This document shows, in pieces, positions 1 to 64,000 of a stretch of DNA of 64,000 nt. Made by a program: the position numbers and the translations under genes. Below the pieces are notes generated by a model. The model was not told where the DNA came from, searched no databases, and saw nothing but the letters and a program-made list of their open reading frames with translations. Position 1 is the first letter of the stretch; each line of letters starts with the position of its first letter. The DNA is taken from contig NZ_JBBNAD010000006.1 of the NCBI RefSeq assembly GCF_037996765.1, forward strand, positions 248,001 to 312,000, given 5' to 3'. The DNA comes from Bdellovibrio sp. GT3 (lineage in GTDB: Bacteria > Bdellovibrionota > Bdellovibrionia > Bdellovibrionales > Bdellovibrionaceae).

Positions 1-100
1 CAATCAAACTGTGGCTCAGGCAAATATTCCGAAAAACACCTTGCTAAGAAAAATCCGCAAGTACGGAATCAACGTCAAAGACTTTACGAGCGAAGAATAG
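1..100 (+). CDS. C-terminal end of a Fis-type HTH regulator (5' partial)
   Basis: The window opens inside a reading frame (codons from base 2) that stops with TAG at 98-100. Its last 32 residues include TVAQANIPKNTLLRKIRKYG, which resembles the Fis-type helix-turn-helix that closes sigma-54-dependent activators and NtrC-like response regulators. This is inference from a short tail only; the AAA+ and receiver domains would lie upstream of the window. It converges with, and overlaps by 17 bases, the minus-strand heptosyltransferase that ends at 84. Confidence 0.6.
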   Translation, partial: NQTVAQANIPKNTLLRKIRKYGINVKDFTSEE

Positions 101-1178
101 TTTCGGCTTTATCGACCACCTGCTCTGCTGGCAGGTGGGTCATGCAGACGTGAGTTTTGATAGGACACACTTTATGCCCGTGCTTGCCACAGGGACGGCA
201 CGGCAAGTTTTCCTTCTGAGCAATATATGAATCTGCTGACCACGGTCTGAATCCAAATCTTAAAACAGTGGGACCAAATACGGCGATCAAGGGAGTTTCA
301 CAAGAAGCCGCCATATGAGAGGCCGCACTGTCATTCCCGATCAACAATCGCGCACGGGCAATAATCTGCGTCGACTCTAAAATAGAGGTCTTTCCGGCAA
401 TACAAATCGAACCCGGAATCAAGTCGGTCACTTCCTGCGCCAGAGCTTCCTCGCCCGGCCCGCCCATTACATAAATCTGAAAGCCTTGTTCCTGAAGTGA
501 TTTACCGGTTGCGACGAATCCCTCTTTGGTCCAACGCTTAGTTGCCCAAACGGATCCCGGGAACATCAGTACACCACGACCTTCACTCAACGCATTCAGG
601 TTGTAGCGAGATTGCAAGCCCGCATACACATCCGTGCATTGCATGATTTTTTCGCGAACACTCATCGATGACCATTCCGGAGGGGAAGGCAGCTTACCCT
701 TCGAATCGAGTTCATAAGGTTTGACGCTGTTTTGATAACTAAGCAATAACTCTGGCAACTTGCCATCCACTGGTTGCAACAGACTCATTTGGCGCATTGG
801 ATCCGGAAGCATCATGGGCTTTTTCACCGTCTGGGAAAAAGCCAGAAAGCTGAATGGTTTTTTAAAACCGATTTTATGCTGAGCCTTGATTTTGCGACAA
901 AAGAAAATCGTGCGCATGGATTCGTGGGGGGACAAAAGGTAATTGACCTGGTGCTTTGCAATCACCTGCAGTGCCTGCACATAAGAATCTGCATCACCTT
1001 TTTTGATTTCAAAAATATGATCTACCAATTTTGTTTTGATAAAGAAGTCGCCAAAACCTTTGCGACACACCAGCCCCAGCTCGTGATCAGGCCAAATCTG
1101 ACGACAACGTTTCAGGAGTGGAATTGCCAAGAGCAAGTCCCCCAGAAAGGCTGTTTGTACGACAAGATTCAACGGCAT
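84..1178 (-). CDS. Glycosyltransferase family 9 (ADP-heptose:LPS heptosyltransferase-like)
   Basis: A 364-residue GT9 protein of the heptosyltransferase type, expected to add heptose from an ADP-sugar donor to the LPS inner core at the cytoplasmic face of the inner membrane. It starts with the typical N-terminal segment VVQTAFLGDLLLAIPLL. The C-terminal half has the donor-site region LMFPGSVWATKRW, then LIGNDSAASHMAASCETPLIAV, and a family-typical cysteine cluster (CRPC, CPI, CM). The ATG at 1178 has a strong ribosome-binding site (AGGAGA, about 7 bases upstream), so the start is secure although it lies 92 bases inside the upstream GT9 gene. The exact sugar acceptor cannot be read from sequence. 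Confidence 0.85.
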   Translation of the reverse strand: MPLNLVVQTAFLGDLLLAIPLLKRCRQIWPDHELGLVCRKGFGDFFIKTKLVDHIFEIKKGDADSYVQALQVIAKHQVNYLLSPHESMRTIFFCRKIKAQHKIGFKKPFSFLAFSQTVKKPMMLPDPMRQMSLLQPVDGKLPELLLSYQNSVKPYELDSKGKLPSPPEWSSMSVREKIMQCTDVYAGLQSRYNLNALSEGRGVLMFPGSVWATKRWTKEGFVATGKSLQEQGFQIYVMGGPGEEALAQEVTDLIPGSICIAGKTSILESTQIIARARLLIGNDSAASHMAASCETPLIAVFGPTVLRFGFRPWSADSYIAQKENLPCRPCGKHGHKVCPIKTHVCMTHLPAEQVVDKAETILRS

Positions 1179-2286
1179 GAACGATCTCCTGCAAAGAGAC
1201 CTGATCGTAGCACATTATGCTTTTTTCACAAGCTCTCTTCCAGCAAGGACTGCATGAGCTCTTGGTTAGAATAGATACTCCGCGGCCATACAAATCAATT
1301 TCATGAGCACAGGTTGGGCCGAACCAGGCCACCACTTGTCGCCCCTGAGAAATCGCCATATGCATGCCCAGGCTGTCACCGGTGATCACCACATCACACG
1401 CTGCAACGCTGATCAGACCATCGCGCAAGCCGCTTTCAGTGGCAGTGGAAATAACTGGCAAACCGCGGGCGATCTGCACATTTCGCTCAGTGTCTTCGGG
1501 ACCACCCAATAGCACAATTTGCGCCTCAGGATATCTGCTTTGCAAAGAAGCTATCATCAATCGATGAAACTCCACTGTAAGCTTTTTCGCTGCAATAACA
1601 TTGCTGCATCCGGTGTTAAAACCCAACACCCACTTCTTGCCGTTGGTCAAAAACCCCGAGCGACGCTCCTGCAACTGCGTCTGCTCTGACTCCGTCAGCG
1701 GCAACCAGTAGGAATCTCTTTTATACGGACCCAGTTCCAAGGCTTCAATCATGAGCTGCGTCTCGGGCTTTTGGTTTTCGAAGAACTTTTTTTGATTATT
1801 CAGACCCAGCTCCCACAACTCTTCTGCGGCGGGAGTTGCCGGAAGAATCGCTCCGTTCACTGGATTTGCGGTAAAGCCAAATACCTGTAGCACTTGCGTG
1901 TGACGAAGTACACCGACAGCTTTAAGAGATTTATCAATAACAAATGCGACATCAAATTCCAGAGACCGCAACTGCAATAGATCAGCCTCGCGAGTTGTCA
2001 GCACCCGATCAATCACGGGATGATTCTGCAACAGCAAATGCGCGGGTGCATCGGTCACCCATGTCAGCATGGATGAAGGATACTTGCGTTTGATCGCTTT
2101 TAACAAACTCGTACTGCGAACCACTGCCCCCAGCGCCCCCAAATGTACGATTAAAATAGAAATTTTTGGTGCATCATACGAGACACAGTCCGAGTCACAG
2201 CTCTGACTTTTAGAACAGGGTTTGTATCCTGAAAAATACCGACAATTGGTTTGCGCCATAGCATTATTGTAGAACATCAACCCCAT
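1087..2286 (-). CDS. Glycosyltransferase family 9 protein with N-terminal Cys cluster
   Basis: A second GT9 protein, 399 residues from the outermost ATG. N-terminal cysteines (about residues 13-33, in NCRYFSGYKPC and CDSDC) precede the GT9 fold that starts at ILIVHLGALGAVVRSTSLL. Later motifs are GFNTGCSNVIAAKKL, VITGDSLGMHMAIS and a closing cluster CSPCWKRAC. These cysteine clusters are common in the family. The start is ambiguous between ATGs at 2286, 2277 and 2259; none has a textbook Shine-Dalgarno. Its 3' end overlaps the next GT9 gene by 92 bases in another frame, so the pair is probably co-transcribed and translationally linked. Likely role: LPS core or O-antigen sugar transfer. Confidence 0.82.
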   Translation of the reverse strand: MGLMFYNNAMAQTNCRYFSGYKPCSKSQSCDSDCVSYDAPKISILIVHLGALGAVVRSTSLLKAIKRKYPSSMLTWVTDAPAHLLLQNHPVIDRVLTTREADLLQLRSLEFDVAFVIDKSLKAVGVLRHTQVLQVFGFTANPVNGAILPATPAAEELWELGLNNQKKFFENQKPETQLMIEALELGPYKRDSYWLPLTESEQTQLQERRSGFLTNGKKWVLGFNTGCSNVIAAKKLTVEFHRLMIASLQSRYPEAQIVLLGGPEDTERNVQIARGLPVISTATESGLRDGLISVAACDVVITGDSLGMHMAISQGRQVVAWFGPTCAHEIDLYGRGVSILTKSSCSPCWKRACEKSIMCYDQVSLQEIVHAVESCRTNSLSGGLALGNSTPETLSSDLA

Positions 2287-2374
2287 CCATATTGACTTTC
2301 AAGGGGTCTGGTCATCGATTTTCAGGACCAAGGCCGCGGCAAAAAACACCCGCATTTTTCCGATAAGCTCAGGG

Positions 2375-3505
2375 ATGAAAATAGAACGTGAAGTGATTCA
2401 ACTTAAACCCATCAAAACCCTGAAACACGCGCAGGGTGGCACCGTGACTTTACCGTCAGGTCTGGGCAGCTTTGAGCTGAATGCTTTGCAATTTTCCTAC
2501 CTCGAAGTTCTGAAAAATGGAGTTTCCATCGAAGGACTTGTGCAGTTCTTTCTGGGGCAAGGATGGTTGGTCAGCTTCCGTGAACTCTACAGTCTGATTC
2601 AATTTCTGGTGCGCGAAAGACTGATCGCAAATCAAAACATCATCGACTATTTTAAAAAAGTGAACTCTGACGACTCGCCGTTGGTATTTAGCTCCATCGA
2701 CGTTATGAATGGCAAACAGATCAAACCCGATCCTGCAACCCTGCCGTTCTTTCGCTCCCTGGAACCCCATCTGGCCAACTATCTGCTGCAAAAAGCAGAG
2801 GTTTTTACTGTGCCGCCCAATATTCGCATCACTCATTCCGGGCAAAGCAGTCGTGATCTGTTTATTTTATTAAAAGGACAAGCCTCCATTTACAAAGTCA
2901 TCTCGGAGACCCGCAGACAGCTTGTGGCAACACTGGGCTCAGGGGCTCTTTTTGGTGAAAGAGGATTTCTGCTAAGCCAACCGCGCAATGCCGATGTTAT
3001 CACCAGTACAGCCTCTGAAGTTCTAAGAGTCCATCACCTGCCTGAGTACGACAACCTTATCAAGTCTGATAAAGCCCAGGCCCTTCAGCATCGGTTTTGG
3101 GTGATGCAGGCCCTGCTGTCATCACCGTTTTTCAAGGACATCCCCACGGACAGTCTGGATGCCTTGATATTCACCGGACGCCTGGTACAGGCTCCCGCAA
3201 ACCAGGCTTTATTTCATGAAGGCCAAGCCGGCAATACGTGCTACATCGTGATTCAAGGTTCTGTGGTTATTAGTCAAAAGGGCACTGCCATTAATGTTCT
3301 AAACCAAGGAACCTGTTTTGGTGAAATCTCACTGCTGGTTTCCGGAGGCGTCAGAACGGCGACAGTAACCACTCAAAGAGATACGGTTTTATTGGAAATC
3401 GAACAGAATGCATTCTATAAAATGCTGGCTCAGAATCTTATTTTGGCCAAGGTTATTGAAACCCTGGCAGCTTCCCGCCTTGCCCGCGACATGAAAAACT
3501 CTTAG
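2375..3505 (+). CDS. Double cyclic-nucleotide-binding-domain protein
   Basis: A 376-residue cytoplasmic protein. Residues about 1-95 form an uncharacterised helical domain. They are followed by two cNMP-binding beta-rolls, about 130-230 and 250-365. Both keep a phosphate-binding-cassette-like segment: FGERGFLLSQPRNADV in the first and FGEISLLVSGGVRTATV in the second. There is no C-terminal HTH, so it is not a CRP-type transcription factor; it looks like a nucleotide sensor or scaffold without an output domain. It is transcribed divergently from the GT9 pair. The bound nucleotide and partner are unknown. Confidence 0.8.
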   Translation: MKIEREVIQLKPIKTLKHAQGGTVTLPSGLGSFELNALQFSYLEVLKNGVSIEGLVQFFLGQGWLVSFRELYSLIQFLVRERLIANQNIIDYFKKVNSDDSPLVFSSIDVMNGKQIKPDPATLPFFRSLEPHLANYLLQKAEVFTVPPNIRITHSGQSSRDLFILLKGQASIYKVISETRRQLVATLGSGALFGERGFLLSQPRNADVITSTASEVLRVHHLPEYDNLIKSDKAQALQHRFWVMQALLSSPFFKDIPTDSLDALIFTGRLVQAPANQALFHEGQAGNTCYIVIQGSVVISQKGTAINVLNQGTCFGEISLLVSGGVRTATVTTQRDTVLLEIEQNAFYKMLAQNLILAKVIETLAASRLARDMKNS

Positions 3506-3611
3506 ACGTTACGGTCAAATTCTATAAGGCCCCTTACCTTGAAATCGTAAAAAACAACTTCCTCCCTTCGCTGTGATATACCTGCCAGTAATTCACCAGA
3601 AGGACGGAAAA

Positions 3612-3917
3612 ATGAAGTACTTGCTTCCACTGATTATGCTTGCGGCACTCCCTGCTGGAGCTCGGTCTCAGGATATCAACGACCAATTCAATAAAGTTTC
3701 TGCTCAACTGATTGCCAACGACGTACAAACGATCGTCATCGAGGACGCCTATCCCAAGGGCAACTGCCTGCCAGATGGCGCCTCTTATATGGTGGCTTTG
3801 CAGGTTAAAAAAATAGTCTGGGATGAAATTCTGGAAAAAGACGTCGAACAATGGGTGACTGCCAAAACCGTCAACGTCAACAAAGCGACTGGCCGCATAG
3901 TTCAATACTGCGATTAA
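3612..3917 (+). CDS. Small secreted protein of unknown function
   Basis: About 101 residues from ATG 3612, which has an AAGGACG ribosome-binding site; an in-frame start at 3573 would only extend into the leader. It begins with a cleavable signal peptide (MKYLLPLIMLAALPAGARSQ) followed by a short soluble domain with many acidic residues. I recognise no family. A strong hairpin terminator follows directly and is shared with the convergent DUF3108 gene. Confidence 0.6.
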   Translation: MKYLLPLIMLAALPAGARSQDINDQFNKVSAQLIANDVQTIVIEDAYPKGNCLPDGASYMVALQVKKIVWDEILEKDVEQWVTAKTVNVNKATGRIVQYCD

Positions 3918-3920
3918 TAA

Positions 3921-3951
3921 AAAAAACCCGGCTCATCACCGGGTTTTTTAT
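3921..3951. terminator. Bidirectional Rho-independent terminator
   Basis: An 11-bp stem (A-run then CCCGG paired with CCGGG then T-run, 3921-3931 with 3939-3949) and a 7-base loop lie between the convergent genes ending at 3917 (+) and 3953 (-). A-runs and T-runs on both sides suit termination in both directions. Confidence 0.85.
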
Positions 3952-3952
3952 T

Positions 3953-5080
3953 TTAGGGAAGTTTTCCCGGTTTGATCGAGACAACCTCTGACACCAAGGT
4001 TCCAATTTTGATCTTGGCTTCGATTCTAAGAATGTACTTGTGCTCGTCATCAGACAACCAGATCAGATTTTCACCGATCGGTTTGAACTTGCCCTTCAGA
4101 GTGATATTTGGCTGAATTACGATTGCTTTCATCGGACCCAGTTCTGTATCCAAAACTTCCTTGCGAATTGCTTTGCCCGAAAAAACCAGATTCTCTTTGT
4201 CATTGGATACACGGAAAGCATATTCCTTGCCGACATCCCACTGAAACATGCGCATATAGTAGATCGCACTATAGACATTTTGCGCATACTCCTCGAGTTC
4301 CCATTGTTCGCGCTTTTCCTCTTCGCCGTCCTGCTTGGTCACTTTCTTTTCCCAGAAAGTTGCTGTTTTTTTATTGTTATCAAATAGCATTTTGGCTTCA
4401 CGCAACTGTCCGGATTCTTTTACATGCAACTCGAATACGGTCGGCGTCAGTTCCTCGTAGTCCATGAAAATATCGATGTTATCTTCAACAGTATAAACTG
4501 AGGCAAACAAGGAGATCGTCTTAATCGCGATGTTATGCTTGTAGGATTTACGACCATTCACTGTTGCCATAGGCAAGGTTTTAAAACGCAACTCTCCGGC
4601 TGACATTTTGAAGTAAGACACATCGTGTACGACTTCTTCACCCACACGGAAGGGGTCCACGATGGGACGTCGTCCATTGAATCCTGCATCATCTTCAATC
4701 ACTGGTTGTCGGCGGGTTGAGACTGCGGCTTCAGATTTTTTATCTTTACCATTCTTAGACTTGGAAGATTCCTTAGCCTTGGCCGCCGGAGCAGTTTTTG
4801 CGGGCGCAGTCACCGCTTTGGAGCTTTTGGATTCTTTTGTAGGCTTTGCGGCTGCCGTTGTTTTCTCATCCTTGGCAGCGGTCTTTGCTTCGACATCCTT
4901 GGTATTACCGGCAGCAACTGTTTCCGTGGCTGGGGCTGAAGGCTCTTCAATCTTCACAGCCTTTTCAAATTCATCCATAGTTCCAAGCTGATCGGCTTTT
5001 TCATACTTCAAAAATGAAGTCGAACATGCCGACAACATTGAAACTGCGAATAGACCTGCTGCAATCGAAAACTTATCCAC
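3953..5080 (-). CDS. DUF3108 lipoprotein
   Basis: A 375-residue predicted lipoprotein. The best start is GTG at 5080, preceded by GGAAGGA and overlapping the stop of lpxL (TAGTG), which implies translational coupling. The N-terminus is VDKFSIAAGLFAVSMLSAC, with the lipobox LSAC. A low-complexity Ala/Lys/Glu/Thr linker covers about residues 45-125. The C-terminal two thirds match the DUF3108 beta-rich domain (FRVGEEVVHDVSYFKMSAGE; YAQNVYSAIYYMRMF). DUF3108 proteins are periplasmic or outer-membrane-associated and of unknown function. Its position as the last gene of the lipid A/BAM operon suggests an envelope role. Confidence 0.8.
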   Translation of the reverse strand: MDKFSIAAGLFAVSMLSACSTSFLKYEKADQLGTMDEFEKAVKIEEPSAPATETVAAGNTKDVEAKTAAKDEKTTAAAKPTKESKSSKAVTAPAKTAPAAKAKESSKSKNGKDKKSEAAVSTRRQPVIEDDAGFNGRRPIVDPFRVGEEVVHDVSYFKMSAGELRFKTLPMATVNGRKSYKHNIAIKTISLFASVYTVEDNIDIFMDYEELTPTVFELHVKESGQLREAKMLFDNNKKTATFWEKKVTKQDGEEEKREQWELEEYAQNVYSAIYYMRMFQWDVGKEYAFRVSNDKENLVFSGKAIRKEVLDTELGPMKAIVIQPNITLKGKFKPIGENLIWLSDDEHKYILRIEAKIKIGTLVSEVVSIKPGKLP

Positions 5081-5961
5081 TAAAAATCCTTCCAACGCCT
5101 GTGAACCCACATCCATTGCTCTGGATGCTTTCTGACTATTTGCTCAAGCTTATCTGTAAACGCCTGCGTGATATTGGCGATACTCTGGTCCTTATCTTCA
5201 ACGATAGAAGGGCTCAAGTCCATAGCTGGCTCAATCACCACGTGAACTTTCCCATCCTGTCCTTCATAGGTATAAATGGGCAATACCGGTGCTTTGGTTT
5301 TTTGTGCGAATAAAGCCAGACCATAGGCTGTGCCGGTGCGTTTCCCAAAGAAGGTTGTCGCTACACCAAAAGGTTTTCCCATGTACTGATCCAGAACGAA
5401 GACAAGACCTTCATTGCGCTTAAGAGCTTTCAGGATTTCAAAAGCATTATTAGGCCCATGAGCTTCGATATACCTGACACCTTGAGCGCCCCGAACCGAG
5501 AACCACAGATTGTTAAACCACTGGGTCTTGAAGCTTTTTGAAATGATATGAATCTTTTGACCGATCACACTAAGGGCGTTGGCAGCCAAATCCCCGTTGC
5601 CCAAATGCAGTGTCAGATAAAAAAATCCTTTGCCGTTGGCAAGAGCCTGCTCGTGGTTTTCCAACCCCTCAAAGACCACATTTTCATCCACCCATTGGCG
5701 TGACATATTCGGAATAAAAAAGAATTCACCAAAATTATAGCCCAATTGGTAAACGGACTCGCGCCCCACTTTTTTTCTTTGAGCGTCTGTCCACTCCGGA
5801 AAGGCTATTTCAAGATTACCAAGAACGATTTTTTTTCGGAAGCCAAAGACATCCCACCATAAAAATCCAATCCAGGAACCCGAAAGTCGCTGGATCTTCC
5901 GTGGCAATATGCTGGACAGAAAGATTCCGATTTTAGCTAAAAAGTTGGCCAATAATTTCAT
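5080..5961 (-). CDS. lpxL: Lipid A late acyltransferase (LpxL/HtrB family)
   Basis: A 293-residue member of the lysophospholipid acyltransferase family that adds secondary acyl chains to lipid A at the inner membrane. The HX4D catalytic motif is visible as HLGNGD, in a region reading GKGFFYLTLHLGNGDLAANA. The start chosen is ATG 5961 (MKLLANFLAKIG), with AAAGGAC 8 bases upstream, instead of the in-frame start at 5982. It overlaps the 3' end of lpxK by 29 bases and its stop overlaps the DUF3108 start. It is the only late acyltransferase in the operon. LpxL versus LpxM specificity cannot be told from sequence. Confidence 0.85.
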   Translation of the reverse strand: MKLLANFLAKIGIFLSSILPRKIQRLSGSWIGFLWWDVFGFRKKIVLGNLEIAFPEWTDAQRKKVGRESVYQLGYNFGEFFFIPNMSRQWVDENVVFEGLENHEQALANGKGFFYLTLHLGNGDLAANALSVIGQKIHIISKSFKTQWFNNLWFSVRGAQGVRYIEAHGPNNAFEILKALKRNEGLVFVLDQYMGKPFGVATTFFGKRTGTAYGLALFAQKTKAPVLPIYTYEGQDGKVHVVIEPAMDLSPSIVEDKDQSIANITQAFTDKLEQIVRKHPEQWMWVHRRWKDF

Positions 5962-6949
5962 GCAGACGTCCTTTGGTCCCAAATTCCGTCACCTGCAAAT
6001 TGGTACTCCAGAGCTTTTCAGGCTCTGGCAACAGACGACGCAACTTCACCGCATCCTTGGATGTAGTCACTAGATAGTCGGCACCCGACTTCTTAAAGTC
6101 ATTCCAGATTTTTTGCGCATCAGACTCTGTGTACTGATGATGATCGCGGTAATGAAGGCTTCGTTTGGAAATCTCTCCATAGGACCGCATCATCTTTTCA
6201 AAAACATCCGGTCGCGCAATAGCCGACACCAGGAACATGCACTGACCTTTTAATATCTCGGTGGGTGCAGTCTCTTTGCCATTATTCAATTCAACGATGT
6301 CATAGCCGAAATAAAGAATCTCTTTACCTGGTGGCAGATGATCCTGAACGACCTTAAGACTGTTTTCATCCGCAAGGTTGCACTTTGTGAATAGAATCAC
6401 ATCGGCTCGTTCAAGCCCTTCCCAGGATTCGCGGGCACGGCCTTCTGGCACAACCTGATAGTTGCTCCACGGCTCGGTCGCATCCAGAATAACAATATTC
6501 AGATCACGGTGCAGTTTTCGATGCTGAAATCCATCGTCGACGACGATCACATCGAACGGTCCATAATTCTTCGTTGAGTATTCCGCCGTCTGCCATTTGC
6601 TGTCGCCAACAAAGACTGTGACATCCGGATTGGCCTGAGCCAACAGTACGGGCTCATCACCATAGTATCGAGCCGCATGCGGATGTGTGACATCAACGCG
6701 TACGGAAGCGGAAGCATCTGCCCGATACGACCGGCTGACGACTGCGACTTTTTTATGTTCGCCGACCAGGGACTTCAGGCAAAAATCCGTGATGGGAGTC
6801 TTCCCCGTTCCACCCATTGTCAAATTTCCGATACTGATAACTTTCATAGGCGGCTTATAGGCCCCTAGAATTCCACGGTCATAAAGTGAGTTTTTGAAAC
6901 CCACGATGTGATCATAAATAAATGACAATGGCTTCAGTAATGGTTTCAT
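5933..6949 (-). CDS. lpxK: Tetraacyldisaccharide 4'-kinase
   Basis: A 338-residue LpxK, the inner-membrane kinase that phosphorylates the 4' position of the tetraacyldisaccharide lipid A precursor with ATP. It shows the unusual Walker A of the family (GNLTMGGTGKTP, about residues 42-53), followed by VVDDGFQHRKLHRDLNIVILD. It overlaps lpxB by 4 bases (ATGA), the mark of coupling. Chemical work on Bdellovibrio bacteriovorus reported a lipid A with mannose in place of phosphate, so an intact lpxK implies later dephosphorylation or exchange; that step is inference. Confidence 0.93.
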   Translation of the reverse strand: MKPLLKPLSFIYDHIVGFKNSLYDRGILGAYKPPMKVISIGNLTMGGTGKTPITDFCLKSLVGEHKKVAVVSRSYRADASASVRVDVTHPHAARYYGDEPVLLAQANPDVTVFVGDSKWQTAEYSTKNYGPFDVIVVDDGFQHRKLHRDLNIVILDATEPWSNYQVVPEGRARESWEGLERADVILFTKCNLADENSLKVVQDHLPPGKEILYFGYDIVELNNGKETAPTEILKGQCMFLVSAIARPDVFEKMMRSYGEISKRSLHYRDHHQYTESDAQKIWNDFKKSGADYLVTTSKDAVKLRRLLPEPEKLWSTNLQVTEFGTKGRLHEIIGQLFS

Positions 6950-8097
6950 ACCGTCAAATACTCATCCAATGATTTCACCACGCGTGAAGTGGCCCCTTTG
7001 TCGCCCAAGTAAGAACGCAAAGATGCCAGATCTTTTTTAACTTCCGCGGTATAGGCCGCATCCGAAATATAGCGATCCAAAAGTGCCGCCATATTTTCTG
7101 CGGTCACATCATTCTGGAAACGTTCAGGAACTGCTTCTTTATTCAGAATCAGATTCACCAATCCATAGAACTTGGTCCCACGCACGAAAATACGGGCAAA
7201 GATACCGGTCAACCACTTCATTTTATACATGATGACCATCGGCTTTTGCAGAAGACCCACTTGCAAAGTGGCTGTACCTGAAGCAACCAGCATCATATCC
7301 ACCAGATGAATCATTCTAAATGGCTCATCCTTTAGCAGAATATATGGCAGACGGAAGTCCTCCAGATACTCCTGCATTTTTTCTTTGGTGAATGTAGGAG
7401 CTGTCAAAATGACGATTTTTAGATTGTGATACTTTTTTGATAAAATTCGCGCGGCATCCAATTGAATCTGGAAGTGCTGCTTAAGCTCCAGACGACGACT
7501 GCCCGGCATCAATCCAAGAACAATTTCGTCATCGCGAATGCCGACTTGATTGCGGTGAGTTTTAAGATAAGTGGCATCATCAATCAGACGCTCATCCAAT
7601 TCATCCAACAAAGGATGACCCACAAATTCCACAGGAACGCCGTGCTCTTCATAGAAAGGCACTTCGAATGGGAATAGTACGAATACTTTTTTGCAATATT
7701 TTTTGATGGTCTTAACCCGGCCTTTGCGCCAAGCCCACACCTGCGGAGAGATGTAGTAAACCACGGGAATTCCCAAGGCATGCAGTTTTTTTGCAAGCAT
7801 CAGATTGAACTCCGGATAATCCATCACAATCGCCACTTTAGGACGACGTTTTTCAGCCTCGCGAACAAGACTGTCAAACACACCCTTCAGAAGACCGTAG
7901 GAGTTGATAATCTCCGCAGCCCCCACAACGGCCATTTCTTCGGATTTCCCCAGACGTTCAAATCCCAGGTTTTCCATGTCCTGACTGCCGACACCAAAAG
8001 CATGGATCTTACGTCCCTGCTTTTTCCAGGTCTCAAGAATTCTTTGAGCATAAGTCACACTGGAGGCCTCGGCGGCCACGAACAATACTTGATCCAT
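6946..8097 (-). CDS. lpxB: Lipid-A-disaccharide synthase
   Basis: A 383-residue GT19 enzyme that joins 2,3-diacyl-GlcN-1-P (lipid X) to UDP-2,3-diacyl-GlcN. Motifs include LFVAAEASSVTYA at the N-terminus, VIMDYPEFNLMLAK, YISPQVWAWRKGR and LMPGSRRLELK, all in family order. It abuts the upstream oxidoreductase directly (TAA then ATG without a gap) and overlaps lpxK by 4 bases, so it is an internal member of one operon. Confidence 0.95.
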   Translation of the reverse strand: MDQVLFVAAEASSVTYAQRILETWKKQGRKIHAFGVGSQDMENLGFERLGKSEEMAVVGAAEIINSYGLLKGVFDSLVREAEKRRPKVAIVMDYPEFNLMLAKKLHALGIPVVYYISPQVWAWRKGRVKTIKKYCKKVFVLFPFEVPFYEEHGVPVEFVGHPLLDELDERLIDDATYLKTHRNQVGIRDDEIVLGLMPGSRRLELKQHFQIQLDAARILSKKYHNLKIVILTAPTFTKEKMQEYLEDFRLPYILLKDEPFRMIHLVDMMLVASGTATLQVGLLQKPMVIMYKMKWLTGIFARIFVRGTKFYGLVNLILNKEAVPERFQNDVTAENMAALLDRYISDAAYTAEVKKDLASLRSYLGDKGATSRVVKSLDEYLTV

Positions 8098-9024
8098 TTA
8101 TTTACCAATCATTTTTTGAATGTCTTCGATGGCGCGCAAAGCTTTCAATCCATCCAGACCTGTAACCACCGGCGTTTTGTTATTCAAAACTGCATCGACG
8201 AATGCATCCGTCTCTTTTTGCAAAGCATCGGCTTTATCCACCGTCCACTTGGTGATTTTTGTCAATTCATCGCCGCCAGCACCCTTCTCGACTTTTTCAA
8301 GTTCATGGATCCCGGTGTTTGCGTAAATAGTGCAATCATCCTGAACCACACGAATGGATCGCTGACCCACCGGAGAAACACGACTGACCGTGATGATGCC
8401 ATGGATGCCATTTTTCATTTTAAAGGAAATGGATGCAGTATCCAATTCCGGAGAAATCAACTTTGTGCCAGAGCAGATCATGGATTCAATCTCGCTGCCT
8501 GTTAGCCAGAACAACAAATCCATATCGTGAATTGCCAGATCGTGAAGAACGCTGACGTCAGCCCCACGAGCCTTGTAAGGCGCCGTTCTGATCAGCTCGA
8601 TCGTTGACACATTTTTCATGTGCTTTTTAAGTTCATTCACAGAAGGATTGAATCTTTCAATATGACCCACTGCCAATTTCACTTTGTGTTTTTCAGCCAG
8701 ACTTAGCAACTCCTCAGCCTGAGGCACCGTTGCTGTGATTGGTTTTTCCACGTTAACGTGAACACCGTTTTCCAGGAAAAGTTTGGCCACTTCATAGTGA
8801 CTTTGCGTACTAGCCGCAATTGTCACCAAATCAACCTGACCGATCAAATCCTGTGGACGATGAAAGCTTTTAACTCCCAACTCAGCGGCAATTTTATCTG
8901 CCTGAGCCGGAAAGTGATCACAAACCCCGATCAGTTCCACGTTCGGATTATTTTTATACTTTTGAGCATGGAAGTTACCCAGGTAACCGACGCCGACAAC
9001 GGCGGCACGTAGTCTATTGCTCAT
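8098..9024 (-). CDS. Gfo/Idh/MocA oxidoreductase, candidate UDP-GlcNAc 3-dehydrogenase
   Basis: A 308-residue NAD(P)-dependent sugar oxidoreductase. It has an N-terminal Rossmann motif GVGYLGNFHAQKY and the family signature EKPI in VHVNVEKPITATVPQAEELL. It sits between lpxA (11-base overlap) and lpxB (no gap). In Acidithiobacillus, GnnA occupies this place and oxidises UDP-GlcNAc at C3, so that the transaminase GnnB can make the 2,3-diamino sugar used for amide-linked lipid A. Bdellovibrio lipid A is reported to have a 2,3-diamino-2,3-dideoxyglucose backbone, which fits. No GnnB-like aminotransferase is beside it; the partner would have to be elsewhere. Confidence 0.72.
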   Translation of the reverse strand: MSNRLRAAVVGVGYLGNFHAQKYKNNPNVELIGVCDHFPAQADKIAAELGVKSFHRPQDLIGQVDLVTIAASTQSHYEVAKLFLENGVHVNVEKPITATVPQAEELLSLAEKHKVKLAVGHIERFNPSVNELKKHMKNVSTIELIRTAPYKARGADVSVLHDLAIHDMDLLFWLTGSEIESMICSGTKLISPELDTASISFKMKNGIHGIITVSRVSPVGQRSIRVVQDDCTIYANTGIHELEKVEKGAGGDELTKITKWTVDKADALQKETDAFVDAVLNNKTPVVTGLDGLKALRAIEDIQKMIGK

Positions 9025-9841
9025 CTTCTTGCCAACCTTTAGGGCTTCTGTCGACCGCGATTCCGCGCTTCGATGAACGGATAAAGTTAATGAAATACTC
9101 GATGTTCGGGCTCATTGTGCATTCTTCCTGAACACGCTTGATGCCTTCCTCAACAGTATGGGAACCCATGATGATGATACGAATCGCTTTATGCACATTC
9201 GTCACTTCTTCACGTGGGTAACCTTTACGTGCCAGACCGATTTTATTGGTAGCACGAATAGTCGCGTAGGTACCTTGAGCGCGGCAGAATGGAATAATAT
9301 CCTTATTCACGATACTGCTGCCTGCGATAAACGCCATTTTTCCGACTTTGGTGAATTGATTCAAAGCACTCATACCACCGACGAACACGCCGTCAGCGAT
9401 TTCGCAGTGACCACCCAAATGGGTGTTATTTGCAAGAATGACATTGTTGCCAAGTTTGCAGTCATGCCCCACGTGTGTGTAAGCCATGAAGTAACCGTTA
9501 TCACCAATTTCTGTCTTTTTGTCGCCTTTGGAGGTCGCCAAATTCACAGTCGTGAACTCACGGAACATATTGTTGTTACCAATAATCAAAGAAGTAGGCT
9601 CGTTCTTATAGGAAATATCCTGAGGAGCTCCACCGATAACCGCACCCGGGCAGAAGTGATTGTTGGCGCCGATATCCAAAATACCGTAGCGCGAACCCAG
9701 AGTAACGTGACCTTCCACGATCGTGCCTTTGCCGATCTTCACCTTGCCTTGAATAAGGCAATAAGGACCGATTTCAACATCATCGGCGATCTCAACATCA
9801 GGGGAAACAACACTGGAAGGATGAATTTTATAATTTGCCAT
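9014..9841 (-). CDS. lpxA: UDP-N-acetylglucosamine (or GlcNAc3N) acyltransferase
   Basis: A 275-residue left-handed beta-helix hexapeptide acyltransferase catalysing the first lipid A step, transfer of a 3-hydroxyacyl chain from ACP. The catalytic histidine lies in YFMAYTHVGHDCKLGNN. Helix coils fill about residues 1-190, and the helical C-terminal domain follows. If the neighbouring oxidoreductase is GnnA, the acceptor would be the 3-amino sugar and the acyl chain would be amide-linked. ATG 9841 has an AGGAT ribosome-binding site in the short gap after skp. Confidence 0.95.
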   Translation of the reverse strand: MANYKIHPSSVVSPDVEIADDVEIGPYCLIQGKVKIGKGTIVEGHVTLGSRYGILDIGANNHFCPGAVIGGAPQDISYKNEPTSLIIGNNNMFREFTTVNLATSKGDKKTEIGDNGYFMAYTHVGHDCKLGNNVILANNTHLGGHCEIADGVFVGGMSALNQFTKVGKMAFIAGSSIVNKDIIPFCRAQGTYATIRATNKIGLARKGYPREEVTNVHKAIRIIIMGSHTVEEGIKRVQEECTMSPNIEYFINFIRSSKRGIAVDRSPKGWQEDEQ

Positions 9842-9896
9842 GGAACGTATATCCTAATTAAAAGGGACCTTTTTGAGGCCCCTTTGAGTTTTGAAA

Positions 9897-10400
9897 CTAT
9901 TTTTCTTTCTCGTAAGCCTTAATAACATCTTCTGTTAGATCAGAGTCTGGCGTGGAGTACAAAACCCCTTGGTTGTTTTCAAGAACCAAAGTGTAACCTT
10001 TGTCTTTTGCCAATTTGCCGATCACAGTTTTCATTTTGTTCAAAATAGGAGCTGTCAATTCACGCTCTTTCTTTTGGATTTCCATTTGGCTTTTACCTAC
10101 GATATCACGGTATTTAAGCATTTCTTCCTGGAATTCAGCTTGTTTTTTACCAAGTGCTTCTTCAGAAAGAACTGATTTTTTCTTTTCAAGATCTTCGCCC
10201 ATCTTTTTCAGATCAGCTTCTTTTTTCTCAAGATCTTTTTTCTTTTTGTTGAACTCTGTTTCAAGTTCAGCTTTTGCTTTTTTACCAGCAGAAGTTGCTT
10301 GAATAGCTTTTTGCATATCCACGAATCCAACTTTGCTGTCTGCCGCGTGAGCAGCTGCCGCCATCATAAATACAGTCGCTGCGATAATCATTTTTCTCAT
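9897..10400 (-). CDS. skp: Periplasmic chaperone Skp/OmpH family
   Basis: A 167-residue protein with a clear signal peptide (MRKMIIAATVFMMAAAAHAA) and a long Lys/Glu-rich coiled-coil arm (about residues 35-110) characteristic of Skp. It binds unfolded outer-membrane proteins and hands them to the BAM complex. It lies directly downstream of bamA in the conserved order bamA-skp-lpx. ATG 10400 has an AGGGAGG ribosome-binding site. Confidence 0.9.
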   Translation of the reverse strand: MRKMIIAATVFMMAAAAHAADSKVGFVDMQKAIQATSAGKKAKAELETEFNKKKKDLEKKEADLKKMGEDLEKKKSVLSEEALGKKQAEFQEEMLKYRDIVGKSQMEIQKKERELTAPILNKMKTVIGKLAKDKGYTLVLENNQGVLYSTPDSDLTEDVIKAYEKEK

Positions 10401-10457
10401 AAAAATTCCTCCCTAAAATTTTCTTCTCTTAAAAATAACTTAACTTAAACCACTAAA

Positions 10458-12842
10458 TTAAAAACTTGGACCAATTGAGAACTCAAACACCGAAGCATCG
10501 TGGTAGTTCGGGTCACGATTCAATGGGAAGCCCCACTCAAATCTTAAGACCCCGATTGGTGAATACCAACGGATACCGAAACCCATGTCTGAAAAGAAGG
10601 TGTCGCCGCTCAAAACATCGTCTGCCGCACCAATATCAAAGAACGCGGCACCAAAGATACCCGCATCTTTCACCAATGGGAATTGCAACTCTGTCTGATA
10701 CATGGCCTGTTGAGTACCACCGTAAAAACGCATGGCTTCAATATTGGCCTGATCCGGAGTCATACCTTCAGCAATACTTTCATTATATATCTTCTGCGAG
10801 AACTTCATTTTACCGACACGGTATGATCTGAAACCGCGCAACGAGTAGGGACCACCCAGTAAGTACAACTCATTGAATGGCACATCCTGGCCGTCAAGCC
10901 CATCAATGCGCGCGTACTGAAGATTATTTCTCCAAGTCACATCCCAGAAAACATTTTTAAAGAAGTTAAAGCGCGTGCTGGCACGGTTGTATTTCAACTG
11001 ACCAAAGCCTGCGTACTCATAAGAAGCCGAAGCAAAGATACCTTTGGTCGGAGAGAAACGGTCATTTCTCGTATCGTACTCCACCGTTCCAGTTAACGAG
11101 ATCGTTTCACCAGAAGCTGTCTCCAATGGGAACAAGTCCGTATCCGTAATAGGTGTTCCATCGGCATTATTTCGCGTCGTTAGATCAGACTTATCGTACT
11201 TTGCGCGCAAGAATCCACGAGTGAATTCTGCCAAAGGACGGCCCATTCTGACAGAGGCACCAGTGTGCTTCTCGTCGTAATCCAGACGGCCTGTATTGGT
11301 ACTGCTGTAGATATCGCCACCCAACAACCACTCGGTGTCGTTAAAGTACGGCTCGGTGAAGGACAAGTTATAGAAACTGCCGGTACCACTTAGATTCAAG
11401 CTCGCACCCAAGTTCTGACCTTTACCCAGGAAGTTCGTTTGCTGAACTGAACCCTGCAAAGTGAAACCTTGTGATGTTCCGTAACCGGCACCCAATTGGA
11501 TTTGCCCCGTATTACGTTCCTTAACGATGATATCAACATTCATAACATCCGTTTTTTCAGGATCCACGGATGTTTTAAAGTTCACGTCCTCAAAGAAGCC
11601 CAGACGCTGGATGCCCTCCATGGATTGACGACGGCGGGTTTCGTTGTACAACTCACCCTCACGCACCTTCAACTCACGACGAACAACCTTGTCACGGGTT
11701 TTGGTATTGCCGACAACATTGATTTTACCGAAGTAAACCTTCTGGCCCTTGTCGAACTCAAACACCAGGTCCATTTTGCGTTCTTTGTCGTTGGCCCGCG
11801 TGCGCGGGATAACGTTGGCAAAGGCATAACCCAGGTCACCATATTTCGCCGTCAACTCACTGATGTCCTTTTGCAGAACCTCATAGGAGAAAACGCCGTT
11901 TTCATCAAGTTTAATGGCATCGTACAATTCTGATTTCGGGAACAGAATGTCACCGGCGAAATCCACATCCCCAACAGAGTACTGCTCACCCTCCTCCACG
12001 TGGAAAGTGATGTAGATGTTTTTCTTATCCGGAGTCACTGTCACCTGCGGGCGGTCAATTTTTGCCTGCACGTAACCTTGATTGAAATAGATAAAACGCA
12101 CGATTTGCGCATCACGATCAAAAGCCTCTTGCTTATACTGGCCGGAACCAGACATCGCAGAGAAATAACCACCCTCTTGCGTGATCATTTTACTTTTCAA
12201 TTCAGTTTCTGAAATATTCTTAGCTCCAAGGAAAGTGATCTTACGAACTTTAACCTTGTCGTTTTCACGCACTTTGAAAACCAGACGAACAGTCTCATCT
12301 TTTGTGATGTCCTGAACTTCAGCATCCACGCGCGCCAGGAAGAAACCCTTGTCTTCGTAAAGCTTTTGAACTTTCTCAACAGCTTCTTTCACTTTGGACA
12401 TATTCAAAAGCTGGTAAGCCTTGATACCCGTCGCCTCAGCGATATCTTCGGCTTTAATTTCGTTGTTGCCCTCGTAAGTGATCTCAGCGATGGAAGGTTT
12501 TTCCAAAACTTTGAAAGTCAAAACCGTTTCCTTGCCGGAAACCTGACGATCCACTTCGATATTGTTGAAATAACCCAAATTGAACAGAGCTTGAACATCG
12601 GCTCTGATTGCAGTGGCGTTGTACTCAACTCCCACTTTGGAGCTGATTTTGCTAAGAATCGCATCTTTTTCAATTTTGCGATTTCCCACAACTTCAATGG
12701 ACTTGATAGTAAGACCTGAAGTCGCACTCTTAGGTTGCGCAACCGCTGTCCCATTTTTCTTGGGCGCTGCTTTTTTCTTGGGAGCCGCAATCGCCGTTGA
12801 CGTTGCAGTCACTAATAACAAAGTAAACAGAAGCTTAATCAA
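10458..12842 (-). CDS. bamA: Outer membrane protein assembly factor BamA
   Basis: A 794-residue Omp85 protein, the central insertase for outer-membrane beta-barrels. It has a signal peptide (about 1-19), a Lys/Ala-rich segment, five POTRA domains (about 46-430; the first begins TIKSIEVVGNRKIEKDAILS), and a 16-strand barrel with LYLLGGPYSLRGFRSYRVG near strand 12. It ends in phenylalanine (FSIGPSF), the usual outer-membrane signal. The start is TTG at 12842, with GGAG about 9 bases upstream. It begins the transcription unit bamA-skp-lpxA-gnnA-like-lpxB-lpxK-lpxL-DUF3108, as a 190-base gap with a terminator-like hairpin separates it from lolD. Confidence 0.95.
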   Translation of the reverse strand: MIKLLFTLLLVTATSTAIAAPKKKAAPKKNGTAVAQPKSATSGLTIKSIEVVGNRKIEKDAILSKISSKVGVEYNATAIRADVQALFNLGYFNNIEVDRQVSGKETVLTFKVLEKPSIAEITYEGNNEIKAEDIAEATGIKAYQLLNMSKVKEAVEKVQKLYEDKGFFLARVDAEVQDITKDETVRLVFKVRENDKVKVRKITFLGAKNISETELKSKMITQEGGYFSAMSGSGQYKQEAFDRDAQIVRFIYFNQGYVQAKIDRPQVTVTPDKKNIYITFHVEEGEQYSVGDVDFAGDILFPKSELYDAIKLDENGVFSYEVLQKDISELTAKYGDLGYAFANVIPRTRANDKERKMDLVFEFDKGQKVYFGKINVVGNTKTRDKVVRRELKVREGELYNETRRRQSMEGIQRLGFFEDVNFKTSVDPEKTDVMNVDIIVKERNTGQIQLGAGYGTSQGFTLQGSVQQTNFLGKGQNLGASLNLSGTGSFYNLSFTEPYFNDTEWLLGGDIYSSTNTGRLDYDEKHTGASVRMGRPLAEFTRGFLRAKYDKSDLTTRNNADGTPITDTDLFPLETASGETISLTGTVEYDTRNDRFSPTKGIFASASYEYAGFGQLKYNRASTRFNFFKNVFWDVTWRNNLQYARIDGLDGQDVPFNELYLLGGPYSLRGFRSYRVGKMKFSQKIYNESIAEGMTPDQANIEAMRFYGGTQQAMYQTELQFPLVKDAGIFGAAFFDIGAADDVLSGDTFFSDMGFGIRWYSPIGVLRFEWGFPLNRDPNYHDASVFEFSIGPSF

Positions 12843-12976
12843 AGTTCGAATTCTCCAACCGAGAGGGAACCCACAAAGAGTTCGTTTTTAAAAATCTTTT
12901 TCAAAAATCTCAAAGATTTCTCGATAGTTACCTTTTAAACTGTGAAATCGTAGCCCACTACCTAAGTCTAGTACAC

Positions 12977-13020
12977 CAAAAACGACCACCCTGACGCGCT
13001 GAGCGGCAATGGTGGTTTTT
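12977..13020 (-). terminator. Probable terminator after lolD
   Basis: On the minus strand an A-run and ACCACC pair with GGTGGT and a T-run across a GC-rich centre, just after the lolD stop at 13033. It would separate the pgpH-like/ybeY/prfB/lol unit from bamA. The long central loop makes it less certain than the other terminators. Confidence 0.55.
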
Positions 13021-13032
13021 CTGCAACTATTC

Positions 13033-13716
13033 TTAGACCCAGAGGCCGTCTTTCATTCTGTAAACTTTTGGGAATCTGGTCGCGAAAGTAAGATCATGCG
13101 TCACGATGACCAAGGCCAACTGCATCTCTTCTTTCAGACGGAAAAACAACTCTTGAATCTTTGCACTCGTGTTCGAGTCCAAATTTCCAGTGGGCTCGTC
13201 GGCGAAAAGAATTTTTGGATGACGAACTAAGGCACGTGCAATTGCGATGCGCTGCAACTCACCACCGGATAATTGATTCGGAAAGTGATTGGCGCGGTCA
13301 GCAAGTCCCATGAACTCAAGTAAGTGCAGCGCTTTTTCTTTTGCTGCTTTTGGAGACTCCCCTGCCACTCGACAAGGAATCATGACGTTTTCGACTGCAT
13401 TAAATTCACTCAACAAATGATGGAACTGAAAAACGAAACCCATTTCGGCATTACGAAATTTGGAAATTTCGTCATCGTTCATTGCCAACAAATCACGACC
13501 TTCAAAGGTAACCTCACCACAGCTGGGACGATCCAGAGTACCCATGATTTGCAATAACGTACTTTTGCCGGCGCCGGAGGAGCCAAGAATCGCCAAAGCC
13601 TCACCGCCGTTGATATCCAAGCTCACGCCACGAAGAATTTCCAACTCTCCATTGCCACTGGGATAAGATTTGTGGATGTTTCTGACGGAAAGAAAATTAC
13701 TAACGGGATTATTCAT
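13033..13716 (-). CDS. lolD: Lipoprotein-releasing system ATP-binding protein
   Basis: A 227-residue ABC ATPase: Walker A GSSGAGKST (about residues 45-53), signature LSGGELQRIAIARALV, Walker B ILFADEPTG, H-loop VIVTHD. It powers release of lipoproteins from the inner membrane to LolA with the FtsX-type permease encoded directly upstream, whose 3' end it overlaps by 8 bases. Close relatives include other MacB/FtsE-type ATPases, but the LolC/E partner supports this call. Confidence 0.88.
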   Translation of the reverse strand: MNNPVSNFLSVRNIHKSYPSGNGELEILRGVSLDINGGEALAILGSSGAGKSTLLQIMGTLDRPSCGEVTFEGRDLLAMNDDEISKFRNAEMGFVFQFHHLLSEFNAVENVMIPCRVAGESPKAAKEKALHLLEFMGLADRANHFPNQLSGGELQRIAIARALVRHPKILFADEPTGNLDSNTSAKIQELFFRLKEEMQLALVIVTHDLTFATRFPKVYRMKDGLWV

Positions 13717-14941
13717 TTCGCAACCCTTCCATAGGATTCAAATTCGCACCACGACGAGCCGGCGCTAAAGTGGCGATAAAACAAATCAACATTGTTGCCA
13801 CGCAAATAGCGATCGTATCCATAAAACGAATACTGATTTCGATGTTTTCCAGACGATAAACCGCCCCGGAAATCAGCCCCAGTCGCCCCTGAGCCCATAC
13901 AAACAAGACACACAAAATAAGTCCCAGGATAAATCCACCGGCAAGACCGATAGCACCCAAGATCAGGCCTTGGAAGGTGAAGATCTTAATGACATCTTTG
14001 CGACTTAAACCCACAGTTTTTAAAATCGCGATATCTTTGAATCTCTGCACCACATTCACAAACAAAGTGGAGGAGATGTTAAATGCCGCCACAAAGATAA
14101 TCACTGAAACCACAAAGAAGATGGCGGGACGCTGAATAGCCACTGCATCGAAAAGGTTTTCATTGGAATCACGCCAGTCACGAACCCAATACGGAGCCCC
14201 CAGGACCTGCGACAGATTGTAGCTGGCTTTTCGCGCATACTCGGCATCATCAAATTTCAACATCAAGCCGGTGTAACGATCACCGATGGCCGCCACTTCC
14301 TGGGCGACATTAAGATCAATCATGATAAAGCGTTCGTTCCACTCAAATTTGCCCAGCTCCACTACACCTTGCAATTTGAAGGTCCCGACTTTTCGTTTAA
14401 AATTGGATGGATCCGTCAGATCCGCAATCGGCAAAACCACGCGGAATTCATCGCCAATTTTTAGACCCATTTTTTTGGCCAAACCAGAACCAATCAGCGC
14501 CAATGGCACATCCGACGGCGCATTCAGATCCGCAGAACCCTCTTTCACCCGACTTTCCAAATTCAAAGTCTGATTCACGCGGTCTTTATCAATTCCTTCC
14601 AGCAAAACACCGGAAATCTGACCGTTATGAGCCATGATGCCTTCAACAAAAACAAAACGTGTGGAACTGACCAGGGACGGCTCCGCTTTGCGAATGCGCT
14701 CTTCCAATTCCTTCCAGTCATCCGGAAAACGCGAACGCTTTACCACCTGAACTGAACCAGAAACATCCGTCATTGCCGTCTGCAAAGTGGTTTCAAAGCC
14801 ACTCATCACCGCCATAGAGACAACCAGTGAAGCCACCCCTAAAATCAAACCAAACAATGCCAATGGAGCCGAGCCCCCGAACATGGTTTTTTTTGAATTT
14901 AAAAGCTTCCATGAAATCCAGGCTAATGACGATCTATTCAC
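13709..14941 (-). CDS. Lipoprotein-releasing system permease (LolC/LolE family)
   Basis: A 410-residue FtsX-family permease with one N-terminal membrane helix (ALFGLILGVASLVVSMAVM), a large periplasmic MacB-like domain, then three C-terminal helices starting near FFVVSVIIFVAAFNISSTL. A single permease gene next to lolD suggests a LolF-type homodimeric or single-permease arrangement. It overlaps the prfB stop by 4 bases (ATGA). Confidence 0.87.
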   Translation of the reverse strand: MNRSSLAWISWKLLNSKKTMFGGSAPLALFGLILGVASLVVSMAVMSGFETTLQTAMTDVSGSVQVVKRSRFPDDWKELEERIRKAEPSLVSSTRFVFVEGIMAHNGQISGVLLEGIDKDRVNQTLNLESRVKEGSADLNAPSDVPLALIGSGLAKKMGLKIGDEFRVVLPIADLTDPSNFKRKVGTFKLQGVVELGKFEWNERFIMIDLNVAQEVAAIGDRYTGLMLKFDDAEYARKASYNLSQVLGAPYWVRDWRDSNENLFDAVAIQRPAIFFVVSVIIFVAAFNISSTLFVNVVQRFKDIAILKTVGLSRKDVIKIFTFQGLILGAIGLAGGFILGLILCVLFVWAQGRLGLISGAVYRLENIEISIRFMDTIAICVATMLICFIATLAPARRGANLNPMEGLRNE

Positions 14942-16069
14942 GATGGTTTCACTTCCTGATTCACCTGTTCTTTCAGGTAAGCCATGATAAAGCCATCCAA
15001 ATCACCATCCATCACATCATCCACCTGATTGGTTTCGAAGTCGGTACGGTGATCTTTGACCATCTGATAAGGGTGCATCACGTAAGAGCGAATTTGCGAA
15101 CCCCACTCGTTTGCTTTCTTTTGGGAATTCATCGAGTCTTTTTCAGCGTTGCGCTTTTCAACTTCAATTTCGTAAAGTTTTGCCTTCAACATCTTCAAGG
15201 CTTTTTCCCGATTTTGAATCTGTGAACGTTCGATTTGGCAGGACACGATAACACCCGTCGGGATGTGAGTCATACGAACTGCGGAATCGGTTTTATTGAC
15301 GTGCTGACCACCGGCCCCACTGGAGCGGTAGGTATCCACTTTCAAATCTTCGGGCCGAATTTCAATATTGATGTCATCATCCACCTCTGCCCAGGCGAAA
15401 ACAGATGAAAACGAAGTATGCCTACGGGCATTCGAGTCAAAAGGCGAAATACGCACCAGTCGGTGCACCCCGGATTCGGCTTTCAAATAACCATAAGCAT
15501 AAGGGCCTTCAATCAGAAGCGTGCAGGACTTGATTCCCGCTCCTTCGCCCTCGGTCATCTCGATAACTTGAACTTTATAACCGTGTTTATCGGCGTAGCG
15601 CGTGTACATGCGCAGAAGCATCTCAGCCCAGTCACAGGACTCAGTCCCACCAGCGCCGGAATTGATCGACAAGTAGGTGCTGTTACCATCAAGCTCGCCA
15701 TTTAAGACTCGCTTCAGCTCCAGTTCCTCAGCTAACTTTTCCAGAGAGGAAACTTCGGCCTTCACCTCGACAAAGCTGTCTTCATCTGTGGCCTCGGTCG
15801 CCATCTCCAGCAACACAGAAGCATCACTCAAACGACTCGTAAAAGAATCAAACTCGCCCACGGCTTTATCCAGCAGGCTTTTTTCCTTGTTAAGCTTTTG
15901 CATTTCATCGGGCTTTCCCCACAACGCAGGGTTTTCCGCTTGAATTGCCAGCTCATCGAGGCGTTTTTTCTTTTTGTCTAAGTCAAAGATACCCCCGAAG
16001 CTCCTTGGCGAAGCTTTCGAGAGAACTGATACGTTTTTTAACGTCTGAAGATTCGGTTATGATCGACAT
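14938..16069 (-). CDS. prfB: Peptide chain release factor 2 with programmed +1 frameshift
   Basis: RF2 ends translation at UGA/UAA. The main frame holds the GGQ loop (SSGAGGQHVNKTDSAVRMTH) and the RF2 anticodon-like SPF tripeptide (RISPFDSN). The true start is ATG 16069; 28 codons later an in-frame TGA lies at 15985-15983, in the context GGGGGTATCTTTGAC. This is the classic slippery CTT-TGA-C with an internal Shine-Dalgarno-like G-run. A +1 shift joins the N-terminal segment (MSIITESSDVKKRISS...) to DLDKKKKRLDEL and the rest, about 376 residues in all. RF2 level thus controls its own synthesis. It is followed by the Lol genes with a 4-base overlap. Confidence 0.95.
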
Positions 16070-16139
16070 TTAAATTCCCACTGCTAGTCCGCAGCATTAA
16101 CAGCGGACCCAGCTATAGTTATAACTAAATGTCAGGGTG

Positions 16140-16586
16140 TCAAGTGGGGCTACGCAGCAATCGCTCAAAGATCGCATCTTGCAGATCGAACATCTCTTTG
16201 GCGTCTTTATCATTGGTTTCGTGATCGTATCCCAGGAGATGCAGCGTTCCGTGCAGCAACATGTATCCCAGCTCCTTTTGGAAACTGAGTTTGTGCTCCT
16301 TCGCTTGTTTTTTCAGCACTTCAGGGCACATCACAAGCTCACCAAAACTGCCTGGATCCATGGAGTCAAATGACAAAACATCCGTGGCATAGTCCTTTCC
16401 ACGAAACTCCATATTGATCTTTTGTGCAGGTTTTTTATCCAGAAATACCAGAGTCAATTCACGACGTGATTTATCGGCATTGATCACTTTACGTTTCTTA
16501 AGCTCCACCACGACCGAGTCCATCCATTCCTGAATGAATTTGCGGGGCACGGAGTGCTTTGATTCGTTAATGATGAGTACCTGCAT
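16140..16586 (-). CDS. ybeY: Endoribonuclease YbeY
   Basis: A 148-residue UPF0054 protein with the zinc-binding signature HGTLHLLGYDH near residue 112, required for 16S rRNA 3' maturation and ribosome quality control. ATG 16586 has an AAGGATAAT ribosome-binding site, 8 bases after the pgpH-like stop. The order pgpH-like/ybeY is a common bacterial pairing. Confidence 0.93.
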   Translation of the reverse strand: MQVLIINESKHSVPRKFIQEWMDSVVVELKKRKVINADKSRRELTLVFLDKKPAQKINMEFRGKDYATDVLSFDSMDPGSFGELVMCPEVLKKQAKEHKLSFQKELGYMLLHGTLHLLGYDHETNDKDAKEMFDLQDAIFERLLRSPT

Positions 16587-16593
16587 ATTATCC

Positions 16594-19002
16594 TTATTTA
16601 TTCACGGGAGTCGACTCCCCAAGCTGACCGCCGGCCGCACGAGGATAATCGATACGCTGATGGTATATACCCAAAAGAATACGAATGAAAGCGGCTTCAA
16701 CTTTGGAAATATCTTTCAAGGTCAAATTACACTCATCCAACTGCCCGTCAGAGAACTTTCTTTGCACGATATTGCGAACAATGTTCTGCAAACGTGCCGG
16801 AGTCGGTTCATCCAACGAGCGCGCCGCCGCCTCAATGGAATCGGCCAGCATACACAAGGCGGCCTCACGAAACTGTGGCTTCGGACCTGGATAACGGAAA
16901 TCCTGATCGCTGATCTCCGGATCCTCCTCTTTTTTCAAATCAAGGGCTTTGTTGTAGAAGTAAGAGATCAGGGTCGTACCGTGATGCTGAATAATACCAT
17001 CAATGATCGGTTTACCCAGTTTATAAGTAACACCCATCTCCACGCCGTCTTTTACATGGGCAATCAGAAGCGTTTTACTCATGAACGGAGAAATATGATC
17101 GTGGGGGTTATTCCCCGGCTTTTGGTTCTCAATAAAGTAATTGGCGTGCTCCATTTTACCAATGTCATGGTAGTAGCACATAACTTTACCCAAGAGCGAA
17201 TTCGCCTCGATCTCTTCGGCTGCCGCCTCCACCATGGATCCCACCATCATGGAGTGATGATAAGTCCCAGGCGCTTTTACGATCATGTCTTTCAAAAGCG
17301 GATGATTCAGATTGGAAAGTTCCAAAAGCTTAACGTCAGTGGTGTAGTTAAATGCCGACTCCAACATCGGGATAAACATCATCGCACACAGAGAACTCAG
17401 GATACCGCCAATAAAGCCCGCAGGAATGGCGAAAAGAATTTCGCGTGCAGCACCCTCTTGATCAAATCGGGTCATCGTCAGTACGAAGGCGATGACCAGG
17501 GCGTTCACCACACCCGTTCTGACGCCAGCAAAATAAATATCGTTACGGGTTTTACAATTAAAGACCCCACGAGCCGCTGCAATACCGCCGATCATACTAA
17601 AAAGCATCAGAGCGTAGTTGTAATCAACCATGATTCCCAAGCACAGCGACACGAAAGCGGTAAACAGCCAAACGATCTCGCCGGAAGTAATCAACAACCC
17701 CACCAGCATCGGGCCTGTCGCAATCGGGGCTGCATAAAGGAAGAATGTTGCTGGCAACAAATGTCCCAATTTTGATACGAAAGCCGCATCAACGATAAAC
17801 AGATACACTTTCGTGAAAAGGACGGTGCCATAGGCAATCAGCATCATCACAACCAAGTCTTTGAACTCGACCCGAACCTGATTCAGTGTAAATCGCTTTA
17901 AATAAGAGAAAAAGACGATGATCGCCATGGACAGAACCAATGCCATCGCCAAGGCGGCAAGGTCTTTGCGTTTGTCAGACTGAATGGTTTCAATTTGTTT
18001 GATAACGGCCATGTGGAAAGGCTGAATCACCGATCCTTGGGCCACAATCACCTGATTCTTTTTGATGGTGATATTCACAGGAATGACTGCATCACGAGCC
18101 GCCTGTTTACGACTGGCCGTCTCCTGCTTGTTCAAAGTCAGATTCGGCACCAGCAATGATCTGGCGAAATAAAGTATATTCGCACGATCCCCTTCAGTGA
18201 ACCGCTCCAAATCCTTACGGTCATCCAAATCAAAACGATCCGGGTCCTGAATATCCGTCACTTCGTTGCGACCAATGCTGAATTCACGTCCCAGATTGTT
18301 TCTGTGCACCACGCGCGCCACGATTGTCGTTTGCGCGGCTGGAATAAACCGATCCGGCGCCTCCGCGATCTTTTGTTCGTACCAATTTTCAAGGTTACGA
18401 ATCATGACGGCTTCAATGCGCGCGCTGAACTTGTTGTCGATCAGCCACTCAAACATGAAATCAGAAACCGGGCTTCCCAGCTCTGATTCAAATTCCTTTT
18501 TGTATTTGAAGAAATCTTTCACCGCGCCACGGTAAGCCGAAGGCTGCTTGGGCCACGTCGTCTCCCGATAGTAATTCCGCATGGAACGGAAGGAGTGAAT
18601 CAACCCCAACGACACCCGTTCAAAGACACTGGTGTCATAGTCATACACCACCGGAACCGCGTTCTCTGTTTTAAAACGTTTTTCCTCGGTGGTGACCTCA
18701 TCCGTCATCTCAAAGGCTATAGGAGAAGCCACATCAAACTTGGCAATATCACCCACACTGAAATTATACGGAACTTCGAATTGATAGAAGATGGTGTAAG
18801 ACAGAAGGACACAGTACAGGAAAATCATCGCCGCGCGACGAACAAACAAACGCTCTTCGAGCATGTGCAATGCACGACCAAAGAAAGTTTTCTCCAGGCC
18901 AATTGAATCCACCCAGTCCAAAAATTTTAGACTGTGATCTTCGTAATTCACCCGAGTCGCAGGACTCTCGCTTTTCTTGGAACCTTTTCCACGCTGAGGC
19001 AT
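16594..19002 (-). CDS. 7TMR-HD family membrane phosphohydrolase (PgpH-like)
   Basis: An 802-residue membrane protein: one N-terminal helix (about residues 58-75), a long periplasmic 7TMR-HDED domain (about 80-335), seven helices (about 340-520) and a cytoplasmic HD domain with HHSMMVGSMVEAAAEE and the catalytic dyad in CYYHDIGKMEHANYFIENQ. Characterised relatives (Listeria PgpH) hydrolyse cyclic di-AMP; whether this organism makes c-di-AMP cannot be judged here. Adjacent to ybeY, as in many phyla. A 413-codon antisense frame lies over it and is rejected as a shadow. Confidence 0.85.
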   Translation of the reverse strand: MPQRGKGSKKSESPATRVNYEDHSLKFLDWVDSIGLEKTFFGRALHMLEERLFVRRAAMIFLYCVLLSYTIFYQFEVPYNFSVGDIAKFDVASPIAFEMTDEVTTEEKRFKTENAVPVVYDYDTSVFERVSLGLIHSFRSMRNYYRETTWPKQPSAYRGAVKDFFKYKKEFESELGSPVSDFMFEWLIDNKFSARIEAVMIRNLENWYEQKIAEAPDRFIPAAQTTIVARVVHRNNLGREFSIGRNEVTDIQDPDRFDLDDRKDLERFTEGDRANILYFARSLLVPNLTLNKQETASRKQAARDAVIPVNITIKKNQVIVAQGSVIQPFHMAVIKQIETIQSDKRKDLAALAMALVLSMAIIVFFSYLKRFTLNQVRVEFKDLVVMMLIAYGTVLFTKVYLFIVDAAFVSKLGHLLPATFFLYAAPIATGPMLVGLLITSGEIVWLFTAFVSLCLGIMVDYNYALMLFSMIGGIAAARGVFNCKTRNDIYFAGVRTGVVNALVIAFVLTMTRFDQEGAAREILFAIPAGFIGGILSSLCAMMFIPMLESAFNYTTDVKLLELSNLNHPLLKDMIVKAPGTYHHSMMVGSMVEAAAEEIEANSLLGKVMCYYHDIGKMEHANYFIENQKPGNNPHDHISPFMSKTLLIAHVKDGVEMGVTYKLGKPIIDGIIQHHGTTLISYFYNKALDLKKEEDPEISDQDFRYPGPKPQFREAALCMLADSIEAAARSLDEPTPARLQNIVRNIVQRKFSDGQLDECNLTLKDISKVEAAFIRILLGIYHQRIDYPRAAGGQLGESTPVNK

Positions 19003-19130
19003 AGTATTAAGACTCTTGTCCTTATCCTGATAACGTCCAAATTAGCGTAACGCGAATTAACTTAATTGTCGAAATCACTCTGTGTTTGCGCTAAGATAGA
19101 GCCGATTCCATCAGAAAGTCGAGGCGCTGT

Positions 19131-19931
19131 ATGGCAAAAACTCCAGCTGATTTACGTAATATTGAGTCCTTGGTCGAGATCGTCGCAAGCCTGCGTGGCC
19201 CTGATGGATGTCCATGGGACAAAGACCAGACTCATGAATCGCTCACACAATACGCAGTGGAGGAAACCTTTGAATTGGTGGAAGCCATTGAAACCAAAGG
19301 TCTGGAGCGCGACCAGAAGATGAAAGACGAGCTGGGTGACGTGCTTTTTCAAGTGCTTTTACATTCACAGCTCGCCTCAGAACGTGGAGCATTTACTCTG
19401 AATGATGTGATTGAAAATGTGGCAGAAAAATTGGTGCGCCGCCACCCTCACGTGTTTGGCGACGTGAAGGTTTCAAATTCCGCTGACGTGGTAAAAAACT
19501 GGGAAGAAATCAAAAAGCAGGAAAAGGGATCAGGCCCCGCCTATTCCTTGAATGTCCCCGCACTTCCCGCCTTGCAGCGCGCTTACAAAATAGGCAAACG
19601 CACCGAAAAGTTTAAATTCGACTGGGAGAACGTTGAAGGCGTGATGATGAAGGTCGAAGAGGAATTCGACGAACTGCGCGAGGCTCTGGATAACGACGTG
19701 GAATCGGAAATCGAACACGAACTGGGAGACGTTTTGTTTTCCCTGGCTCAGTTGGGCCGTCATTTGAAAATGGAACCGGAACAAGTTTTGCGCAAAGGCA
19801 ATGCCCGCTTCGAGGAACGCTTCAACAAGATGGTGGAATTAGCCACTGCCGAAGGTGTCGACTGGGGTTTACTGACGACCGAGCAAAAAGAAAGCTATTG
19901 GTTGAAAGCGAAAGCACTGCTGAAGAAATAA
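19131..19931 (+). CDS. mazG: Nucleoside triphosphate pyrophosphohydrolase MazG
   Basis: A 266-residue protein with two MazG domains. The first has EETFELVEAIE and DELGDVLFQ, the second EEEFDELREAL and HELGDVLFSL; these are the EExxE/ExxD metal-binding motifs of all-alpha NTP pyrophosphatases. It hydrolyses NTPs to NMP and PPi for house-cleaning or (p)ppGpp-linked control. GPDGCPWDKDQTHESL is the typical family N-terminus. It is divergent from the pgpH-like gene and followed by a long non-coding gap. Confidence 0.93.
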   Translation: MAKTPADLRNIESLVEIVASLRGPDGCPWDKDQTHESLTQYAVEETFELVEAIETKGLERDQKMKDELGDVLFQVLLHSQLASERGAFTLNDVIENVAEKLVRRHPHVFGDVKVSNSADVVKNWEEIKKQEKGSGPAYSLNVPALPALQRAYKIGKRTEKFKFDWENVEGVMMKVEEEFDELREALDNDVESEIEHELGDVLFSLAQLGRHLKMEPEQVLRKGNARFEERFNKMVELATAEGVDWGLLTTEQKESYWLKAKALLKK

Positions 19932-20460
19932 AAAGCAGGACACTCGTTGCCACAAACTTCCGTCATTGAAAAGCACCCCACAGAAATTTAATGATTCTGT
20001 TAGACAAAATAGTTGAAACGAAATTTCTGTCGAACTGTTTTTCTTTTTCAAATAGTGACACCGCCGGGATTCACAAGGCCAGTGCGGGGTTCATAGCCAT
20101 TTCCACGCAAATTCTTGCGCACACTTCGCACATCTGCGCAGAAGCTTGCCGAAAAATAGCTCAAATATTTCGTCTAAAAGTTCTCCAATTTCTGAGAAGT
20201 TCTTAAAAAAACACAGACTTAGCGCCAATTTCTTACAGGTATTTCCAGCAAAACGTCCATAATGTTGACGACTGAAAATTATTTTTTCTGTGCTTCAACA
20301 CTCCACCTCGTATGATTTCAATGGGTTAGTGCGCCTCATTCTGAAACCGATTTTGAATAAAAAAACAAAATCGCTAGGTTGGGGCCAATTTCAGTTTTCG
20401 CTGTAATTAAACGAAACTGAATCCATCACGAACATGGTGGGGCTCAGGAGGGCAAACCGT
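19932..20460. other. 529-bp non-coding region upstream of the gliding operon
   Basis: No convincing gene on either strand. The right part carries two small stem-loops (20348-20373 and 20390-20421) close to the operon start, so it probably holds the promoter and a structured leader. I cannot assign -35/-10 boxes with confidence. No T-tract terminator for mazG is obvious. Confidence 0.5.
20348..20421 (+). promoter_or_regulatory. Two stem-loops in the leader of the gliding operon
   Basis: CGATTTTG (20348-20355) pairs perfectly with CAAAATCG (20366-20373). Then TTCAGTTTTCG (20390-20400) pairs with CGAAACTGAA (20412-20421) with one bulge. Both lie 40-110 bases before the vWA gene start. The pairs are seen directly; a regulatory role is inference. 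Confidence 0.35.
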
Positions 20461-21477
20461 ATGATCAATCAAATCGCTCGCAAATCAGTAGTAGTTGCTT
20501 CAGCAATTTCAATGCTTGCTGGTTGCGGTAAAAGCGGAGGTTCTTACTCGACCCTCGCTGACGCTGATTCTTATAAGCAGGAAGCTGCCTACGTTCCGAA
20601 AAAGATCGACATCCTTTGGATCATTGATAATTCCGGCTCCATGCAATCCTCACAAAAAAACCTGGCTGACAACTTCAAGTCGTTCATTCAACGCTTCCAA
20701 AGCAACAACAATGACTTCCGTATGGCAGTTGGAACAACAGACGCGTATAAAAGCTCAACCTTGGCGCGCCTTAGAAACAATGCCGGTTACTATGTGATGG
20801 ATAAAAATACTCCGAACCTTGAAACTGTTTTCGTAAATACTATTAAACAAGGTATCAATGGTTCTGGTGACGAGCGCGCATTCCAAAGTATGAAGGACGT
20901 ATTGGCTTTGCCAGCGAACTCTACATTCCGTCGCCCTGATGCATTCTTGGCAGTCATCATTGTATCTGACGAAGAGGACTTCTCTCACTCAGGTTCAATC
21001 TCAACTATCAATGAAAGCTATACGAATCCAAATCTGTATACCGTACAAAGCTTTATCGATTGGATGGACGCATACACTGGTGGCATCGCCAGCGGCAGAA
21101 ACTACTCGATTTCAAATATTGCAATTCAAGATGAGACTTGCCGCAAATCTCTAGGTTCTGACAAGTTCCCAAAACGCTACCACGAGATCACACAGAAAAC
21201 TGCCGGTATTAACGGTGACCTGTGTGCGGACTTCGGTCAAACACTGGAAATCATCTCTGACTCTATCGCCCAACTTTCATCTTCGTTTAAGCTGACTCGT
21301 GAGCCAATCCCTGAATCCATCGTGGTTACAGTGAATGGCAGCATCGTGGCTCGTGATTCTGTAAACGGCTGGACTTATGATGCAACAACTATGACTATCA
21401 CTTTCCACGGTTCCGCAATTCCGGCAGCTAGTGCAGATGTGAAAATCAACTTCGATCCAAAATCGATCAAGATCTAA
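20461..21477 (+). CDS. vWA-domain lipoprotein, candidate CglB-like adhesin
   Basis: A 338-residue lipoprotein: signal peptide ending in lipobox LAGC, then a von Willebrand factor A domain (about residues 40-215). The MIDAS is complete: DNSGS, a Thr in VGTTDAY and an Asp in IIVSDEEDF. A short C-terminal beta domain follows (ESIVVTVNGSIVARDSVNGW). Start chosen is ATG 20461 because AGGAGG lies 8 bases upstream; an earlier in-frame ATG at 20434 would swallow that site. It is first in the gliding-type operon. In Myxococcus the gliding adhesin CglB is an outer-membrane lipoprotein with an integrin-like vWA fold, so an adhesin role here is a reasonable inference. Confidence 0.82.
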   Translation: MINQIARKSVVVASAISMLAGCGKSGGSYSTLADADSYKQEAAYVPKKIDILWIIDNSGSMQSSQKNLADNFKSFIQRFQSNNNDFRMAVGTTDAYKSSTLARLRNNAGYYVMDKNTPNLETVFVNTIKQGINGSGDERAFQSMKDVLALPANSTFRRPDAFLAVIIVSDEEDFSHSGSISTINESYTNPNLYTVQSFIDWMDAYTGGIASGRNYSISNIAIQDETCRKSLGSDKFPKRYHEITQKTAGINGDLCADFGQTLEIISDSIAQLSSSFKLTREPIPESIVVTVNGSIVARDSVNGWTYDATTMTITFHGSAIPAASADVKINFDPKSIKI

Positions 21478-21492
21478 GAAAAGGATTGTATA

Positions 21493-22113
21493 ATGGGTGG
21501 GGAACAATCTACAGCAGCGAATCTTGAGCAATGGTATATCCTTCGTGGGGACATGAAATACGGTCCCTACGAATATCGCTCGATGATCTCGATGATCCAA
21601 AATGCAGAGCTTCAGGATTATAACTATGCCTGGGCTCCGCACCTTGAAAACTGGACACTCGTTGGCGAGCTTCCAGAGTTTTCGAAAGACCGTCTGGCTC
21701 GTTTGATCCAAACCAAGGATCATTTGTCAGGGGCTTTCATTGAAAGAAAATTTCCGCGTAAAGATTTGAAAACTCCAATTTACGCTCACAACGATCAATC
21801 GTTCTTTGATGGGAACACATTGAGCGTCAGTGAGAACGGAGCACTGGTCCTTTTGAATGACCCGCTCCTGTACCTTGGTCAAAAAATCATGATGCATTTC
21901 AGGGTTTCTGAAAACAATCCTGTAGCATTTAATGTTCTTTGCGAAATTGTCCGAAAGAACTATTCGAAACAACGTTTAAACGTAAAATCCGGTCTGCACT
22001 ATGCTGTTCGTTTCCTCCAGGTGCCAGAGACTGGTTCGACACAATTAACTAAATGGTCTCGCGGTGGCGGTTCCAAGGAGGAAACAAATGGCATTCTTAA
22101 AGTTCATGAATGA
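21493..22113 (+). CDS. GYF-PilZ fusion protein
   Basis: A 206-residue cytoplasmic protein with no signal or membrane helix. Residues about 12-60 look like a GYF_2 domain (WYILRGDMKYGPYEYRSM, then WAPHLENWTLV). Residues about 75-180 look like PilZ: RKFPR gives the RxxxR c-di-GMP motif, and SVSENG stands in the place of (D/N)xSxxG with Ser for Asp/Asn. ATG 21493 has an AAGGA site. Its end overlaps the TolQ-like gene start by 26 bases, so the two are coupled. A GYF domain also occurs in Myxococcus GltJ. The fusion suggests c-di-GMP control of the motor. Confidence 0.75.
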   Translation: MGGEQSTAANLEQWYILRGDMKYGPYEYRSMISMIQNAELQDYNYAWAPHLENWTLVGELPEFSKDRLARLIQTKDHLSGAFIERKFPRKDLKTPIYAHNDQSFFDGNTLSVSENGALVLLNDPLLYLGQKIMMHFRVSENNPVAFNVLCEIVRKNYSKQRLNVKSGLHYAVRFLQVPETGSTQLTKWSRGGGSKEETNGILKVHE

Positions 22114-22795
22114 GTCTGGCGTCGTAGGCTGGCTGATTCTTCTAACCGGTATCGGTGCTCTGGTATTGATCGCTGAGCGCGCGAAAATGCTCTACAAAGA
22201 GTACGGTATGAATGTCGATGAGTTTATGGGCAAGGTCCAAACTCTGGTATTGGCTAAAAAACATGACGAAGCACTTCTGCTTTGCGCACAACTTGAGAAA
22301 AAACCTCTGGCTGCTGCTTTCAAAACGATCCTTGAAAAAGCTGATCGTGATGACGACACTATTTTCCAGGCTCACGACATCGCTTTGTCTGAAAACGTTC
22401 CTTTGTATACAAAACGCCTGCACTACCTTTCCATGCTTGCCAACGTTGCAACATTGATGGGTCTTTTGGGTACAATCCACGGTCTGATCCTGTCGTTCCA
22501 AGCGGTTGCGGCAGCTGACCCGGCGTTGAAACAACAACTTCTTGCTCAAGGTATCTCCGTATCCATGTATACGACGGCTTTGGGTCTGGCAGTTGCGATT
22601 CCAGCGATGGTATTCTTCTCTATCCTGACTTCCCGTCAAAACGAATTGATGGAAGATATGATGGAAAAATGCGGTAAGTTGACAGAGTTGTTGACGAGCG
22701 CACACATTCCAAATCTTTCCCGTCAAAACGTTTTCCCAGACCAGGTTGCTGCTCCAGCAGTGACTCCACCGTCTGCTCCCGGCAAGGCTTCTTAA
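22088..22795 (+). CDS. MotA/TolQ/ExbB proton-channel protein (AglR-like)
   Basis: A 235-residue inner-membrane protein with three helices: VVGWLILLTGIGALVLIAER near the start, then two in the conserved MotA_ExbB block (VATLMGLLGTIHGLILSF and TTALGLAVAIPAMVFF). It should form the pentameric stator channel with the two ExbD-like proteins encoded next. ATG 22088 has AAGGAGG at 22075-22081 and lies inside the end of the GYF-PilZ gene; the longer frame from 22064 is not needed. Counterpart of Myxococcus AglR in the gliding motor. Confidence 0.88.
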   Translation: MAFLKFMNESGVVGWLILLTGIGALVLIAERAKMLYKEYGMNVDEFMGKVQTLVLAKKHDEALLLCAQLEKKPLAAAFKTILEKADRDDDTIFQAHDIALSENVPLYTKRLHYLSMLANVATLMGLLGTIHGLILSFQAVAAADPALKQQLLAQGISVSMYTTALGLAVAIPAMVFFSILTSRQNELMEDMMEKCGKLTELLTSAHIPNLSRQNVFPDQVAAPAVTPPSAPGKAS

Positions 22796-22848
22796 TTGAA
22801 GCCTTCGGGCGTTCCTAAGGTGTGAATTAATTTTTATTGGGTGGGTAT

Positions 22849-23394
22849 ATGAGACGCGCAAGAAAAATCAAAATCAATCATAATACAGAGTTCGATCTGG
22901 ACTTGGCGCCACTGCTTGCCGTGATGGTAAAACTGGTACCGGTTCTGTTGCTCTCATCTGCATTCGTGCAGATGATGGTGATCGAAACTGAATTGCCGCA
23001 AGTCGTTTCCGAGGCGATTCAACGTAATGATGAAAAAGACAAACCAACAATCGTCGAATTGGAAGTTGACTCCAAAGTCGGTTTCACAATCATTGTGAAT
23101 AAGGCTGGCAAAGAAAGCACTGTTTCAGTTCCGTTGAAAGACGGCAACCTGGACCTGCCTGCTTTGCACCAAAAACTGGTTGAAGTTAAACAAGCCAATC
23201 CTGAAGTTTTCAAAATCGAATTGAGTCCGGACTCCAAGGTTGCTTACAACGTCATCGTCAAGGTGATGGATGAAGCCCGTCAGTCCAGAGATTCAAAGAT
23301 CACATTCCCCGTGTTTGATACCAAACAGGGCAAAAATGTGGACACCAAATACATGTTCCCAGAGGTTGTCTTTGCGAACATGATGGAGGGCTAG
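22849..23394 (+). CDS. ExbD/TolR-family protein lacking the channel Asp
   Basis: A 181-residue ExbD/TolR-like protein: short basic N-terminus, one membrane helix, periplasmic domain. In the family the helix begins P-x-x-D, and that Asp carries protons. Here the segment reads DLAPLLAVMVKLVPVLLLSS, with Ala24 at the Asp position and Lys28 one helical turn on. So it should not conduct protons itself. ATG 22849 is preferred over TTG 22837. Next to a normal paralogue (23398-23895), it may form a mixed heterodimer. Confidence 0.8.
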   Translation: MRRARKIKINHNTEFDLDLAPLLAVMVKLVPVLLLSSAFVQMMVIETELPQVVSEAIQRNDEKDKPTIVELEVDSKVGFTIIVNKAGKESTVSVPLKDGNLDLPALHQKLVEVKQANPEVFKIELSPDSKVAYNVIVKVMDEARQSRDSKITFPVFDTKQGKNVDTKYMFPEVVFANMMEG

Positions 23395-23397
23395 ATC

Positions 23398-23895
23398 ATG
23401 GCACGCCGTCGTGGATTTGAGCTTAAAAAACAAAGTTCAACGTTTACACTGAACATCACCTCGATGACGGATATGTTTACCATCCTCTTGGTGTTCCTAT
23501 TACAAAGTTATTCGACTTCAACTGTAGAGATCACTCCGGAAAACGGGTTGCGCCTGCCGACTTCGGCAACAACGGCAAATCCCGTGGAAGCGGTGAAAAT
23601 CTCTCTCTCCAAGGATTCGTTGAAAATCGACAAGGACAAGATCGCTGATGTGAAGGACACAGAATTCCTTCCGCAGGACCTTGAGGCCACAGATTCGAAC
23701 TTTATTAAGCCATTGTTCGCAAAACTGGACCATCTTGCGAAAAATTCAACCGAAAAGGAGAAGTGGGTGAAAGAAGGCAAAATTCTTTTGCAGGCAGATC
23801 GTGACCTACCTTATGCGACTCTTCGCAAAGTTATGTACACTGCTTCAATGGCCGGCTTTCCTCAGTTGAAATTGGTGACCATGGTCGGAGAATAA
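23398..23895 (+). CDS. ExbD/TolR-family protein with intact channel Asp (AglQ/AglS-like)
   Basis: A 165-residue protein with one N-terminal helix, NITSMTDMFTILLVFLLQSY; Asp25 sits in the position of the proton-carrying Asp of ExbD/TolR. The periplasmic domain follows (GKILLQADRDLPYATLRKVM is typical of the family's C-terminal half). It starts 3 bases after the previous stop. It is the likely force-generating rotor or plug subunit of the proton motor with the TolQ-like protein. Confidence 0.87.
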   Translation: MARRRGFELKKQSSTFTLNITSMTDMFTILLVFLLQSYSTSTVEITPENGLRLPTSATTANPVEAVKISLSKDSLKIDKDKIADVKDTEFLPQDLEATDSNFIKPLFAKLDHLAKNSTEKEKWVKEGKILLQADRDLPYATLRKVMYTASMAGFPQLKLVTMVGE

Positions 23896-23899
23896 CACT

Positions 23900-26800
23900 A
23901 TGAAGCTGCGCACATTAACTCTCATAATTGGTATCCATCTATTCTCGTTGTTGTGCTTTGCAGAAAAGAATGAAAAAGGACTTATCCCTGAAGTTCGCCT
24001 GACGAACGATGAGGGAGAAAACGAAAAGAAAGCTTTGCGATCCGAGCTGATGATCACTCGCTCTGAAAACAAAGCCATCGAGTCCCTTCAGGGTGTGATC
24101 AAAAGAAATAAAGGATCTTCCAACGAGGCGGAACTTTGGAACCGCCTTGCTGAGCTTTACATGCGTCGTTCAAAATCAGGTCGTTTCTTCGACCTGAATC
24201 GCGACAACCCGATGATGAAGCTCTCCCCTTTCCCGATTCCCAATGAAAAAGGCACTGAATCCGTTAAACGCGCGATGAAGATCTATTCCAAAATCGAAGT
24301 GGACTTCCCGAAGTTCCGCGATATGGATGCAGTACTTTTCAATAACGCCTTCGCTCACCAACAGGTGGGTCAAATGAAGGGCTCCAATGAACTCTATCAG
24401 CGTCTATTGACGAAATTCCCAAAATCACCATTGGTACCGGATGGTACTTTGGCTTTGGGTGAATTGCTTTACGACCAGGGCAAATTTGCTGCGGCTTTGG
24501 AGCAGTTCGAAAAACTTGAAAAATTCCCAAACAGCCGTGTTTATTCCTACGGTATGTATAAGGCCGCATGGTCCTGCTACAATATGCGCGACAGTGAGTG
24601 CGGTATCAAAAAACTGGTACAGGTTGTAAAAAACAATCCTGCGCTTAAAGATGGTGAAGTCCCAACCAACCGTCACAATCTTCGCAAAGAGGCTTTGCGT
24701 GATTTGACTATTTTCATTGGTGACTCCTACCCTGCAAATAAACTTTATTCTTTCTTTGAAGGCATCACAAACCAGGATGAACTTGGCGAATCAATGATGA
24801 ATCTTGCCAAGCTTTACGACTCTCACAGCCGTCAAAAGGAAATGAACATCTTCCTGGATGAGTACATTGAGCAACATCCAAACGGTCCGGACGTAGTTAA
24901 ATCCCATTTGCTACTGGTTGAAGCCAACGAAACGTTGAAAAAACGTGACCTGGTTCTTAAGCACATGCAAATCGCCTCTGACCACTGTCGCAATGGTTCC
25001 GACTGGAAGTCTTCTCAAAAGAAAGACACCATCATCACTTCGTGCGAAGAGTCTTTCCGTCGTACCAGCCTGGATATGACCAAAAAATGGTGGGATATCT
25101 GGCTTAAAAACAAACAAAACACTGAGTTCTCCAACCTGACTCAACAACTTTTCAAATTGATGCTGGATAACGAAGATCCTGCAAAACCGGATTTGAAAAC
25201 ACGCTTTGCCTATGCGGAACTTCTGTTCCAAATTGGCAATTACGATCAGGCATCAGCACAATATAAAATGGTGGGTGACAAAACCACTGATGCAACAATG
25301 AAACATGACGCCAACTATGCGGCCCTTTTCTCGATTGAGAAATCCATCGAGAAAAAATCAGACTCTGAAAAAGAGGCGCAACGTAAGGAGTTGGCTGCCA
25401 ACTATCTGGCAAAACACCCTACTGGGAAATATGCCACAGCAGTTAAATTCAAAATGGGTCATATCGCCTATCAGGAAAACAACTATCCTGAAGCGGAAAA
25501 ATGGCTGAAACCTTTGACCACGGTCAAAGGAAATGAAAATGCAGATATCCGTCGCAAATCAGAAGATCTGGTTTTGGATATGCTGAACATTAAGAAAGAC
25601 TATGTGGGTATCAAAGAGTTCTCGAAGCTTATCATGGCTTCAACGACCGATGCCACACGCAAGAAAAGCATGAACAAGATCCAGGAAGAAGCTCACTTCA
25701 CTGAAATTCAGGAGTTTGCAAAAACTGGAGACAAGGATCAAGCTGCACAAAAGCTGATGGCTTACGCCAAGGAGCATGACGGTTCCAAACTTGCTCAGGA
25801 TGCTTCATGGCAGGCGATCGGGATTCTGTATACTGAAGGAAAGGTTTTTGACGCCGCAGAGATGTCTGTGAAATACGCGCAAAAACATCCTGATGACAAA
25901 AAGAATCTGGATGCCTTGAAAGATGCAGCAAAATCTTACACTGACGTCGGCCAGACAGCGAAAGCTGCAGAAACCCTGGTTAAGGTCGCTGACATGGACA
26001 AAAAAGCCCGTAACCAATACTTGGAAACAGCGGCTGACATCTATGTCATGGAAAAACGTGTGAAAGATGCACGTTCTGCTTACATGGGTATTTTATCTGC
26101 AGCCGACAGCAAAACAACAGAACGCATCTATGGCAAACTTTTGGATTCCTATAAGAATGACAAAGGCTCTGCTGAGTATGAGAAACTGCAAAATCAAATC
26201 TCTGCGAAAGGTATCGAACCTTATACGACAGAGGCCATGATTGAACGCGCTCAAAAACTTCTGGATTCCGGAAAGTTGACTGCAGCCTTTGACCTTTCCA
26301 TGAAAGCCAATGGCCGCTCGGTGCCTGCAGAGACACGCGCTGCTGCCCGCCTGATTCAAGCGGCAGTTCTTGAAAAAGAATTTATTTCTCAAAGCGTAAA
26401 AGCCCGCGAGGAAAAATTCGCAACTGTCCTTGCGATCAAGACAGAAAAGCTGGACAAAGCCCAAACCGCCTATGTGGGTGCTTTGAAAATGTCCAAGGAT
26501 CCATATCAACAATTGGAAGCCTTGCGCGGTATTGACCGTGTGTATGGCAACTACATCGATTCATTGACGTCGATGCCACTGCCCGCTTCTTTGAGCCCTG
26601 ATGATCAAAAACAACTTCGTGGTGAATTGGCTAAACTGACAAACCCAATTCAGGAAAAGAAGAACGACAATGATGCCAAATTGAAAGTTTTGGCATCCAC
26701 TGTTGGTCAAACGGCGACGGCGGTAAGAGCTTATTCAAGCATTGGTGTGGATAGAACAATCACACCGATTGCCCAGTTCCCTGCTGCCGACAAATGGGGT

Positions 26801-27616
26801 GTATTCATTCCGCAATCAGCTGATATGACAATTGGTAAAGTGTCTCGTTATGAGATTCGCCCAGGCAAAACCTGCAACAAGGCCGCTGTTATGGCCGGTC
26901 AGATTGAAAAGCTGAACGCTTTTGAAACTGCAGCAAACTGCTACGGAGCGAAACAATACGATATCGTCGAGAAGCTGGGCCTTGAGCTTGCCAAAGGCAA
27001 AGAGACACGCGCAGTGGGCTTGTTCCTTGCGAGTGTTGGCTCTGAAGCAAAAGGTTATGGCGATAAGGCAATGTGGCTAATTGATGCATCATTGAAGCTT
27101 CAACCTGAGTCATCTCCTTACGTGTATCAAAAAGGTCGCCTCACTTATCACGACTATGGAATTAAGGCCGCCATGCCCTACTTCGATAAGGCGATGAATA
27201 TGCAAATTCCTTCGACAGAAATCGAAACTTTCGCTGGAGTGAAAGCATTCTCAGAGGGAGATTTCAGTCGCGCAGTGGATAAATTCTCTGCACTGAATAA
27301 AGATCAGTTGTATACTTTAAATGTGGGAACGCTTTTGAGTGAATCATATGCTCAAAAGGGTCAGGTCGATAAAGCCTTGGCAATGATCAAAGATTTGATC
27401 ACTGCCAGCAAAAAAGACTCGGTCGACTATCTTCTGGAACAAGCTCATATCCTTGAGACTTTCAAAGGAAGCCCCACGCTAGCGTTGGATTCCTACGAAA
27501 AGGCATTCAAAGCCAGCAGCGCGCAAGCAGATTTGCGTGAATGGTTAAGCAAAAAAATTCAGTTTATTAAAAATCAAAACAAAGTCGGTCAGCACGTAAT
27601 CTCGGGAGACTTGTAG
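23900..27616 (+). CDS. Giant periplasmic TPR-rich protein (GltD/AgmU-like)
   Basis: A 1238-residue exported protein: signal peptide MKLRTLTLIIGIHLFSLLCF, then helical TPR/Sel1-type repeats over nearly the whole length (e.g. AELLFQIGNYDQASAQYKMV and AVKFKMGHIAYQENNYPEAE). There are no membrane helices after the signal. In Myxococcus the gliding machine has a periplasmic TPR protein of similar size (AgmU/GltD) placed near the stator; same context and architecture here, but I cannot confirm orthology. It begins 4 bases after the ExbD-like stop. Confidence 0.75.
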   Translation: MKLRTLTLIIGIHLFSLLCFAEKNEKGLIPEVRLTNDEGENEKKALRSELMITRSENKAIESLQGVIKRNKGSSNEAELWNRLAELYMRRSKSGRFFDLNRDNPMMKLSPFPIPNEKGTESVKRAMKIYSKIEVDFPKFRDMDAVLFNNAFAHQQVGQMKGSNELYQRLLTKFPKSPLVPDGTLALGELLYDQGKFAAALEQFEKLEKFPNSRVYSYGMYKAAWSCYNMRDSECGIKKLVQVVKNNPALKDGEVPTNRHNLRKEALRDLTIFIGDSYPANKLYSFFEGITNQDELGESMMNLAKLYDSHSRQKEMNIFLDEYIEQHPNGPDVVKSHLLLVEANETLKKRDLVLKHMQIASDHCRNGSDWKSSQKKDTIITSCEESFRRTSLDMTKKWWDIWLKNKQNTEFSNLTQQLFKLMLDNEDPAKPDLKTRFAYAELLFQIGNYDQASAQYKMVGDKTTDATMKHDANYAALFSIEKSIEKKSDSEKEAQRKELAANYLAKHPTGKYATAVKFKMGHIAYQENNYPEAEKWLKPLTTVKGNENADIRRKSEDLVLDMLNIKKDYVGIKEFSKLIMASTTDATRKKSMNKIQEEAHFTEIQEFAKTGDKDQAAQKLMAYAKEHDGSKLAQDASWQAIGILYTEGKVFDAAEMSVKYAQKHPDDKKNLDALKDAAKSYTDVGQTAKAAETLVKVADMDKKARNQYLETAADIYVMEKRVKDARSAYMGILSAADSKTTERIYGKLLDSYKNDKGSAEYEKLQNQISAKGIEPYTTEAMIERAQKLLDSGKLTAAFDLSMKANGRSVPAETRAAARLIQAAVLEKEFISQSVKAREEKFATVLAIKTEKLDKAQTAYVGALKMSKDPYQQLEALRGIDRVYGNYIDSLTSMPLPASLSPDDQKQLRGELAKLTNPIQEKKNDNDAKLKVLASTVGQTATAVRAYSSIGVDRTITPIAQFPAADKWGVFIPQSADMTIGKVSRYEIRPGKTCNKAAVMAGQIEKLNAFETAANCYGAKQYDIVEKLGLELAKGKETRAVGLFLASVGSEAKGYGDKAMWLIDASLKLQPESSPYVYQKGRLTYHDYGIKAAMPYFDKAMNMQIPSTEIETFAGVKAFSEGDFSRAVDKFSALNKDQLYTLNVGTLLSESYAQKGQVDKALAMIKDLITASKKDSVDYLLEQAHILETFKGSPTLALDSYEKAFKASSAQADLREWLSKKIQFIKNQNKVGQHVISGDL

Positions 27617-27630
27617 TATGGAGGGTACAA

Positions 27631-27879
27631 GTGAAAGCTTTCATCCAATTGATGACTGTTTTTCTTCTCTTGGGGTCAGCGACTGCCTTTGCCAAGCAAA
27701 AGACAGTCCGTAAAGTCCAAGAAGTCAATTTCGGTGATATGAACCTCAAGGGTACAATTCGTAACCCTGACGGCGCTTATCTTGTGCAAAAGCGAGGCAT
27801 CAAGTTCATGCCTCTGTACGATGTACAAAAAGATATGGATGGCCGCATCAGGGAATCAGCATTGTACTTGAACAACTAA
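27631..27879 (+). CDS. Small secreted protein in the gliding operon
   Basis: 82 residues from GTG 27631 with GGAGGG just upstream. Signal peptide (MKAFIQLMTVFLLLGSATAFA), then a short charged domain including VNFGDMNLKGTIRNPDG. This last stretch resembles linker or docking peptides found in myxobacterial gliding operons; I do not recognise a named family. Likely a periplasmic accessory subunit. Confidence 0.65.
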   Translation: MKAFIQLMTVFLLLGSATAFAKQKTVRKVQEVNFGDMNLKGTIRNPDGAYLVQKRGIKFMPLYDVQKDMDGRIRESALYLNN

Positions 27880-27905
27880 GTTTAGTTTTTATTTGAGGGG
27901 TTTAT

Positions 27906-29357
27906 ATGGTCACGTTGATTGTACGTCAGTCTCTTAAGAATGGGACTGCAAAAACTTGGAAATTGAGACCAACAAGCGAAACGCAAACGTTTGGCTCTTC
28001 CCGCCTTGCGGATGTGATTTCAATTTCACCAAACACAAAAGGTATTCAAGGCCTGTTTGAATATCGTGATGGTCAATGGTTCTATGTTGACATGGATATG
28101 GCTACCTCCAGCGGATTGAAACAATCCCCAGCCATCGCCTTGAACAAAGAATCCACTGTGAACTTGAGCGATTGCACATTGAGCTTTGAGCCAGTAAAAA
28201 AAGAAACCAATCTGTATTCCCGCCTGGAAAAATCCGGCAGCGACGAATCCACAGGTAAGAAGTTTCAACTTTTCCTGGTTAAACAAAACGGCCGCGTCGT
28301 ACAGACTAAAATCCAGCCTTTGAACAAGGCTTTCAAACCAGACTTTACCAACACTAAAGTGGCTTGCGTTCCTTCACCGGAATGGCACCGTCAAAACGTG
28401 GGTGATGTCGAGGTTTCCCAAAGAACTCTTTCCATGGAAGATGCTGCTGCTATGGGACGCTTTAATACAGCGAACCTGGTGGATGAGGACTCCAAAAAAG
28501 GCGTGGTTCTGATGCTCGGTGCTGCGGCCCTGTTTGTAACAGCCGCACTATTTGGACCAAAGGGCGGTGAAACCATGGCCCAGGTCGAGCCACCGAAAAT
28601 CGCGCAAAAAATCATAGTAAAAACTGAACTTAAACCAAAGCGTAAAAGAGCCGAAGCTCCTAAACAGCAGCAGATGGCAGCCGCACCAGCAGCCGCGCCT
28701 AAACAACAGGCCGCAGCTTCCGGTGGTGGTGGCAAGCTTGCCAATATGATGAAATCGATCTCTGACGGTCGTATTTCAAAATTGATTGGTAAAGTTTCCG
28801 CGCAAGGTGCGAAAAGTGCCAACGTGATGTTCGCTCAAGGTGTTAAAGCCGGTTCCGGTCCTTCCGGTCGTGGTTTGGCAGCTGTGGGCAATATCGAACG
28901 CTCCGGTCGTGACTGGGGTGCTGCAGGTAACGGTGCAGGAGTGATGATTTCCACTAATGGCAAAGGCGGCGGTAAAAGCGCTTCCGGCATGGGTGGTCTT
29001 GCTCAAGGTGGCACTGGTAATGCCGGTGTTGGTTTGATCGAAGAGGAATCTGAAATTACTGGTGGTTTGGACCGTGAGGTTATCGCCCAGTATATCAAAT
29101 CCAAATTGGGTCAGATCCTTTACTGTTACGAACGTCAACTGAGTGCGAATCCGGATTTGTTCGGTAAAGTCGCTGTGAAATTCACGATCGGTGGTACTGG
29201 TCAGGTTGAACAGCAGCTTATTGGCGACACAACTCTGAAGAATTCAACAGTTGAAGGCTGTATTTTGAATCGTGTAGCCGCATGGAAGTTCCCTGCCCCA
29301 CAAGGCGGAACGCGCGTGCTAGTTACATATCCATTTTTGTTTAAAAGTACCAACTAG
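27906..29357 (+). CDS. FHA-like / TM / AgmX-PglI C-terminal protein (GltG/GltJ-like)
   Basis: A 483-residue bitopic protein. Residues 1-97 form a divergent FHA-like cytoplasmic domain (QTFGSSRLADVISIS), without the canonical SxxH. A single helix VVLMLGAAALFVTAALF (about 200-216) is followed by a Lys/Pro/Ala/Gln then Gly-rich periplasmic linker. The C-terminal 97 residues (387-483: DREVIAQYIKSKLGQILYCY, ending LVTYPFLF) match the AgmX/PglI domain, a TonB-like contact module. This architecture fits the Myxococcus GltG/GltJ proteins that carry motor force across the periplasm to outer-membrane partners. Confidence 0.82.
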   Translation: MVTLIVRQSLKNGTAKTWKLRPTSETQTFGSSRLADVISISPNTKGIQGLFEYRDGQWFYVDMDMATSSGLKQSPAIALNKESTVNLSDCTLSFEPVKKETNLYSRLEKSGSDESTGKKFQLFLVKQNGRVVQTKIQPLNKAFKPDFTNTKVACVPSPEWHRQNVGDVEVSQRTLSMEDAAAMGRFNTANLVDEDSKKGVVLMLGAAALFVTAALFGPKGGETMAQVEPPKIAQKIIVKTELKPKRKRAEAPKQQQMAAAPAAAPKQQAAASGGGGKLANMMKSISDGRISKLIGKVSAQGAKSANVMFAQGVKAGSGPSGRGLAAVGNIERSGRDWGAAGNGAGVMISTNGKGGGKSASGMGGLAQGGTGNAGVGLIEEESEITGGLDREVIAQYIKSKLGQILYCYERQLSANPDLFGKVAVKFTIGGTGQVEQQLIGDTTLKNSTVEGCILNRVAAWKFPAPQGGTRVLVTYPFLFKSTN

Positions 29358-29371
29358 GACGGGAGATCGAA

Positions 29372-30139
29372 ATGTTTAAGAAAACACTACTAATATTCTT
29401 CGTGATGACAGCTCAGGCTTTTGCACAAACGGCGACAACTCCGACGGCAACACCTGCAGCTAAAACGCCAGTGGATTCGCGTGGCAGTGATAAACTTGAT
29501 ATTAAAAAACTGGAAAACAAGTACTGGGCCGCTAAGGATGAAGACTTTGGCGTGGTTCAGAACCGTCGTTACGTAAAAGCAGAGCGCTTTTATCTGACAG
29601 CTCGCGGTGGTATTCCATTCAATGATGCCTTCAGTGATGGAACAGTATTAGGAGCTGACTTCGGTTACTTCTTCAATGAACGCTGGGGTGTGGAGCTTTC
29701 CTACAATAAAGCTGATTTGAAGGACAATGATTCAACTCAACAGTTTATCTCTCGTTACGCAACTGTTCCTGATCACAACGTGCTTGATTCATCTTACTTT
29801 GCATCCGTGATCTGGGTTCCGTTCTACGCGAAAATGTCAGCTTTGGATAAAGCTATCATTTACTTCGACATGGGTTTCTCTGTGGGTTTGGGTAATGTGA
29901 ACTATAACATTATCAAAGAAGAAGGTAATGAATTGAAATCCGCTATCGGTTATAAACTGGGCGTGTTCCAACAGATCTTCTTTTCTGAGCACTTTGCCTT
30001 GCGCGCTGACTTGATCAACACGTGGGCCAACGAAACACAGATGACTTATGATTCCACTCCAAGTTACAGCCCACGTAATATGGGCGATAAAATGGTGAAC
30101 GATACCTCACTGATGCTAGGTATCACTTATTGGCATTAA
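29372..30139 (+). CDS. Outer-membrane beta-barrel protein of the gliding operon
   Basis: 255 residues: signal peptide ending QAFAQ, Thr/Ala/Pro linker, then a segment LENKYWAAKDEDFGVVQNRR typical of the myxobacterial outer-membrane beta-barrel family found with gliding genes (GltA/B/H-type), then about eight amphipathic strands ending in LMLGITYWH. The predicted site is the outer membrane, where it would be the outer contact of the trans-envelope complex. Confidence 0.8.
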   Translation: MFKKTLLIFFVMTAQAFAQTATTPTATPAAKTPVDSRGSDKLDIKKLENKYWAAKDEDFGVVQNRRYVKAERFYLTARGGIPFNDAFSDGTVLGADFGYFFNERWGVELSYNKADLKDNDSTQQFISRYATVPDHNVLDSSYFASVIWVPFYAKMSALDKAIIYFDMGFSVGLGNVNYNIIKEEGNELKSAIGYKLGVFQQIFFSEHFALRADLINTWANETQMTYDSTPSYSPRNMGDKMVNDTSLMLGITYWH

Positions 30140-30175
30140 TTTTACGTTATTGTCTCCAAGGCCGGGGGGTCTTTT

Positions 30176-32275
30176 ATGAATAAGCCAATGAAAGCAATGT
30201 TAGTGCTGCCTTTACTGTGCAGCACAGCCTTTGCCCAGGAATTGCCGAAAGCACTGAATGTAAAAACCCAGGGGGCTCCTGCAGCTGCAAATCTGCGGGT
30301 GAAATCCTCGATGGTTCCGACTTTTGAAATCTATCAAAAGAAAACGGTTAAAGGCAAAACTGAAGTCTTTAAAGTCAAAGCGATTCCGGAGCTGAATATT
30401 GGTTCCGAGCGCACGGTTGAGGCAACTCCACTGAGCCCGCTGCGTCTGCCCGCTTCTCAACAATTGGTTGTAAAACCAGTTAAGAAAGCGCCGATGATCA
30501 ATCCAATGACTGTTAAGATTCCTCCCTACACTGCTGTGGTAGGTGCACCCAAAGTTGTAACGTCACCGGAAGCTTTCACTAAAATTCCTGACGTGAAAAT
30601 GCTGGGCTCCATTAAGGATCCGTCCGTGGAAGAACCACAAACGAATCTTATGAAGATGGATGATATGAAGCCGAACGATTACAAATTGCTTCAGGCTTTG
30701 ATCTTCCTGGAAATCCAGCAAAAATACGAAATGGCCATGGGTCTTTTCTCGGAGTTGATGGAAGATAAAGAGCACCGTTTGGAAGCTCTTTACAACTATG
30801 CGATGACGGCAAAAGGTTTGGGTCTGAATACAGAATTCAGAACTTACATGATCAAGGTATCCCAGGAGACCAAAAACAAAGAATGGCAGGAAAGAGCAAC
30901 GAAAGCTCTGGTTGAGGGCATCACTTCCCTTGAACAATCTGACATCTCTTTGATTGATCCATTGGTAACGAAATACGAAATGGATGTGACGAAGAATTCA
31001 GACTACCAGATCACTCGTGCGAAGTACTATTCTTCCATCGGTAACCTGGGCATGATGGAAGACGCATTGATGCACATCGATGAAAAGTCCCCAAAATATC
31101 CGGAAGCATTGTTGCTTTCCGGCCTGTTCAACTATCGTCAAAATAAAGTGGATGAAGCCACTGTGAACCTTGAAGCATTGCTTAAGGCCACTGATGGCGA
31201 CAAGAAATCCCAAATCAGAAACGTGGGCGCGATCACTATGGCCCGCATTCAGTTCCAAAAAAGCATGTACAAAGAGGCGTTTCAGTCTTACTTAAAAGTG
31301 GACCGCTCCTCCCCTCTTTGGTTGCAAGCGATGACCGAGAGTGCCTGGACTCAGATTCTTTCTGAGGACTATGAAGGTGCTGCCGGCAATATGTTCTCCT
31401 TGCACACGGACTTCTTTAAGAACGCTTTCAACCCGGAATCCTTCGTGGTTCGTACGGTGGGCTATCTGAACCTGTGCCAATACGGTGACGGTGTTCAGGT
31501 TCTGGAAGAGATGCGTGGCAAATACGGTCCTTGGAAAGGCAAACTTGAGGCTTATAACAAAGCCCATAAGAAGTCCACGGACTACTATGAAACTGTGAAA
31601 AACTGGGCAAAGAACTCTGACCTGAAAGAAGTCGATGGCTTGCCACGTGCTTTCATCGTGGAACTTGCGCGCCACCCTGGTTTCATGAGCATCCAAAAGC
31701 AAATCAATAACTACGAGGACGAAATCACGAAGTTCAACAAGATCTCTTTCACATTGATCAAAATGGAAAAAGAGTTCCTGACGAAAAAAGCAGAAGCCAG
31801 CAAAGACGTGGCCACTGCTAAATCAAAAGGTCGTGACACATCAAGTGCTGAGAAAAAACTTTTGAGTTACCAGATTCAATACCATATCGCGAACAAAGCG
31901 CGCACATCGATCAAGAATCTGCGCACTCAGGGTATCGCCCGTATTGACAAGGAAAAGGACGGTCTGCGCTCTGACGCCGGCAAGTCTTTGCAAGGGAACT
32001 TTAAAAACATGGTTACCAACTTAAACCGTGTTCTGGATCAAAACGACGTGCTTCAGTACGAATTGTACTCGGGCGCTGGTGAACACATCCGCTACCAAAT
32101 GGCTGGCGGTGAAGTAACTGATAAAGAACGTCCAGAGTTAAAAGTGGCTAAAGAGAAAAGCTTGAACTGGAAATTCAAAGGCGAGATCTGGGAAGACGAA
32201 GTGGGTCACTACCGTTCATCTTTGAAAAATGTCTGCGCGCAGGATAATAGCGTTGCCGGCATGAATGAGCACTAA
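30176..32275 (+). CDS. Periplasmic TPR protein of the gliding operon
   Basis: 699 residues with a signal peptide (MNKPMKAMLVLPLLCSTAFA), a Pro/Lys/Val-rich extended region (about 25-150), TPR-like helices (about 165-430, e.g. KYPEALLLSGLFNYRQNKVDEATVN) and a long helical or coiled-coil C-terminal third (about 500-640). The context suggests a GltE/AglT- or AgmK-like periplasmic or outer-membrane-linked subunit. The N-terminal Pro-rich stretch could span the peptidoglycan. Confidence 0.7.
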   Translation: MNKPMKAMLVLPLLCSTAFAQELPKALNVKTQGAPAAANLRVKSSMVPTFEIYQKKTVKGKTEVFKVKAIPELNIGSERTVEATPLSPLRLPASQQLVVKPVKKAPMINPMTVKIPPYTAVVGAPKVVTSPEAFTKIPDVKMLGSIKDPSVEEPQTNLMKMDDMKPNDYKLLQALIFLEIQQKYEMAMGLFSELMEDKEHRLEALYNYAMTAKGLGLNTEFRTYMIKVSQETKNKEWQERATKALVEGITSLEQSDISLIDPLVTKYEMDVTKNSDYQITRAKYYSSIGNLGMMEDALMHIDEKSPKYPEALLLSGLFNYRQNKVDEATVNLEALLKATDGDKKSQIRNVGAITMARIQFQKSMYKEAFQSYLKVDRSSPLWLQAMTESAWTQILSEDYEGAAGNMFSLHTDFFKNAFNPESFVVRTVGYLNLCQYGDGVQVLEEMRGKYGPWKGKLEAYNKAHKKSTDYYETVKNWAKNSDLKEVDGLPRAFIVELARHPGFMSIQKQINNYEDEITKFNKISFTLIKMEKEFLTKKAEASKDVATAKSKGRDTSSAEKKLLSYQIQYHIANKARTSIKNLRTQGIARIDKEKDGLRSDAGKSLQGNFKNMVTNLNRVLDQNDVLQYELYSGAGEHIRYQMAGGEVTDKERPELKVAKEKSLNWKFKGEIWEDEVGHYRSSLKNVCAQDNSVAGMNEH

Positions 32276-32304
32276 GAGAAAATATTAAGGAAAAGGATTT
32301 GTAT

Positions 32305-32952
32305 ATGAAAAATTATATCAAACTGACAACAATGACTGTGCTTCTGACTTTCTCCACTGCTGCATTCGCACAAAACACAGCGAAAGAGGGCTTGGAGCGC
32401 ATCAAAACAAATTTGAACAATTCCAAAACGAACCTGACTGAGTACCAAAAAAACCTGAAAACGGTTGAAGGTAACTTGAACGAGGTTGCCAAAGCCAAAT
32501 CCGCTGTTGAAGGCCAACAAAAAGAAGTGTCGGCTCAAGCAGAGGAAAACACCAAGTCCATTCAGAAAATTGGCAAACAGGAAACTGAGCTTCAAGGTTT
32601 GATCAACGACGAGAAAGGCAAAACAGCGGCAGAGAATCAAAAGATTGCTGAGCTGGAGGCGATGATCGCGAAAATCAAGGAAAACCAGAAGAAGCGTGAG
32701 TCCAACGTTCAGGACTACCAGCATCAGATGTCACAATTGACAGAAGAGAAAAAAATCTGGAACTCCCGTCGCGACACTTTAAAGGATCAATACGACCAGG
32801 TGAACAAAAAAATCCGCGAGCTTGCATCCGAAGAAAAAGAATGGAAAGGCAAACAGCAGGGTTACAAAGGCGAAGTCAATCGCTGGCAAAAAGAAGTGGA
32901 TCGCCAACAAAAAATCAGCGACTCCTACAACTCTTTGGCTGAAGTTAAGTAG
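32305..32952 (+). CDS. Secreted coiled-coil protein, last gene of the gliding operon
   Basis: 215 residues from ATG 32305 (AAAAGGA site; an in-frame start at 32299 is less well placed). Signal peptide (MKNYIKLTTMTVLLTFSTAAFA), then an almost unbroken Lys/Glu/Gln-rich coiled coil from about residue 25 to the end. Charge pattern and length resemble periplasmic coiled-coil spacers. A strong terminator at 32981 ends the unit. Confidence 0.7.
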   Translation: MKNYIKLTTMTVLLTFSTAAFAQNTAKEGLERIKTNLNNSKTNLTEYQKNLKTVEGNLNEVAKAKSAVEGQQKEVSAQAEENTKSIQKIGKQETELQGLINDEKGKTAAENQKIAELEAMIAKIKENQKKRESNVQDYQHQMSQLTEEKKIWNSRRDTLKDQYDQVNKKIRELASEEKEWKGKQQGYKGEVNRWQKEVDRQQKISDSYNSLAEVK

Positions 32953-32980
32953 TAGTAAAACAGTCATTTAGTCCTAATAA

Positions 32981-33015
32981 GAGATCAGGTCCCCCGGCCT
33001 GATCTCTTTGTTTTT
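32981..33015 (+). terminator. Rho-independent terminator of the gliding operon
   Basis: GAGATCAGG (32981-32989) pairs with CCTGATCTC (32998-33006) over an 8-base loop, followed by a T-rich tail. It lies 28 bases after the last stop and before the first chemoreceptor gene. Confidence 0.88.
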
Positions 33016-33129
33016 CCACCCCCGTATTAGAACTGGACTTCAAAAAATCCTGAGCCCACCGAAAAGCTTTTCAGTCAGGCACCTTCCTTCACAGACAAAT
33101 CAATATAATTTAATAAAAGGACTGCTGAA

Positions 33130-34788
33130 ATGAATCAGAGCTCTCTTTCGTCTTGGTTCCGTGGGATCAAGGGAAAACTACTTTTCGCCGCTTGCCTGCC
33201 GCTGGTGGGATTTTCGATCATCTATTTTATTTCCAGCACGAGCATGACCAAGCTCAACGTCTTCTTGGATAGTGCAAATCTAAATATCATTCCGAATCTT
33301 GCTGCCGTGGGCGAAATGCGCCAGGCGCGAAACAAGTTCGGTTACCAGGTCTTTGCAGCCATGAGCATGGATACTGCAGAAAAAAGACAAGAACGCATTA
33401 AGATCTCCCGTGAAGCGATTGCCGAATTCAAAAAAGGCATGGAGGCGTACAAATCTGCTCCTTCTGATCCTGAATTGGCAACTACTGATAAAAAAGCTTA
33501 TGACGTCCTGGATGAATATATGAATTTGCTGGAAGAGACTGCAAAACTTGCAGAATCCGGCACCCCTGAAAACAACAAAAAAGCACAGGACCTGTTGGAT
33601 GGTCGTCTTTGGGAACTGGGCAGCATCATGGGCTCCATGACCGGCGCAGCCATCAAACAATACGAAGAGATCGCCAAAGAAAATACTTCTTCAGCTGACG
33701 CCACAATAGCCCAGTCTGAAACCGTCATCATGCTGACGACCGCAGCATCAAGTCTTGCGATTTTCTCGATCCTGCTGTTTATCGCAATCCGCCTTTCCAA
33801 ATCCGTGGGCAGTGTTGCAAGTCGCCTGTCTGACTCCAGTACACAAGTTGCCTCTGCGGTTGAACAACTTAATGAAGCTGGTAATAGCTTGTCACAATCC
33901 TCCACTGAAGCCGCGGCATCATTGGAAGAAACTGTGGCGGCCCTTGAAGAGCTGACTTCCATGGTACAAATGAACTCGGACAATGCAAAACAAGCAGCCA
34001 GCCTGTCTGCATCCTCCCGCTCCTCTGCTGAGGCAGGTGAAGCTGACATCAAAAACCTGATCACAGCCATGAATGATATCTCTCAATCCTCCAAAAAGAT
34101 CGAGGAAATCATCTCTGTGATCGACGATATCGCTTTCCAGACAAACTTGCTGGCATTGAATGCTGCCGTTGAGGCCGCTCGTGCTGGTGAACAAGGTAAA
34201 GGCTTCGCAGTGGTTGCGGAAGCGGTTCGTGCCCTGGCGCAAAGAAGTGCCTCTTCTGCCAAGGACATCTCTTCCCTGATCAAAGATTCCGTTTCACAAA
34301 TTGATCATGGCAGCAAAATTGCTGATCAAAGCGGAACAGTCCTTGCCAATATCGTGAACTCGATCAAGAAAGTTTCTGATCTGAATAACGAGATCGCGGC
34401 CGCAAGCTCTGAGCAAACAACAGGTATCCAGCAGATCAGCAAAGCGATGAATCAACTGGATCAATCCTCCCAGTCCAATGCAGCTTCTGCTGAGGAAATT
34501 GCAGCCACAAGTGGTGAGATCAACAACCTGGCTACTACGACTCAGACATTGACTGTTGAATTGACTCAAGTGATCTACGGCAGCAACGATGTGGTTCCAA
34601 TGCAAACAGTAGAAACAGAAAAACCAAAAAAGGCTGCACATAATGCTGCAGCCCCAAAGGTACTGCAATTCAAAAAAGCTCCAATAAAAGCAACTCCTGC
34701 CAAAGCTGCCAAAGCCGAAACATCGGAAGACCTTATTCCTTTTGACGACGATGGCGACCGTAAGGTTGGAACTACAAACGGATTTTAA
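33130..34788 (+). CDS. Methyl-accepting chemotaxis protein (tandem copy 1)
   Basis: 552 residues: helix 1 (about 15-35), periplasmic four-helix-bundle-type sensor (about 36-190), helix 2 ([22 protein letters not shown]), then the signalling coiled coil with the hairpin tip [21 protein letters not shown]. No recognisable HAMP lies between helix 2 and the signalling helices. A Pro/Ala/Lys-rich tail ends without a CheR pentapeptide. The signalling half is nearly the same as in the next gene, pointing to tandem duplication. Placed just after the gliding operon, it may steer surface motility; that is inference. Confidence 0.92.
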
Positions 34789-34802
34789 TAAAAAGGATTG
34801 AT

Positions 34803-36275
34803 ATGAAATCTCAAGGATTTTCAGGTTGGTTCCGGGGCATTAAAGGACGTCTACTTTTCGCAGCACTTATTCCCGTCATTGGCTTCTCCATTTTGTTTGG
34901 GGTCGCCTACAGCACCATGGCTCGCTACAACGACATGTTGCAAATTTACTCTGACACATTGGTTCCAAATATGGATTTCATCGGAGAGATGCGCCAATCG
35001 CGGAATAAGTTTGGCTACCGAATTCTATTGGCCCTGGACAGTCAGGACCCTGAATTGCGCAAAAAAAGCATCAACTATGCAGCTGAAGGCGCTAAAGAGT
35101 TTGAAGACCACTATAATGAATATGCTGCAGCACCTTTTTTGCCAGGTGAAGACGCCATTCATAACCAGGCAAAGGAAAAAGTTCCTGAGTTTCTGAAAGT
35201 CATGCACACAATCCTGGAAAAGACGAAGTCAGGCACCCCAGAAGACCTTCAAGAGGCACGCACTTTATTAAGTGGCAAATTCAACGAACTTGGCGCTCCG
35301 ATCACAAAATTCAACCGTGAAGTGTCTGATCTTTACATCAAAGAATCAGAAAGAATGGAAGCCGGCTCTGAACTATTGCAAAAAGACTCCCGAATCATTT
35401 TGATTACGACTGCATCAATCGCCATTGTACTTATTTTTGGTATGTTGTGCTTTATCGCGGCCCGTATGTCCGGTGCTGTGTCATCGATCGCGGCCCGTCT
35501 GTCCACTTCCAGCTCGAATGTAGCTTCTTCCGTCGAGCAGCTCAGCGAGGCCAGCAACAGTTTGTCCCAGTCTTCAACAGAAGCCGCGGCGTCCTTGGAA
35601 GAAACAGTTGCAGCCCTGGAAGAATTGACTTCCATGGTACAAATGAATTCTGATAATGCGAAACAAGCAGCCGGCTTATCAGCGTCTTCCCGTCAAGCGG
35701 CTGAAACCGGTGAAAATGACATTAAGCTTTTAATCACGGCGATGACTGAAATTTCCCGGTCTTCCAGAAAAATCGAAGAAATCATTTCGGTTATCGACGA
35801 CATTGCATTTCAAACGAACTTGTTGGCTCTTAATGCTGCTGTGGAAGCCGCACGTGCTGGCGAACAAGGTAAAGGCTTTGCCGTTGTCGCGGAGGCGGTT
35901 CGCGCCTTGGCACAAAGAAGTGCTACTTCGGCTAAGGATATTTCCTCTTTGATCAAAGATTCGGTTTCGCAAATCGAACGCGGTAGCGAAATTGCCGATC
36001 AAAGCGGCACGGTGTTATCAAACATCGTAAGTTCCATCAAAAAAGTATCTGATTTAAATAATGAAATCGCTGCTGCAAGTTCCGAACAAACAACCGGCAT
36101 TCAGCAGATCAGTAAAGCGATGAATCAACTGGATCAGTCGTCACAATCAAATGCCGCATCGTCAGAAGAGATCGCAGCCACAGGGGGCGAAATCAACGGA
36201 CTGGCACAAACGACTCAAGGCCTGACTGTAGAACTGAACAAACTGGTTTTAGGCATCGACGCCTCGGTCGCTTAA
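34803..36275 (+). CDS. Methyl-accepting chemotaxis protein (tandem copy 2)
   Basis: 490 residues with the same layout as the upstream receptor: N-terminal helix in a near-identical start ([19 protein letters not shown]), sensor bundle, second helix ([20 protein letters not shown]), and the canonical tip [21 protein letters not shown]. Sensor domains differ far more than the signalling domains, as expected after duplication and ligand divergence. It lacks the long C-terminal tail of copy 1. ATG 34803 has an AAAAAGGA site, 14 bases after copy 1. Confidence 0.92.
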
Positions 36276-36279
36276 AAAA

Positions 36280-37866
36280 CTATTTCAATTTTTTTAGTTT
36301 CATATAATCGAGCAGGAATCTTCCCTGCTCGATTTTTAGTTTCAAAGCCGAAAAGCCGTAAACCACAAGACAAGTAAAGATAGCAAGAGCCAACAAAAAC
36401 ACCTTCGCCCAACTGGAAGTGACCCCGGTCACCCACCCCGCAAAGTAAATCGCTGGCAGCGCCATCAACACACCTGACAGCAAAATCTTAGCAAGCTCCC
36501 GCATCATGACCGACCAGCGCGGTGGAATCGCGTAAGTCCCCATCAAGGCAATCACCAAACTCAACTGTAGCAACGAAGCTACCAGGCCCGACATCACCAA
36601 CCCTTGCAGTCCCAAAACTTCAATCCACAAAGGCGCCATACCGATATGCAAGGTCAGTCCCAGTATAGACGTCATTGCCGGCACCCAGGTATTTTTAGTC
36701 GCATAGTATGCCGGAATCAAAACGCGCACGGAAGACACCATCAGCAAACTTCCTGCATAAACTTTTAAGACCCCGGATGTTGCCAGCACATCGGTCACGG
36801 TGAAATGCCCGCGATAAAATAGAACCTCGACAATAGGTTCCGCCAGAAAGAACAAACCCACGGCGGCCGGCCACGCTAAAAACAAATTCATTAAGAAATG
36901 ATCTTGCAGCACGCTTTGAAATTGAGACGTTTCTTTTTTTTGAGCCAGTTCGCTTAGTGTTGGCAGCAAAGCCGCCCCGATACTGACTGCGACCAGCGAC
37001 AAAGGCAGCTCCAGCAGACGATCCGCCCAATACACGTAGGACAACGCCCCTTCACCCAATCCGCTGGCGAAGTGCAAGTTCACAAGAGTTGCCAACTGTA
37101 AAAGACCGGCGCCCAAAAGTCCTGGCACCATGTTCTTGAGTACTCTGCGAACATCGGCACTCCATAAATGCAAAGTGAAGCGCGGTAAAAAGTCTTTTTC
37201 CCGTAACACCCACCACAGCAATGCCGCCTGCAGGACTCCCCCAACCAAAACACCCCAGGCAAGACCATCCCCAACCTGGGGAAACCAAGCGGACGGCATG
37301 AAGGTAAATACCAGCATCGAGATATTCAGCAAGGCCGGAGCCACCGCAGGCAAACCGAAACTTCCGAGGGCGTTTAAAACCGCCATAAAATAGGCATAGG
37401 AACAAACGAAGAACACAAATCCAAACATGATCTGCGCCATACGAACGGTCATGTTCCATTTTTCAATATTCAAAAGATAGCTGTCGTCCAGAAGGAGCTT
37501 CAGAAGGGGCTCCATGCTGCCAAGCCCCCACAGTGTAAACACTCCGAGAACGATCAATAACAACGTATAAATGGCATTTAAAAGATTCCGGCCCCGCACC
37601 CCGCTTAAATCCTGAGCCTGAGCATCGATAAAAACCGGAATGAAACTCACAGAAAGGGCGCCTTCACCAAAAAGACGCCGGAAAAGATTGGGTAAACGGA
37701 AAGCCGCCGACCAAGCATCGGTGACCGCTCGATCAAAGAGCGCCGCCAGGGCCATATCGCGGAATAGGCCTAAAACGCGGCTCGTTAGGGTCCCGCCAGC
37801 CATGAAAAAGGCTCTTTTGAAGACCTTTTTGCGTTCTTCTTTTAATCCGCTTGCCTCCACAGACAC
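36280..37866 (-). CDS. murJ: Lipid II flippase MurJ
   Basis: 528-residue MviN/MurJ protein with about 14 membrane helices. The N-terminal signature MAGGTLTSRVLGLFRDMALA and LPNLFRRLFGEGALSVSFIP are typical. It flips lipid-linked peptidoglycan precursor to the periplasm. The frame opens at GTG 37866; another GTG at 37860 is possible. It converges with the second chemoreceptor, the stops being 5 bases apart, and is divergent from rpsT with 50 bases between. Confidence 0.93.
   Translation of the reverse strand: MSVEASGLKEERKKVFKRAFFMAGGTLTSRVLGLFRDMALAALFDRAVTDAWSAAFRLPNLFRRLFGEGALSVSFIPVFIDAQAQDLSGVRGRNLLNAIYTLLLIVLGVFTLWGLGSMEPLLKLLLDDSYLLNIEKWNMTVRMAQIMFGFVFFVCSYAYFMAVLNALGSFGLPAVAPALLNISMLVFTFMPSAWFPQVGDGLAWGVLVGGVLQAALLWWVLREKDFLPRFTLHLWSADVRRVLKNMVPGLLGAGLLQLATLVNLHFASGLGEGALSYVYWADRLLELPLSLVAVSIGAALLPTLSELAQKKETSQFQSVLQDHFLMNLFLAWPAAVGLFFLAEPIVEVLFYRGHFTVTDVLATSGVLKVYAGSLLMVSSVRVLIPAYYATKNTWVPAMTSILGLTLHIGMAPLWIEVLGLQGLVMSGLVASLLQLSLVIALMGTYAIPPRWSVMMRELAKILLSGVLMALPAIYFAGWVTGVTSSWAKVFLLALAIFTCLVVYGFSALKLKIEQGRFLLDYMKLKKLK
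36307..36338 (+). terminator. Terminator-like hairpin for the chemoreceptor transcript, inside murJ
   Basis: ATCGAGCAGG (36307-36316) pairs perfectly with CCTGCTCGAT (36324-36333), followed by TTTTAG on the plus strand. It lies 32 bases after the second receptor's stop and overlaps the last codons of the convergent murJ. Confidence 0.65.
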
Positions 37867-37916
37867 CCTATGTTAATCCCTTTGGTTCGTTTATAAGATT
37901 AAGTGGAGGCTATACC

Positions 37917-38177
37917 TTGGCAAATCATAAGTCAGCAGCAAAAAGAGCTCGTCAATCTATCCGTAAAACAGCAGTAAACAATGCTCGTAAAAGCACTGTA
38001 AAAACAGCTGAAAAAAAACTTGTTAAAGCTATCGAAGCTAAAGACGTTAAAGCTCTTCCTGAGTTGTTGAAGAACTTCACAGCTCAAGTAATGAAAGCTG
38101 CTAAAACTGGCGTTATCAAAAAAGAAACGGCTTCTCGTAAAATCAGCCGTCTTGCTACTCGCGCTTCTGCAAAGTAA
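37917..38177 (+). CDS. rpsT: 30S ribosomal protein S20
   Basis: 86-residue S20, starting LANHKSAAKRARQSIRKTAV and highly basic throughout. The start is TTG 37917 with GGAGGC 7 bases upstream; longer in-frame starts lie in the leader. A TTG start is also known for E. coli rpsT, where it serves autoregulation. Binds 16S rRNA early in 30S assembly. A terminator follows at 38200. Confidence 0.95.
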   Translation: MANHKSAAKRARQSIRKTAVNNARKSTVKTAEKKLVKAIEAKDVKALPELLKNFTAQVMKAAKTGVIKKETASRKISRLATRASAK

Positions 38178-38199
38178 TTCGCGTAGTTAAATGCTAACG

Positions 38200-38232
38200 A
38201 AAAATAGGGTGACCACCGGTCGCCCTATTTTT
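38200..38232. terminator. Bidirectional terminator between rpsT and the PilZ gene
   Basis: A 15-bp stem (AAAAATAGGGTGACC with GGTCGCCCTATTTTT, one wobble pair) and a 3-base loop sit between convergent genes ending at 38177 (+) and 38241 (-), with A/T tracts on both flanks. Confidence 0.88.
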
Positions 38233-38240
38233 GTTTGTGC

Positions 38241-38627
38241 TTACGCTGCCGATGTTTGATTTCTTGCCGAGACAAAGGCACGAATCTGCCTTTTGGTGGC
38301 GAAGTTGATATTACTGAAGCTAAGACCATGGGTGACCCTAGAGTCACCCTGTTTTTTTTGAGTGGAGCGAACCACGCCACGCAGGAACACGAAGTCCCCT
38401 TGCGGGATCTGGAAGCTGACAACGACCTCGTCGCCGTCACTCAGCAGATAGTCTGAAATGATCGACATACCACCCTCACCGACCTCACCAGAATCCACCA
38501 CAAAGTAAGTGCCATCACACAGGACACCCACCTTGCGCTTCATCGCACGGCGCGGATACTGACGACGGAAGGGCTGTCCCTTGTCATCCACGGCTGGAAT
38601 GTTCATCTTCTGAAAATCACTGCTCAT
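38241..38627 (-). CDS. PilZ-domain protein
   Basis: 128 residues, nearly all one PilZ domain: basic start RRQYPRRAMKRK (RxxxR-type), then VVDSGEVGEGGMSI, where the second motif is degenerate (no Asp/Asn-x-Ser), and VSFQIPQGDFVFLRGVVR. It may bind c-di-GMP weakly or act as a non-binding adaptor. No partner domain. Stands alone between rpsT and holA. Confidence 0.8.
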   Translation of the reverse strand: MSSDFQKMNIPAVDDKGQPFRRQYPRRAMKRKVGVLCDGTYFVVDSGEVGEGGMSIISDYLLSDGDEVVVSFQIPQGDFVFLRGVVRSTQKKQGDSRVTHGLSFSNINFATKRQIRAFVSARNQTSAA

Positions 38628-38705
38628 AGAGAACTTATCGGATTTTTGACGGTGTTTATGCAGTCTAGAAGGAGCGTCTCAATTCGAGACACAGGAACCT
38701 AGCTG

Positions 38706-39707
38706 CTAGGCTGTGCAGGTTTTAAGAACCATGTTTTCAAGCCAGATATGGCTCGATAGAGGCGATGATTTCAGTGCCTTGTCGGTCTCAGAAAGGACGA
38801 CCATGGTTTGCTCTAGTTTTTTAGCCGTCCACAGACGCGCTTGTTCGACGTAGTTTTCAAGGAAATACGGAGGCACCTGGGCATAATGCGCAAGCTTGGC
38901 TCCGTGAAGCCCCTCTTCCATCCCTTTTTTTACCGCCAGCAAAATACGGATATGGCGAGCCACCAAAGAGATGATCCCGATTTCGTTTTGCCCCTGATCC
39001 AAAAGATGAACCAGATATTCCAAAGCTTTCACACGGTCATTCAAACCGACGGCTTTGGTGAAATCAAAAACACTTTCTTCCTTGGAGCGGGAAACGACCT
39101 GAGCCACATCAGAAACTTCAATACGACGGGCCCCCTCAACGAACTCCCCGAGTTTTTTTAGCTCGGCTTCGATCTCGGTCAGATGATGCCCCACAAGTTT
39201 ATGCAACAAGTGAATCGCATCGTTGGAAATTTTCAAACCAAGGGATTCAGCGATGTAATTGATCCAGGAAGGAACCTGATTTTCGTAAGGTTTTTTGAAC
39301 TCCACGCAATCGGCTTTATCCAGCAACTGACGGATTTGTTTTTTACGCTTATCCACGCGCGAAGCCAGGATCACGAAACAAGTGCTGTCCACCGGCTCCT
39401 CAATCAAGGGTTCCAACTGAGCCCATTCCTTATCAGACAATTCCTGAGCTTCTTTAAGGATCACCAATCGACGAGGTGCCATCATCGGCAAGGTTTCAAC
39501 CGCATCGCGCACTTGAACGATGTCAGCGTCGCTGGCGTAGAACAAACTGTAATTGAAATCAATCGCGCCTTCGGTCAGGACTGCGTATTTGAAACGCTCC
39601 ACACTTTGATTCAACAAATAAGGCTCTTCCCCGAAAAGGAAGTACATCGGAGAAAGGTTGCCCTTTTCCAAATCCTTATAAAATTTCTGTGAATCAATTA
39701 ATGCCAT
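38706..39707 (-). CDS. holA: DNA polymerase III subunit delta
   Basis: 333-residue clamp-loader delta subunit: N-terminal region with MYFLFGEEPYLLNQSVERFK and LPMMAPRRLVILKEAQELSD, the central helical domain and the C-terminal collar (LAHYAQVPPYFLENYVEQAR). It opens the beta clamp. It starts 10 bases after lptE; the lptE-holA order is conserved in many proteobacteria. Confidence 0.92.
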   Translation of the reverse strand: MALIDSQKFYKDLEKGNLSPMYFLFGEEPYLLNQSVERFKYAVLTEGAIDFNYSLFYASDADIVQVRDAVETLPMMAPRRLVILKEAQELSDKEWAQLEPLIEEPVDSTCFVILASRVDKRKKQIRQLLDKADCVEFKKPYENQVPSWINYIAESLGLKISNDAIHLLHKLVGHHLTEIEAELKKLGEFVEGARRIEVSDVAQVVSRSKEESVFDFTKAVGLNDRVKALEYLVHLLDQGQNEIGIISLVARHIRILLAVKKGMEEGLHGAKLAHYAQVPPYFLENYVEQARLWTAKKLEQTMVVLSETDKALKSSPLSSHIWLENMVLKTCTA

Positions 39708-39716
39708 CGTTCAATC

Positions 39717-40307
39717 TTAAAAATTTTCAGTAATACGATCGTGTGCCTCAAGCATTAAATCGTTCGCCATGAGGTCAATGTTTTGCCGTCTAGCGGAGAG
39801 ATTGTAAAGAGGATCCACCGTGTTTACGCCAGCAAGCGTTACCTGAGGTGCTGCATATGTACGCTCCCCGGCAAAGCTTCCCGCCCACAATTCAGTTCCA
39901 TCAGCTTGTCTTACGACTTTGACAGTTACTGTCAGAAGAATACGATACTCTGACGCGATGACGGAGCCATCGGGCAAATAAGATGATGTCTCTCCAGAAA
40001 CACGTTTTGCCCCCGGCAAATATTGAACATCATCAATCTGTCCGATCACAGCGACTTCGGAAAGGGAGTTGTCAACGACACGGGCCACACGAGAGCGCTG
40101 AAATTCGTGGATCAAACCATTGGTAAAAGCCACTTCAATGCCCGGCTCTTGCGTTTTATTTTTAAAAACCGGCACGGAAATCTGTTTGTAACCGCCGGGA
40201 ATTGTACGGCTGGCAACGCCCAATTGGTAAGCACAGCCTGTCACAAACTGCATGCACATAAGAGAGAGAATCAGAATGCCACGAGAGCCTTTAAGTATTG
40301 CGTCCAC
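39717..40307 (-). CDS. lptE: LPS-assembly lipoprotein LptE
   Basis: About 196 residues from GTG 40307 with lipobox VTGC (LILSLMCMQFVTGCAYQLG). The rest reads ISVPVFKNKTQEPGIEVAFT and ends with a helix LMANDLMLEAHDRITENF, as in the LptE/RlpB family, which plugs the LptD barrel that inserts LPS at the cell surface. The frame is open up to 40361 but the extra residues overlap the divergent aminotransferase start; no clear ribosome-binding site settles the start. Confidence 0.83.
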   Translation of the reverse strand: MDAILKGSRGILILSLMCMQFVTGCAYQLGVASRTIPGGYKQISVPVFKNKTQEPGIEVAFTNGLIHEFQRSRVARVVDNSLSEVAVIGQIDDVQYLPGAKRVSGETSSYLPDGSVIASEYRILLTVTVKVVRQADGTELWAGSFAGERTYAAPQVTLAGVNTVDPLYNLSARRQNIDLMANDLMLEAHDRITENF

Positions 40308-40351
40308 GGACCCAGTTGAGTATAAATTTAGATAGAGATCAAGGAAGAAAA

Positions 40352-41518
40352 ATGACTTCATTCAATGACGAATACAGCTTGCTCGCTCCTGGCCCCGTAA
40401 ATCTTCATCCTGAGGTGCGTAAAGCCTTGGCTTTGCCGATGATTCATCATCGCACACCTGAATTTGACGTAATTTTGAAACGGGTCCTTGCCGGTATTCG
40501 CCAGATTTTTCAAACCAAAGAAGATGTTTACTTATTAAGCTGCACGGGTTCCGGCGGCATGGAAGCCCTGCTGGTGAATGTGATCTCTCCGGGCGACAAG
40601 GTATTGGCGATCGTCTCTGGAAAATTCGGTGAACGCTGGGCCGAGATGGCTAAAACTTTTGGCGCCGATGTTTCCGTCATCAATGTTCCCTGGGGCGAAG
40701 CGGTTCATCCTGCTGACGTTGCAGAACATTTAAAACGCATGCCTGATACTCGCGCGGTTTTATGCCAGGCCTGTGAAACCAGCACGGCTGTGGCTCATCC
40801 AATTAAAGAACTCGCTGATATCATCTCCCACCACCCTGAAACTCTTTTCCTGGTGGATGCCATCACCGCTCTGGGAGCCTATCCCCTGCCGATGGATGAA
40901 TGGAAGATTGACGGCCTGGTTGCCGGATCACAAAAAGCATTTATGCTGCCGACGGGAATGGCCTTCATTTCCTTCTCCAAAAAAGCACAGGCATGTTTTG
41001 ACTCTGCGAAATCTCCCCGATTTTATTTTGATGTGCGCAAAGAGAAAAAAGCGAATGCCTCCGGCGAGACTTTCTTTTCCTCCAACGTCACGATTTTGCG
41101 GGCCTTGGATGTGGTTTTGAATCTGATCAACAAGCAAGGCCTGGAAAGTCTTTTTCACGACATTCACCGCCGCGCGGAATTCACCCGGATATTTGCGCAG
41201 CAATTAGGTTTCACGCTTTATTCGAAAGCCCCGAGTGATTCCGTCACGGCCCTGATCGTGCCGCAGACCATGGATGGACAAAAAATCCGCCTGGAGCTCG
41301 AGGAAAAACACAACATCACCATCATGGGCGGACAAGATCAGGCCAAAGGCAAAATCATCCGCGTTGGTCATATGGGTTATATTCAAGACATTGAGCTCCT
41401 GAAATTGGTCGACAATCTTGGTCAGGTTCTTAGAAAATTTGATCCGGGCTCTATCAGCCTGGAACAGATCTCAATGGTTGTTGAAGAAGGCAGAAAGTGG
41501 CTGGAGAACAATCCATGA
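40352..41518 (+). CDS. Class V aminotransferase (SerC-like or alanine-glyoxylate type)
   Basis: 388-residue PLP enzyme of the serine-pyruvate/alanine-glyoxylate branch: LLAPGPVNLHPEVRKAL at the start, STGSGG-like SCTGSGGMEALL, FLVDAITALGAYP, and the PLP lysine in VAGSQKAFMLPTG. ATG 40352 has AAGGAAG upstream. It overlaps the next gene, a 3-phosphoglycerate dehydrogenase-like protein, by 4 bases, so it very likely supplies the transamination step of phosphoserine synthesis. The family is broad and substrate use is inferred from the pairing. Confidence 0.83.
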   Translation: MTSFNDEYSLLAPGPVNLHPEVRKALALPMIHHRTPEFDVILKRVLAGIRQIFQTKEDVYLLSCTGSGGMEALLVNVISPGDKVLAIVSGKFGERWAEMAKTFGADVSVINVPWGEAVHPADVAEHLKRMPDTRAVLCQACETSTAVAHPIKELADIISHHPETLFLVDAITALGAYPLPMDEWKIDGLVAGSQKAFMLPTGMAFISFSKKAQACFDSAKSPRFYFDVRKEKKANASGETFFSSNVTILRALDVVLNLINKQGLESLFHDIHRRAEFTRIFAQQLGFTLYSKAPSDSVTALIVPQTMDGQKIRLELEEKHNITIMGGQDQAKGKIIRVGHMGYIQDIELLKLVDNLGQVLRKFDPGSISLEQISMVVEEGRKWLENNP

Positions 41519-42498
41519 AAAAGAAAATCCTGATCACCGACCGCTTTGCCCAGGACAGTTTTTTATACTTACAGCAAAACGAAAACTTTGAAGTGGTTCG
41601 CAGCGACAGCCATATCCATCTGCCGCTGGAACACCTGGTCAGTGCGCATGCTCTAATCATCCGCAGCCGGACTGCTATCAACGAAGAGCTTTTACAAAAG
41701 GCCCGCCAACTGCAGCTGATCATCACCTGCACCAGTGGCTTTGATCACATTGATCTTGCGGCGACTGAAAAATGGGGTATCACGGTGATGCATACTCCGA
41801 CTGCGAATATTCAATCGGCAGCGCAACTAACCTGGGGGCTAGTGCTGGCTTGCGTGAATAACATCATGCCGGCTCACAAAATGGTTAAATCCGGCGAATG
41901 GAAGCGTGATCAAATCACAGGCATTGAGCTTTCTGGCAGAACCTATGGAATCATCGGACTGGGTCGCATTGGCTCCCGCGTTGCCGAATTTGCTCAAACT
42001 TTCGGCATGAATGTCGTTGCCTACGACCCTTATGCGGATGACCATAACTTTGAGCGTCTCAACATCCCCCGTTTGAGCTATGAGGAAGTTTTGAAGTCAG
42101 CAGATGTTCTAAGCTTTCACGTGCCAAAAACACTCGAAACTGAGCACATGCTGGATCGTTCACATTTTGAATACATTCACCGTGGAATCATCCTGGTAAA
42201 TACCTCGCGGGGATCAGTCATCAATGAAAATGACCTCTGCGAGGCTTTAGGAAACGGCTGGCTGCGTTCTGTCGGTTTGGATGTCTTTGAAAAGGAGCCT
42301 CTGCCGCGCACCTCCAACCTCCTGCAATATCAAAATGTGATTCTGACTCCTCACATTGGTGCAAACACGGAAGACGCCTTCTTCAAAGCGAGCCAAATCG
42401 CCGCCAATAAGCTCATGGCGTTTTTTGTGGACGGCAGCACGTCAGACACACTCCCCCCAAGGGCGCCTTGGTATGGGGCCACACCTTTTGACAAATAG
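41515..42498 (+). CDS. D-3-phosphoglycerate dehydrogenase-like 2-hydroxyacid dehydrogenase
   Basis: 327 residues from ATG 41515, whose ATGA overlaps the aminotransferase stop. It has the NAD-binding motif GIIGLGRIGSRVAEFAQTFG, the catalytic-domain signatures NTSRGSVINENDL and DVFEKEPLP, and the final His-bearing LTPHIGANTEDAF. No ACT domain, so not feedback-regulated in the E. coli manner. Together with the class V aminotransferase it looks like a minimal serine-pathway pair. Confidence 0.87.
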   Translation: MKKKILITDRFAQDSFLYLQQNENFEVVRSDSHIHLPLEHLVSAHALIIRSRTAINEELLQKARQLQLIITCTSGFDHIDLAATEKWGITVMHTPTANIQSAAQLTWGLVLACVNNIMPAHKMVKSGEWKRDQITGIELSGRTYGIIGLGRIGSRVAEFAQTFGMNVVAYDPYADDHNFERLNIPRLSYEEVLKSADVLSFHVPKTLETEHMLDRSHFEYIHRGIILVNTSRGSVINENDLCEALGNGWLRSVGLDVFEKEPLPRTSNLLQYQNVILTPHIGANTEDAFFKASQIAANKLMAFFVDGSTSDTLPPRAPWYGATPFDK

Positions 42499-42542
42499 AG
42501 AATTTGACATTTACCCACCCTGTTTCTATCGTTCTTGCCTGA

Positions 42543-43874
<1,332 letters not shown>

Positions 43875-43895
43875 GTTCCATTCACTTTTCAATTG

Positions 43896-43917
43896 ATTAT
43901 TCAGTGGATTGAATAAT
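43896..43917. promoter_or_regulatory. Inverted repeat upstream of pirin, possible operator
   Basis: ATTATTCA (43896-43903) and TGAATAAT (43910-43917) form a perfect 8-bp dyad with a 6-base spacer, 70 bases before the pirin start. The ATTCA-N6-TGAAT core has the form of a LysR-type box, and a LysR gene follows pirin. Binding is inference. Confidence 0.4.
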
Positions 43918-43987
43918 TAATTCATTTTATCCATCTAATCAAATAGTCCCTTTCGCAGTATAGTTAAAGGAAATGAAAGGGACTGTT

Positions 43988-44869
43988 ATGAAAAAACTCT
44001 TATTCTCTCAACAAAGTAATTCACGTCATTGGGTCGGCGATGGTTTTCCAGTCCGCTCGATATTCTCCTACAATGATATTGCCCGGGAAATGACGCCATT
44101 TCTTTTGATGGACTACGCTGGTCCCGCTGTTTTTCCTCCTTCTGAACATCGTCGTGGTGTGGGAGAGCATCCCCACCGTGGCTTTGAAACTGTCACTATC
44201 GTGTACGAAGGCGAAGTTGAACACCGTGATTCCGCAGGCGGCGGCGGCATTATCAAGCCTGGCAATGTGCAGTGGATGACTGCTGCCTCGGGGTTGGTGC
44301 ATGAAGAATTTCACGGGGTCGATTTTGCAAAAAAAGGCGGTACCTTTGAAATGGTGCAACTGTGGGTGAATCTTCCTGCCAAAGACAAAATGTCTCAACC
44401 AAGATATCAGGGCTTGATGAATGCGGAAATTCCACAAGTCACGCTGCCCGATGGTGCAGGCAAGCTTCGCGTGATCGCAGGTGACTATCAAGGTGCCCGG
44501 GGTCCAGCGAAAACCTTTACGCCAATCAACCTGTGGGACATTCGCCTGCAAGCTGGTCACAAGGTGGCATTGAATCCACCCGTGGGCCACACGACCGCTG
44601 TCTTCGTACTTAGTGGTGATGTCACTCTGGGTTCTGGCGAACGACTGCAGGAGGCAGAACTCGCTGTGTTGGATCGTGAAGGCTCCGACTTTACACTGAC
44701 GGCTGGCACTGATGCGAAAATTCTATTCTTAGGTGGCGAACCGATCAAAGAACGAGTTGTCGGGTACGGCCCGTTTGTCATGAACTCGGAAGCTGAAATC
44801 CGACAGGCCTTTATGGATTTCCAAGATGGCAAAATGGGCAAAATTGGAAATATTGAAGGTTCCCGCTAA
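43988..44869 (+). CDS. Pirin family protein
   Basis: 293 residues of the double-cupin pirin family, metal-binding proteins with quercetinase or regulatory roles. The N-terminal cupin has GVGEHPHRGFETVTIVYEGE and HRDSAGGGGIIKPGNVQWMT, both typical. Start chosen is ATG 43988, with AAAGGGA 7 bases upstream; ATG 43973 lies within that site. A strong terminator follows. Confidence 0.9.
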   Translation: MKKLLFSQQSNSRHWVGDGFPVRSIFSYNDIAREMTPFLLMDYAGPAVFPPSEHRRGVGEHPHRGFETVTIVYEGEVEHRDSAGGGGIIKPGNVQWMTAASGLVHEEFHGVDFAKKGGTFEMVQLWVNLPAKDKMSQPRYQGLMNAEIPQVTLPDGAGKLRVIAGDYQGARGPAKTFTPINLWDIRLQAGHKVALNPPVGHTTAVFVLSGDVTLGSGERLQEAELAVLDREGSDFTLTAGTDAKILFLGGEPIKERVVGYGPFVMNSEAEIRQAFMDFQDGKMGKIGNIEGSR

Positions 44870-44878
44870 ATTCCATAA

Positions 44879-44912
44879 CCTGAAGGGAGAAATCCCTTCG
44901 GGTTTGTTTTTT
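44879..44912 (+). terminator. Rho-independent terminator after pirin
   Basis: CCTGAAGGGA (44879-44888), GAAA tetraloop, TCCCTTCGGG (44893-44902), then a T-rich tail. It separates pirin from the LysR gene starting at 44939. Confidence 0.9.
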
Positions 44913-44938
44913 CAAACACCCTCAGGCACAATTTCTTC

Positions 44939-45841
44939 ATGGACCTGAATGAAATCGCAATTTTTGTAAAAGTCGTGCAAACCGGCAGCTTTTCTGCTGC
45001 CGCCAAACAATTGGAGATGCCGAACTCCACTGTCAGCCTGAAAATCTCCTCCTTGGAACAGCGTCTGGGAGTGACACTTATCCATCGCACCACCAGAAAA
45101 TTGCAAATCACTCCAGCCGGTCAATTGTTCTTCGATCGCTGCCAGTTGGGAATCAGCGAACTCAAAGCCGCGGAGGATGAAGTCAGTCAGGGACAGGGCG
45201 AAGCTCAGGGACTATTGAAAGTCACCGCTCCGGCCATCATCGGCTCCAGTGTTTTAAAAGAAGCCATCGCTGAATTTCGCAATCGCCATCCAAAAATTCA
45301 GCTGGAATTGGTATTGACGGATCGCCGGGTGGATTTGATTTCGGAAGGCGTTGATCTGGCAATTCGTGCGGGAGACCTTAAAGATTCAACTCTTATCGCA
45401 AAAAAACTGGGGATCAGCTATTTTGCTCCATTCGCCAGCCCCGCTTACCTCAAGAAAAATGGAACACCTCAACACCCCAAAGACTTGCGCGCTCATCAGT
45501 GCCTGCAGTTCACACCGCTCGGCAAAGATCACTGGGAGCTTATTAATGACAATCGTACCAAGGTCACCGTTAAACTGATGGGAAATTTGATCATCGACGA
45601 CCTTAATCTTATTAAAGATCTGTCTCTTGCCGGAGAGGGTATTGCTCTTCTTCCGACATTCCTGTGCGGAAACGAAACCAGCCAAAAGAAGTTGGTGCGT
45701 ATTCTTCCGGCATGGCGCTCTGATCAACGCCCGGTCAGTTTTGTTTATCCTCCGCAAAGATTCAGCCAGCCCCGACTGGAGGCGTTTATCAAATGCACCT
45801 CTGACTTGATCAAAGAACGACTGCGCGCTTTGGAGCTTTAA
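44939..45841 (+). CDS. LysR-family transcriptional regulator
   Basis: 300 residues. The N-terminal winged HTH reads SFSAAAKQLEMPNSTVSLKI and SLEQRLGVTLIHRTTRKLQI (about residues 15-60), followed by a periplasmic-binding-protein-like effector domain (about 90-295). Nearest to the aminoacid/quinone-responsive LysR group. It may act on the pirin gene, whose upstream dyad fits a LysR box. Confidence 0.92.
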   Translation: MDLNEIAIFVKVVQTGSFSAAAKQLEMPNSTVSLKISSLEQRLGVTLIHRTTRKLQITPAGQLFFDRCQLGISELKAAEDEVSQGQGEAQGLLKVTAPAIIGSSVLKEAIAEFRNRHPKIQLELVLTDRRVDLISEGVDLAIRAGDLKDSTLIAKKLGISYFAPFASPAYLKKNGTPQHPKDLRAHQCLQFTPLGKDHWELINDNRTKVTVKLMGNLIIDDLNLIKDLSLAGEGIALLPTFLCGNETSQKKLVRILPAWRSDQRPVSFVYPPQRFSQPRLEAFIKCTSDLIKERLRALEL

Positions 45842-45959
45842 TCCAGGGCCTTAAGACCTTGGGCCTTCCAAAAGGTCTGAACTCTTGTCCTCTGTCACAA
45901 TCAATCTTGTTTTCTGGAAACTCCCCGGCAACCGGTTTAGCATCAAGCCAGGAGGAATC

Positions 45960-46130
45960 ATGGCACAAAAGAACAAGAAACCCACCCGGCCCCAAAGCAA
46001 GAAAAGTCCTTCACGAAAATCAATGGACGATGATATTTCGGGACGGGAAGATCTTTCCCGCGATGACCTTGAAACTGATTTTGAAGTTACCGGCCGTGAA
46101 AGTCTGGTAAAGAAAAATCAAAGACGCTAA
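45960..46130 (+). CDS. Small charged protein of unknown function
   Basis: 56 residues from ATG 45960, with AGGAGGAA directly upstream in ideal spacing; the longer frame upstream is unlikely. It is polar and charged: a basic start (QKNKKPTRPQSKKSPSRKS), an acidic middle (DDDISGREDLSRDDLETDF) and a basic end. Likely disordered. I recognise no family. Confidence 0.6.
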   Translation: MAQKNKKPTRPQSKKSPSRKSMDDDISGREDLSRDDLETDFEVTGRESLVKKNQRR

Positions 46131-46144
46131 TATCGCGTAAAATA

Positions 46145-47503
46145 TTAACTCGCTTCGCGGCTTTCCATGGAAGCCGCTTGGTCAAAAATCTTATCGACAT
46201 TGCCGGAAATACCGCGAATTGAAGTCACGATAAAGTCCGAGTTTGAACTTAATGACTCAACTCCCCGCTTGATCTCTCCAGTGCATTTGCGCAGCAGTAA
46301 AATAAAGTTGTCCATTGAAGACAGATAGTTCGCAAAAATAGATTTGATTTCCGCTGTTCTGGAGGATTCGATCGCACCGATTTGACGAACCACTTCCAGC
46401 CCTGTCACGAATTTGGCAATTTCCTGCATTGCCGATTCAATTACCGCGATACCGGCTTGAAGTTCAGAAAACTCACTTTGCAGATTCTTCGAATATTGAC
46501 CAAACAAATCCGAGAACGCTTTTTGATTCTGCAACATCTCTTCAAAAGCATTGTCAGACGAGCCCAGCTTGGCAATGGATTCGCGAACGAAAAAATCCAC
46601 CATCAGCATCTGCACATTTAAGGCTGCGACCCGCAGCACACACTTCTTAACCACGCCGGCCAGTTCATCGACGAATCCCGCTAGTCCACCCAGATGCTTT
46701 TCAATGGTGCCGGACAAAACGGAGAACTCGTGAGAGACAACGCCCAAACTGGCTGCCAAATCACCGAATTTAGCTGCGGCAATTTTCATATTAAGAGAAA
46801 TAAATTTCAGCTGCTGAAATCCCTCGTCAAGGCTTTTAATGGCTTCTTCCAAATTCTGACTGTTGCCCTGAAAGCCCCTTAGTTTCTCGAAAACCTCTTC
46901 CAACTTGTGAGTTGTCGCCTTTGTCACTTCAGCGATTTGCTCCGCTTCCTTGACCTCAAACTTCATTTCCGAAATTTGCAAATGAGTTGCGCGGGACTTC
47001 AATTCCTCAAGCACCGCTTTGACCATAAAGCTTTCATAGTCAGCGAATCCCAACTCAGCGATCTTCTCCAGCAAATACGCATGAGATTCCTCCAGGCTGT
47101 GATCCTGACTTTCATAATGCAAAACATCGTTATAAAGATTCTGAACAACTCCGAAAATTTCCGAAGAAGGTTTAAAGCGAACTGACAAGTAGCCATCCTG
47201 AATTGGAAAGGCAAAAGCATACACCCAATAGTAATGCCCATCGCCCGCCAAATTCTTAACGTAGGCTCCTACTGGTTTATCAGCTTTTAGGAATTCCCAG
47301 AACTCTTTGAAAACAGCCCGTGGCATATCAGGATGACGAATTAAACTATGAGGCGCCCCGACCATACTCTCTTTGGGATATTCACTGACTCGAACAAAGA
47401 CATCATTGCCATAACGAATAACGCCACGTTTATCTGTCGTGGAGAAAAAGAACTCGTCAAATCCAAAGGGACTTTCAGCATTTACAGGTGTTGGACGTTT
47501 CAT
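46145..47503 (-). CDS. Soluble PAS / divergent chemoreceptor-like protein
   Basis: 452 residues from ATG 47503. The N-terminal PAS domain is Aer-like (GVIRYGNDVFVRVSEYPKES, then HSLIRHPDMPRAVFKEFWEF and GDGHYYWVYAFAFP). The rest is a long helical coiled-coil region with a fragment ISLNMKIAAAKFGDLAASLG, reminiscent of the receptor core but without the standard CheA/CheW-binding tip. No membrane helix. It may be a cytoplasmic redox/energy sensor of divergent signalling type. Confidence 0.75.
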   Translation of the reverse strand: MKRPTPVNAESPFGFDEFFFSTTDKRGVIRYGNDVFVRVSEYPKESMVGAPHSLIRHPDMPRAVFKEFWEFLKADKPVGAYVKNLAGDGHYYWVYAFAFPIQDGYLSVRFKPSSEIFGVVQNLYNDVLHYESQDHSLEESHAYLLEKIAELGFADYESFMVKAVLEELKSRATHLQISEMKFEVKEAEQIAEVTKATTHKLEEVFEKLRGFQGNSQNLEEAIKSLDEGFQQLKFISLNMKIAAAKFGDLAASLGVVSHEFSVLSGTIEKHLGGLAGFVDELAGVVKKCVLRVAALNVQMLMVDFFVRESIAKLGSSDNAFEEMLQNQKAFSDLFGQYSKNLQSEFSELQAGIAVIESAMQEIAKFVTGLEVVRQIGAIESSRTAEIKSIFANYLSSMDNFILLLRKCTGEIKRGVESLSSNSDFIVTSIRGISGNVDKIFDQAASMESREAS

Positions 47504-47651
47504 AGGACCTACCAATCTCAATGACTTTGATATCGGCAGGACCTGAATTAAGAGTTAGCAATATATATCAAAAACGACGGACAAAATGATCTCCACCGGA
47601 GTTTGATTTTGCATTTCTCGAGAGGATTTCACTTTAAATACAAATAGTCTC

Positions 47652-48125
47652 TTATTTTACTGCGTGGTGCTGAGTAAAAAATGATTCGACAGATTCTTTT
47701 GAGTTGAGGCGCTCAATGGATTCCACTTTTAGTTCGGCAACCTTCATCACGATGATTTGCCCTTTTTCACGTGGCCAATCTTTTGTGGCTTCGCCTGTCC
47801 TATCCAATGCTAACTTGTAGCTATATTTTCTCATTTTGGGAATGGCGAACATTTTAGAAACCAAACCTGGCATTTTGGAAATGTCAGAAACCACCAAGGT
47901 TTTTGCTGGATTCACTTTGCTGGGATTCGCATTCAAATACTCTGTCAGAATTTTAGCAGCATCCATATCGCTGGAAAAAAGAATCCACTGCGTGGTTGTG
48001 GATAGCTCTGCTGGCTCCTCAAATTGATTCAGGATTCTGAAGGCCGACAGTGTCTCCCCTGCTTGCACAGCTAAAGAGACAGAGGCCATAAAACTAAACA
48101 AAACCAAAAATACAAGTTTTCCCAT
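47652..48125 (-). CDS. Secreted protein of unknown function
   Basis: 157 residues with a signal peptide (MGKLVFLVLFSFMASVSLAV). The mature part contains TTQWILFSSDMDAAKILTEY and KTLVVSDISKMPGLVSKMF; its alternating strands and helices hint at a thioredoxin-like fold, but no CxxC is present. No family recognised. Divergent from the SDR gene. Confidence 0.6.
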   Translation of the reverse strand: MGKLVFLVLFSFMASVSLAVQAGETLSAFRILNQFEEPAELSTTTQWILFSSDMDAAKILTEYLNANPSKVNPAKTLVVSDISKMPGLVSKMFAIPKMRKYSYKLALDRTGEATKDWPREKGQIIVMKVAELKVESIERLNSKESVESFFTQHHAVK

Positions 48126-48269
48126 GGTGAGAAGTGTACTTAGTTAATCACGCAATTAACAGCAAAGTTTTTACGTTCGCTATTTTAACAAACACGGACG
48201 CTGTAAGATTGCTTGTTTAAACTCTCCGAGAGAATTGGTACACTTGCAGCTTAAAGACAAGGAGGCTGA

Positions 48270-49055
48270 ATGAACTTAACAGATCAAACCATTCTTATCA
48301 CTGGTGGAGGTTCCGGCATTGGCTTAGGACTTGCGGAAGCCTTTGAAAAACTGGGCAATCAAGTGATCATTGCTGGTCGCTCTCAATCCAAACTGGAAAT
48401 GGCGCGCGCCAAGGGATTTGCAACTCTCACTGTGGATATGACCAGTCAGGAAAGTATCGAAGGCCTGGCCAAGGAGGCCATTCAAAAGTTTCCCGCTCTC
48501 AACTGTGTCATTCACAACGCTGGCATCATGAAGAATGAAAAGCTTTCGAAAGGCGACAATGCCGAAATCGCCACCGACACCGTCCTCACAAATATGCTGG
48601 GCCCAATTTTATTGACCAGCTTTTTACTGCCACACTTCTTGAAGCAAAAGTCCGCAACAATCATGACGGTGACTTCGGGTCTGGCCTACGTTCCTCTTTC
48701 CATGACTCCCACTTATTGCGCAACCAAAGCCGGTATTCACTCTTATACTGAAAGCTTGCGCTTTCAAATGAAGGACACGGCTATCGAGGTCAAAGAGATC
48801 GTGCCACCTTACGTACAAACGCACCTGATGGGCGAACGCCAGGCTTACGATCCCAACGCAATGCCCTTGCATGAATTTATTGATGAAGTGATGAGTATTT
48901 TGAAGAACAATCCTGAGGTCGATGAAATCGTTGTACAAAGAGCTGCCGCATTTCACCAGGCAAGCTTTGGCGGCGAAGCGTCCTACCGGGAGATCTTTAA
49001 ATCCAGAAACGAATTTTTTCTTAACGCACGCAAAGCGGAATGGGATTCGATGTGA
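48270..49055 (+). CDS. Short-chain dehydrogenase/reductase (DltE-like)
   Basis: 261 residues. Nucleotide motif ITGGGSGIGLGLAEAF, NAG motif VIHNAGIM and catalytic YxxxK in YCATKAG, after a Ser in TVTSGLAYV. DltE-type SDRs resemble it most closely. The AAGGAGG site lies 6 bases before ATG 48270. Its end overlaps the methyltransferase start by 16 bases. Substrate unknown. Confidence 0.88.
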   Translation: MNLTDQTILITGGGSGIGLGLAEAFEKLGNQVIIAGRSQSKLEMARAKGFATLTVDMTSQESIEGLAKEAIQKFPALNCVIHNAGIMKNEKLSKGDNAEIATDTVLTNMLGPILLTSFLLPHFLKQKSATIMTVTSGLAYVPLSMTPTYCATKAGIHSYTESLRFQMKDTAIEVKEIVPPYVQTHLMGERQAYDPNAMPLHEFIDEVMSILKNNPEVDEIVVQRAAAFHQASFGGEASYREIFKSRNEFFLNARKAEWDSM

Positions 49056-49735
49056 ACAACAACTATTTTCCGCCAGAGGCCGCTCTGGTTTATGATGAAA
49101 AAAACAAAAAACTCGCACCCATCTCCGAAAACATGCTTTTTCTGATTCGCCTGCTTTTAAAGGAACTTCCCGCCCAATCAAAAATACTTTGTGTTGGCGC
49201 AGGTACTGGAAATGAAATTCTGGCGTTAGCGCATTTTTATCCGGAATGGAAATTTGTGGCACTGGATCCCTCTGCCGGGATGCTTGATGTTTGCCGTAAA
49301 CGTCTGACCGATGCAGGACTGGCTGATCGCTGTGAATTTATTCACGGGTATATTCACGACACGCCCCCGGAAGTTAAGTACGATGCCGTGCTTAGTATTT
49401 TGGTCGCGCATTTCATTCACTCTGATGAACGCCTGACTTATTTTAAAACTATCCAAGACCGACTGTTGCCGAAAGGCTATCTGGTGAATACAGAAATAAG
49501 TTATGACTTAAACTCAACCGAATTTCCATCAATGCTGGAAAACTGGAAAACCATTCAATCATTGATGGGTGGCACTCACGAAAGCCTGGCCAAGCTGCCC
49601 GAAGTGCTGCGAAGTATGCTTTCTGTGCTTCCCCCAAAACAAACTGAAGACATATTACGAGATAGCGGATTCCCGCTTCCCGTCCGGTTCTTTCAGGCAT
49701 TTATGATTTGTGGATGGTATGCGCAATCAAGCTGA
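49040..49735 (+). CDS. Class I SAM-dependent methyltransferase
   Basis: 231 residues. SAM-binding motif I is ILCVGAGTGNEILALAHFYP, with the acidic motif II in FVALDPSAGMLDVCRKR. It is coupled to the upstream SDR. Substrate unknown. It is the last core gene before the island; the left direct repeat lies about 100 bases after the stop and serves as its terminator. Confidence 0.85.
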   Translation: MGFDVNNNYFPPEAALVYDEKNKKLAPISENMLFLIRLLLKELPAQSKILCVGAGTGNEILALAHFYPEWKFVALDPSAGMLDVCRKRLTDAGLADRCEFIHGYIHDTPPEVKYDAVLSILVAHFIHSDERLTYFKTIQDRLLPKGYLVNTEISYDLNSTEFPSMLENWKTIQSLMGGTHESLAKLPEVLRSMLSVLPPKQTEDILRDSGFPLPVRFFQAFMICGWYAQSS

Positions 49736-49831
49736 ATAAAGATTGGATCAGCAAATACTTTAAAATGGTGAAGCTGTGGGAGTGTGCGCTGATCAATCGC
49801 AAAGGAATGAACAGCTATGAACGATGCAATA

Positions 49832-49884
49832 TCGTTTTTTAATCGACCGAAAAATAAAAAACCCGATCTTTTGGATCGGGTTTT
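49832..49884 (+). repeat. Left 53-bp direct repeat (attachment-site candidate)
   Basis: Identical over 53 bases to 58346-58398, from TCGTTTTTTAATCGACC to GATCGGGTTTT. After a few mismatched bases the two copies also share TATTCAAAAAT. It includes a complete Rho-independent terminator. The two copies bound the A+T-rich island with its integrase at the right edge, as expected of attL/attR. Confidence 0.85.
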
Positions 49885-49886
49885 TT
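49855..49886 (+). terminator. Terminator within the left repeat
   Basis: ACCCGATC (49861-49868) pairs with GATCGGGT (49874-49881), flanked by A-runs and followed by a T-run. On the plus strand it terminates the SDR-methyltransferase transcript. Confidence 0.8.
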
Positions 49887-49930
49887 ATTCAAAAATATAC
49901 TTCGACAGAGCCGAAGTATATTTTTGAATA
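49886..49930. repeat. Perfect palindrome, 19-bp arms, at the left island edge
   Basis: TATTCAAAAATATACTTCG (49886-49904) and its exact reverse complement (49912-49930) surround a 7-base loop, immediately inside the left repeat. The outer half of one arm (TATTCAAAAAT) recurs beside the right repeat at 58401-58411. Possible recombinase or factor-binding core; this role is inference. Confidence 0.7.
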
Positions 49931-50162
49931 TCAACCTTCCAGATTGCCCATCCAATTGATATCACTGAATATTTATCATTTTAAAGGTGTGCGCCAGCTG
50001 CGAGCGATTTGAGGCTGTTCACCTCCGTGCCATTTGGAATGTCACTGGGAGCTTATCGCTCAAGATTGTTTTTGTTTTTTTGTAGCCTTGGCGAGCGATT
50101 TTGAATTTAGCGACCCTCAGTCGTAGCTGAAGAGTCAACATAAAATCAAAAGGAGAATTAAA

Positions 50163-50315
50163 ATGAAAACTCAAACGAACAATCTTCAGTTTCTAGGTGC
50201 CAAAGAAGTTTTCCATGACGATTTTGGAAATCTTATTATTGTGCTGGCAAAAAATAACTACGCGATCTTGAACGAAAAGGTTTTGGAAATCATGGGATTG
50301 GAGAAAACTGACTGA
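50163..50315 (+). CDS. Small island protein, 50 residues
   Basis: Starts MKTQTNNLQFLGAKEVF at ATG 50163 with AAAGGAGA in ideal spacing, and ends MGLEKTD at TGA 50313-50315. A short hydrophobic strand (NLIIVLA) lies in the middle. No family recognised. The good ribosome-binding site and codon flow make it more likely real than chance. Confidence 0.5.
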   Translation: MKTQTNNLQFLGAKEVFHDDFGNLIIVLAKNNYAILNEKVLEIMGLEKTD

Positions 50316-50364
50316 ACAATAATAAAAGATGTTGAGTCGCGCGTGTCCCGTACTAAGGCAGACA

Positions 50365-50511
50365 ATGATTATGGTCGTGGACCTCAGGCAGGAAATTCAA
50401 CCAAAAAGAGAGCTTTATAACCTCTCTTGGGGCTTGTATGAAATCAGTAACAAAGAACAAATATTTTCAGTGTTAACTCGTTTAAATACGAGCGAGGAGT
50501 GTTTATGTTGA
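50365..50511 (+). CDS. Doubtful small ORF
   Basis: 48 codons starting MIMVVDLRQEIQPKRELYNL from ATG 50365, with AAGG 6 bases upstream. It overlaps the start of the next small membrane ORF by 7 bases. No signal, no family; it may be chance. Confidence 0.25.
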   Translation: MIMVVDLRQEIQPKRELYNLSWGLYEISNKEQIFSVLTRLNTSEECLC

Positions 50512-50774
50512 TTTTAAAATGTGTCGTAGCATTTTACATAGTCGCATTTATTATAAACCTATTTTCTAAAGATCCCGGCAAGCGTTGGATGATAATGGAC
50601 TTGTTTAATCTTATTCTCCGCATCCTATTCTTTTTCATGAAGGGTCTCCTTTGTGTTGTTGCTTACCTTTTTTGCGCGAGCGCAAAAAAGGTAAGGCCCG
50701 CTCTCCAGCTTGCCGCTGCTGACGGGCGCGGCGGCACTTGCAGAGTCGGACTGAGAAATAGTGTGTTGTTTTGA
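50505..50774 (+). CDS. Small membrane protein of the island
   Basis: 89 residues from ATG 50505, with AGGAG upstream. Two hydrophobic stretches: CVVAFYIVAFIINLF (about 5-20) and LFNLILRILFFFM to CVVAYLFC (about 34-60). The last 30 residues are encoded by a palindrome and a GC-rich stretch and look unlike a folded domain, so the original gene may have ended earlier and been altered by insertion. Function unknown. Confidence 0.45.
   Translation: MLILKCVVAFYIVAFIINLFSKDPGKRWMIMDLFNLILRILFFFMKGLLCVVAYLFCASAKKVRPALQLAAADGRGGTCRVGLRNSVLF
50662..50695. repeat. Perfect palindrome with GC-rich continuation
   Basis: CTTACCTTTTTTGCGC (50662-50677) and its exact reverse complement (50680-50695) are separated by two bases. 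The next 50 bases are GC-rich with further short inverted pieces (GCCGC/GCGGC). The whole stretch stands out from the A+T-rich surroundings; it could be a mobile hairpin element or an origin-like structure. Confidence 0.6.
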
Positions 50775-50832
50775 TACGGCGATTTGCGCTTAAACAATAT
50801 TCAATGTACTGTTTTGTTTACGGGAGGTATTT

Positions 50833-51087
50833 TTGAAAAATAAGGAACTAGAAAACTCATTGAAGATAATAAAACAACTAGCAGATTTATTGATAAATTC
50901 ACATAGCCCGATCGACGGTAGACGAAAGATCGATGTTTTTATCGAAGCCGCAAATCAAATTTCTGGTGCGCTTGATAAAGTTGATCAAAAAATTTCTGAA
51001 ATTCAATCTGCGAATTATCAACTTTCGCAAACCGTTGAAGATTTAAAAACCCAAGTAGCAGAACTAAAAATACTAAAAAAGAACTAA
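50833..51087 (+). CDS. Small coiled-coil protein
   Basis: 84 residues from TTG 50833 with GGGAGG 7 bases upstream. Helical throughout, with a heptad-like coiled coil in the C-terminal half (LDKVDQKISEIQSANYQLSQ). Soluble, charged, no family recognised. It is the last gene before the gap that leads to the HEAT/Mrr pair. Confidence 0.5.
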   Translation: MKNKELENSLKIIKQLADLLINSHSPIDGRRKIDVFIEAANQISGALDKVDQKISEIQSANYQLSQTVEDLKTQVAELKILKKN

Positions 51088-51326
51088 CCCCATTTTGGGC
51101 TAAAAAGGCTCGTCCCCAATTGACAACTTCAAATTCCAAGAAATAAATCAATTATTTTGCCCCGCATTTAAGCATGCCGACTCGCATTCATCTTGTTTAA
51201 TTGCGAGTTGTCATCAATAATTACTTACCACAAATGAGAGTGAGTGCCCGGCAACAGTACCGTCGTGCGGGATTAGTTTTTTGAAAGTTCGGCTAATCGG
51301 AGTGAATGTGTAATTAGGGGTAGTAA

Positions 51327-53108
51327 ATGGTTGACGATAAAATCTCTGAGGATATTAACGCCATTAGTAGCGAGCAAATTCATCAGCGTCTTCAAACTGC
51401 AATTCAAAATGGAAGCGTAAGTTTTGTTACGGAGCTTTTGGCGATTGAAGATATGCTTCCGTACCTTGATAAAATTTTTATTGCTTCAGTATCTGATTTT
51501 TTGAACAGCCAAAGCCTAAATTTGCTTCGAATAACTGCTGAAGCCATAGGTTCTGGGCAAGATGTGTTCCGTATCGCGCATACATTGGTTCAGATTTTCC
51601 CTAACCTCAATCAAGTTGATCCAGTATCTCTTTTACAGTTTTTAAAGATATACGAAGAGAAGACGAAGAATGACTTAATGAGTGGACAACTCTTTGAGCC
51701 GATTAGAAAGCGCACAGCTACAAACAAGGACTGGGGCTTGAATCTTGAAAACGTCATTTTCGAGAATAATGACAAGAGATTTTATTCGTATTTACTTGCA
51801 ACCTACCTGGGCTTTTCCGACTCAGATTATAACTTTGGCTATGACAAAATAAAATCCGCCTACACTTCAACGGTTTGTGAATTGAAAGCGATTGGCTTAA
51901 GAGGACTTGGACTATTAAGCCAACTATCCGACGAGCACAAGGCTGAGTCTTTTGAATCCCTCATCCTTGGTGTTGACGACAAGGATGAAGCGGTAGCTTC
52001 AAATGCAGCATTTGCGCTATCTCGCCTCTATAGTGAGAACGTCGAATTAAGCAAAAAAAGGATTGCTCTGTCGAAGGATGCAGATTCGTCAGTTCGTTTT
52101 GAGCTTCTAAGACAAATTCAGTTCAAACAAGGGGAACTTGATTCTGACGACATCGAGATCGTAAAAAATCTTTGCGCTTATGATTTAAAACTAAAGGGAA
52201 TCACAGATTCTCTGGATAGCATAATCTATTTTCTTCTTCATAAAGGTTACCACAACATCGCAAAAGAAATTCTGACTGCTTGGGTTTCATCACATACATT
52301 TGAAGTTCACAAGCAGTATAATTTCACCGAACTTTTTGACTCCTCCATTTTCGAAATGGTCAAATCCAAAAACTTAATTGAGACCATCATTACAGAATGG
52401 TTGAATTCAGATGATTTTCGCTTTCACCATGTTCTGCAGGAGATAGCATCCTACATGGGTGGACACGGAATAAAAACTGTTGGTCTAGATTTGGAGTTTT
52501 TAAAATCACTAAATGACACTGACATCCTATACGTTGTTAGCAAAATACTAGGCTTTATATATGACTTTGATATTTCAATTTCACTGGTATTATCGATGCT
52601 AAGTCTCGATCCTCCTTCCAAAAAAACTGTGGGACTCGTAACATCAGTACTTATCGAACAAATCGGAGACAACTATCTTGGCAAAACGCTCGATCGAATT
52701 GATCTTGAGCTTAAAGCTTCACAAGAAGGCACTGAAAAATTTATTGCCTTATCCAGGGCTGCCGGAGAACTAAAAAAGAGAAAAGATCGCCTGTCTGCGC
52801 TTACGAGCTGCATTGAGCTAATGCCAAACGCGGACCACTCGTCTGAATTGAATAAAGCATTTAATAAAAGTATGGCCGCTTCAATGAAGCAGGCTCGCGA
52901 GAAATCTATGCTGTTCAAATTAGTTTCGCATGTTGCAATCAGAGAGGCTCGCTCTACCTTCTCATTTGCCAATGGCGAGTACCACGAACCTTCAAAAATG
53001 GGATCCTATTCCCACGGCATTGAACTCCCGAAGAAAGATGTTCTTGATGAGGTTGGAGCGACATTTGAACGGTCAGGGTTTAGATTGGCTAAACGAGGTG
53101 AGGAATGA
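51327..53108 (+). CDS. HEAT-like helical protein of a two-gene putative defence system
   Basis: 593-residue cytoplasmic protein, almost wholly alpha-helical and without signal or membrane helices. A HEAT-type pair lies about residues 185-265 (AIGLRGLGLLSQLSDE, then DKDEAVASNAAFALSRL). The rest is extended helical repeats of weaker pattern, ending in a polar tail. No catalytic motif seen. The ATGA overlap with the next gene (start 53105) couples it to an Mrr-like nuclease, so it is a likely sensor, scaffold or inhibitor. ATG 51327 has GGGGTAG upstream. I cannot match it to a named defence family. Confidence 0.7.
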   Translation: MVDDKISEDINAISSEQIHQRLQTAIQNGSVSFVTELLAIEDMLPYLDKIFIASVSDFLNSQSLNLLRITAEAIGSGQDVFRIAHTLVQIFPNLNQVDPVSLLQFLKIYEEKTKNDLMSGQLFEPIRKRTATNKDWGLNLENVIFENNDKRFYSYLLATYLGFSDSDYNFGYDKIKSAYTSTVCELKAIGLRGLGLLSQLSDEHKAESFESLILGVDDKDEAVASNAAFALSRLYSENVELSKKRIALSKDADSSVRFELLRQIQFKQGELDSDDIEIVKNLCAYDLKLKGITDSLDSIIYFLLHKGYHNIAKEILTAWVSSHTFEVHKQYNFTELFDSSIFEMVKSKNLIETIITEWLNSDDFRFHHVLQEIASYMGGHGIKTVGLDLEFLKSLNDTDILYVVSKILGFIYDFDISISLVLSMLSLDPPSKKTVGLVTSVLIEQIGDNYLGKTLDRIDLELKASQEGTEKFIALSRAAGELKKRKDRLSALTSCIELMPNADHSSELNKAFNKSMAASMKQAREKSMLFKLVSHVAIREARSTFSFANGEYHEPSKMGSYSHGIELPKKDVLDEVGATFERSGFRLAKRGEE

Positions 53109-54796
53109 GACTGCTCCTACAAGAGTATGTAGGGATGATGAAGGAAGAAGCCGAGCTGGAATCACTCGTATCGGCATTAGTAACATCAATGGGGTTCGAT
53201 GTGGTTTCGCTGCCACAGCGAGGAGTACGGCAAGACGGCGTCGACATTCACGCGGTCGGAATTGATCCCGTAGATAATCAGAAAAAGAATTTTCTTGTTA
53301 CAATTAAACAGGGAAATATCACTAGAACTACCTGGGATGGCAACAACCAAGCCGTTAGAACAAGTTTAAATCAAATCATTGATGTCTATGCTCAGAACAA
53401 AATTCCAATTCATGATAAGTCGAATCCCACCAAGATAATTCTCTGTTGCGGAGGCGAACTAAAACAAGAAATTCAAGCTGACTGGACGGGCTATCAAAGC
53501 AGTAATGCGTCTAAAGGATTTCAATTTGAATTGTGGAATGGAAGCGCACTTTCTTCACTCGTTGAAAAGAATTTATTGAATGAAAATGTATTCTTTGAGG
53601 ACATAAAGAAAAAAATGAGAAGAACCCTCGTTGTTTTATCTGATTTTGGTTATGACCTTTCCCACTACAAAGAAATGCTTAATCAATTTCTTTTTACCGA
53701 CGATTGGGCCTCCTTAAGTGGCACTACATTAGAAAAGAAGGCAGTTAAGGCTTTATCGACAATACCAGTCTGCCTTGGAATGATTCACGAGTATTCGAAA
53801 GAAACCAATAATTCGAAGCATCCCCTTGTTGCATCAGAGTTTACACTTCTAAGAGTGTGGGATTTTATTCGGCAAAATAAGCTAGAAGGAAGTTCTAAAA
53901 TCTCATCTATTTACTTTCGGTTGTTTGGTATGTACGCAAGATTTGGATCTGAGTACTTTCAGAAGATTGAACCACACGCATGTGTTCCAGATGGCATCAC
54001 CATTCATTGTCGCGACTCAATAGTTGCGTCTGAAGTGGTCTTTGAGCAAATAGGAATTTTGGCTTCTCTTGGCCTTTCTCAAGTCCTATGGGGCGTTACT
54101 GCTAAGGATGAAACTTATATAGAAAATGCCAGAGTCATTTCTGACACATTAAAAAATGTAATTTCAAATAATGGCATTTCAGGATCGCCGTCATTTGATG
54201 AAATGACCATCGATATAGCACTTGCAGTTTCGTTTCTGTACATTAATGGAGAATCTGATTTTATAAAAGATTGGTTTTTCAAATTGGTTCAACGCTTTTC
54301 ATTTTCCTATTGCGTGATGGGCCGAGGATTTCCAGTATGCTACGACTCCATTGAGATGCTTGTAGAGTTTGGAAAGGAAAACGGACATTCAAAGGAAGAA
54401 ATGTCCTCTACATCAACACTATTGGCTTTGATTGGATATTGGTGCGCAATTCTTGAAGACAACCAACTATATCCACAACTTGTGGAATTCATTGAGACAA
54501 AATTACCTCATTGTACAGTTCAAATGTGGTTCCCGGAAAAGGGAATTAAAGATCATTTATATAAAGAATATTCCGCTTTAAAAGCTGGGATTGCTGAGGC
54601 GCCCATTCGACTTCCAAAAGGGATCGAAGAGTTGCGTGAACGCTTGATTAAGTTTATCGAGTTTTCAAAAAAATCTGACGCTTTTGAAACAGTCTGGAAT
54701 GACGCTCCTCCTGCATTGCCGTTTATAGCCTCTAGACACTTTAGAACGCCAGTCATACCGTTCCTCTGGATGAATCACTTAGCAGAGGAGACTTAA
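53105..54796 (+). CDS. Mrr-like nuclease-domain protein, partner of the HEAT-like protein
   Basis: 563 residues. Residues about 14-165 resemble an Mrr-cat PD-(D/E)XK fold: helix ELESLVSALVTSMGFDVVSL, then RGVRQDGVDIHAVG with Asp47, and FLVTIKQGNI with Lys68. The usual Gln/Glu two before the Lys is Thr66. Helix Glu17/19 may complete the site. The remaining 400 residues are a large, mostly helical domain of unknown type. It overlaps the HEAT-like gene by 4 bases and ends 22 bases from the convergent zinc-ribbon gene. Role inferred: DNA-cleaving or DNA-binding effector in phage or plasmid defence. Confidence 0.72.
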   Translation: MRLLLQEYVGMMKEEAELESLVSALVTSMGFDVVSLPQRGVRQDGVDIHAVGIDPVDNQKKNFLVTIKQGNITRTTWDGNNQAVRTSLNQIIDVYAQNKIPIHDKSNPTKIILCCGGELKQEIQADWTGYQSSNASKGFQFELWNGSALSSLVEKNLLNENVFFEDIKKKMRRTLVVLSDFGYDLSHYKEMLNQFLFTDDWASLSGTTLEKKAVKALSTIPVCLGMIHEYSKETNNSKHPLVASEFTLLRVWDFIRQNKLEGSSKISSIYFRLFGMYARFGSEYFQKIEPHACVPDGITIHCRDSIVASEVVFEQIGILASLGLSQVLWGVTAKDETYIENARVISDTLKNVISNNGISGSPSFDEMTIDIALAVSFLYINGESDFIKDWFFKLVQRFSFSYCVMGRGFPVCYDSIEMLVEFGKENGHSKEEMSSTSTLLALIGYWCAILEDNQLYPQLVEFIETKLPHCTVQMWFPEKGIKDHLYKEYSALKAGIAEAPIRLPKGIEELRERLIKFIEFSKKSDAFETVWNDAPPALPFIASRHFRTPVIPFLWMNHLAEET

Positions 54797-54818
54797 CAGA
54801 AGGACCAAGCACTATCGA

Positions 54819-56555
54819 TCAAAATTTAAGCGCGCATTTTTGGCATTTCGTAAGTTTTGTAAAGTGATTTGGCGTCGCATAGAAATCCCAATTGCAATTG
54901 CTGTTTGGGCAAATCCACCAGACTTTTCTCCCCGCACCATACTGTATTTCAGCTGGAGAACAGTTGTTTTTTTTAATATCGAAAAATTTTGCGTGTCCGG
55001 GCTTCACTGCTGCAAGAGAGTTTTCTGGCGTAGCAATCTTATTTGAGCAGTACTTGCATGAAGAAGGAACCTTGTATTTGTTCTTAATTACTTGGAGTGT
55101 TTCATGGCCTTTACAGCATCTAAACCACGCTTTTTGATGAGAGTTCGGACTAATGGTAGCAGGATCAATGGAATTTCTATTAAATATCCATTGGCGTGCT
55201 AACTCAGGTGACAATCCCAACAATGAATTTTCAAGTACAATTTTTCTTCCTGTACAAATTTGGCACGAATGTTTCGCGTGAAATTTTGCGCCGACAGTCA
55301 TTTGATGGTTATGACTTTTCTTTTTTGTTTTGCATTTCCACCAAACTTCAAACTGTGAATTGGGTAGCAAAATAAAAGGATTGATACCTTCGTTCAATTC
55401 AAAATGCCAAATATCCTTAAGATCCGGTTTCAACTCAAAGGCACTTGAGTTCTCTTTGCTATTAGGAACTCTGGTTGCTCCTACGATTTGATTATAATTG
55501 GGAGTCATTTTGAACTCAGGCTCAATAATTCTCTTATTGATTCTTTTCCGCTGCAATGAAGTCAAAATGCAATGCTTTTCCAAGTGTCTGAGCACCCGAT
55601 GAAATAGCTGAATTGTCGGACGTGAAAACTCAATGCTATTAATGCGAGTTAAATCATAACGACTCAATTGCTTTAGGCCCGATTCTCGAATACGAACAAC
55701 TTCATAGGCAAGATGTGATACTATGTAGTTATTCTTTCTTGTATCTCGAGCTTCTGAATCTTTATGCCAGCGAAGGCCATCCACTTCCAGCGCAATTTTT
55801 ATCTCCGGAATTACAATATCAATTTTATACCGATCAAGTTTATAGCTTAAAATTGTCGATGGAAAAATATCTTTTAATTCGCAAAATAATCGCACCTCAA
55901 GGCGTGAAAATTGTTTTACGCATTTAGGACATCCCGCACCCAATGAACGTGATTTTAAGCACATTGAGTATTTGCCATGACCTACTTGGCAGTTGAAATG
56001 ACAAATTTTATCGCTAAAAGGAGAGAGGTCATATGGATCAAGTAGGTTTTTTTCATAATCCCAAGTTTTCAATATATCTGGAAATTTTGTGCCGAAAGAG
56101 CGGTCGCGCGTTGCTCTTCTCCCTGAACAAAATGGGCACCCTGACGGAGATCTTCGATTCGTTCGCGACCCAATTGTGGCCATCCAAAAGTGATTCTTGT
56201 CAATTGAACAGCGCCACCATACGGCTTTGTCGCTTGATTTTGCTAACTTGAATGGATCCAACTTAGGATTGTTTCGATCATTTCTAAATTCTTTTAGGAG
56301 TCTTGGATTCAGGGCTGCAAATGAGTCGGACTTAAGAAATTGTCGCCCAGCACAAAAAGGACAACCTTGATTCCCTGAGGTTCTGTTTAAGATTTTTGTC
56401 TTCCATCGATGGGCTGGGTTCTTGCGACAGATCCACCAAGCTATTTGTTCTGATCCATAGGAAACACAACAAGGATCAAGTTTCTGATTACGGCCGTAGT
56501 CCCATTCACTATTTAAATTTTCGTCAAAAAGCGCAAGGGGAAATCCACCTTTCAT
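54819..56555 (-). CDS. Six-zinc-ribbon protein with central PD-(D/E)XK-type nuclease
   Basis: 578 residues. Six repeats of a treble-clef/zinc-ribbon module (DUF4379-like), each with a W-x-x-C-type start and a closing CxxC: CPFC 65-68, CPFC 140-143, CPKC 209-212, CQIC 431-434, CKYC 500-503, CQKC 571-574. Three precede and three follow a nuclease-like domain (about 218-330) with KIDIVIPEIKIALEVDGLRWH-type motifs: Asp246, Glu257, Asp259, as in DUF559/Vsr-like enzymes. It could be a homing-type or defence endonuclease with modular DNA reading by zinc ribbons. Tail-to-tail with the Mrr-like gene. Confidence 0.75.
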   Translation of the reverse strand: MKGGFPLALFDENLNSEWDYGRNQKLDPCCVSYGSEQIAWWICRKNPAHRWKTKILNRTSGNQGCPFCAGRQFLKSDSFAALNPRLLKEFRNDRNNPKLDPFKLAKSSDKAVWWRCSIDKNHFWMATIGSRTNRRSPSGCPFCSGRRATRDRSFGTKFPDILKTWDYEKNLLDPYDLSPFSDKICHFNCQVGHGKYSMCLKSRSLGAGCPKCVKQFSRLEVRLFCELKDIFPSTILSYKLDRYKIDIVIPEIKIALEVDGLRWHKDSEARDTRKNNYIVSHLAYEVVRIRESGLKQLSRYDLTRINSIEFSRPTIQLFHRVLRHLEKHCILTSLQRKRINKRIIEPEFKMTPNYNQIVGATRVPNSKENSSAFELKPDLKDIWHFELNEGINPFILLPNSQFEVWWKCKTKKKSHNHQMTVGAKFHAKHSCQICTGRKIVLENSLLGLSPELARQWIFNRNSIDPATISPNSHQKAWFRCCKGHETLQVIKNKYKVPSSCKYCSNKIATPENSLAAVKPGHAKFFDIKKNNCSPAEIQYGAGRKVWWICPNSNCNWDFYATPNHFTKLTKCQKCALKF

Positions 56556-56591
56556 CTTAAATATCCTTTGATCATTTAGGTCCCGAACGAT

Positions 56592-57293
56592 TTATGATGT
56601 AACTGGCTTCTTCTCCGCATCCTTCTCGGTCGCTAAAGCAATCAACTTCTTTTTATTTTCTTCTCTATTCCATCTGGCTTTATACCAATCATCCACAAGA
56701 TGCTCGATCAACTGCAACAAGAGCGCGGCTTCATCAGGATCGACATCAATGATTGTATTGATATCTTTCTCCATATGCGCGCCGATGTTGCCAATTTTTC
56801 TTACCGAATCAATCGCTTCCCACGTCAACGGATCTATCTGATTTTCAATGGCTTCGATTTCTTCAAAGAGAGTTCTCTTTCCTGAGACTTTCCAAAAGTC
56901 GCGGATCATACCTTGAAGGCAACGTCGCGCTAAGGTTGCGGATGCCTTAGGGCTCAATTCTCTAATTCGACATGCCTCATAGTAATCTTCCACGATTGGA
57001 TCTGGCACATAGGGCGGCAAAACTTTCGCATCCGAATCTGGTCGCAATTGCCACGCCTGCAATTGCTTTCCAACTGTGATGCCTCCACCTATTGGTGAAG
57101 CATGATAATTGAATAAGCGGGCTGCAATCATCGGCTGCTTGCAATCAGGATTGGGACAAACGACTATAATGGTTTTCAAAAGAATCTTACCTAGCTTAGT
57201 GTCGTAGGCATATCTGTGTGAGTCCTCAGATCTATCTGATTCTCCGATTGTAGCAGCTCTTGAACAATGTGGGCAATTCCAGCTAAAACCCAT
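56592..57293 (-). CDS. Zinc-ribbon plus DUF4145 protein
   Basis: 233 residues: N-terminal zinc ribbon (WNCPHCSRAA and VCPNPDCKQP), then a DUF4145 helical domain (about 100-215) with ATLARRCLQGMIRDFW and VRKIGNIGAHMEKDINTI. DUF4145 occurs alone and in restriction and other defence-associated proteins; its activity is not established. It lies 36 bases upstream of the zinc-ribbon nuclease start on the same strand, so the two may be co-expressed. Confidence 0.78.
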   Translation of the reverse strand: MGFSWNCPHCSRAATIGESDRSEDSHRYAYDTKLGKILLKTIIVVCPNPDCKQPMIAARLFNYHASPIGGGITVGKQLQAWQLRPDSDAKVLPPYVPDPIVEDYYEACRIRELSPKASATLARRCLQGMIRDFWKVSGKRTLFEEIEAIENQIDPLTWEAIDSVRKIGNIGAHMEKDINTIIDVDPDEAALLLQLIEHLVDDWYKARWNREENKKKLIALATEKDAEKKPVTS

Positions 57294-57368
57294 GGTATTT
57301 CTATCCTTGGAAAATATTAGAATTCACTGTTAACAAAAGGAACTTTAGTGCGCAAGATTTAAGCGCTT

Positions 57369-58285
57369 TTAAATAAAAAATCCGGCTTTTTTGGAAAGGG
57401 AAAATTCTTTTTTGTTCTTATAGTGTTTCCAAGTCATTGAGATGTCCTGGTGTCCCAAAAATATTGAAATGTCTTCTAACTTAAAACCCTTTACGAGCAT
57501 CAAATCGGTGAAGCCTTTTCGTTATAACACTCTATTTTTCCTTCAAAGATTCTTTTTAAAGTTTTATTGAGCGGCCTCTTAAAACTCATCGACTTAATTA
57601 ACTTAGCAACCATTTTTTGCTCATCGAACGTAATTGGAATCGGCTTCCAGCATAATTCATCATCGAGCAAAGGTTTTTCCTGAAAGATCCATAAGACATC
57701 AACTTTATGGTCGTTATCGCGTTCAATTTTCCATGTTGATGAGTCTTTAAGGCGATCGATTTCTTTCGGCCTTAGGCCAAACCACAGACCTATAAACATC
57801 CAATTCCAATGAAACAATAGGTCTTCGTTTTCAAAAGTCGATTTTTTGTTTTTTAGATCATCCCACTTAATAGGATCTGCTGCCTTCTTCTTGCCAATAA
57901 GTTTTGAGCGTTTTCTATTAATAGACTTTAAAGTTGCTTGGGGAGTCGGAGGTAATGGCACAATGTAAGACGAAGTCTTCATTGCGTAGAAGTTCAGCCA
58001 AAGGTTCACCATCCAAGTCAACTTCTTGATATAGTCCTTACCCCACGCTTTGTCGCTATAGTATTTGTAGAATTTATCTTTCTTCGCACAGAAGTCTTTG
58101 GGATCTAAAGCTAAATGCGTAATCATCTCCTTTACAATTACCCACTGCTTTTCGACGTTATTTAATCTCTCGTCGTTGCCCTCGTATTTTGAACGCAGAT
58201 CGCTTTCAAACTCATTCACGAGAATTTCGGGAAGATAAGCTGACTTTGATTCCTTTTCATCAGCAATGCGCTTTGCTGATGCCAC
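57369..58285 (-). pseudogene. Tyrosine integrase, frameshifted before its catalytic C-terminus
   Basis: From GTG 58285 the main frame gives 261 residues with a SAM-like domain and catalytic-box Arg172 (FIGLWFGLRPKEIDRLK), and then stops at 57500. The missing end is encoded in another frame at about 57369-57520: RKGFTDLMLVKG, LEDISIFLGHQDISMTWKHY, with the His/Trp and Tyr nucleophile region. So one base was lost or gained near TATAACGAAAAGG. Upstream, another frame (58286-58345) reads EEADARAKQLNLQRK, typical of integrase N-termini, hinting at a second lesion. Sequencing error cannot be excluded. Confidence 0.8.
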
Positions 58286-58345
58286 AATTTTTTTGCTTTC
58301 GATTTTCTTTGCAAGTTGAGCTGTTTCGCACGAGCATCAGCTTCT

Positions 58346-58398
58346 TCGTTTTTTAATCGACCGAAAAATAAAAAACCCGATCTTTTGGATCGGGTTTT
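58346..58398 (+). repeat. Right 53-bp direct repeat (attachment-site candidate)
   Basis: Perfect copy of 49832-49884. The homology nearly resumes as TATTCAAAAAT (58401-58411), which ends one base from the tRNA-Glu 3' end. It borders the integrase pseudogene. Confidence 0.85.
58371..58398 (-). terminator. Terminator of the tRNA-Lys/tRNA-Glu operon, inside the right repeat
   Basis: On the minus strand ACCCGATC and GATCGGGT (58375-58382 with 58388-58395) pair over five bases and are followed by a T-run. It starts about 15 bases after the tRNA-Glu CCA end. Confidence 0.85.
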
Positions 58399-58412
58399 AA
58401 TATTCAAAAATT

Positions 58413-58488
58413 TGGCGTTCCCAAGGGGATTTGAACCCCTGTATCCTCCGTGAAAGGGAGGTGTCCTAGGCCCCTAGACGATGGGAAC
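58413..58488 (-). tRNA. tRNA-Glu (anticodon TTC)
   Basis: A 76-base cloverleaf: acceptor GTTCCC with GGGAAC, D-arm CGTCTAGGGG, anticodon loop CTTTCAC, T-arm GGGGTTCAAATCCCC, and an encoded CCA. It is second in a two-tRNA transcript, 29 bases after tRNA-Lys. Its downstream terminator was the island's target. Confidence 0.96.
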
Positions 58489-58517
58489 GTACTAGGAAAA
58501 ATCAAAAGAACAAAAAA

Positions 58518-58593
58518 TGGTGGCTCGCGATGGATTCGAACCATCGACCCTTTCATTAAAAGTGAAATGCTCTACCAGCTGAGCTAGCGAACC
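58518..58593 (-). tRNA. tRNA-Lys (anticodon TTT)
   Basis: A 76-base cloverleaf: acceptor GGTTCGC with GCGAGCC (one G-T pair), anticodon loop CTTTTAA, T-arm GATGGTTCGAATCCATC, and an encoded CCA. First gene of the tRNA pair. Confidence 0.96.
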
Positions 58594-58790
58594 ACTTTGT
58601 CCGTTTGAGGAAGTGCTAATTTGTTCTAAGAGGGGGTCAAAGTCAATACGAAATCTTGCAGATTTTTAAATTTTTTATGAAGTTTTTTGAGGTGCGGCAA
58701 AGGTTTGCATAAGATCTCAGCAAACCCGCATGGAATGTAGCTAACCTCGCAATAACACGGCAAAAAAAGATGAAATTTTAGGCAAACTTT

Positions 58791-59507
58791 TCAAGCTTCT
58801 TGGTTGTTTACAAACTCATTTAGCGCTTTCGCCAACTCATTTGGTTTTTCCAGCGGCACATAGTGCCCACAATTCTCAAGAATCAACATTTTCGAGCGCG
58901 GCACATCCTCGTGCAAGCTCTGCAAAGCCGGCAATCGCACCACCTGATCGTCCTTGCCAGCCACAATCAGCACGGGAAAGGACAATTGGGCCACCTTGTC
59001 TGACAGATTTTGACGGTGCAAAGTCGCGTGCATCTGAGTGATGTACATTTCTGACGTATAGGACCGACTCATTTCCACTATTGTCTGCACTACGTGGGGA
59101 TTTTGCGCCGATGAGGAATGAATAAAGCGCAGGGCTTCTTTTTCATTCATCCCTTTATATTGAACATTGGCCAGCATACCAGCAAGTTTCAACCGCGACG
59201 CCTGCTCACGCTCGCTTAAGGCCCCCACATTGACCGCCACCAAGGTCAACGAAACCACACGTTCTGGAAACTGAGTCGCAAATAACTGAGCGATATAACC
59301 GCCCATGGAAAAGCCCACGATATGAAATCTGGGAGAGTCCATTTTTTCAAGTTGCCCCACCATATCCTGCAGGGACTTACAGTGCTTAAAGTCAACAAGG
59401 TGAACCTCGCCTTCAAGATGCAAACTCTTTTGCACCTCGCCCCACAACCTTGGATCACAAAGGAATCCAGGCAACATCACTACGGGAAAATTTTGACTAT
59501 TATTCAC
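58791..59507 (-). CDS. Alpha/beta hydrolase
   Basis: 238 residues from GTG 59507 with GGGGAGG upstream. Oxyanion segment VVMLPGFLCDPRLWG, nucleophile elbow GFSMGG, catalytic Asp in VAGKDDQVV and His in ENCGHYVPLEKP. Resembles the small-substrate esterases of the BioH/MenH branch. Substrate unknown. Divergent from the YiiX-like gene. Confidence 0.9.
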   Translation of the reverse strand: MNNSQNFPVVMLPGFLCDPRLWGEVQKSLHLEGEVHLVDFKHCKSLQDMVGQLEKMDSPRFHIVGFSMGGYIAQLFATQFPERVVSLTLVAVNVGALSEREQASRLKLAGMLANVQYKGMNEKEALRFIHSSSAQNPHVVQTIVEMSRSYTSEMYITQMHATLHRQNLSDKVAQLSFPVLIVAGKDDQVVRLPALQSLHEDVPRSKMLILENCGHYVPLEKPNELAKALNEFVNNQEA

Positions 59508-59579
59508 TGCAGCCTCCCCTCACGCATTTTAGTCAGAAACACTTTGACTGTACACTTTCAAAAGAGCAAAAAATCACTC

Positions 59580-60080
59580 ATGCGCGCTATGAGCTTGTTC
59601 CCGGCTATATTGTCTTTCTTTTTGCTTTCACAAGCCGGGGCCGTCACGCGCATTGCTTTTCTTGAGACGGTCAATTCCCGCGGTGAACGTGTGGAGTACG
59701 AACCGGGCGCCAGGTTTTCTCACACAGCAATTCAGTTCGATGAACTTGGCGATCAATGGTTGAATGCTTATCCCGGTGAAGGCGTCGCCATTATTTCCGA
59801 AGAGCGCCTGAAACAACACGGCATGATCACCGAGATCATCGAGATTCCGCAGGAGCTTTTCCTTTCCCAGGTGAGTCCGTACCTGGGTTTGCCATTTGAT
59901 TTTTGGTATTCATGGGATGGCGATGCCATCTACTGCACGGAACTGATCGGAAAACTATTGAATGTTCCAACTCATCCGATGATCTTCAATAAGAAGGTCT
60001 GGCCAAAAAACTATTGGGACTTGGATGGGACGCCGGGGCTTTCCCCCGACAGTCTGTACCGCTGGGCCTTGCAGCAATAA
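59580..60080 (+). CDS. YiiX/YebB-like NlpC/P60 secreted protein
   Basis: 166 residues from ATG 59580 (a second ATG is at 59589); the frame is open further upstream but lacks a plausible start there. Signal peptide (MSLFPAILSFFLLSQAGA). FSHTAIQF supplies a His and YCTELIGKLL a Cys, the permuted papain-like catalytic pattern of the YiiX/DUF830 group. The activity may be on cell-wall peptides or lipids; that is not known. Confidence 0.75.
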   Translation: MRAMSLFPAILSFFLLSQAGAVTRIAFLETVNSRGERVEYEPGARFSHTAIQFDELGDQWLNAYPGEGVAIISEERLKQHGMITEIIEIPQELFLSQVSPYLGLPFDFWYSWDGDAIYCTELIGKLLNVPTHPMIFNKKVWPKNYWDLDGTPGLSPDSLYRWALQQ

Positions 60081-60083
60081 CTG

Positions 60084-63000
60084 TTAATAGCCTCTGAAGA
60101 AAATCGGCACATTTTGCAAAAGCGCCACTGCATTCGAACAACCTGTATCAAGGGCGCCATAGCTTGCGCCCACATAATATGTTCCTGCCTGACCATAGCG
60201 TAGCGCTGTAAATGTATAGACGCGAGTGGAGCCCGAGCCTGTCAGACCACCGGCATAGACAGGAACCTGAGGCGCCTCCGATAAACAAGTGGCATCGGTA
60301 TAAACTTTCACTGTGGGCGTATTATTGAAACCCACTTGATTTCCGTATTGATCTGTTGCTCGCACCACGGCTTGTGCATTTCTTAAATTGACTCCCGCAA
60401 CACCGGTGTTGGCAGGATGAACCTGGAATGCCAGTTTCGCCGCTGGGCCCGCGGAAATATTAATCGTCAAATAACCCGAAGTCAGACCGCTGGCTTTTGC
60501 ACAAATCCGCAAATTGCTTATGACAGTATCGTAGCTGAGCCCACTGACCGTCAAAACTCCCGACGCAGGTGAGAAGTCACCCTCGCCCGATAAATTTCCT
60601 GAGGCGGCGGTCGTACAACCAGTATTGGTAAAGTCACCAATAGTCACAGTACCCGCATAGCTTGGTGTCAGATTTCCGTAGAAGTCCTGAACTTCAATCA
60701 CTGGATCGGGATTAAAAGTAACACCAGCCTGCACGGTTCCCGTCGGGCCGTCAGTGAATGCCAATTTATTCGGCGCACCCGGCGAAATAACAACGGCAGC
60801 GGAACATCCCGTAACTAAATTTCCATCCACAGATTGAGCCGCGCGCAGATATATTGTTCCAACTTTGGTGAAATTAGATCCCGTAAATGTTGTCACGCCG
60901 TCTGTGTTAAATCCCGTACCACTTAAAGTTCCGCCCGTAAAAGGCACTGTACATGCGGCATCTGCATAGGGGTTCACACCTGACACACCAGCAAAGATAT
61001 CCACAATCCCATTGGCATCCTGTGCAGCGATAACCGGCTGGGTTGCGAAGTTCTGCCCCGCAGTCGCGGTGCTAGAGGGTTCCGTGGTAAAGACCAAGTG
61101 CGTGGCCAGCTCGCCTCCGACTAAAATCTGCGACGAGCAGGCGCTGGTCAATCCTGCGGAGGACGCTCCAATGTAGATCACGCCGTTTGAAGAGTAACTG
61201 ACATCCTCGTAAAGAATGGCGCCATTCACGGCATTCATTGTTTGTGATAAAGTTCCGCCGGCCGCCGTTGTACAACTTGCATCCGTATAAGCAGCAAGAG
61301 TCACAGGCCCCGCGAAAGTTGCAACGATGTTATTACTTGCGTCCTGCGATACCAAAATTGGCTGAGCAGGAAGAACCGCATTTTTTCGAACTCTGTTGGT
61401 CGGCTGGCTGATAAATACAAGCTTGGTTCCCGCGGCGCCGGAAGTTGTGAACAAAACCACACCGTTGGTGGATATCGTCGCACCGGTATTACCATTGGTT
61501 CCACGACTGGCTGTCGCATTCGCTGTCGTATAAGTGTTGGCAGTGTTGTAGTAAACATAAACGTAGCCACCACCGCCACCGCCTGCGTTGGTTGAAGCAC
61601 CACTACCACCATTGGCAGTAATAGCACCGGTTCCTGTTATTGTACCGGCAGTCACCCAAAGACTTCCCCCAGCTCCGCCGCCGCCAGCAGTGAGTGTGCC
61701 GGGCATTCCATTGACAGCCAAGGTGCCATTAACAGTGAATGTGCCGGGCACGATGAAAATAATCGCACCGCCGCCCAAACCACCGGCACCCGAACCACCA
61801 TTACTACCGGCAAAACCCCACGTGTTTGCCTGCAACACATTTCCATATGCCGCACCACCGGTCGCTATCCCGCCGCCCACCGAGTTGGCGCCTCTGCCAC
61901 CATTACCTCCACCGGCACCGGAGTTGAATGAATTCGTCGGCGCGCCAGCCCCTGCGGTTCCGACTATATGACCTTTACCATTTGCATTAATAGAAGACGA
62001 CGCCGCGATATTAATAGAGCCCGCGGAAACTGTGTACCCGGAATTCAAGATGGAATTGCCACCCATCACAATAGTGCCAGATGAAGTTACATCAATATTC
62101 CCGGTCACCAGCAAATGACCATTTTGATTTAGTTGCGAACCGGATCCCGAAACCGCCACCGTACCTGGATAGATATCTCCATTGATGGTCATTTTGCATC
62201 CGTTATTGATAATAAGATTTCCGCCGTACATTCCGATTTCAGAACTGCTTACAGAAATCGCACCTGGAGTAACACACTCGATACCACCAGCACTGCCAGC
62301 AAACAAAACCGTCCCTACAGTCGCAACTGGAGTTCCACCAGTTCCCGCTGAGGCCGTTGCAGTTCCAGTGTAGTTGTTGGTTGTATACTTGACGTAAATA
62401 CGTCCGCCACCACCGCCACCGGCAAAACCTCCGCCACTGTTTGCACCGTTGGCGGTTAAACTTCCAGCACCGTTAATTGTGCCAACGATGAGCCACAGTG
62501 ATCCACCTGCACCCGCCCCATCATTTGTCGTGGAGCCAGCAGAACCATTGGTTGAAATATTACCACTCACCTGCAACGTTCCACTCACGGTCATCTTAAG
62601 AGCGCCACCGCCCCAGCCACCATATCCAGATAGATATCTTGCGCCACCAGATCCCATTTCAGATGGGTTCACTGCAGTGTCATAAGAAATACCATTTGAA
62701 CCTGCGGCACGACCTCCGGTTCCCCCGTGACCACCACCGCCTTGAGAAACCGCGGCACTGGGCCCAAGACCATCGCGAAAACCCAGAGCATCCAATGATA
62801 AAGTCGCACCACTGGAAATAGTGACATTGTTAAAACTGTATTCACCGGAATCCAATGTGGAAGAAACCGGAATAAACAAATCGTTGGTGCTGCCATTCAC
62901 GACAAGAATAGTTCCCAGTCCGCCACCACTAAGAAATCCCGTACCACCAGCAGCACTCAAAGAACCTGAATATGTATTCGTTGAAGCATAATTCAAGTAA

Positions 63001-64000
63001 ACCCGGCCGCCACCACCGCCACCACCAGAGGTGGTACCGGCAGAATTGCCTCCGACTGCGGTGATCGTGCCTGCGCCAGAAAAACTTCCGGCAAACAAAG
63101 ATATACTTCCACCCGAACCACCGCCATCATTACCTGTCGTTCCGTTGGTGCCTTTGGCAGTAATCGTACCGTTAATTACGAAGGCGCCCGTGGATATCAC
63201 ACGAATCGCGCCGCCACCGGCACCTGCCGTGCTGCCAAGATAATTTCCTCCGCCGGATCCGACAGTGACAGGATCCACAGCACGACCATAAGTGGTACCT
63301 GCCGCAGTCAAATCACTGTTGCGACCTCCAAGACCACCATGCCCGGCACCTGATTTCGAAGCACTATAGCCAGGTCCATTATTGAAAGCATATCCTGCGC
63401 CATCGGCGATGAACTTACTGGTTGCATCCAAGGTTATGTTTGCAGCTGAAAGATTGTAGCCGGTATATAAAACAGTCTCTGTGGTGAAGTTCACAACACC
63501 ATAATTCGTGACATTCAAATCACCAGTGGCTGTGACATTGCCTTTTAAAATCAAAGTTGAAGGCACTGAAGAACTGACTCCGGTAACTGTCACATTAGCC
63601 GGACTGTAATTACCAGTGATGGTCAACGTACAACCGTTGGTGACAGAGACATCACCTGCAGGGGTTGGCATTTCACTGGCATCAATAGGAAGGCTGATCG
63701 CCGAGTTACAAGCCAATGCACCACTCGTACTGACAAACAATAAGGTTCCCAATTGTGCCGCTGGAGTACCCTGAGTACCCCCGTTGACTGTTGCAGATCC
63801 AGAGAAGCTGTTTGTGCCATACTTAATATAAATACGACCGCCACCGCCGCCGCCACCACTGCCATTCCCATTGCCGCCGTTTGCTGAAATAGTACCATTA
63901 CCAGCCAAGACGTTCGCAATGATCCAAAGACTGCCCCCGGAACCGCCACCATCACCCGAAGTCCAAGCAGCAAAACCATTCGAAGACAAAGTTCCGTTCA
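60084..64000 (-). CDS. Giant glycine-rich surface protein with Ig-like C-terminus (5' partial)
   Basis: At least 1305 residues; the frame is still open at the window end, as the NGTLSSNG pattern continues upstream. From the N-terminal side, a glycine-rich beta repeat module appears four times (GSGGSLWIIANVLAGNGTI, GSGGSISLFAGSFSGAGTI, GAGGSLWLIVGTINGAGSL, GAGGSLWVTAGTITGTGAI), each followed by GGGGGGRIYIKY-type stretches, 200-280 residues apart. The last 445 residues hold four Ig-like repeats of about 110 residues, each beginning KLxFxxxP. Paired Cys occur in each Ig repeat. No autotransporter barrel or sorting motif is visible at the C-terminus (ends FFRGY). A surface adhesin or matrix protein is inferred. 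Confidence 0.8.
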   Translation of the reverse strand, partial: NGTLSSNGFAAWTSGDGGGSGGSLWIIANVLAGNGTISANGGNGNGSGGGGGGGRIYIKYGTNSFSGSATVNGGTQGTPAAQLGTLLFVSTSGALACNSAISLPIDASEMPTPAGDVSVTNGCTLTITGNYSPANVTVTGVSSSVPSTLILKGNVTATGDLNVTNYGVVNFTTETVLYTGYNLSAANITLDATSKFIADGAGYAFNNGPGYSASKSGAGHGGLGGRNSDLTAAGTTYGRAVDPVTVGSGGGNYLGSTAGAGGGAIRVISTGAFVINGTITAKGTNGTTGNDGGGSGGSISLFAGSFSGAGTITAVGGNSAGTTSGGGGGGGRVYLNYASTNTYSGSLSAAGGTGFLSGGGLGTILVVNGSTNDLFIPVSSTLDSGEYSFNNVTISSGATLSLDALGFRDGLGPSAAVSQGGGGHGGTGGRAAGSNGISYDTAVNPSEMGSGGARYLSGYGGWGGGALKMTVSGTLQVSGNISTNGSAGSTTNDGAGAGGSLWLIVGTINGAGSLTANGANSGGGFAGGGGGGRIYVKYTTNNYTGTATASAGTGGTPVATVGTVLFAGSAGGIECVTPGAISVSSSEIGMYGGNLIINNGCKMTINGDIYPGTVAVSGSGSQLNQNGHLLVTGNIDVTSSGTIVMGGNSILNSGYTVSAGSINIAASSSINANGKGHIVGTAGAGAPTNSFNSGAGGGNGGRGANSVGGGIATGGAAYGNVLQANTWGFAGSNGGSGAGGLGGGAIIFIVPGTFTVNGTLAVNGMPGTLTAGGGGAGGSLWVTAGTITGTGAITANGGSGASTNAGGGGGGYVYVYYNTANTYTTANATASRGTNGNTGATISTNGVVLFTTSGAAGTKLVFISQPTNRVRKNAVLPAQPILVSQDASNNIVATFAGPVTLAAYTDASCTTAAGGTLSQTMNAVNGAILYEDVSYSSNGVIYIGASSAGLTSACSSQILVGGELATHLVFTTEPSSTATAGQNFATQPVIAAQDANGIVDIFAGVSGVNPYADAACTVPFTGGTLSGTGFNTDGVTTFTGSNFTKVGTIYLRAAQSVDGNLVTGCSAAVVISPGAPNKLAFTDGPTGTVQAGVTFNPDPVIEVQDFYGNLTPSYAGTVTIGDFTNTGCTTAASGNLSGEGDFSPASGVLTVSGLSYDTVISNLRICAKASGLTSGYLTINISAGPAAKLAFQVHPANTGVAGVNLRNAQAVVRATDQYGNQVGFNNTPTVKVYTDATCLSEAPQVPVYAGGLTGSGSTRVYTFTALRYGQAGTYYVGASYGALDTGCSNAVALLQNVPIFFRGY

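Follow-up and report, generated by a model that had tools for sequence, protein, structure and literature searches.

A GYF-PilZ protein paired with the AglR-type stator across the order of Bdellovibrio: a candidate relay of cyclic dinucleotide signals to the gliding motor

Introduction

The locus described herein raises the question of whether a PilZ protein encoded immediately before a gliding-type stator gene could pass a cyclic dinucleotide signal to that stator. The gene resides in a stretch of 64,000 nucleotides from Bdellovibrio sp. GT3 (assembly GCF_037996765.1, contig NZ_JBBNAD010000006.1, positions 248,001 to 312,000), the whole of which we call the window, and all coordinates below are those of the window unless another locus is named. 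We favour the interpretation, at a probability of roughly 0.58, that the protein is a cytoplasmic regulatory subunit of an AglR(QS)-type stator, wherein the PilZ domain would sense a cyclic dinucleotide, the GYF domain would be docked on a proline-rich partner, and the ligand would gate the motor. The evidence for this interpretation, and for several competing ones, is presented below.

Results and discussion

The GYF-PilZ gene and its protein

A single open reading frame at 21493..22113 (+) encodes a protein of 206 amino acids that we identify, from the list of reading frames, Pfam matches and the comparison with strain HD100, as the orthologue of Bd1482. Its N-terminal part is a GYF_2 domain (residues 14-63; 21532..21681 (+)) that matches PF14237 with an E value of 2.2e-8 (34.1 bits versus a curated cut-off of 25.8) and, by profile, the solved structure 7z3c. 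A PilZ domain follows (residues 85-187; 21745..22053 (+)), matching PF07238 with an E value of 1.1e-10 (42.2 bits versus a curated cut-off of 22.5), and the structure model of this region matches known PilZ structures. No Pfam match to a YcgR-type N-terminal domain was obtained in the protein, and GYF_2 occupies the region before PilZ. By inspection of the sequence, no long hydrophobic stretch was seen in the 206 residues, which end with the PilZ domain.

Both arginines of the RxxxR motif (R85-K-F-P-R89; 21745..21759 (+)) are present, and the second motif has the form SxSxxG (S111-V-S113-E-N-G116; 21823..21840 (+)), wherein Ser replaces the canonical Asp or Asn according to the alignment. The frame, its two-domain architecture, the retained arginines and this substitution are all as the initial annotation had described them. 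Misalignment as the origin of S111 was considered and rejected, given that Ser stands in the same column in 34 of 83 homologues.

An AlphaFold2 model built from these 83 sequences has a mean pLDDT of 84.9, with values mostly of 82-97 in the PilZ region; it replaced an earlier model from 19 close orthologues in which the GYF domain was poorly modelled. Residues ~83-197 of the model align with the PilZ domains of MotI/DgrA, MapZ, Alg44 and YcgR (Foldseek, VIA-align), and many of the matched PilZ structures were solved with c-di-GMP. MotI/DgrA holds the top Foldseek rank and, with a VIA Z of 13.6, the highest score to PilZ structures. The GYF profile returned one significant solved structure, namely 7z3c, which is the GYF domain of GltJ, a gliding protein of Myxococcus (E 1.7e-5). 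The same entry is also listed by the structure search (rank 44, E 0.03), which likewise matched the eukaryotic GYF-peptide complexes Smy2 and GIGYF (Z ~6).

When genome contigs were searched with a profile of the orthologue alignment, matches were found only in Bdellovibrio-type genomes, and no relatives of the protein were found in viral contigs. A search of the phylum outside the order gave mostly weak matches, with E values of ~1e-37 to 1e-41 only in three families (f24, f26 and f27).

A stator operon shared with HD100

The gene is preceded by that of a VWA-like lipoprotein (20434..21477 (+)), the orthologue of Bd1483 on the basis of a weak Pfam VWA match and the HD100 comparison. It is followed by the gene for a TolQ/MotA-family stator protein (22088..22795 (+)), assigned to Pfam family MotA/TolQ/ExbB with an E value of 2.5e-25 and identified as the orthologue of Bd1481 aglR (HD100 comparison, PMC2277423). 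Next are two genes for ExbD/TolR-family proteins, the first being aglQ, or Bd1480 (22837..23394 (+); Pfam, HD100 comparison, PMC9140294), and the second identified by Pfam (23398..23895 (+)). Farther downstream on the same strand are genes for a large TPR protein (23900..27616 (+); Pfam and HD100 comparison), a small conserved protein that belongs to no Pfam family (27631..27879 (+); HD100 comparison), and an FHA-like/TonB-C protein (27906..29357 (+)), whose TonB_C match has an E value of only 0.023, whose FHA-like N-terminus was recognized by inspection, and which is conserved in HD100. An outer-membrane beta-barrel protein (29372..30139 (+)) and a second TPR-type protein (30176..32275 (+)) complete the series, both from Pfam and the HD100 comparison.

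The genome that we take to be HD100 (G006) contains 18 PilZ matches, equal to the number reported for this strain, and a DgcA orthologue at 0.345 Mb. Its operon has a gene order identical to that of the window, with 55-90% identity protein by protein, and the window protein is ~78% identical to Bd1482, which likewise lies between Bd1483 and Bd1481 aglR. Medina et al. (PMC2277423) identified Bd1481 as aglR and counted Bd1483 among the genes of the gliding cluster, and the accessible part of Hobley et al. 2012 (PMC3271064) describes Bd1482 as a PilZ gene that opens the operon at its 5' end. Because the operon order matches that of HD100 and these locus assignments agree, we consider the window gene to be the orthologue of Bd1482. 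Insertions in Bd1481 and Bd1483, which flank Bd1482, impair biofilm predation (PMC2277423), and this links the operon to surface life. Annotation and family matches also suggest that the motor is orthologous to the Agl/Glt engine of Myxococcus.

The aglR frame begins with an ATG at position 22088, inside the last 26 nucleotides of the GYF-PilZ gene (overlap 22088..22113 (+)), in agreement with the overlap noted in the initial annotation. This overlap recurs throughout the genus; it is mostly 26 nucleotides, is shorter in other members, and is replaced by a 1-nucleotide gap in one. The two genes do not overlap in most other families. Translational coupling of the GYF-PilZ and aglR genes is plausible from the frame overlap, although aglR possesses a strong Shine-Dalgarno-like sequence of its own (AAGGAGG; 22075..22081 (+)) inside the GYF-PilZ frame. 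The arrangement itself exceeds chance, given that the overlap recurs in the genus and the pairing recurs across the order.

Within the window, a second PilZ protein (38271-38567 (-), a 145-residue open frame) is encoded some 16 kb away from the operon. HD100 and two further genomes (G007 and G023) likewise have PilZ matches on the strand opposite to the operon and about as far from it.

Pairing with the stator across the order

Our sample comprised 119 genomes of the order, 98 of which carry the core stator gene. At least 71 of these 98 have a GYF-PilZ gene directly upstream of aglR, on the same strand and within less than 300 nucleotides. The GYF-PilZ gene is ~1.1 kb upstream of aglR with one gene between (a VWA gene in those that were read) in at least six more, sits between the second ExbD gene and the TPR gene in at least four, and is divergent from the stator in at least one. 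The relocated copies that sit behind the ExbD pair, still in the operon, are those of G088, G059, G110 and G034 (loci L159, L160, L162 and L163). Additional adjacent copies were seen in G100, G063 and G075 on direct reading of the region, and linkage to the stator is found in nine of ten families.

The core stator and GYF-PilZ also tend to occur in the same genomes (94/4/4/17; Fisher p 2e-13, without correction for relatedness). A crude chance model assigns 71 of 98 a vanishing probability, the true value being less extreme as a result of relatedness. Relatedness does not explain the rearrangements of the gene within the cluster, and a gene that is relocated and yet kept within the cluster is under pressure to remain there. 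GYF-PilZ is an order-wide partner of the AglR-type stator, a pairing that is newly described here.

Conservation of the nucleotide site

Only seven columns are invariant across the 83 homologues, whose mean identity is 41%: W14, G24, P25, R85, R89, G116 and F146. Of the seven, R85 and R89 form the RxxxR pair and G116 is the final Gly of the second motif. S113 is retained in 80 of the 83, and Q36, W47 and W54 of the GYF domain are nearly invariant. The c-di-GMP site usually includes the Asp or Asn of the second motif. At this column the homologues have E (37), S (34), N (4), D (3), Q (3), T (1) or L (1); the family thus departs from the canonical [D/N]xSxxG, keeping the Ser and Gly, with D or N in only seven proteins. 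The combination of an altered base-reading position and conserved phosphate-binding arginines fits either a changed specificity or weaker binding.

The loss of Asp/Asn in 76 of the 83 homologues might also indicate that the PilZ domain has lost useful nucleotide binding and that the protein serves the stator as a structural adaptor or an assembly factor, resembling the degenerate PilZ proteins of type IV pili. Precedents exist in Myxococcus xanthus, where, in the accessible part of PMC8316039, PlpA affects motility without binding c-di-GMP and the c-di-GMP binding of PixA is dispensable for its motility role. The same part of that report describes PixB as binding c-di-GMP despite lacking the second-motif Ser in both of its PilZ domains, and for this reason loss of the motif alone is not decisive. 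Moreover, both arginines persist in 83 of 83 homologues and SxxG is nearly invariant while most other columns vary, and D or N survives in the seven relatives just counted. On balance, we judge a purely structural role to be somewhat unlikely, and we continue to favour a PilZ domain that senses a ligand.

The identity of the messenger

Lowry et al. 2022 (PMC9140294) found that DgcA (Bd0367) is a hybrid enzyme that controls gliding through 3',3'-cGAMP. Its S214D form makes c-di-GMP but no cGAMP, supports neither gliding nor exit from prey, and lowers the transcripts of bd1480, which belongs to the Bd1482 operon, and of bd3099 (PMC9140294). Accordingly, DgcA/cGAMP acts on the transcription (or stability) of gliding genes, and some of the control is exerted before any motor protein comes into play.

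Bdellovibrio sp. GT3 has a DgcA orthologue with the same Hypr-type serine, in the motif DHLFGS, and this serine is invariant in all 39 readable DgcA orthologues across the order (L212; L215-L254). One of the 39 comes from a genome that lacks the stator operon. From these sequences, cGAMP signalling looks ancestral to the order. The order-wide DHLFGS does not by itself implicate GYF-PilZ, because G029, G036 and G046 keep the enzyme and lack both the stator and GYF-PilZ. Many reduced genomes have neither the Hypr enzyme nor the stator and GYF-PilZ (94/4/8/13, p 5e-9, not corrected for relatedness). In G022, which is otherwise complete, the DgcA match covers only residues 1-98 in a 102-residue frame (G022:C1:344878-345174), possibly as a result of a broken gene or a sequencing error.

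The initial annotation proposed the protein as a direct c-di-GMP receptor through which DgcA commands gliding at prey exit. In the accessible part of Hobley et al. 2012 (PMC3271064), Bd1482 is already labelled a candidate receiver of DgcA signals for gliding, and thus the proposal has a precedent. The domain and the gene position fit it. However, the DgcA variant that makes c-di-GMP without cGAMP does not glide (PMC9140294), and a 2025 proteome (PMC12546842) shows that a different cluster, Bd2368-2377, is raised at prey exit. The latter result speaks against the exit role, and the Bd1482 operon may accordingly serve surface gliding and not exit. We consequently give the direct c-di-GMP proposal very little credence. 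What survives of the earlier claim is the tie to the gliding motor, in that gene order links a PilZ protein with invariant arginines to a gliding-type stator across the order. The wording ‘direct c-di-GMP input’ is not the best supported, because both the S214D form of DgcA and the conserved serine point to 3',3'-cGAMP as the gliding messenger. No protein receptor for 3',3'-cGAMP in Bdellovibrio is named in the searchable literature.

A proline-rich tail on AglR as a candidate GYF ligand

GYF domains bind proline-rich peptides, and the C-terminus of TolQ/ExbB-type proteins is cytoplasmic. The AglR orthologues of Bdellovibrio terminate in a TPPSPGxKxS-like tail, which in the AglR of the window is APAVTPPSAPGKAS (22751..22792 (+)) and which we consider a candidate ligand for the GYF domain. 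A PP pair is present within the last 22 residues of 49 of 67 linked AglR proteins versus 2 of 45 reading frames of the window, and is missing in the other 18 linked genomes. The tail is absent from the TolQ paralogues that were read (L059, L061, L064, L179 and L180). Three genomes whose operon has lost GYF-PilZ (G077, G054 and G103) also lack the AglR tail; six operons without an adjacent GYF-PilZ gene still have it.

Further information is provided by GYF position 34, which is Met in the window protein (Met34; 21592..21594 (+)). We take this position to be equivalent to the Trp of the classical signature GPF-x4-M-x2-W, a residue that contacts proline ligands. Family f10 retains GYF-PilZ beside the stator, but its AglR lacks PP and its GYF domain has Ala or Gly in place of Met at position 34 (L142, L145-L147, L150 and L152-L158). 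Overall, the PP tail is found in 0 of 12 proteins with Ala or Gly at position 34 versus 49 of 55 with Met or Leu, a contrast that is largely that of one clade, f10. Four genomes have Met34 yet no proline tail on AglR. Family f10 is a natural experiment for the docking idea, and the correlated sequence change makes docking of the GYF domain on the AglR tail a testable lead.

A paralogue with two GYF domains

Outside the family of the window, the stator-linked protein mostly has two GYF domains. Bdellovibrio holds both forms, with the one-GYF form in the operon (Bd1482 type) and the two-GYF form elsewhere. The two-GYF PilZ gene of HD100 is immediately followed by a gene for a VWA lipoprotein (L066:6909-8749 (-)), which is related to the VWA gene of the operon, and VWA genes accompany GYF-PilZ genes repeatedly. 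Judging by position and description, the two-GYF gene is probably Bd3100, a PilZ gene that falls after the attack phase, and its VWA neighbour is probably Bd3099. With this assignment, both DgcA-dependent transcripts, bd1480 and bd3099, would neighbour a GYF-PilZ gene. A FastTree phylogeny of GYF-PilZ cores, in which some inner supports are low, places the operon form of the family in one clade and groups the Bdellovibrio two-GYF copies with the stator-linked copies of other families.

These observations bear on the idea that GYF-PilZ is a real cyclic dinucleotide receptor that acts elsewhere, on localisation, type IV pili or gene expression, with its linkage to the stator reflecting co-expression only. 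The changes in bd1480 and bd3099 transcripts do indicate that DgcA/cGAMP exerts some control off the motor (PMC9140294), and the two-GYF form stands apart from the stator operon in Bdellovibrio. Yet this displaced copy groups with operon-linked ones and adjoins a VWA gene as the operon copy does, and across nine families the linkage has survived several rearrangements, in addition to the co-occurrence described above. We therefore regard action away from the stator as quite improbable, and retain the stator as the favoured site of action.

A third PilZ protein of GT3 (L059:11753-14330 (-)), which has a weak GYF match, is encoded upstream of another TolQ/ExbD operon, with a gene resembling those for M14-type carboxypeptidases in between. 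No PilZ match was found at the corresponding place in HD100. The GYF-PilZ protein of C4 in GT3 was dropped as a second true stator partner, given that HD100 has no PilZ match at the corresponding cluster.

Proposed mechanism

The favoured interpretation builds on the domains, the conservation of their motifs, the order-wide linkage, the co-occurrence with the stator, the proline tail and the predicted fold. From these we infer ligand binding, docking on AglR and the direction of control. A rise in a cyclic dinucleotide, most likely cGAMP from DgcA, would be sensed by the PilZ domain, which might recognize 3',3'-cGAMP and/or c-di-GMP via RxxxR and SxxG and close on the ligand through R85 and R89. 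The GYF domain would hold the protein on a partner rich in proline, for which the cytoplasmic C-terminal tail of AglR is the most likely candidate, and ligand binding would alter its grip on the stator and thereby start, stop or gate the Tol/Agl gliding-type motor. The protein could act as a brake, a clutch or a starter, and a starter or a release would agree with the loss of gliding that is seen when cGAMP is missing. Transcriptional control by the same messenger may coexist with such action at the stator.

A more specific proposal is that GYF-PilZ is a protein receptor for 3',3'-cGAMP that acts on the motor. The Ser or Glu of the second motif would then suit one guanine and one adenine, the GYF domain would clamp the proline tail of AglR, and the conserved cGAMP synthase of the order would signal directly to a Tol/Agl-type stator. 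We offer this version tentatively and think it unlikely to be correct in full.

Comparison with known systems

The closest known counterpart is Bd1482 of HD100, the orthologue at the same locus, which had been suggested as a receiver of DgcA signals for gliding. In its accessible part, Hobley et al. 2012 (PMC3271064) does not take up the GYF domain, the stator pairing across the order or the cGAMP question. The probable Bd3100 is a paralogue that shares the GYF-PilZ core and adjoins Bd3099, a DgcA/cGAMP-responsive gliding gene; it differs in having two GYF domains and Glu at the Asp/Asn position, and in lying outside the stator operon in Bdellovibrio.

MotI and YcgR are PilZ proteins that act on the flagellar motor. 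GYF-PilZ is predicted to share the PilZ fold with MotI/DgrA of Bacillus subtilis and YcgR of Escherichia coli, and it resembles them in being paired with a stator of the MotA/TolQ superfamily. Unlike these proteins, it has a GYF domain in place of the YcgR N-terminal domain, is associated with a gliding-type stator, carries Ser for Asp/Asn, and is tied to its stator by gene linkage and the candidate tail.

GltJ of M. xanthus (7z3c) has a related GYF domain, and both proteins belong to gliding-machine gene sets. Whereas GltJ, which we take to be a membrane protein of the machinery, spans the membrane and exposes its GYF domain to the cytosol, GYF-PilZ has no long hydrophobic stretch on inspection and joins its GYF domain to PilZ in what looks like a soluble protein. 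MglA is the factor to which GltJ answers (PMC12288465). PixA, PixB and PlpA of M. xanthus are, like our candidate, PilZ proteins that influence gliding, but their architectures differ, they alter reversals, and the accessible part of PMC8316039 does not describe them as partners of a stator.

In summary, GYF-PilZ is probably a part that relays chemical signals to the gliding motor of Bdellovibrio and its relatives, as judged from sequence and gene order. In flagella, PilZ proteins are known to control stators directly, and the order-wide linkage suggests that the same logic extends to a motor of the gliding type, where the adaptor would be a GYF domain related to that of GltJ. Together with its double-GYF paralogue, the protein opens the question of a cGAMP receptor to a direct test, which would need two proteins, two ligands and one peptide.
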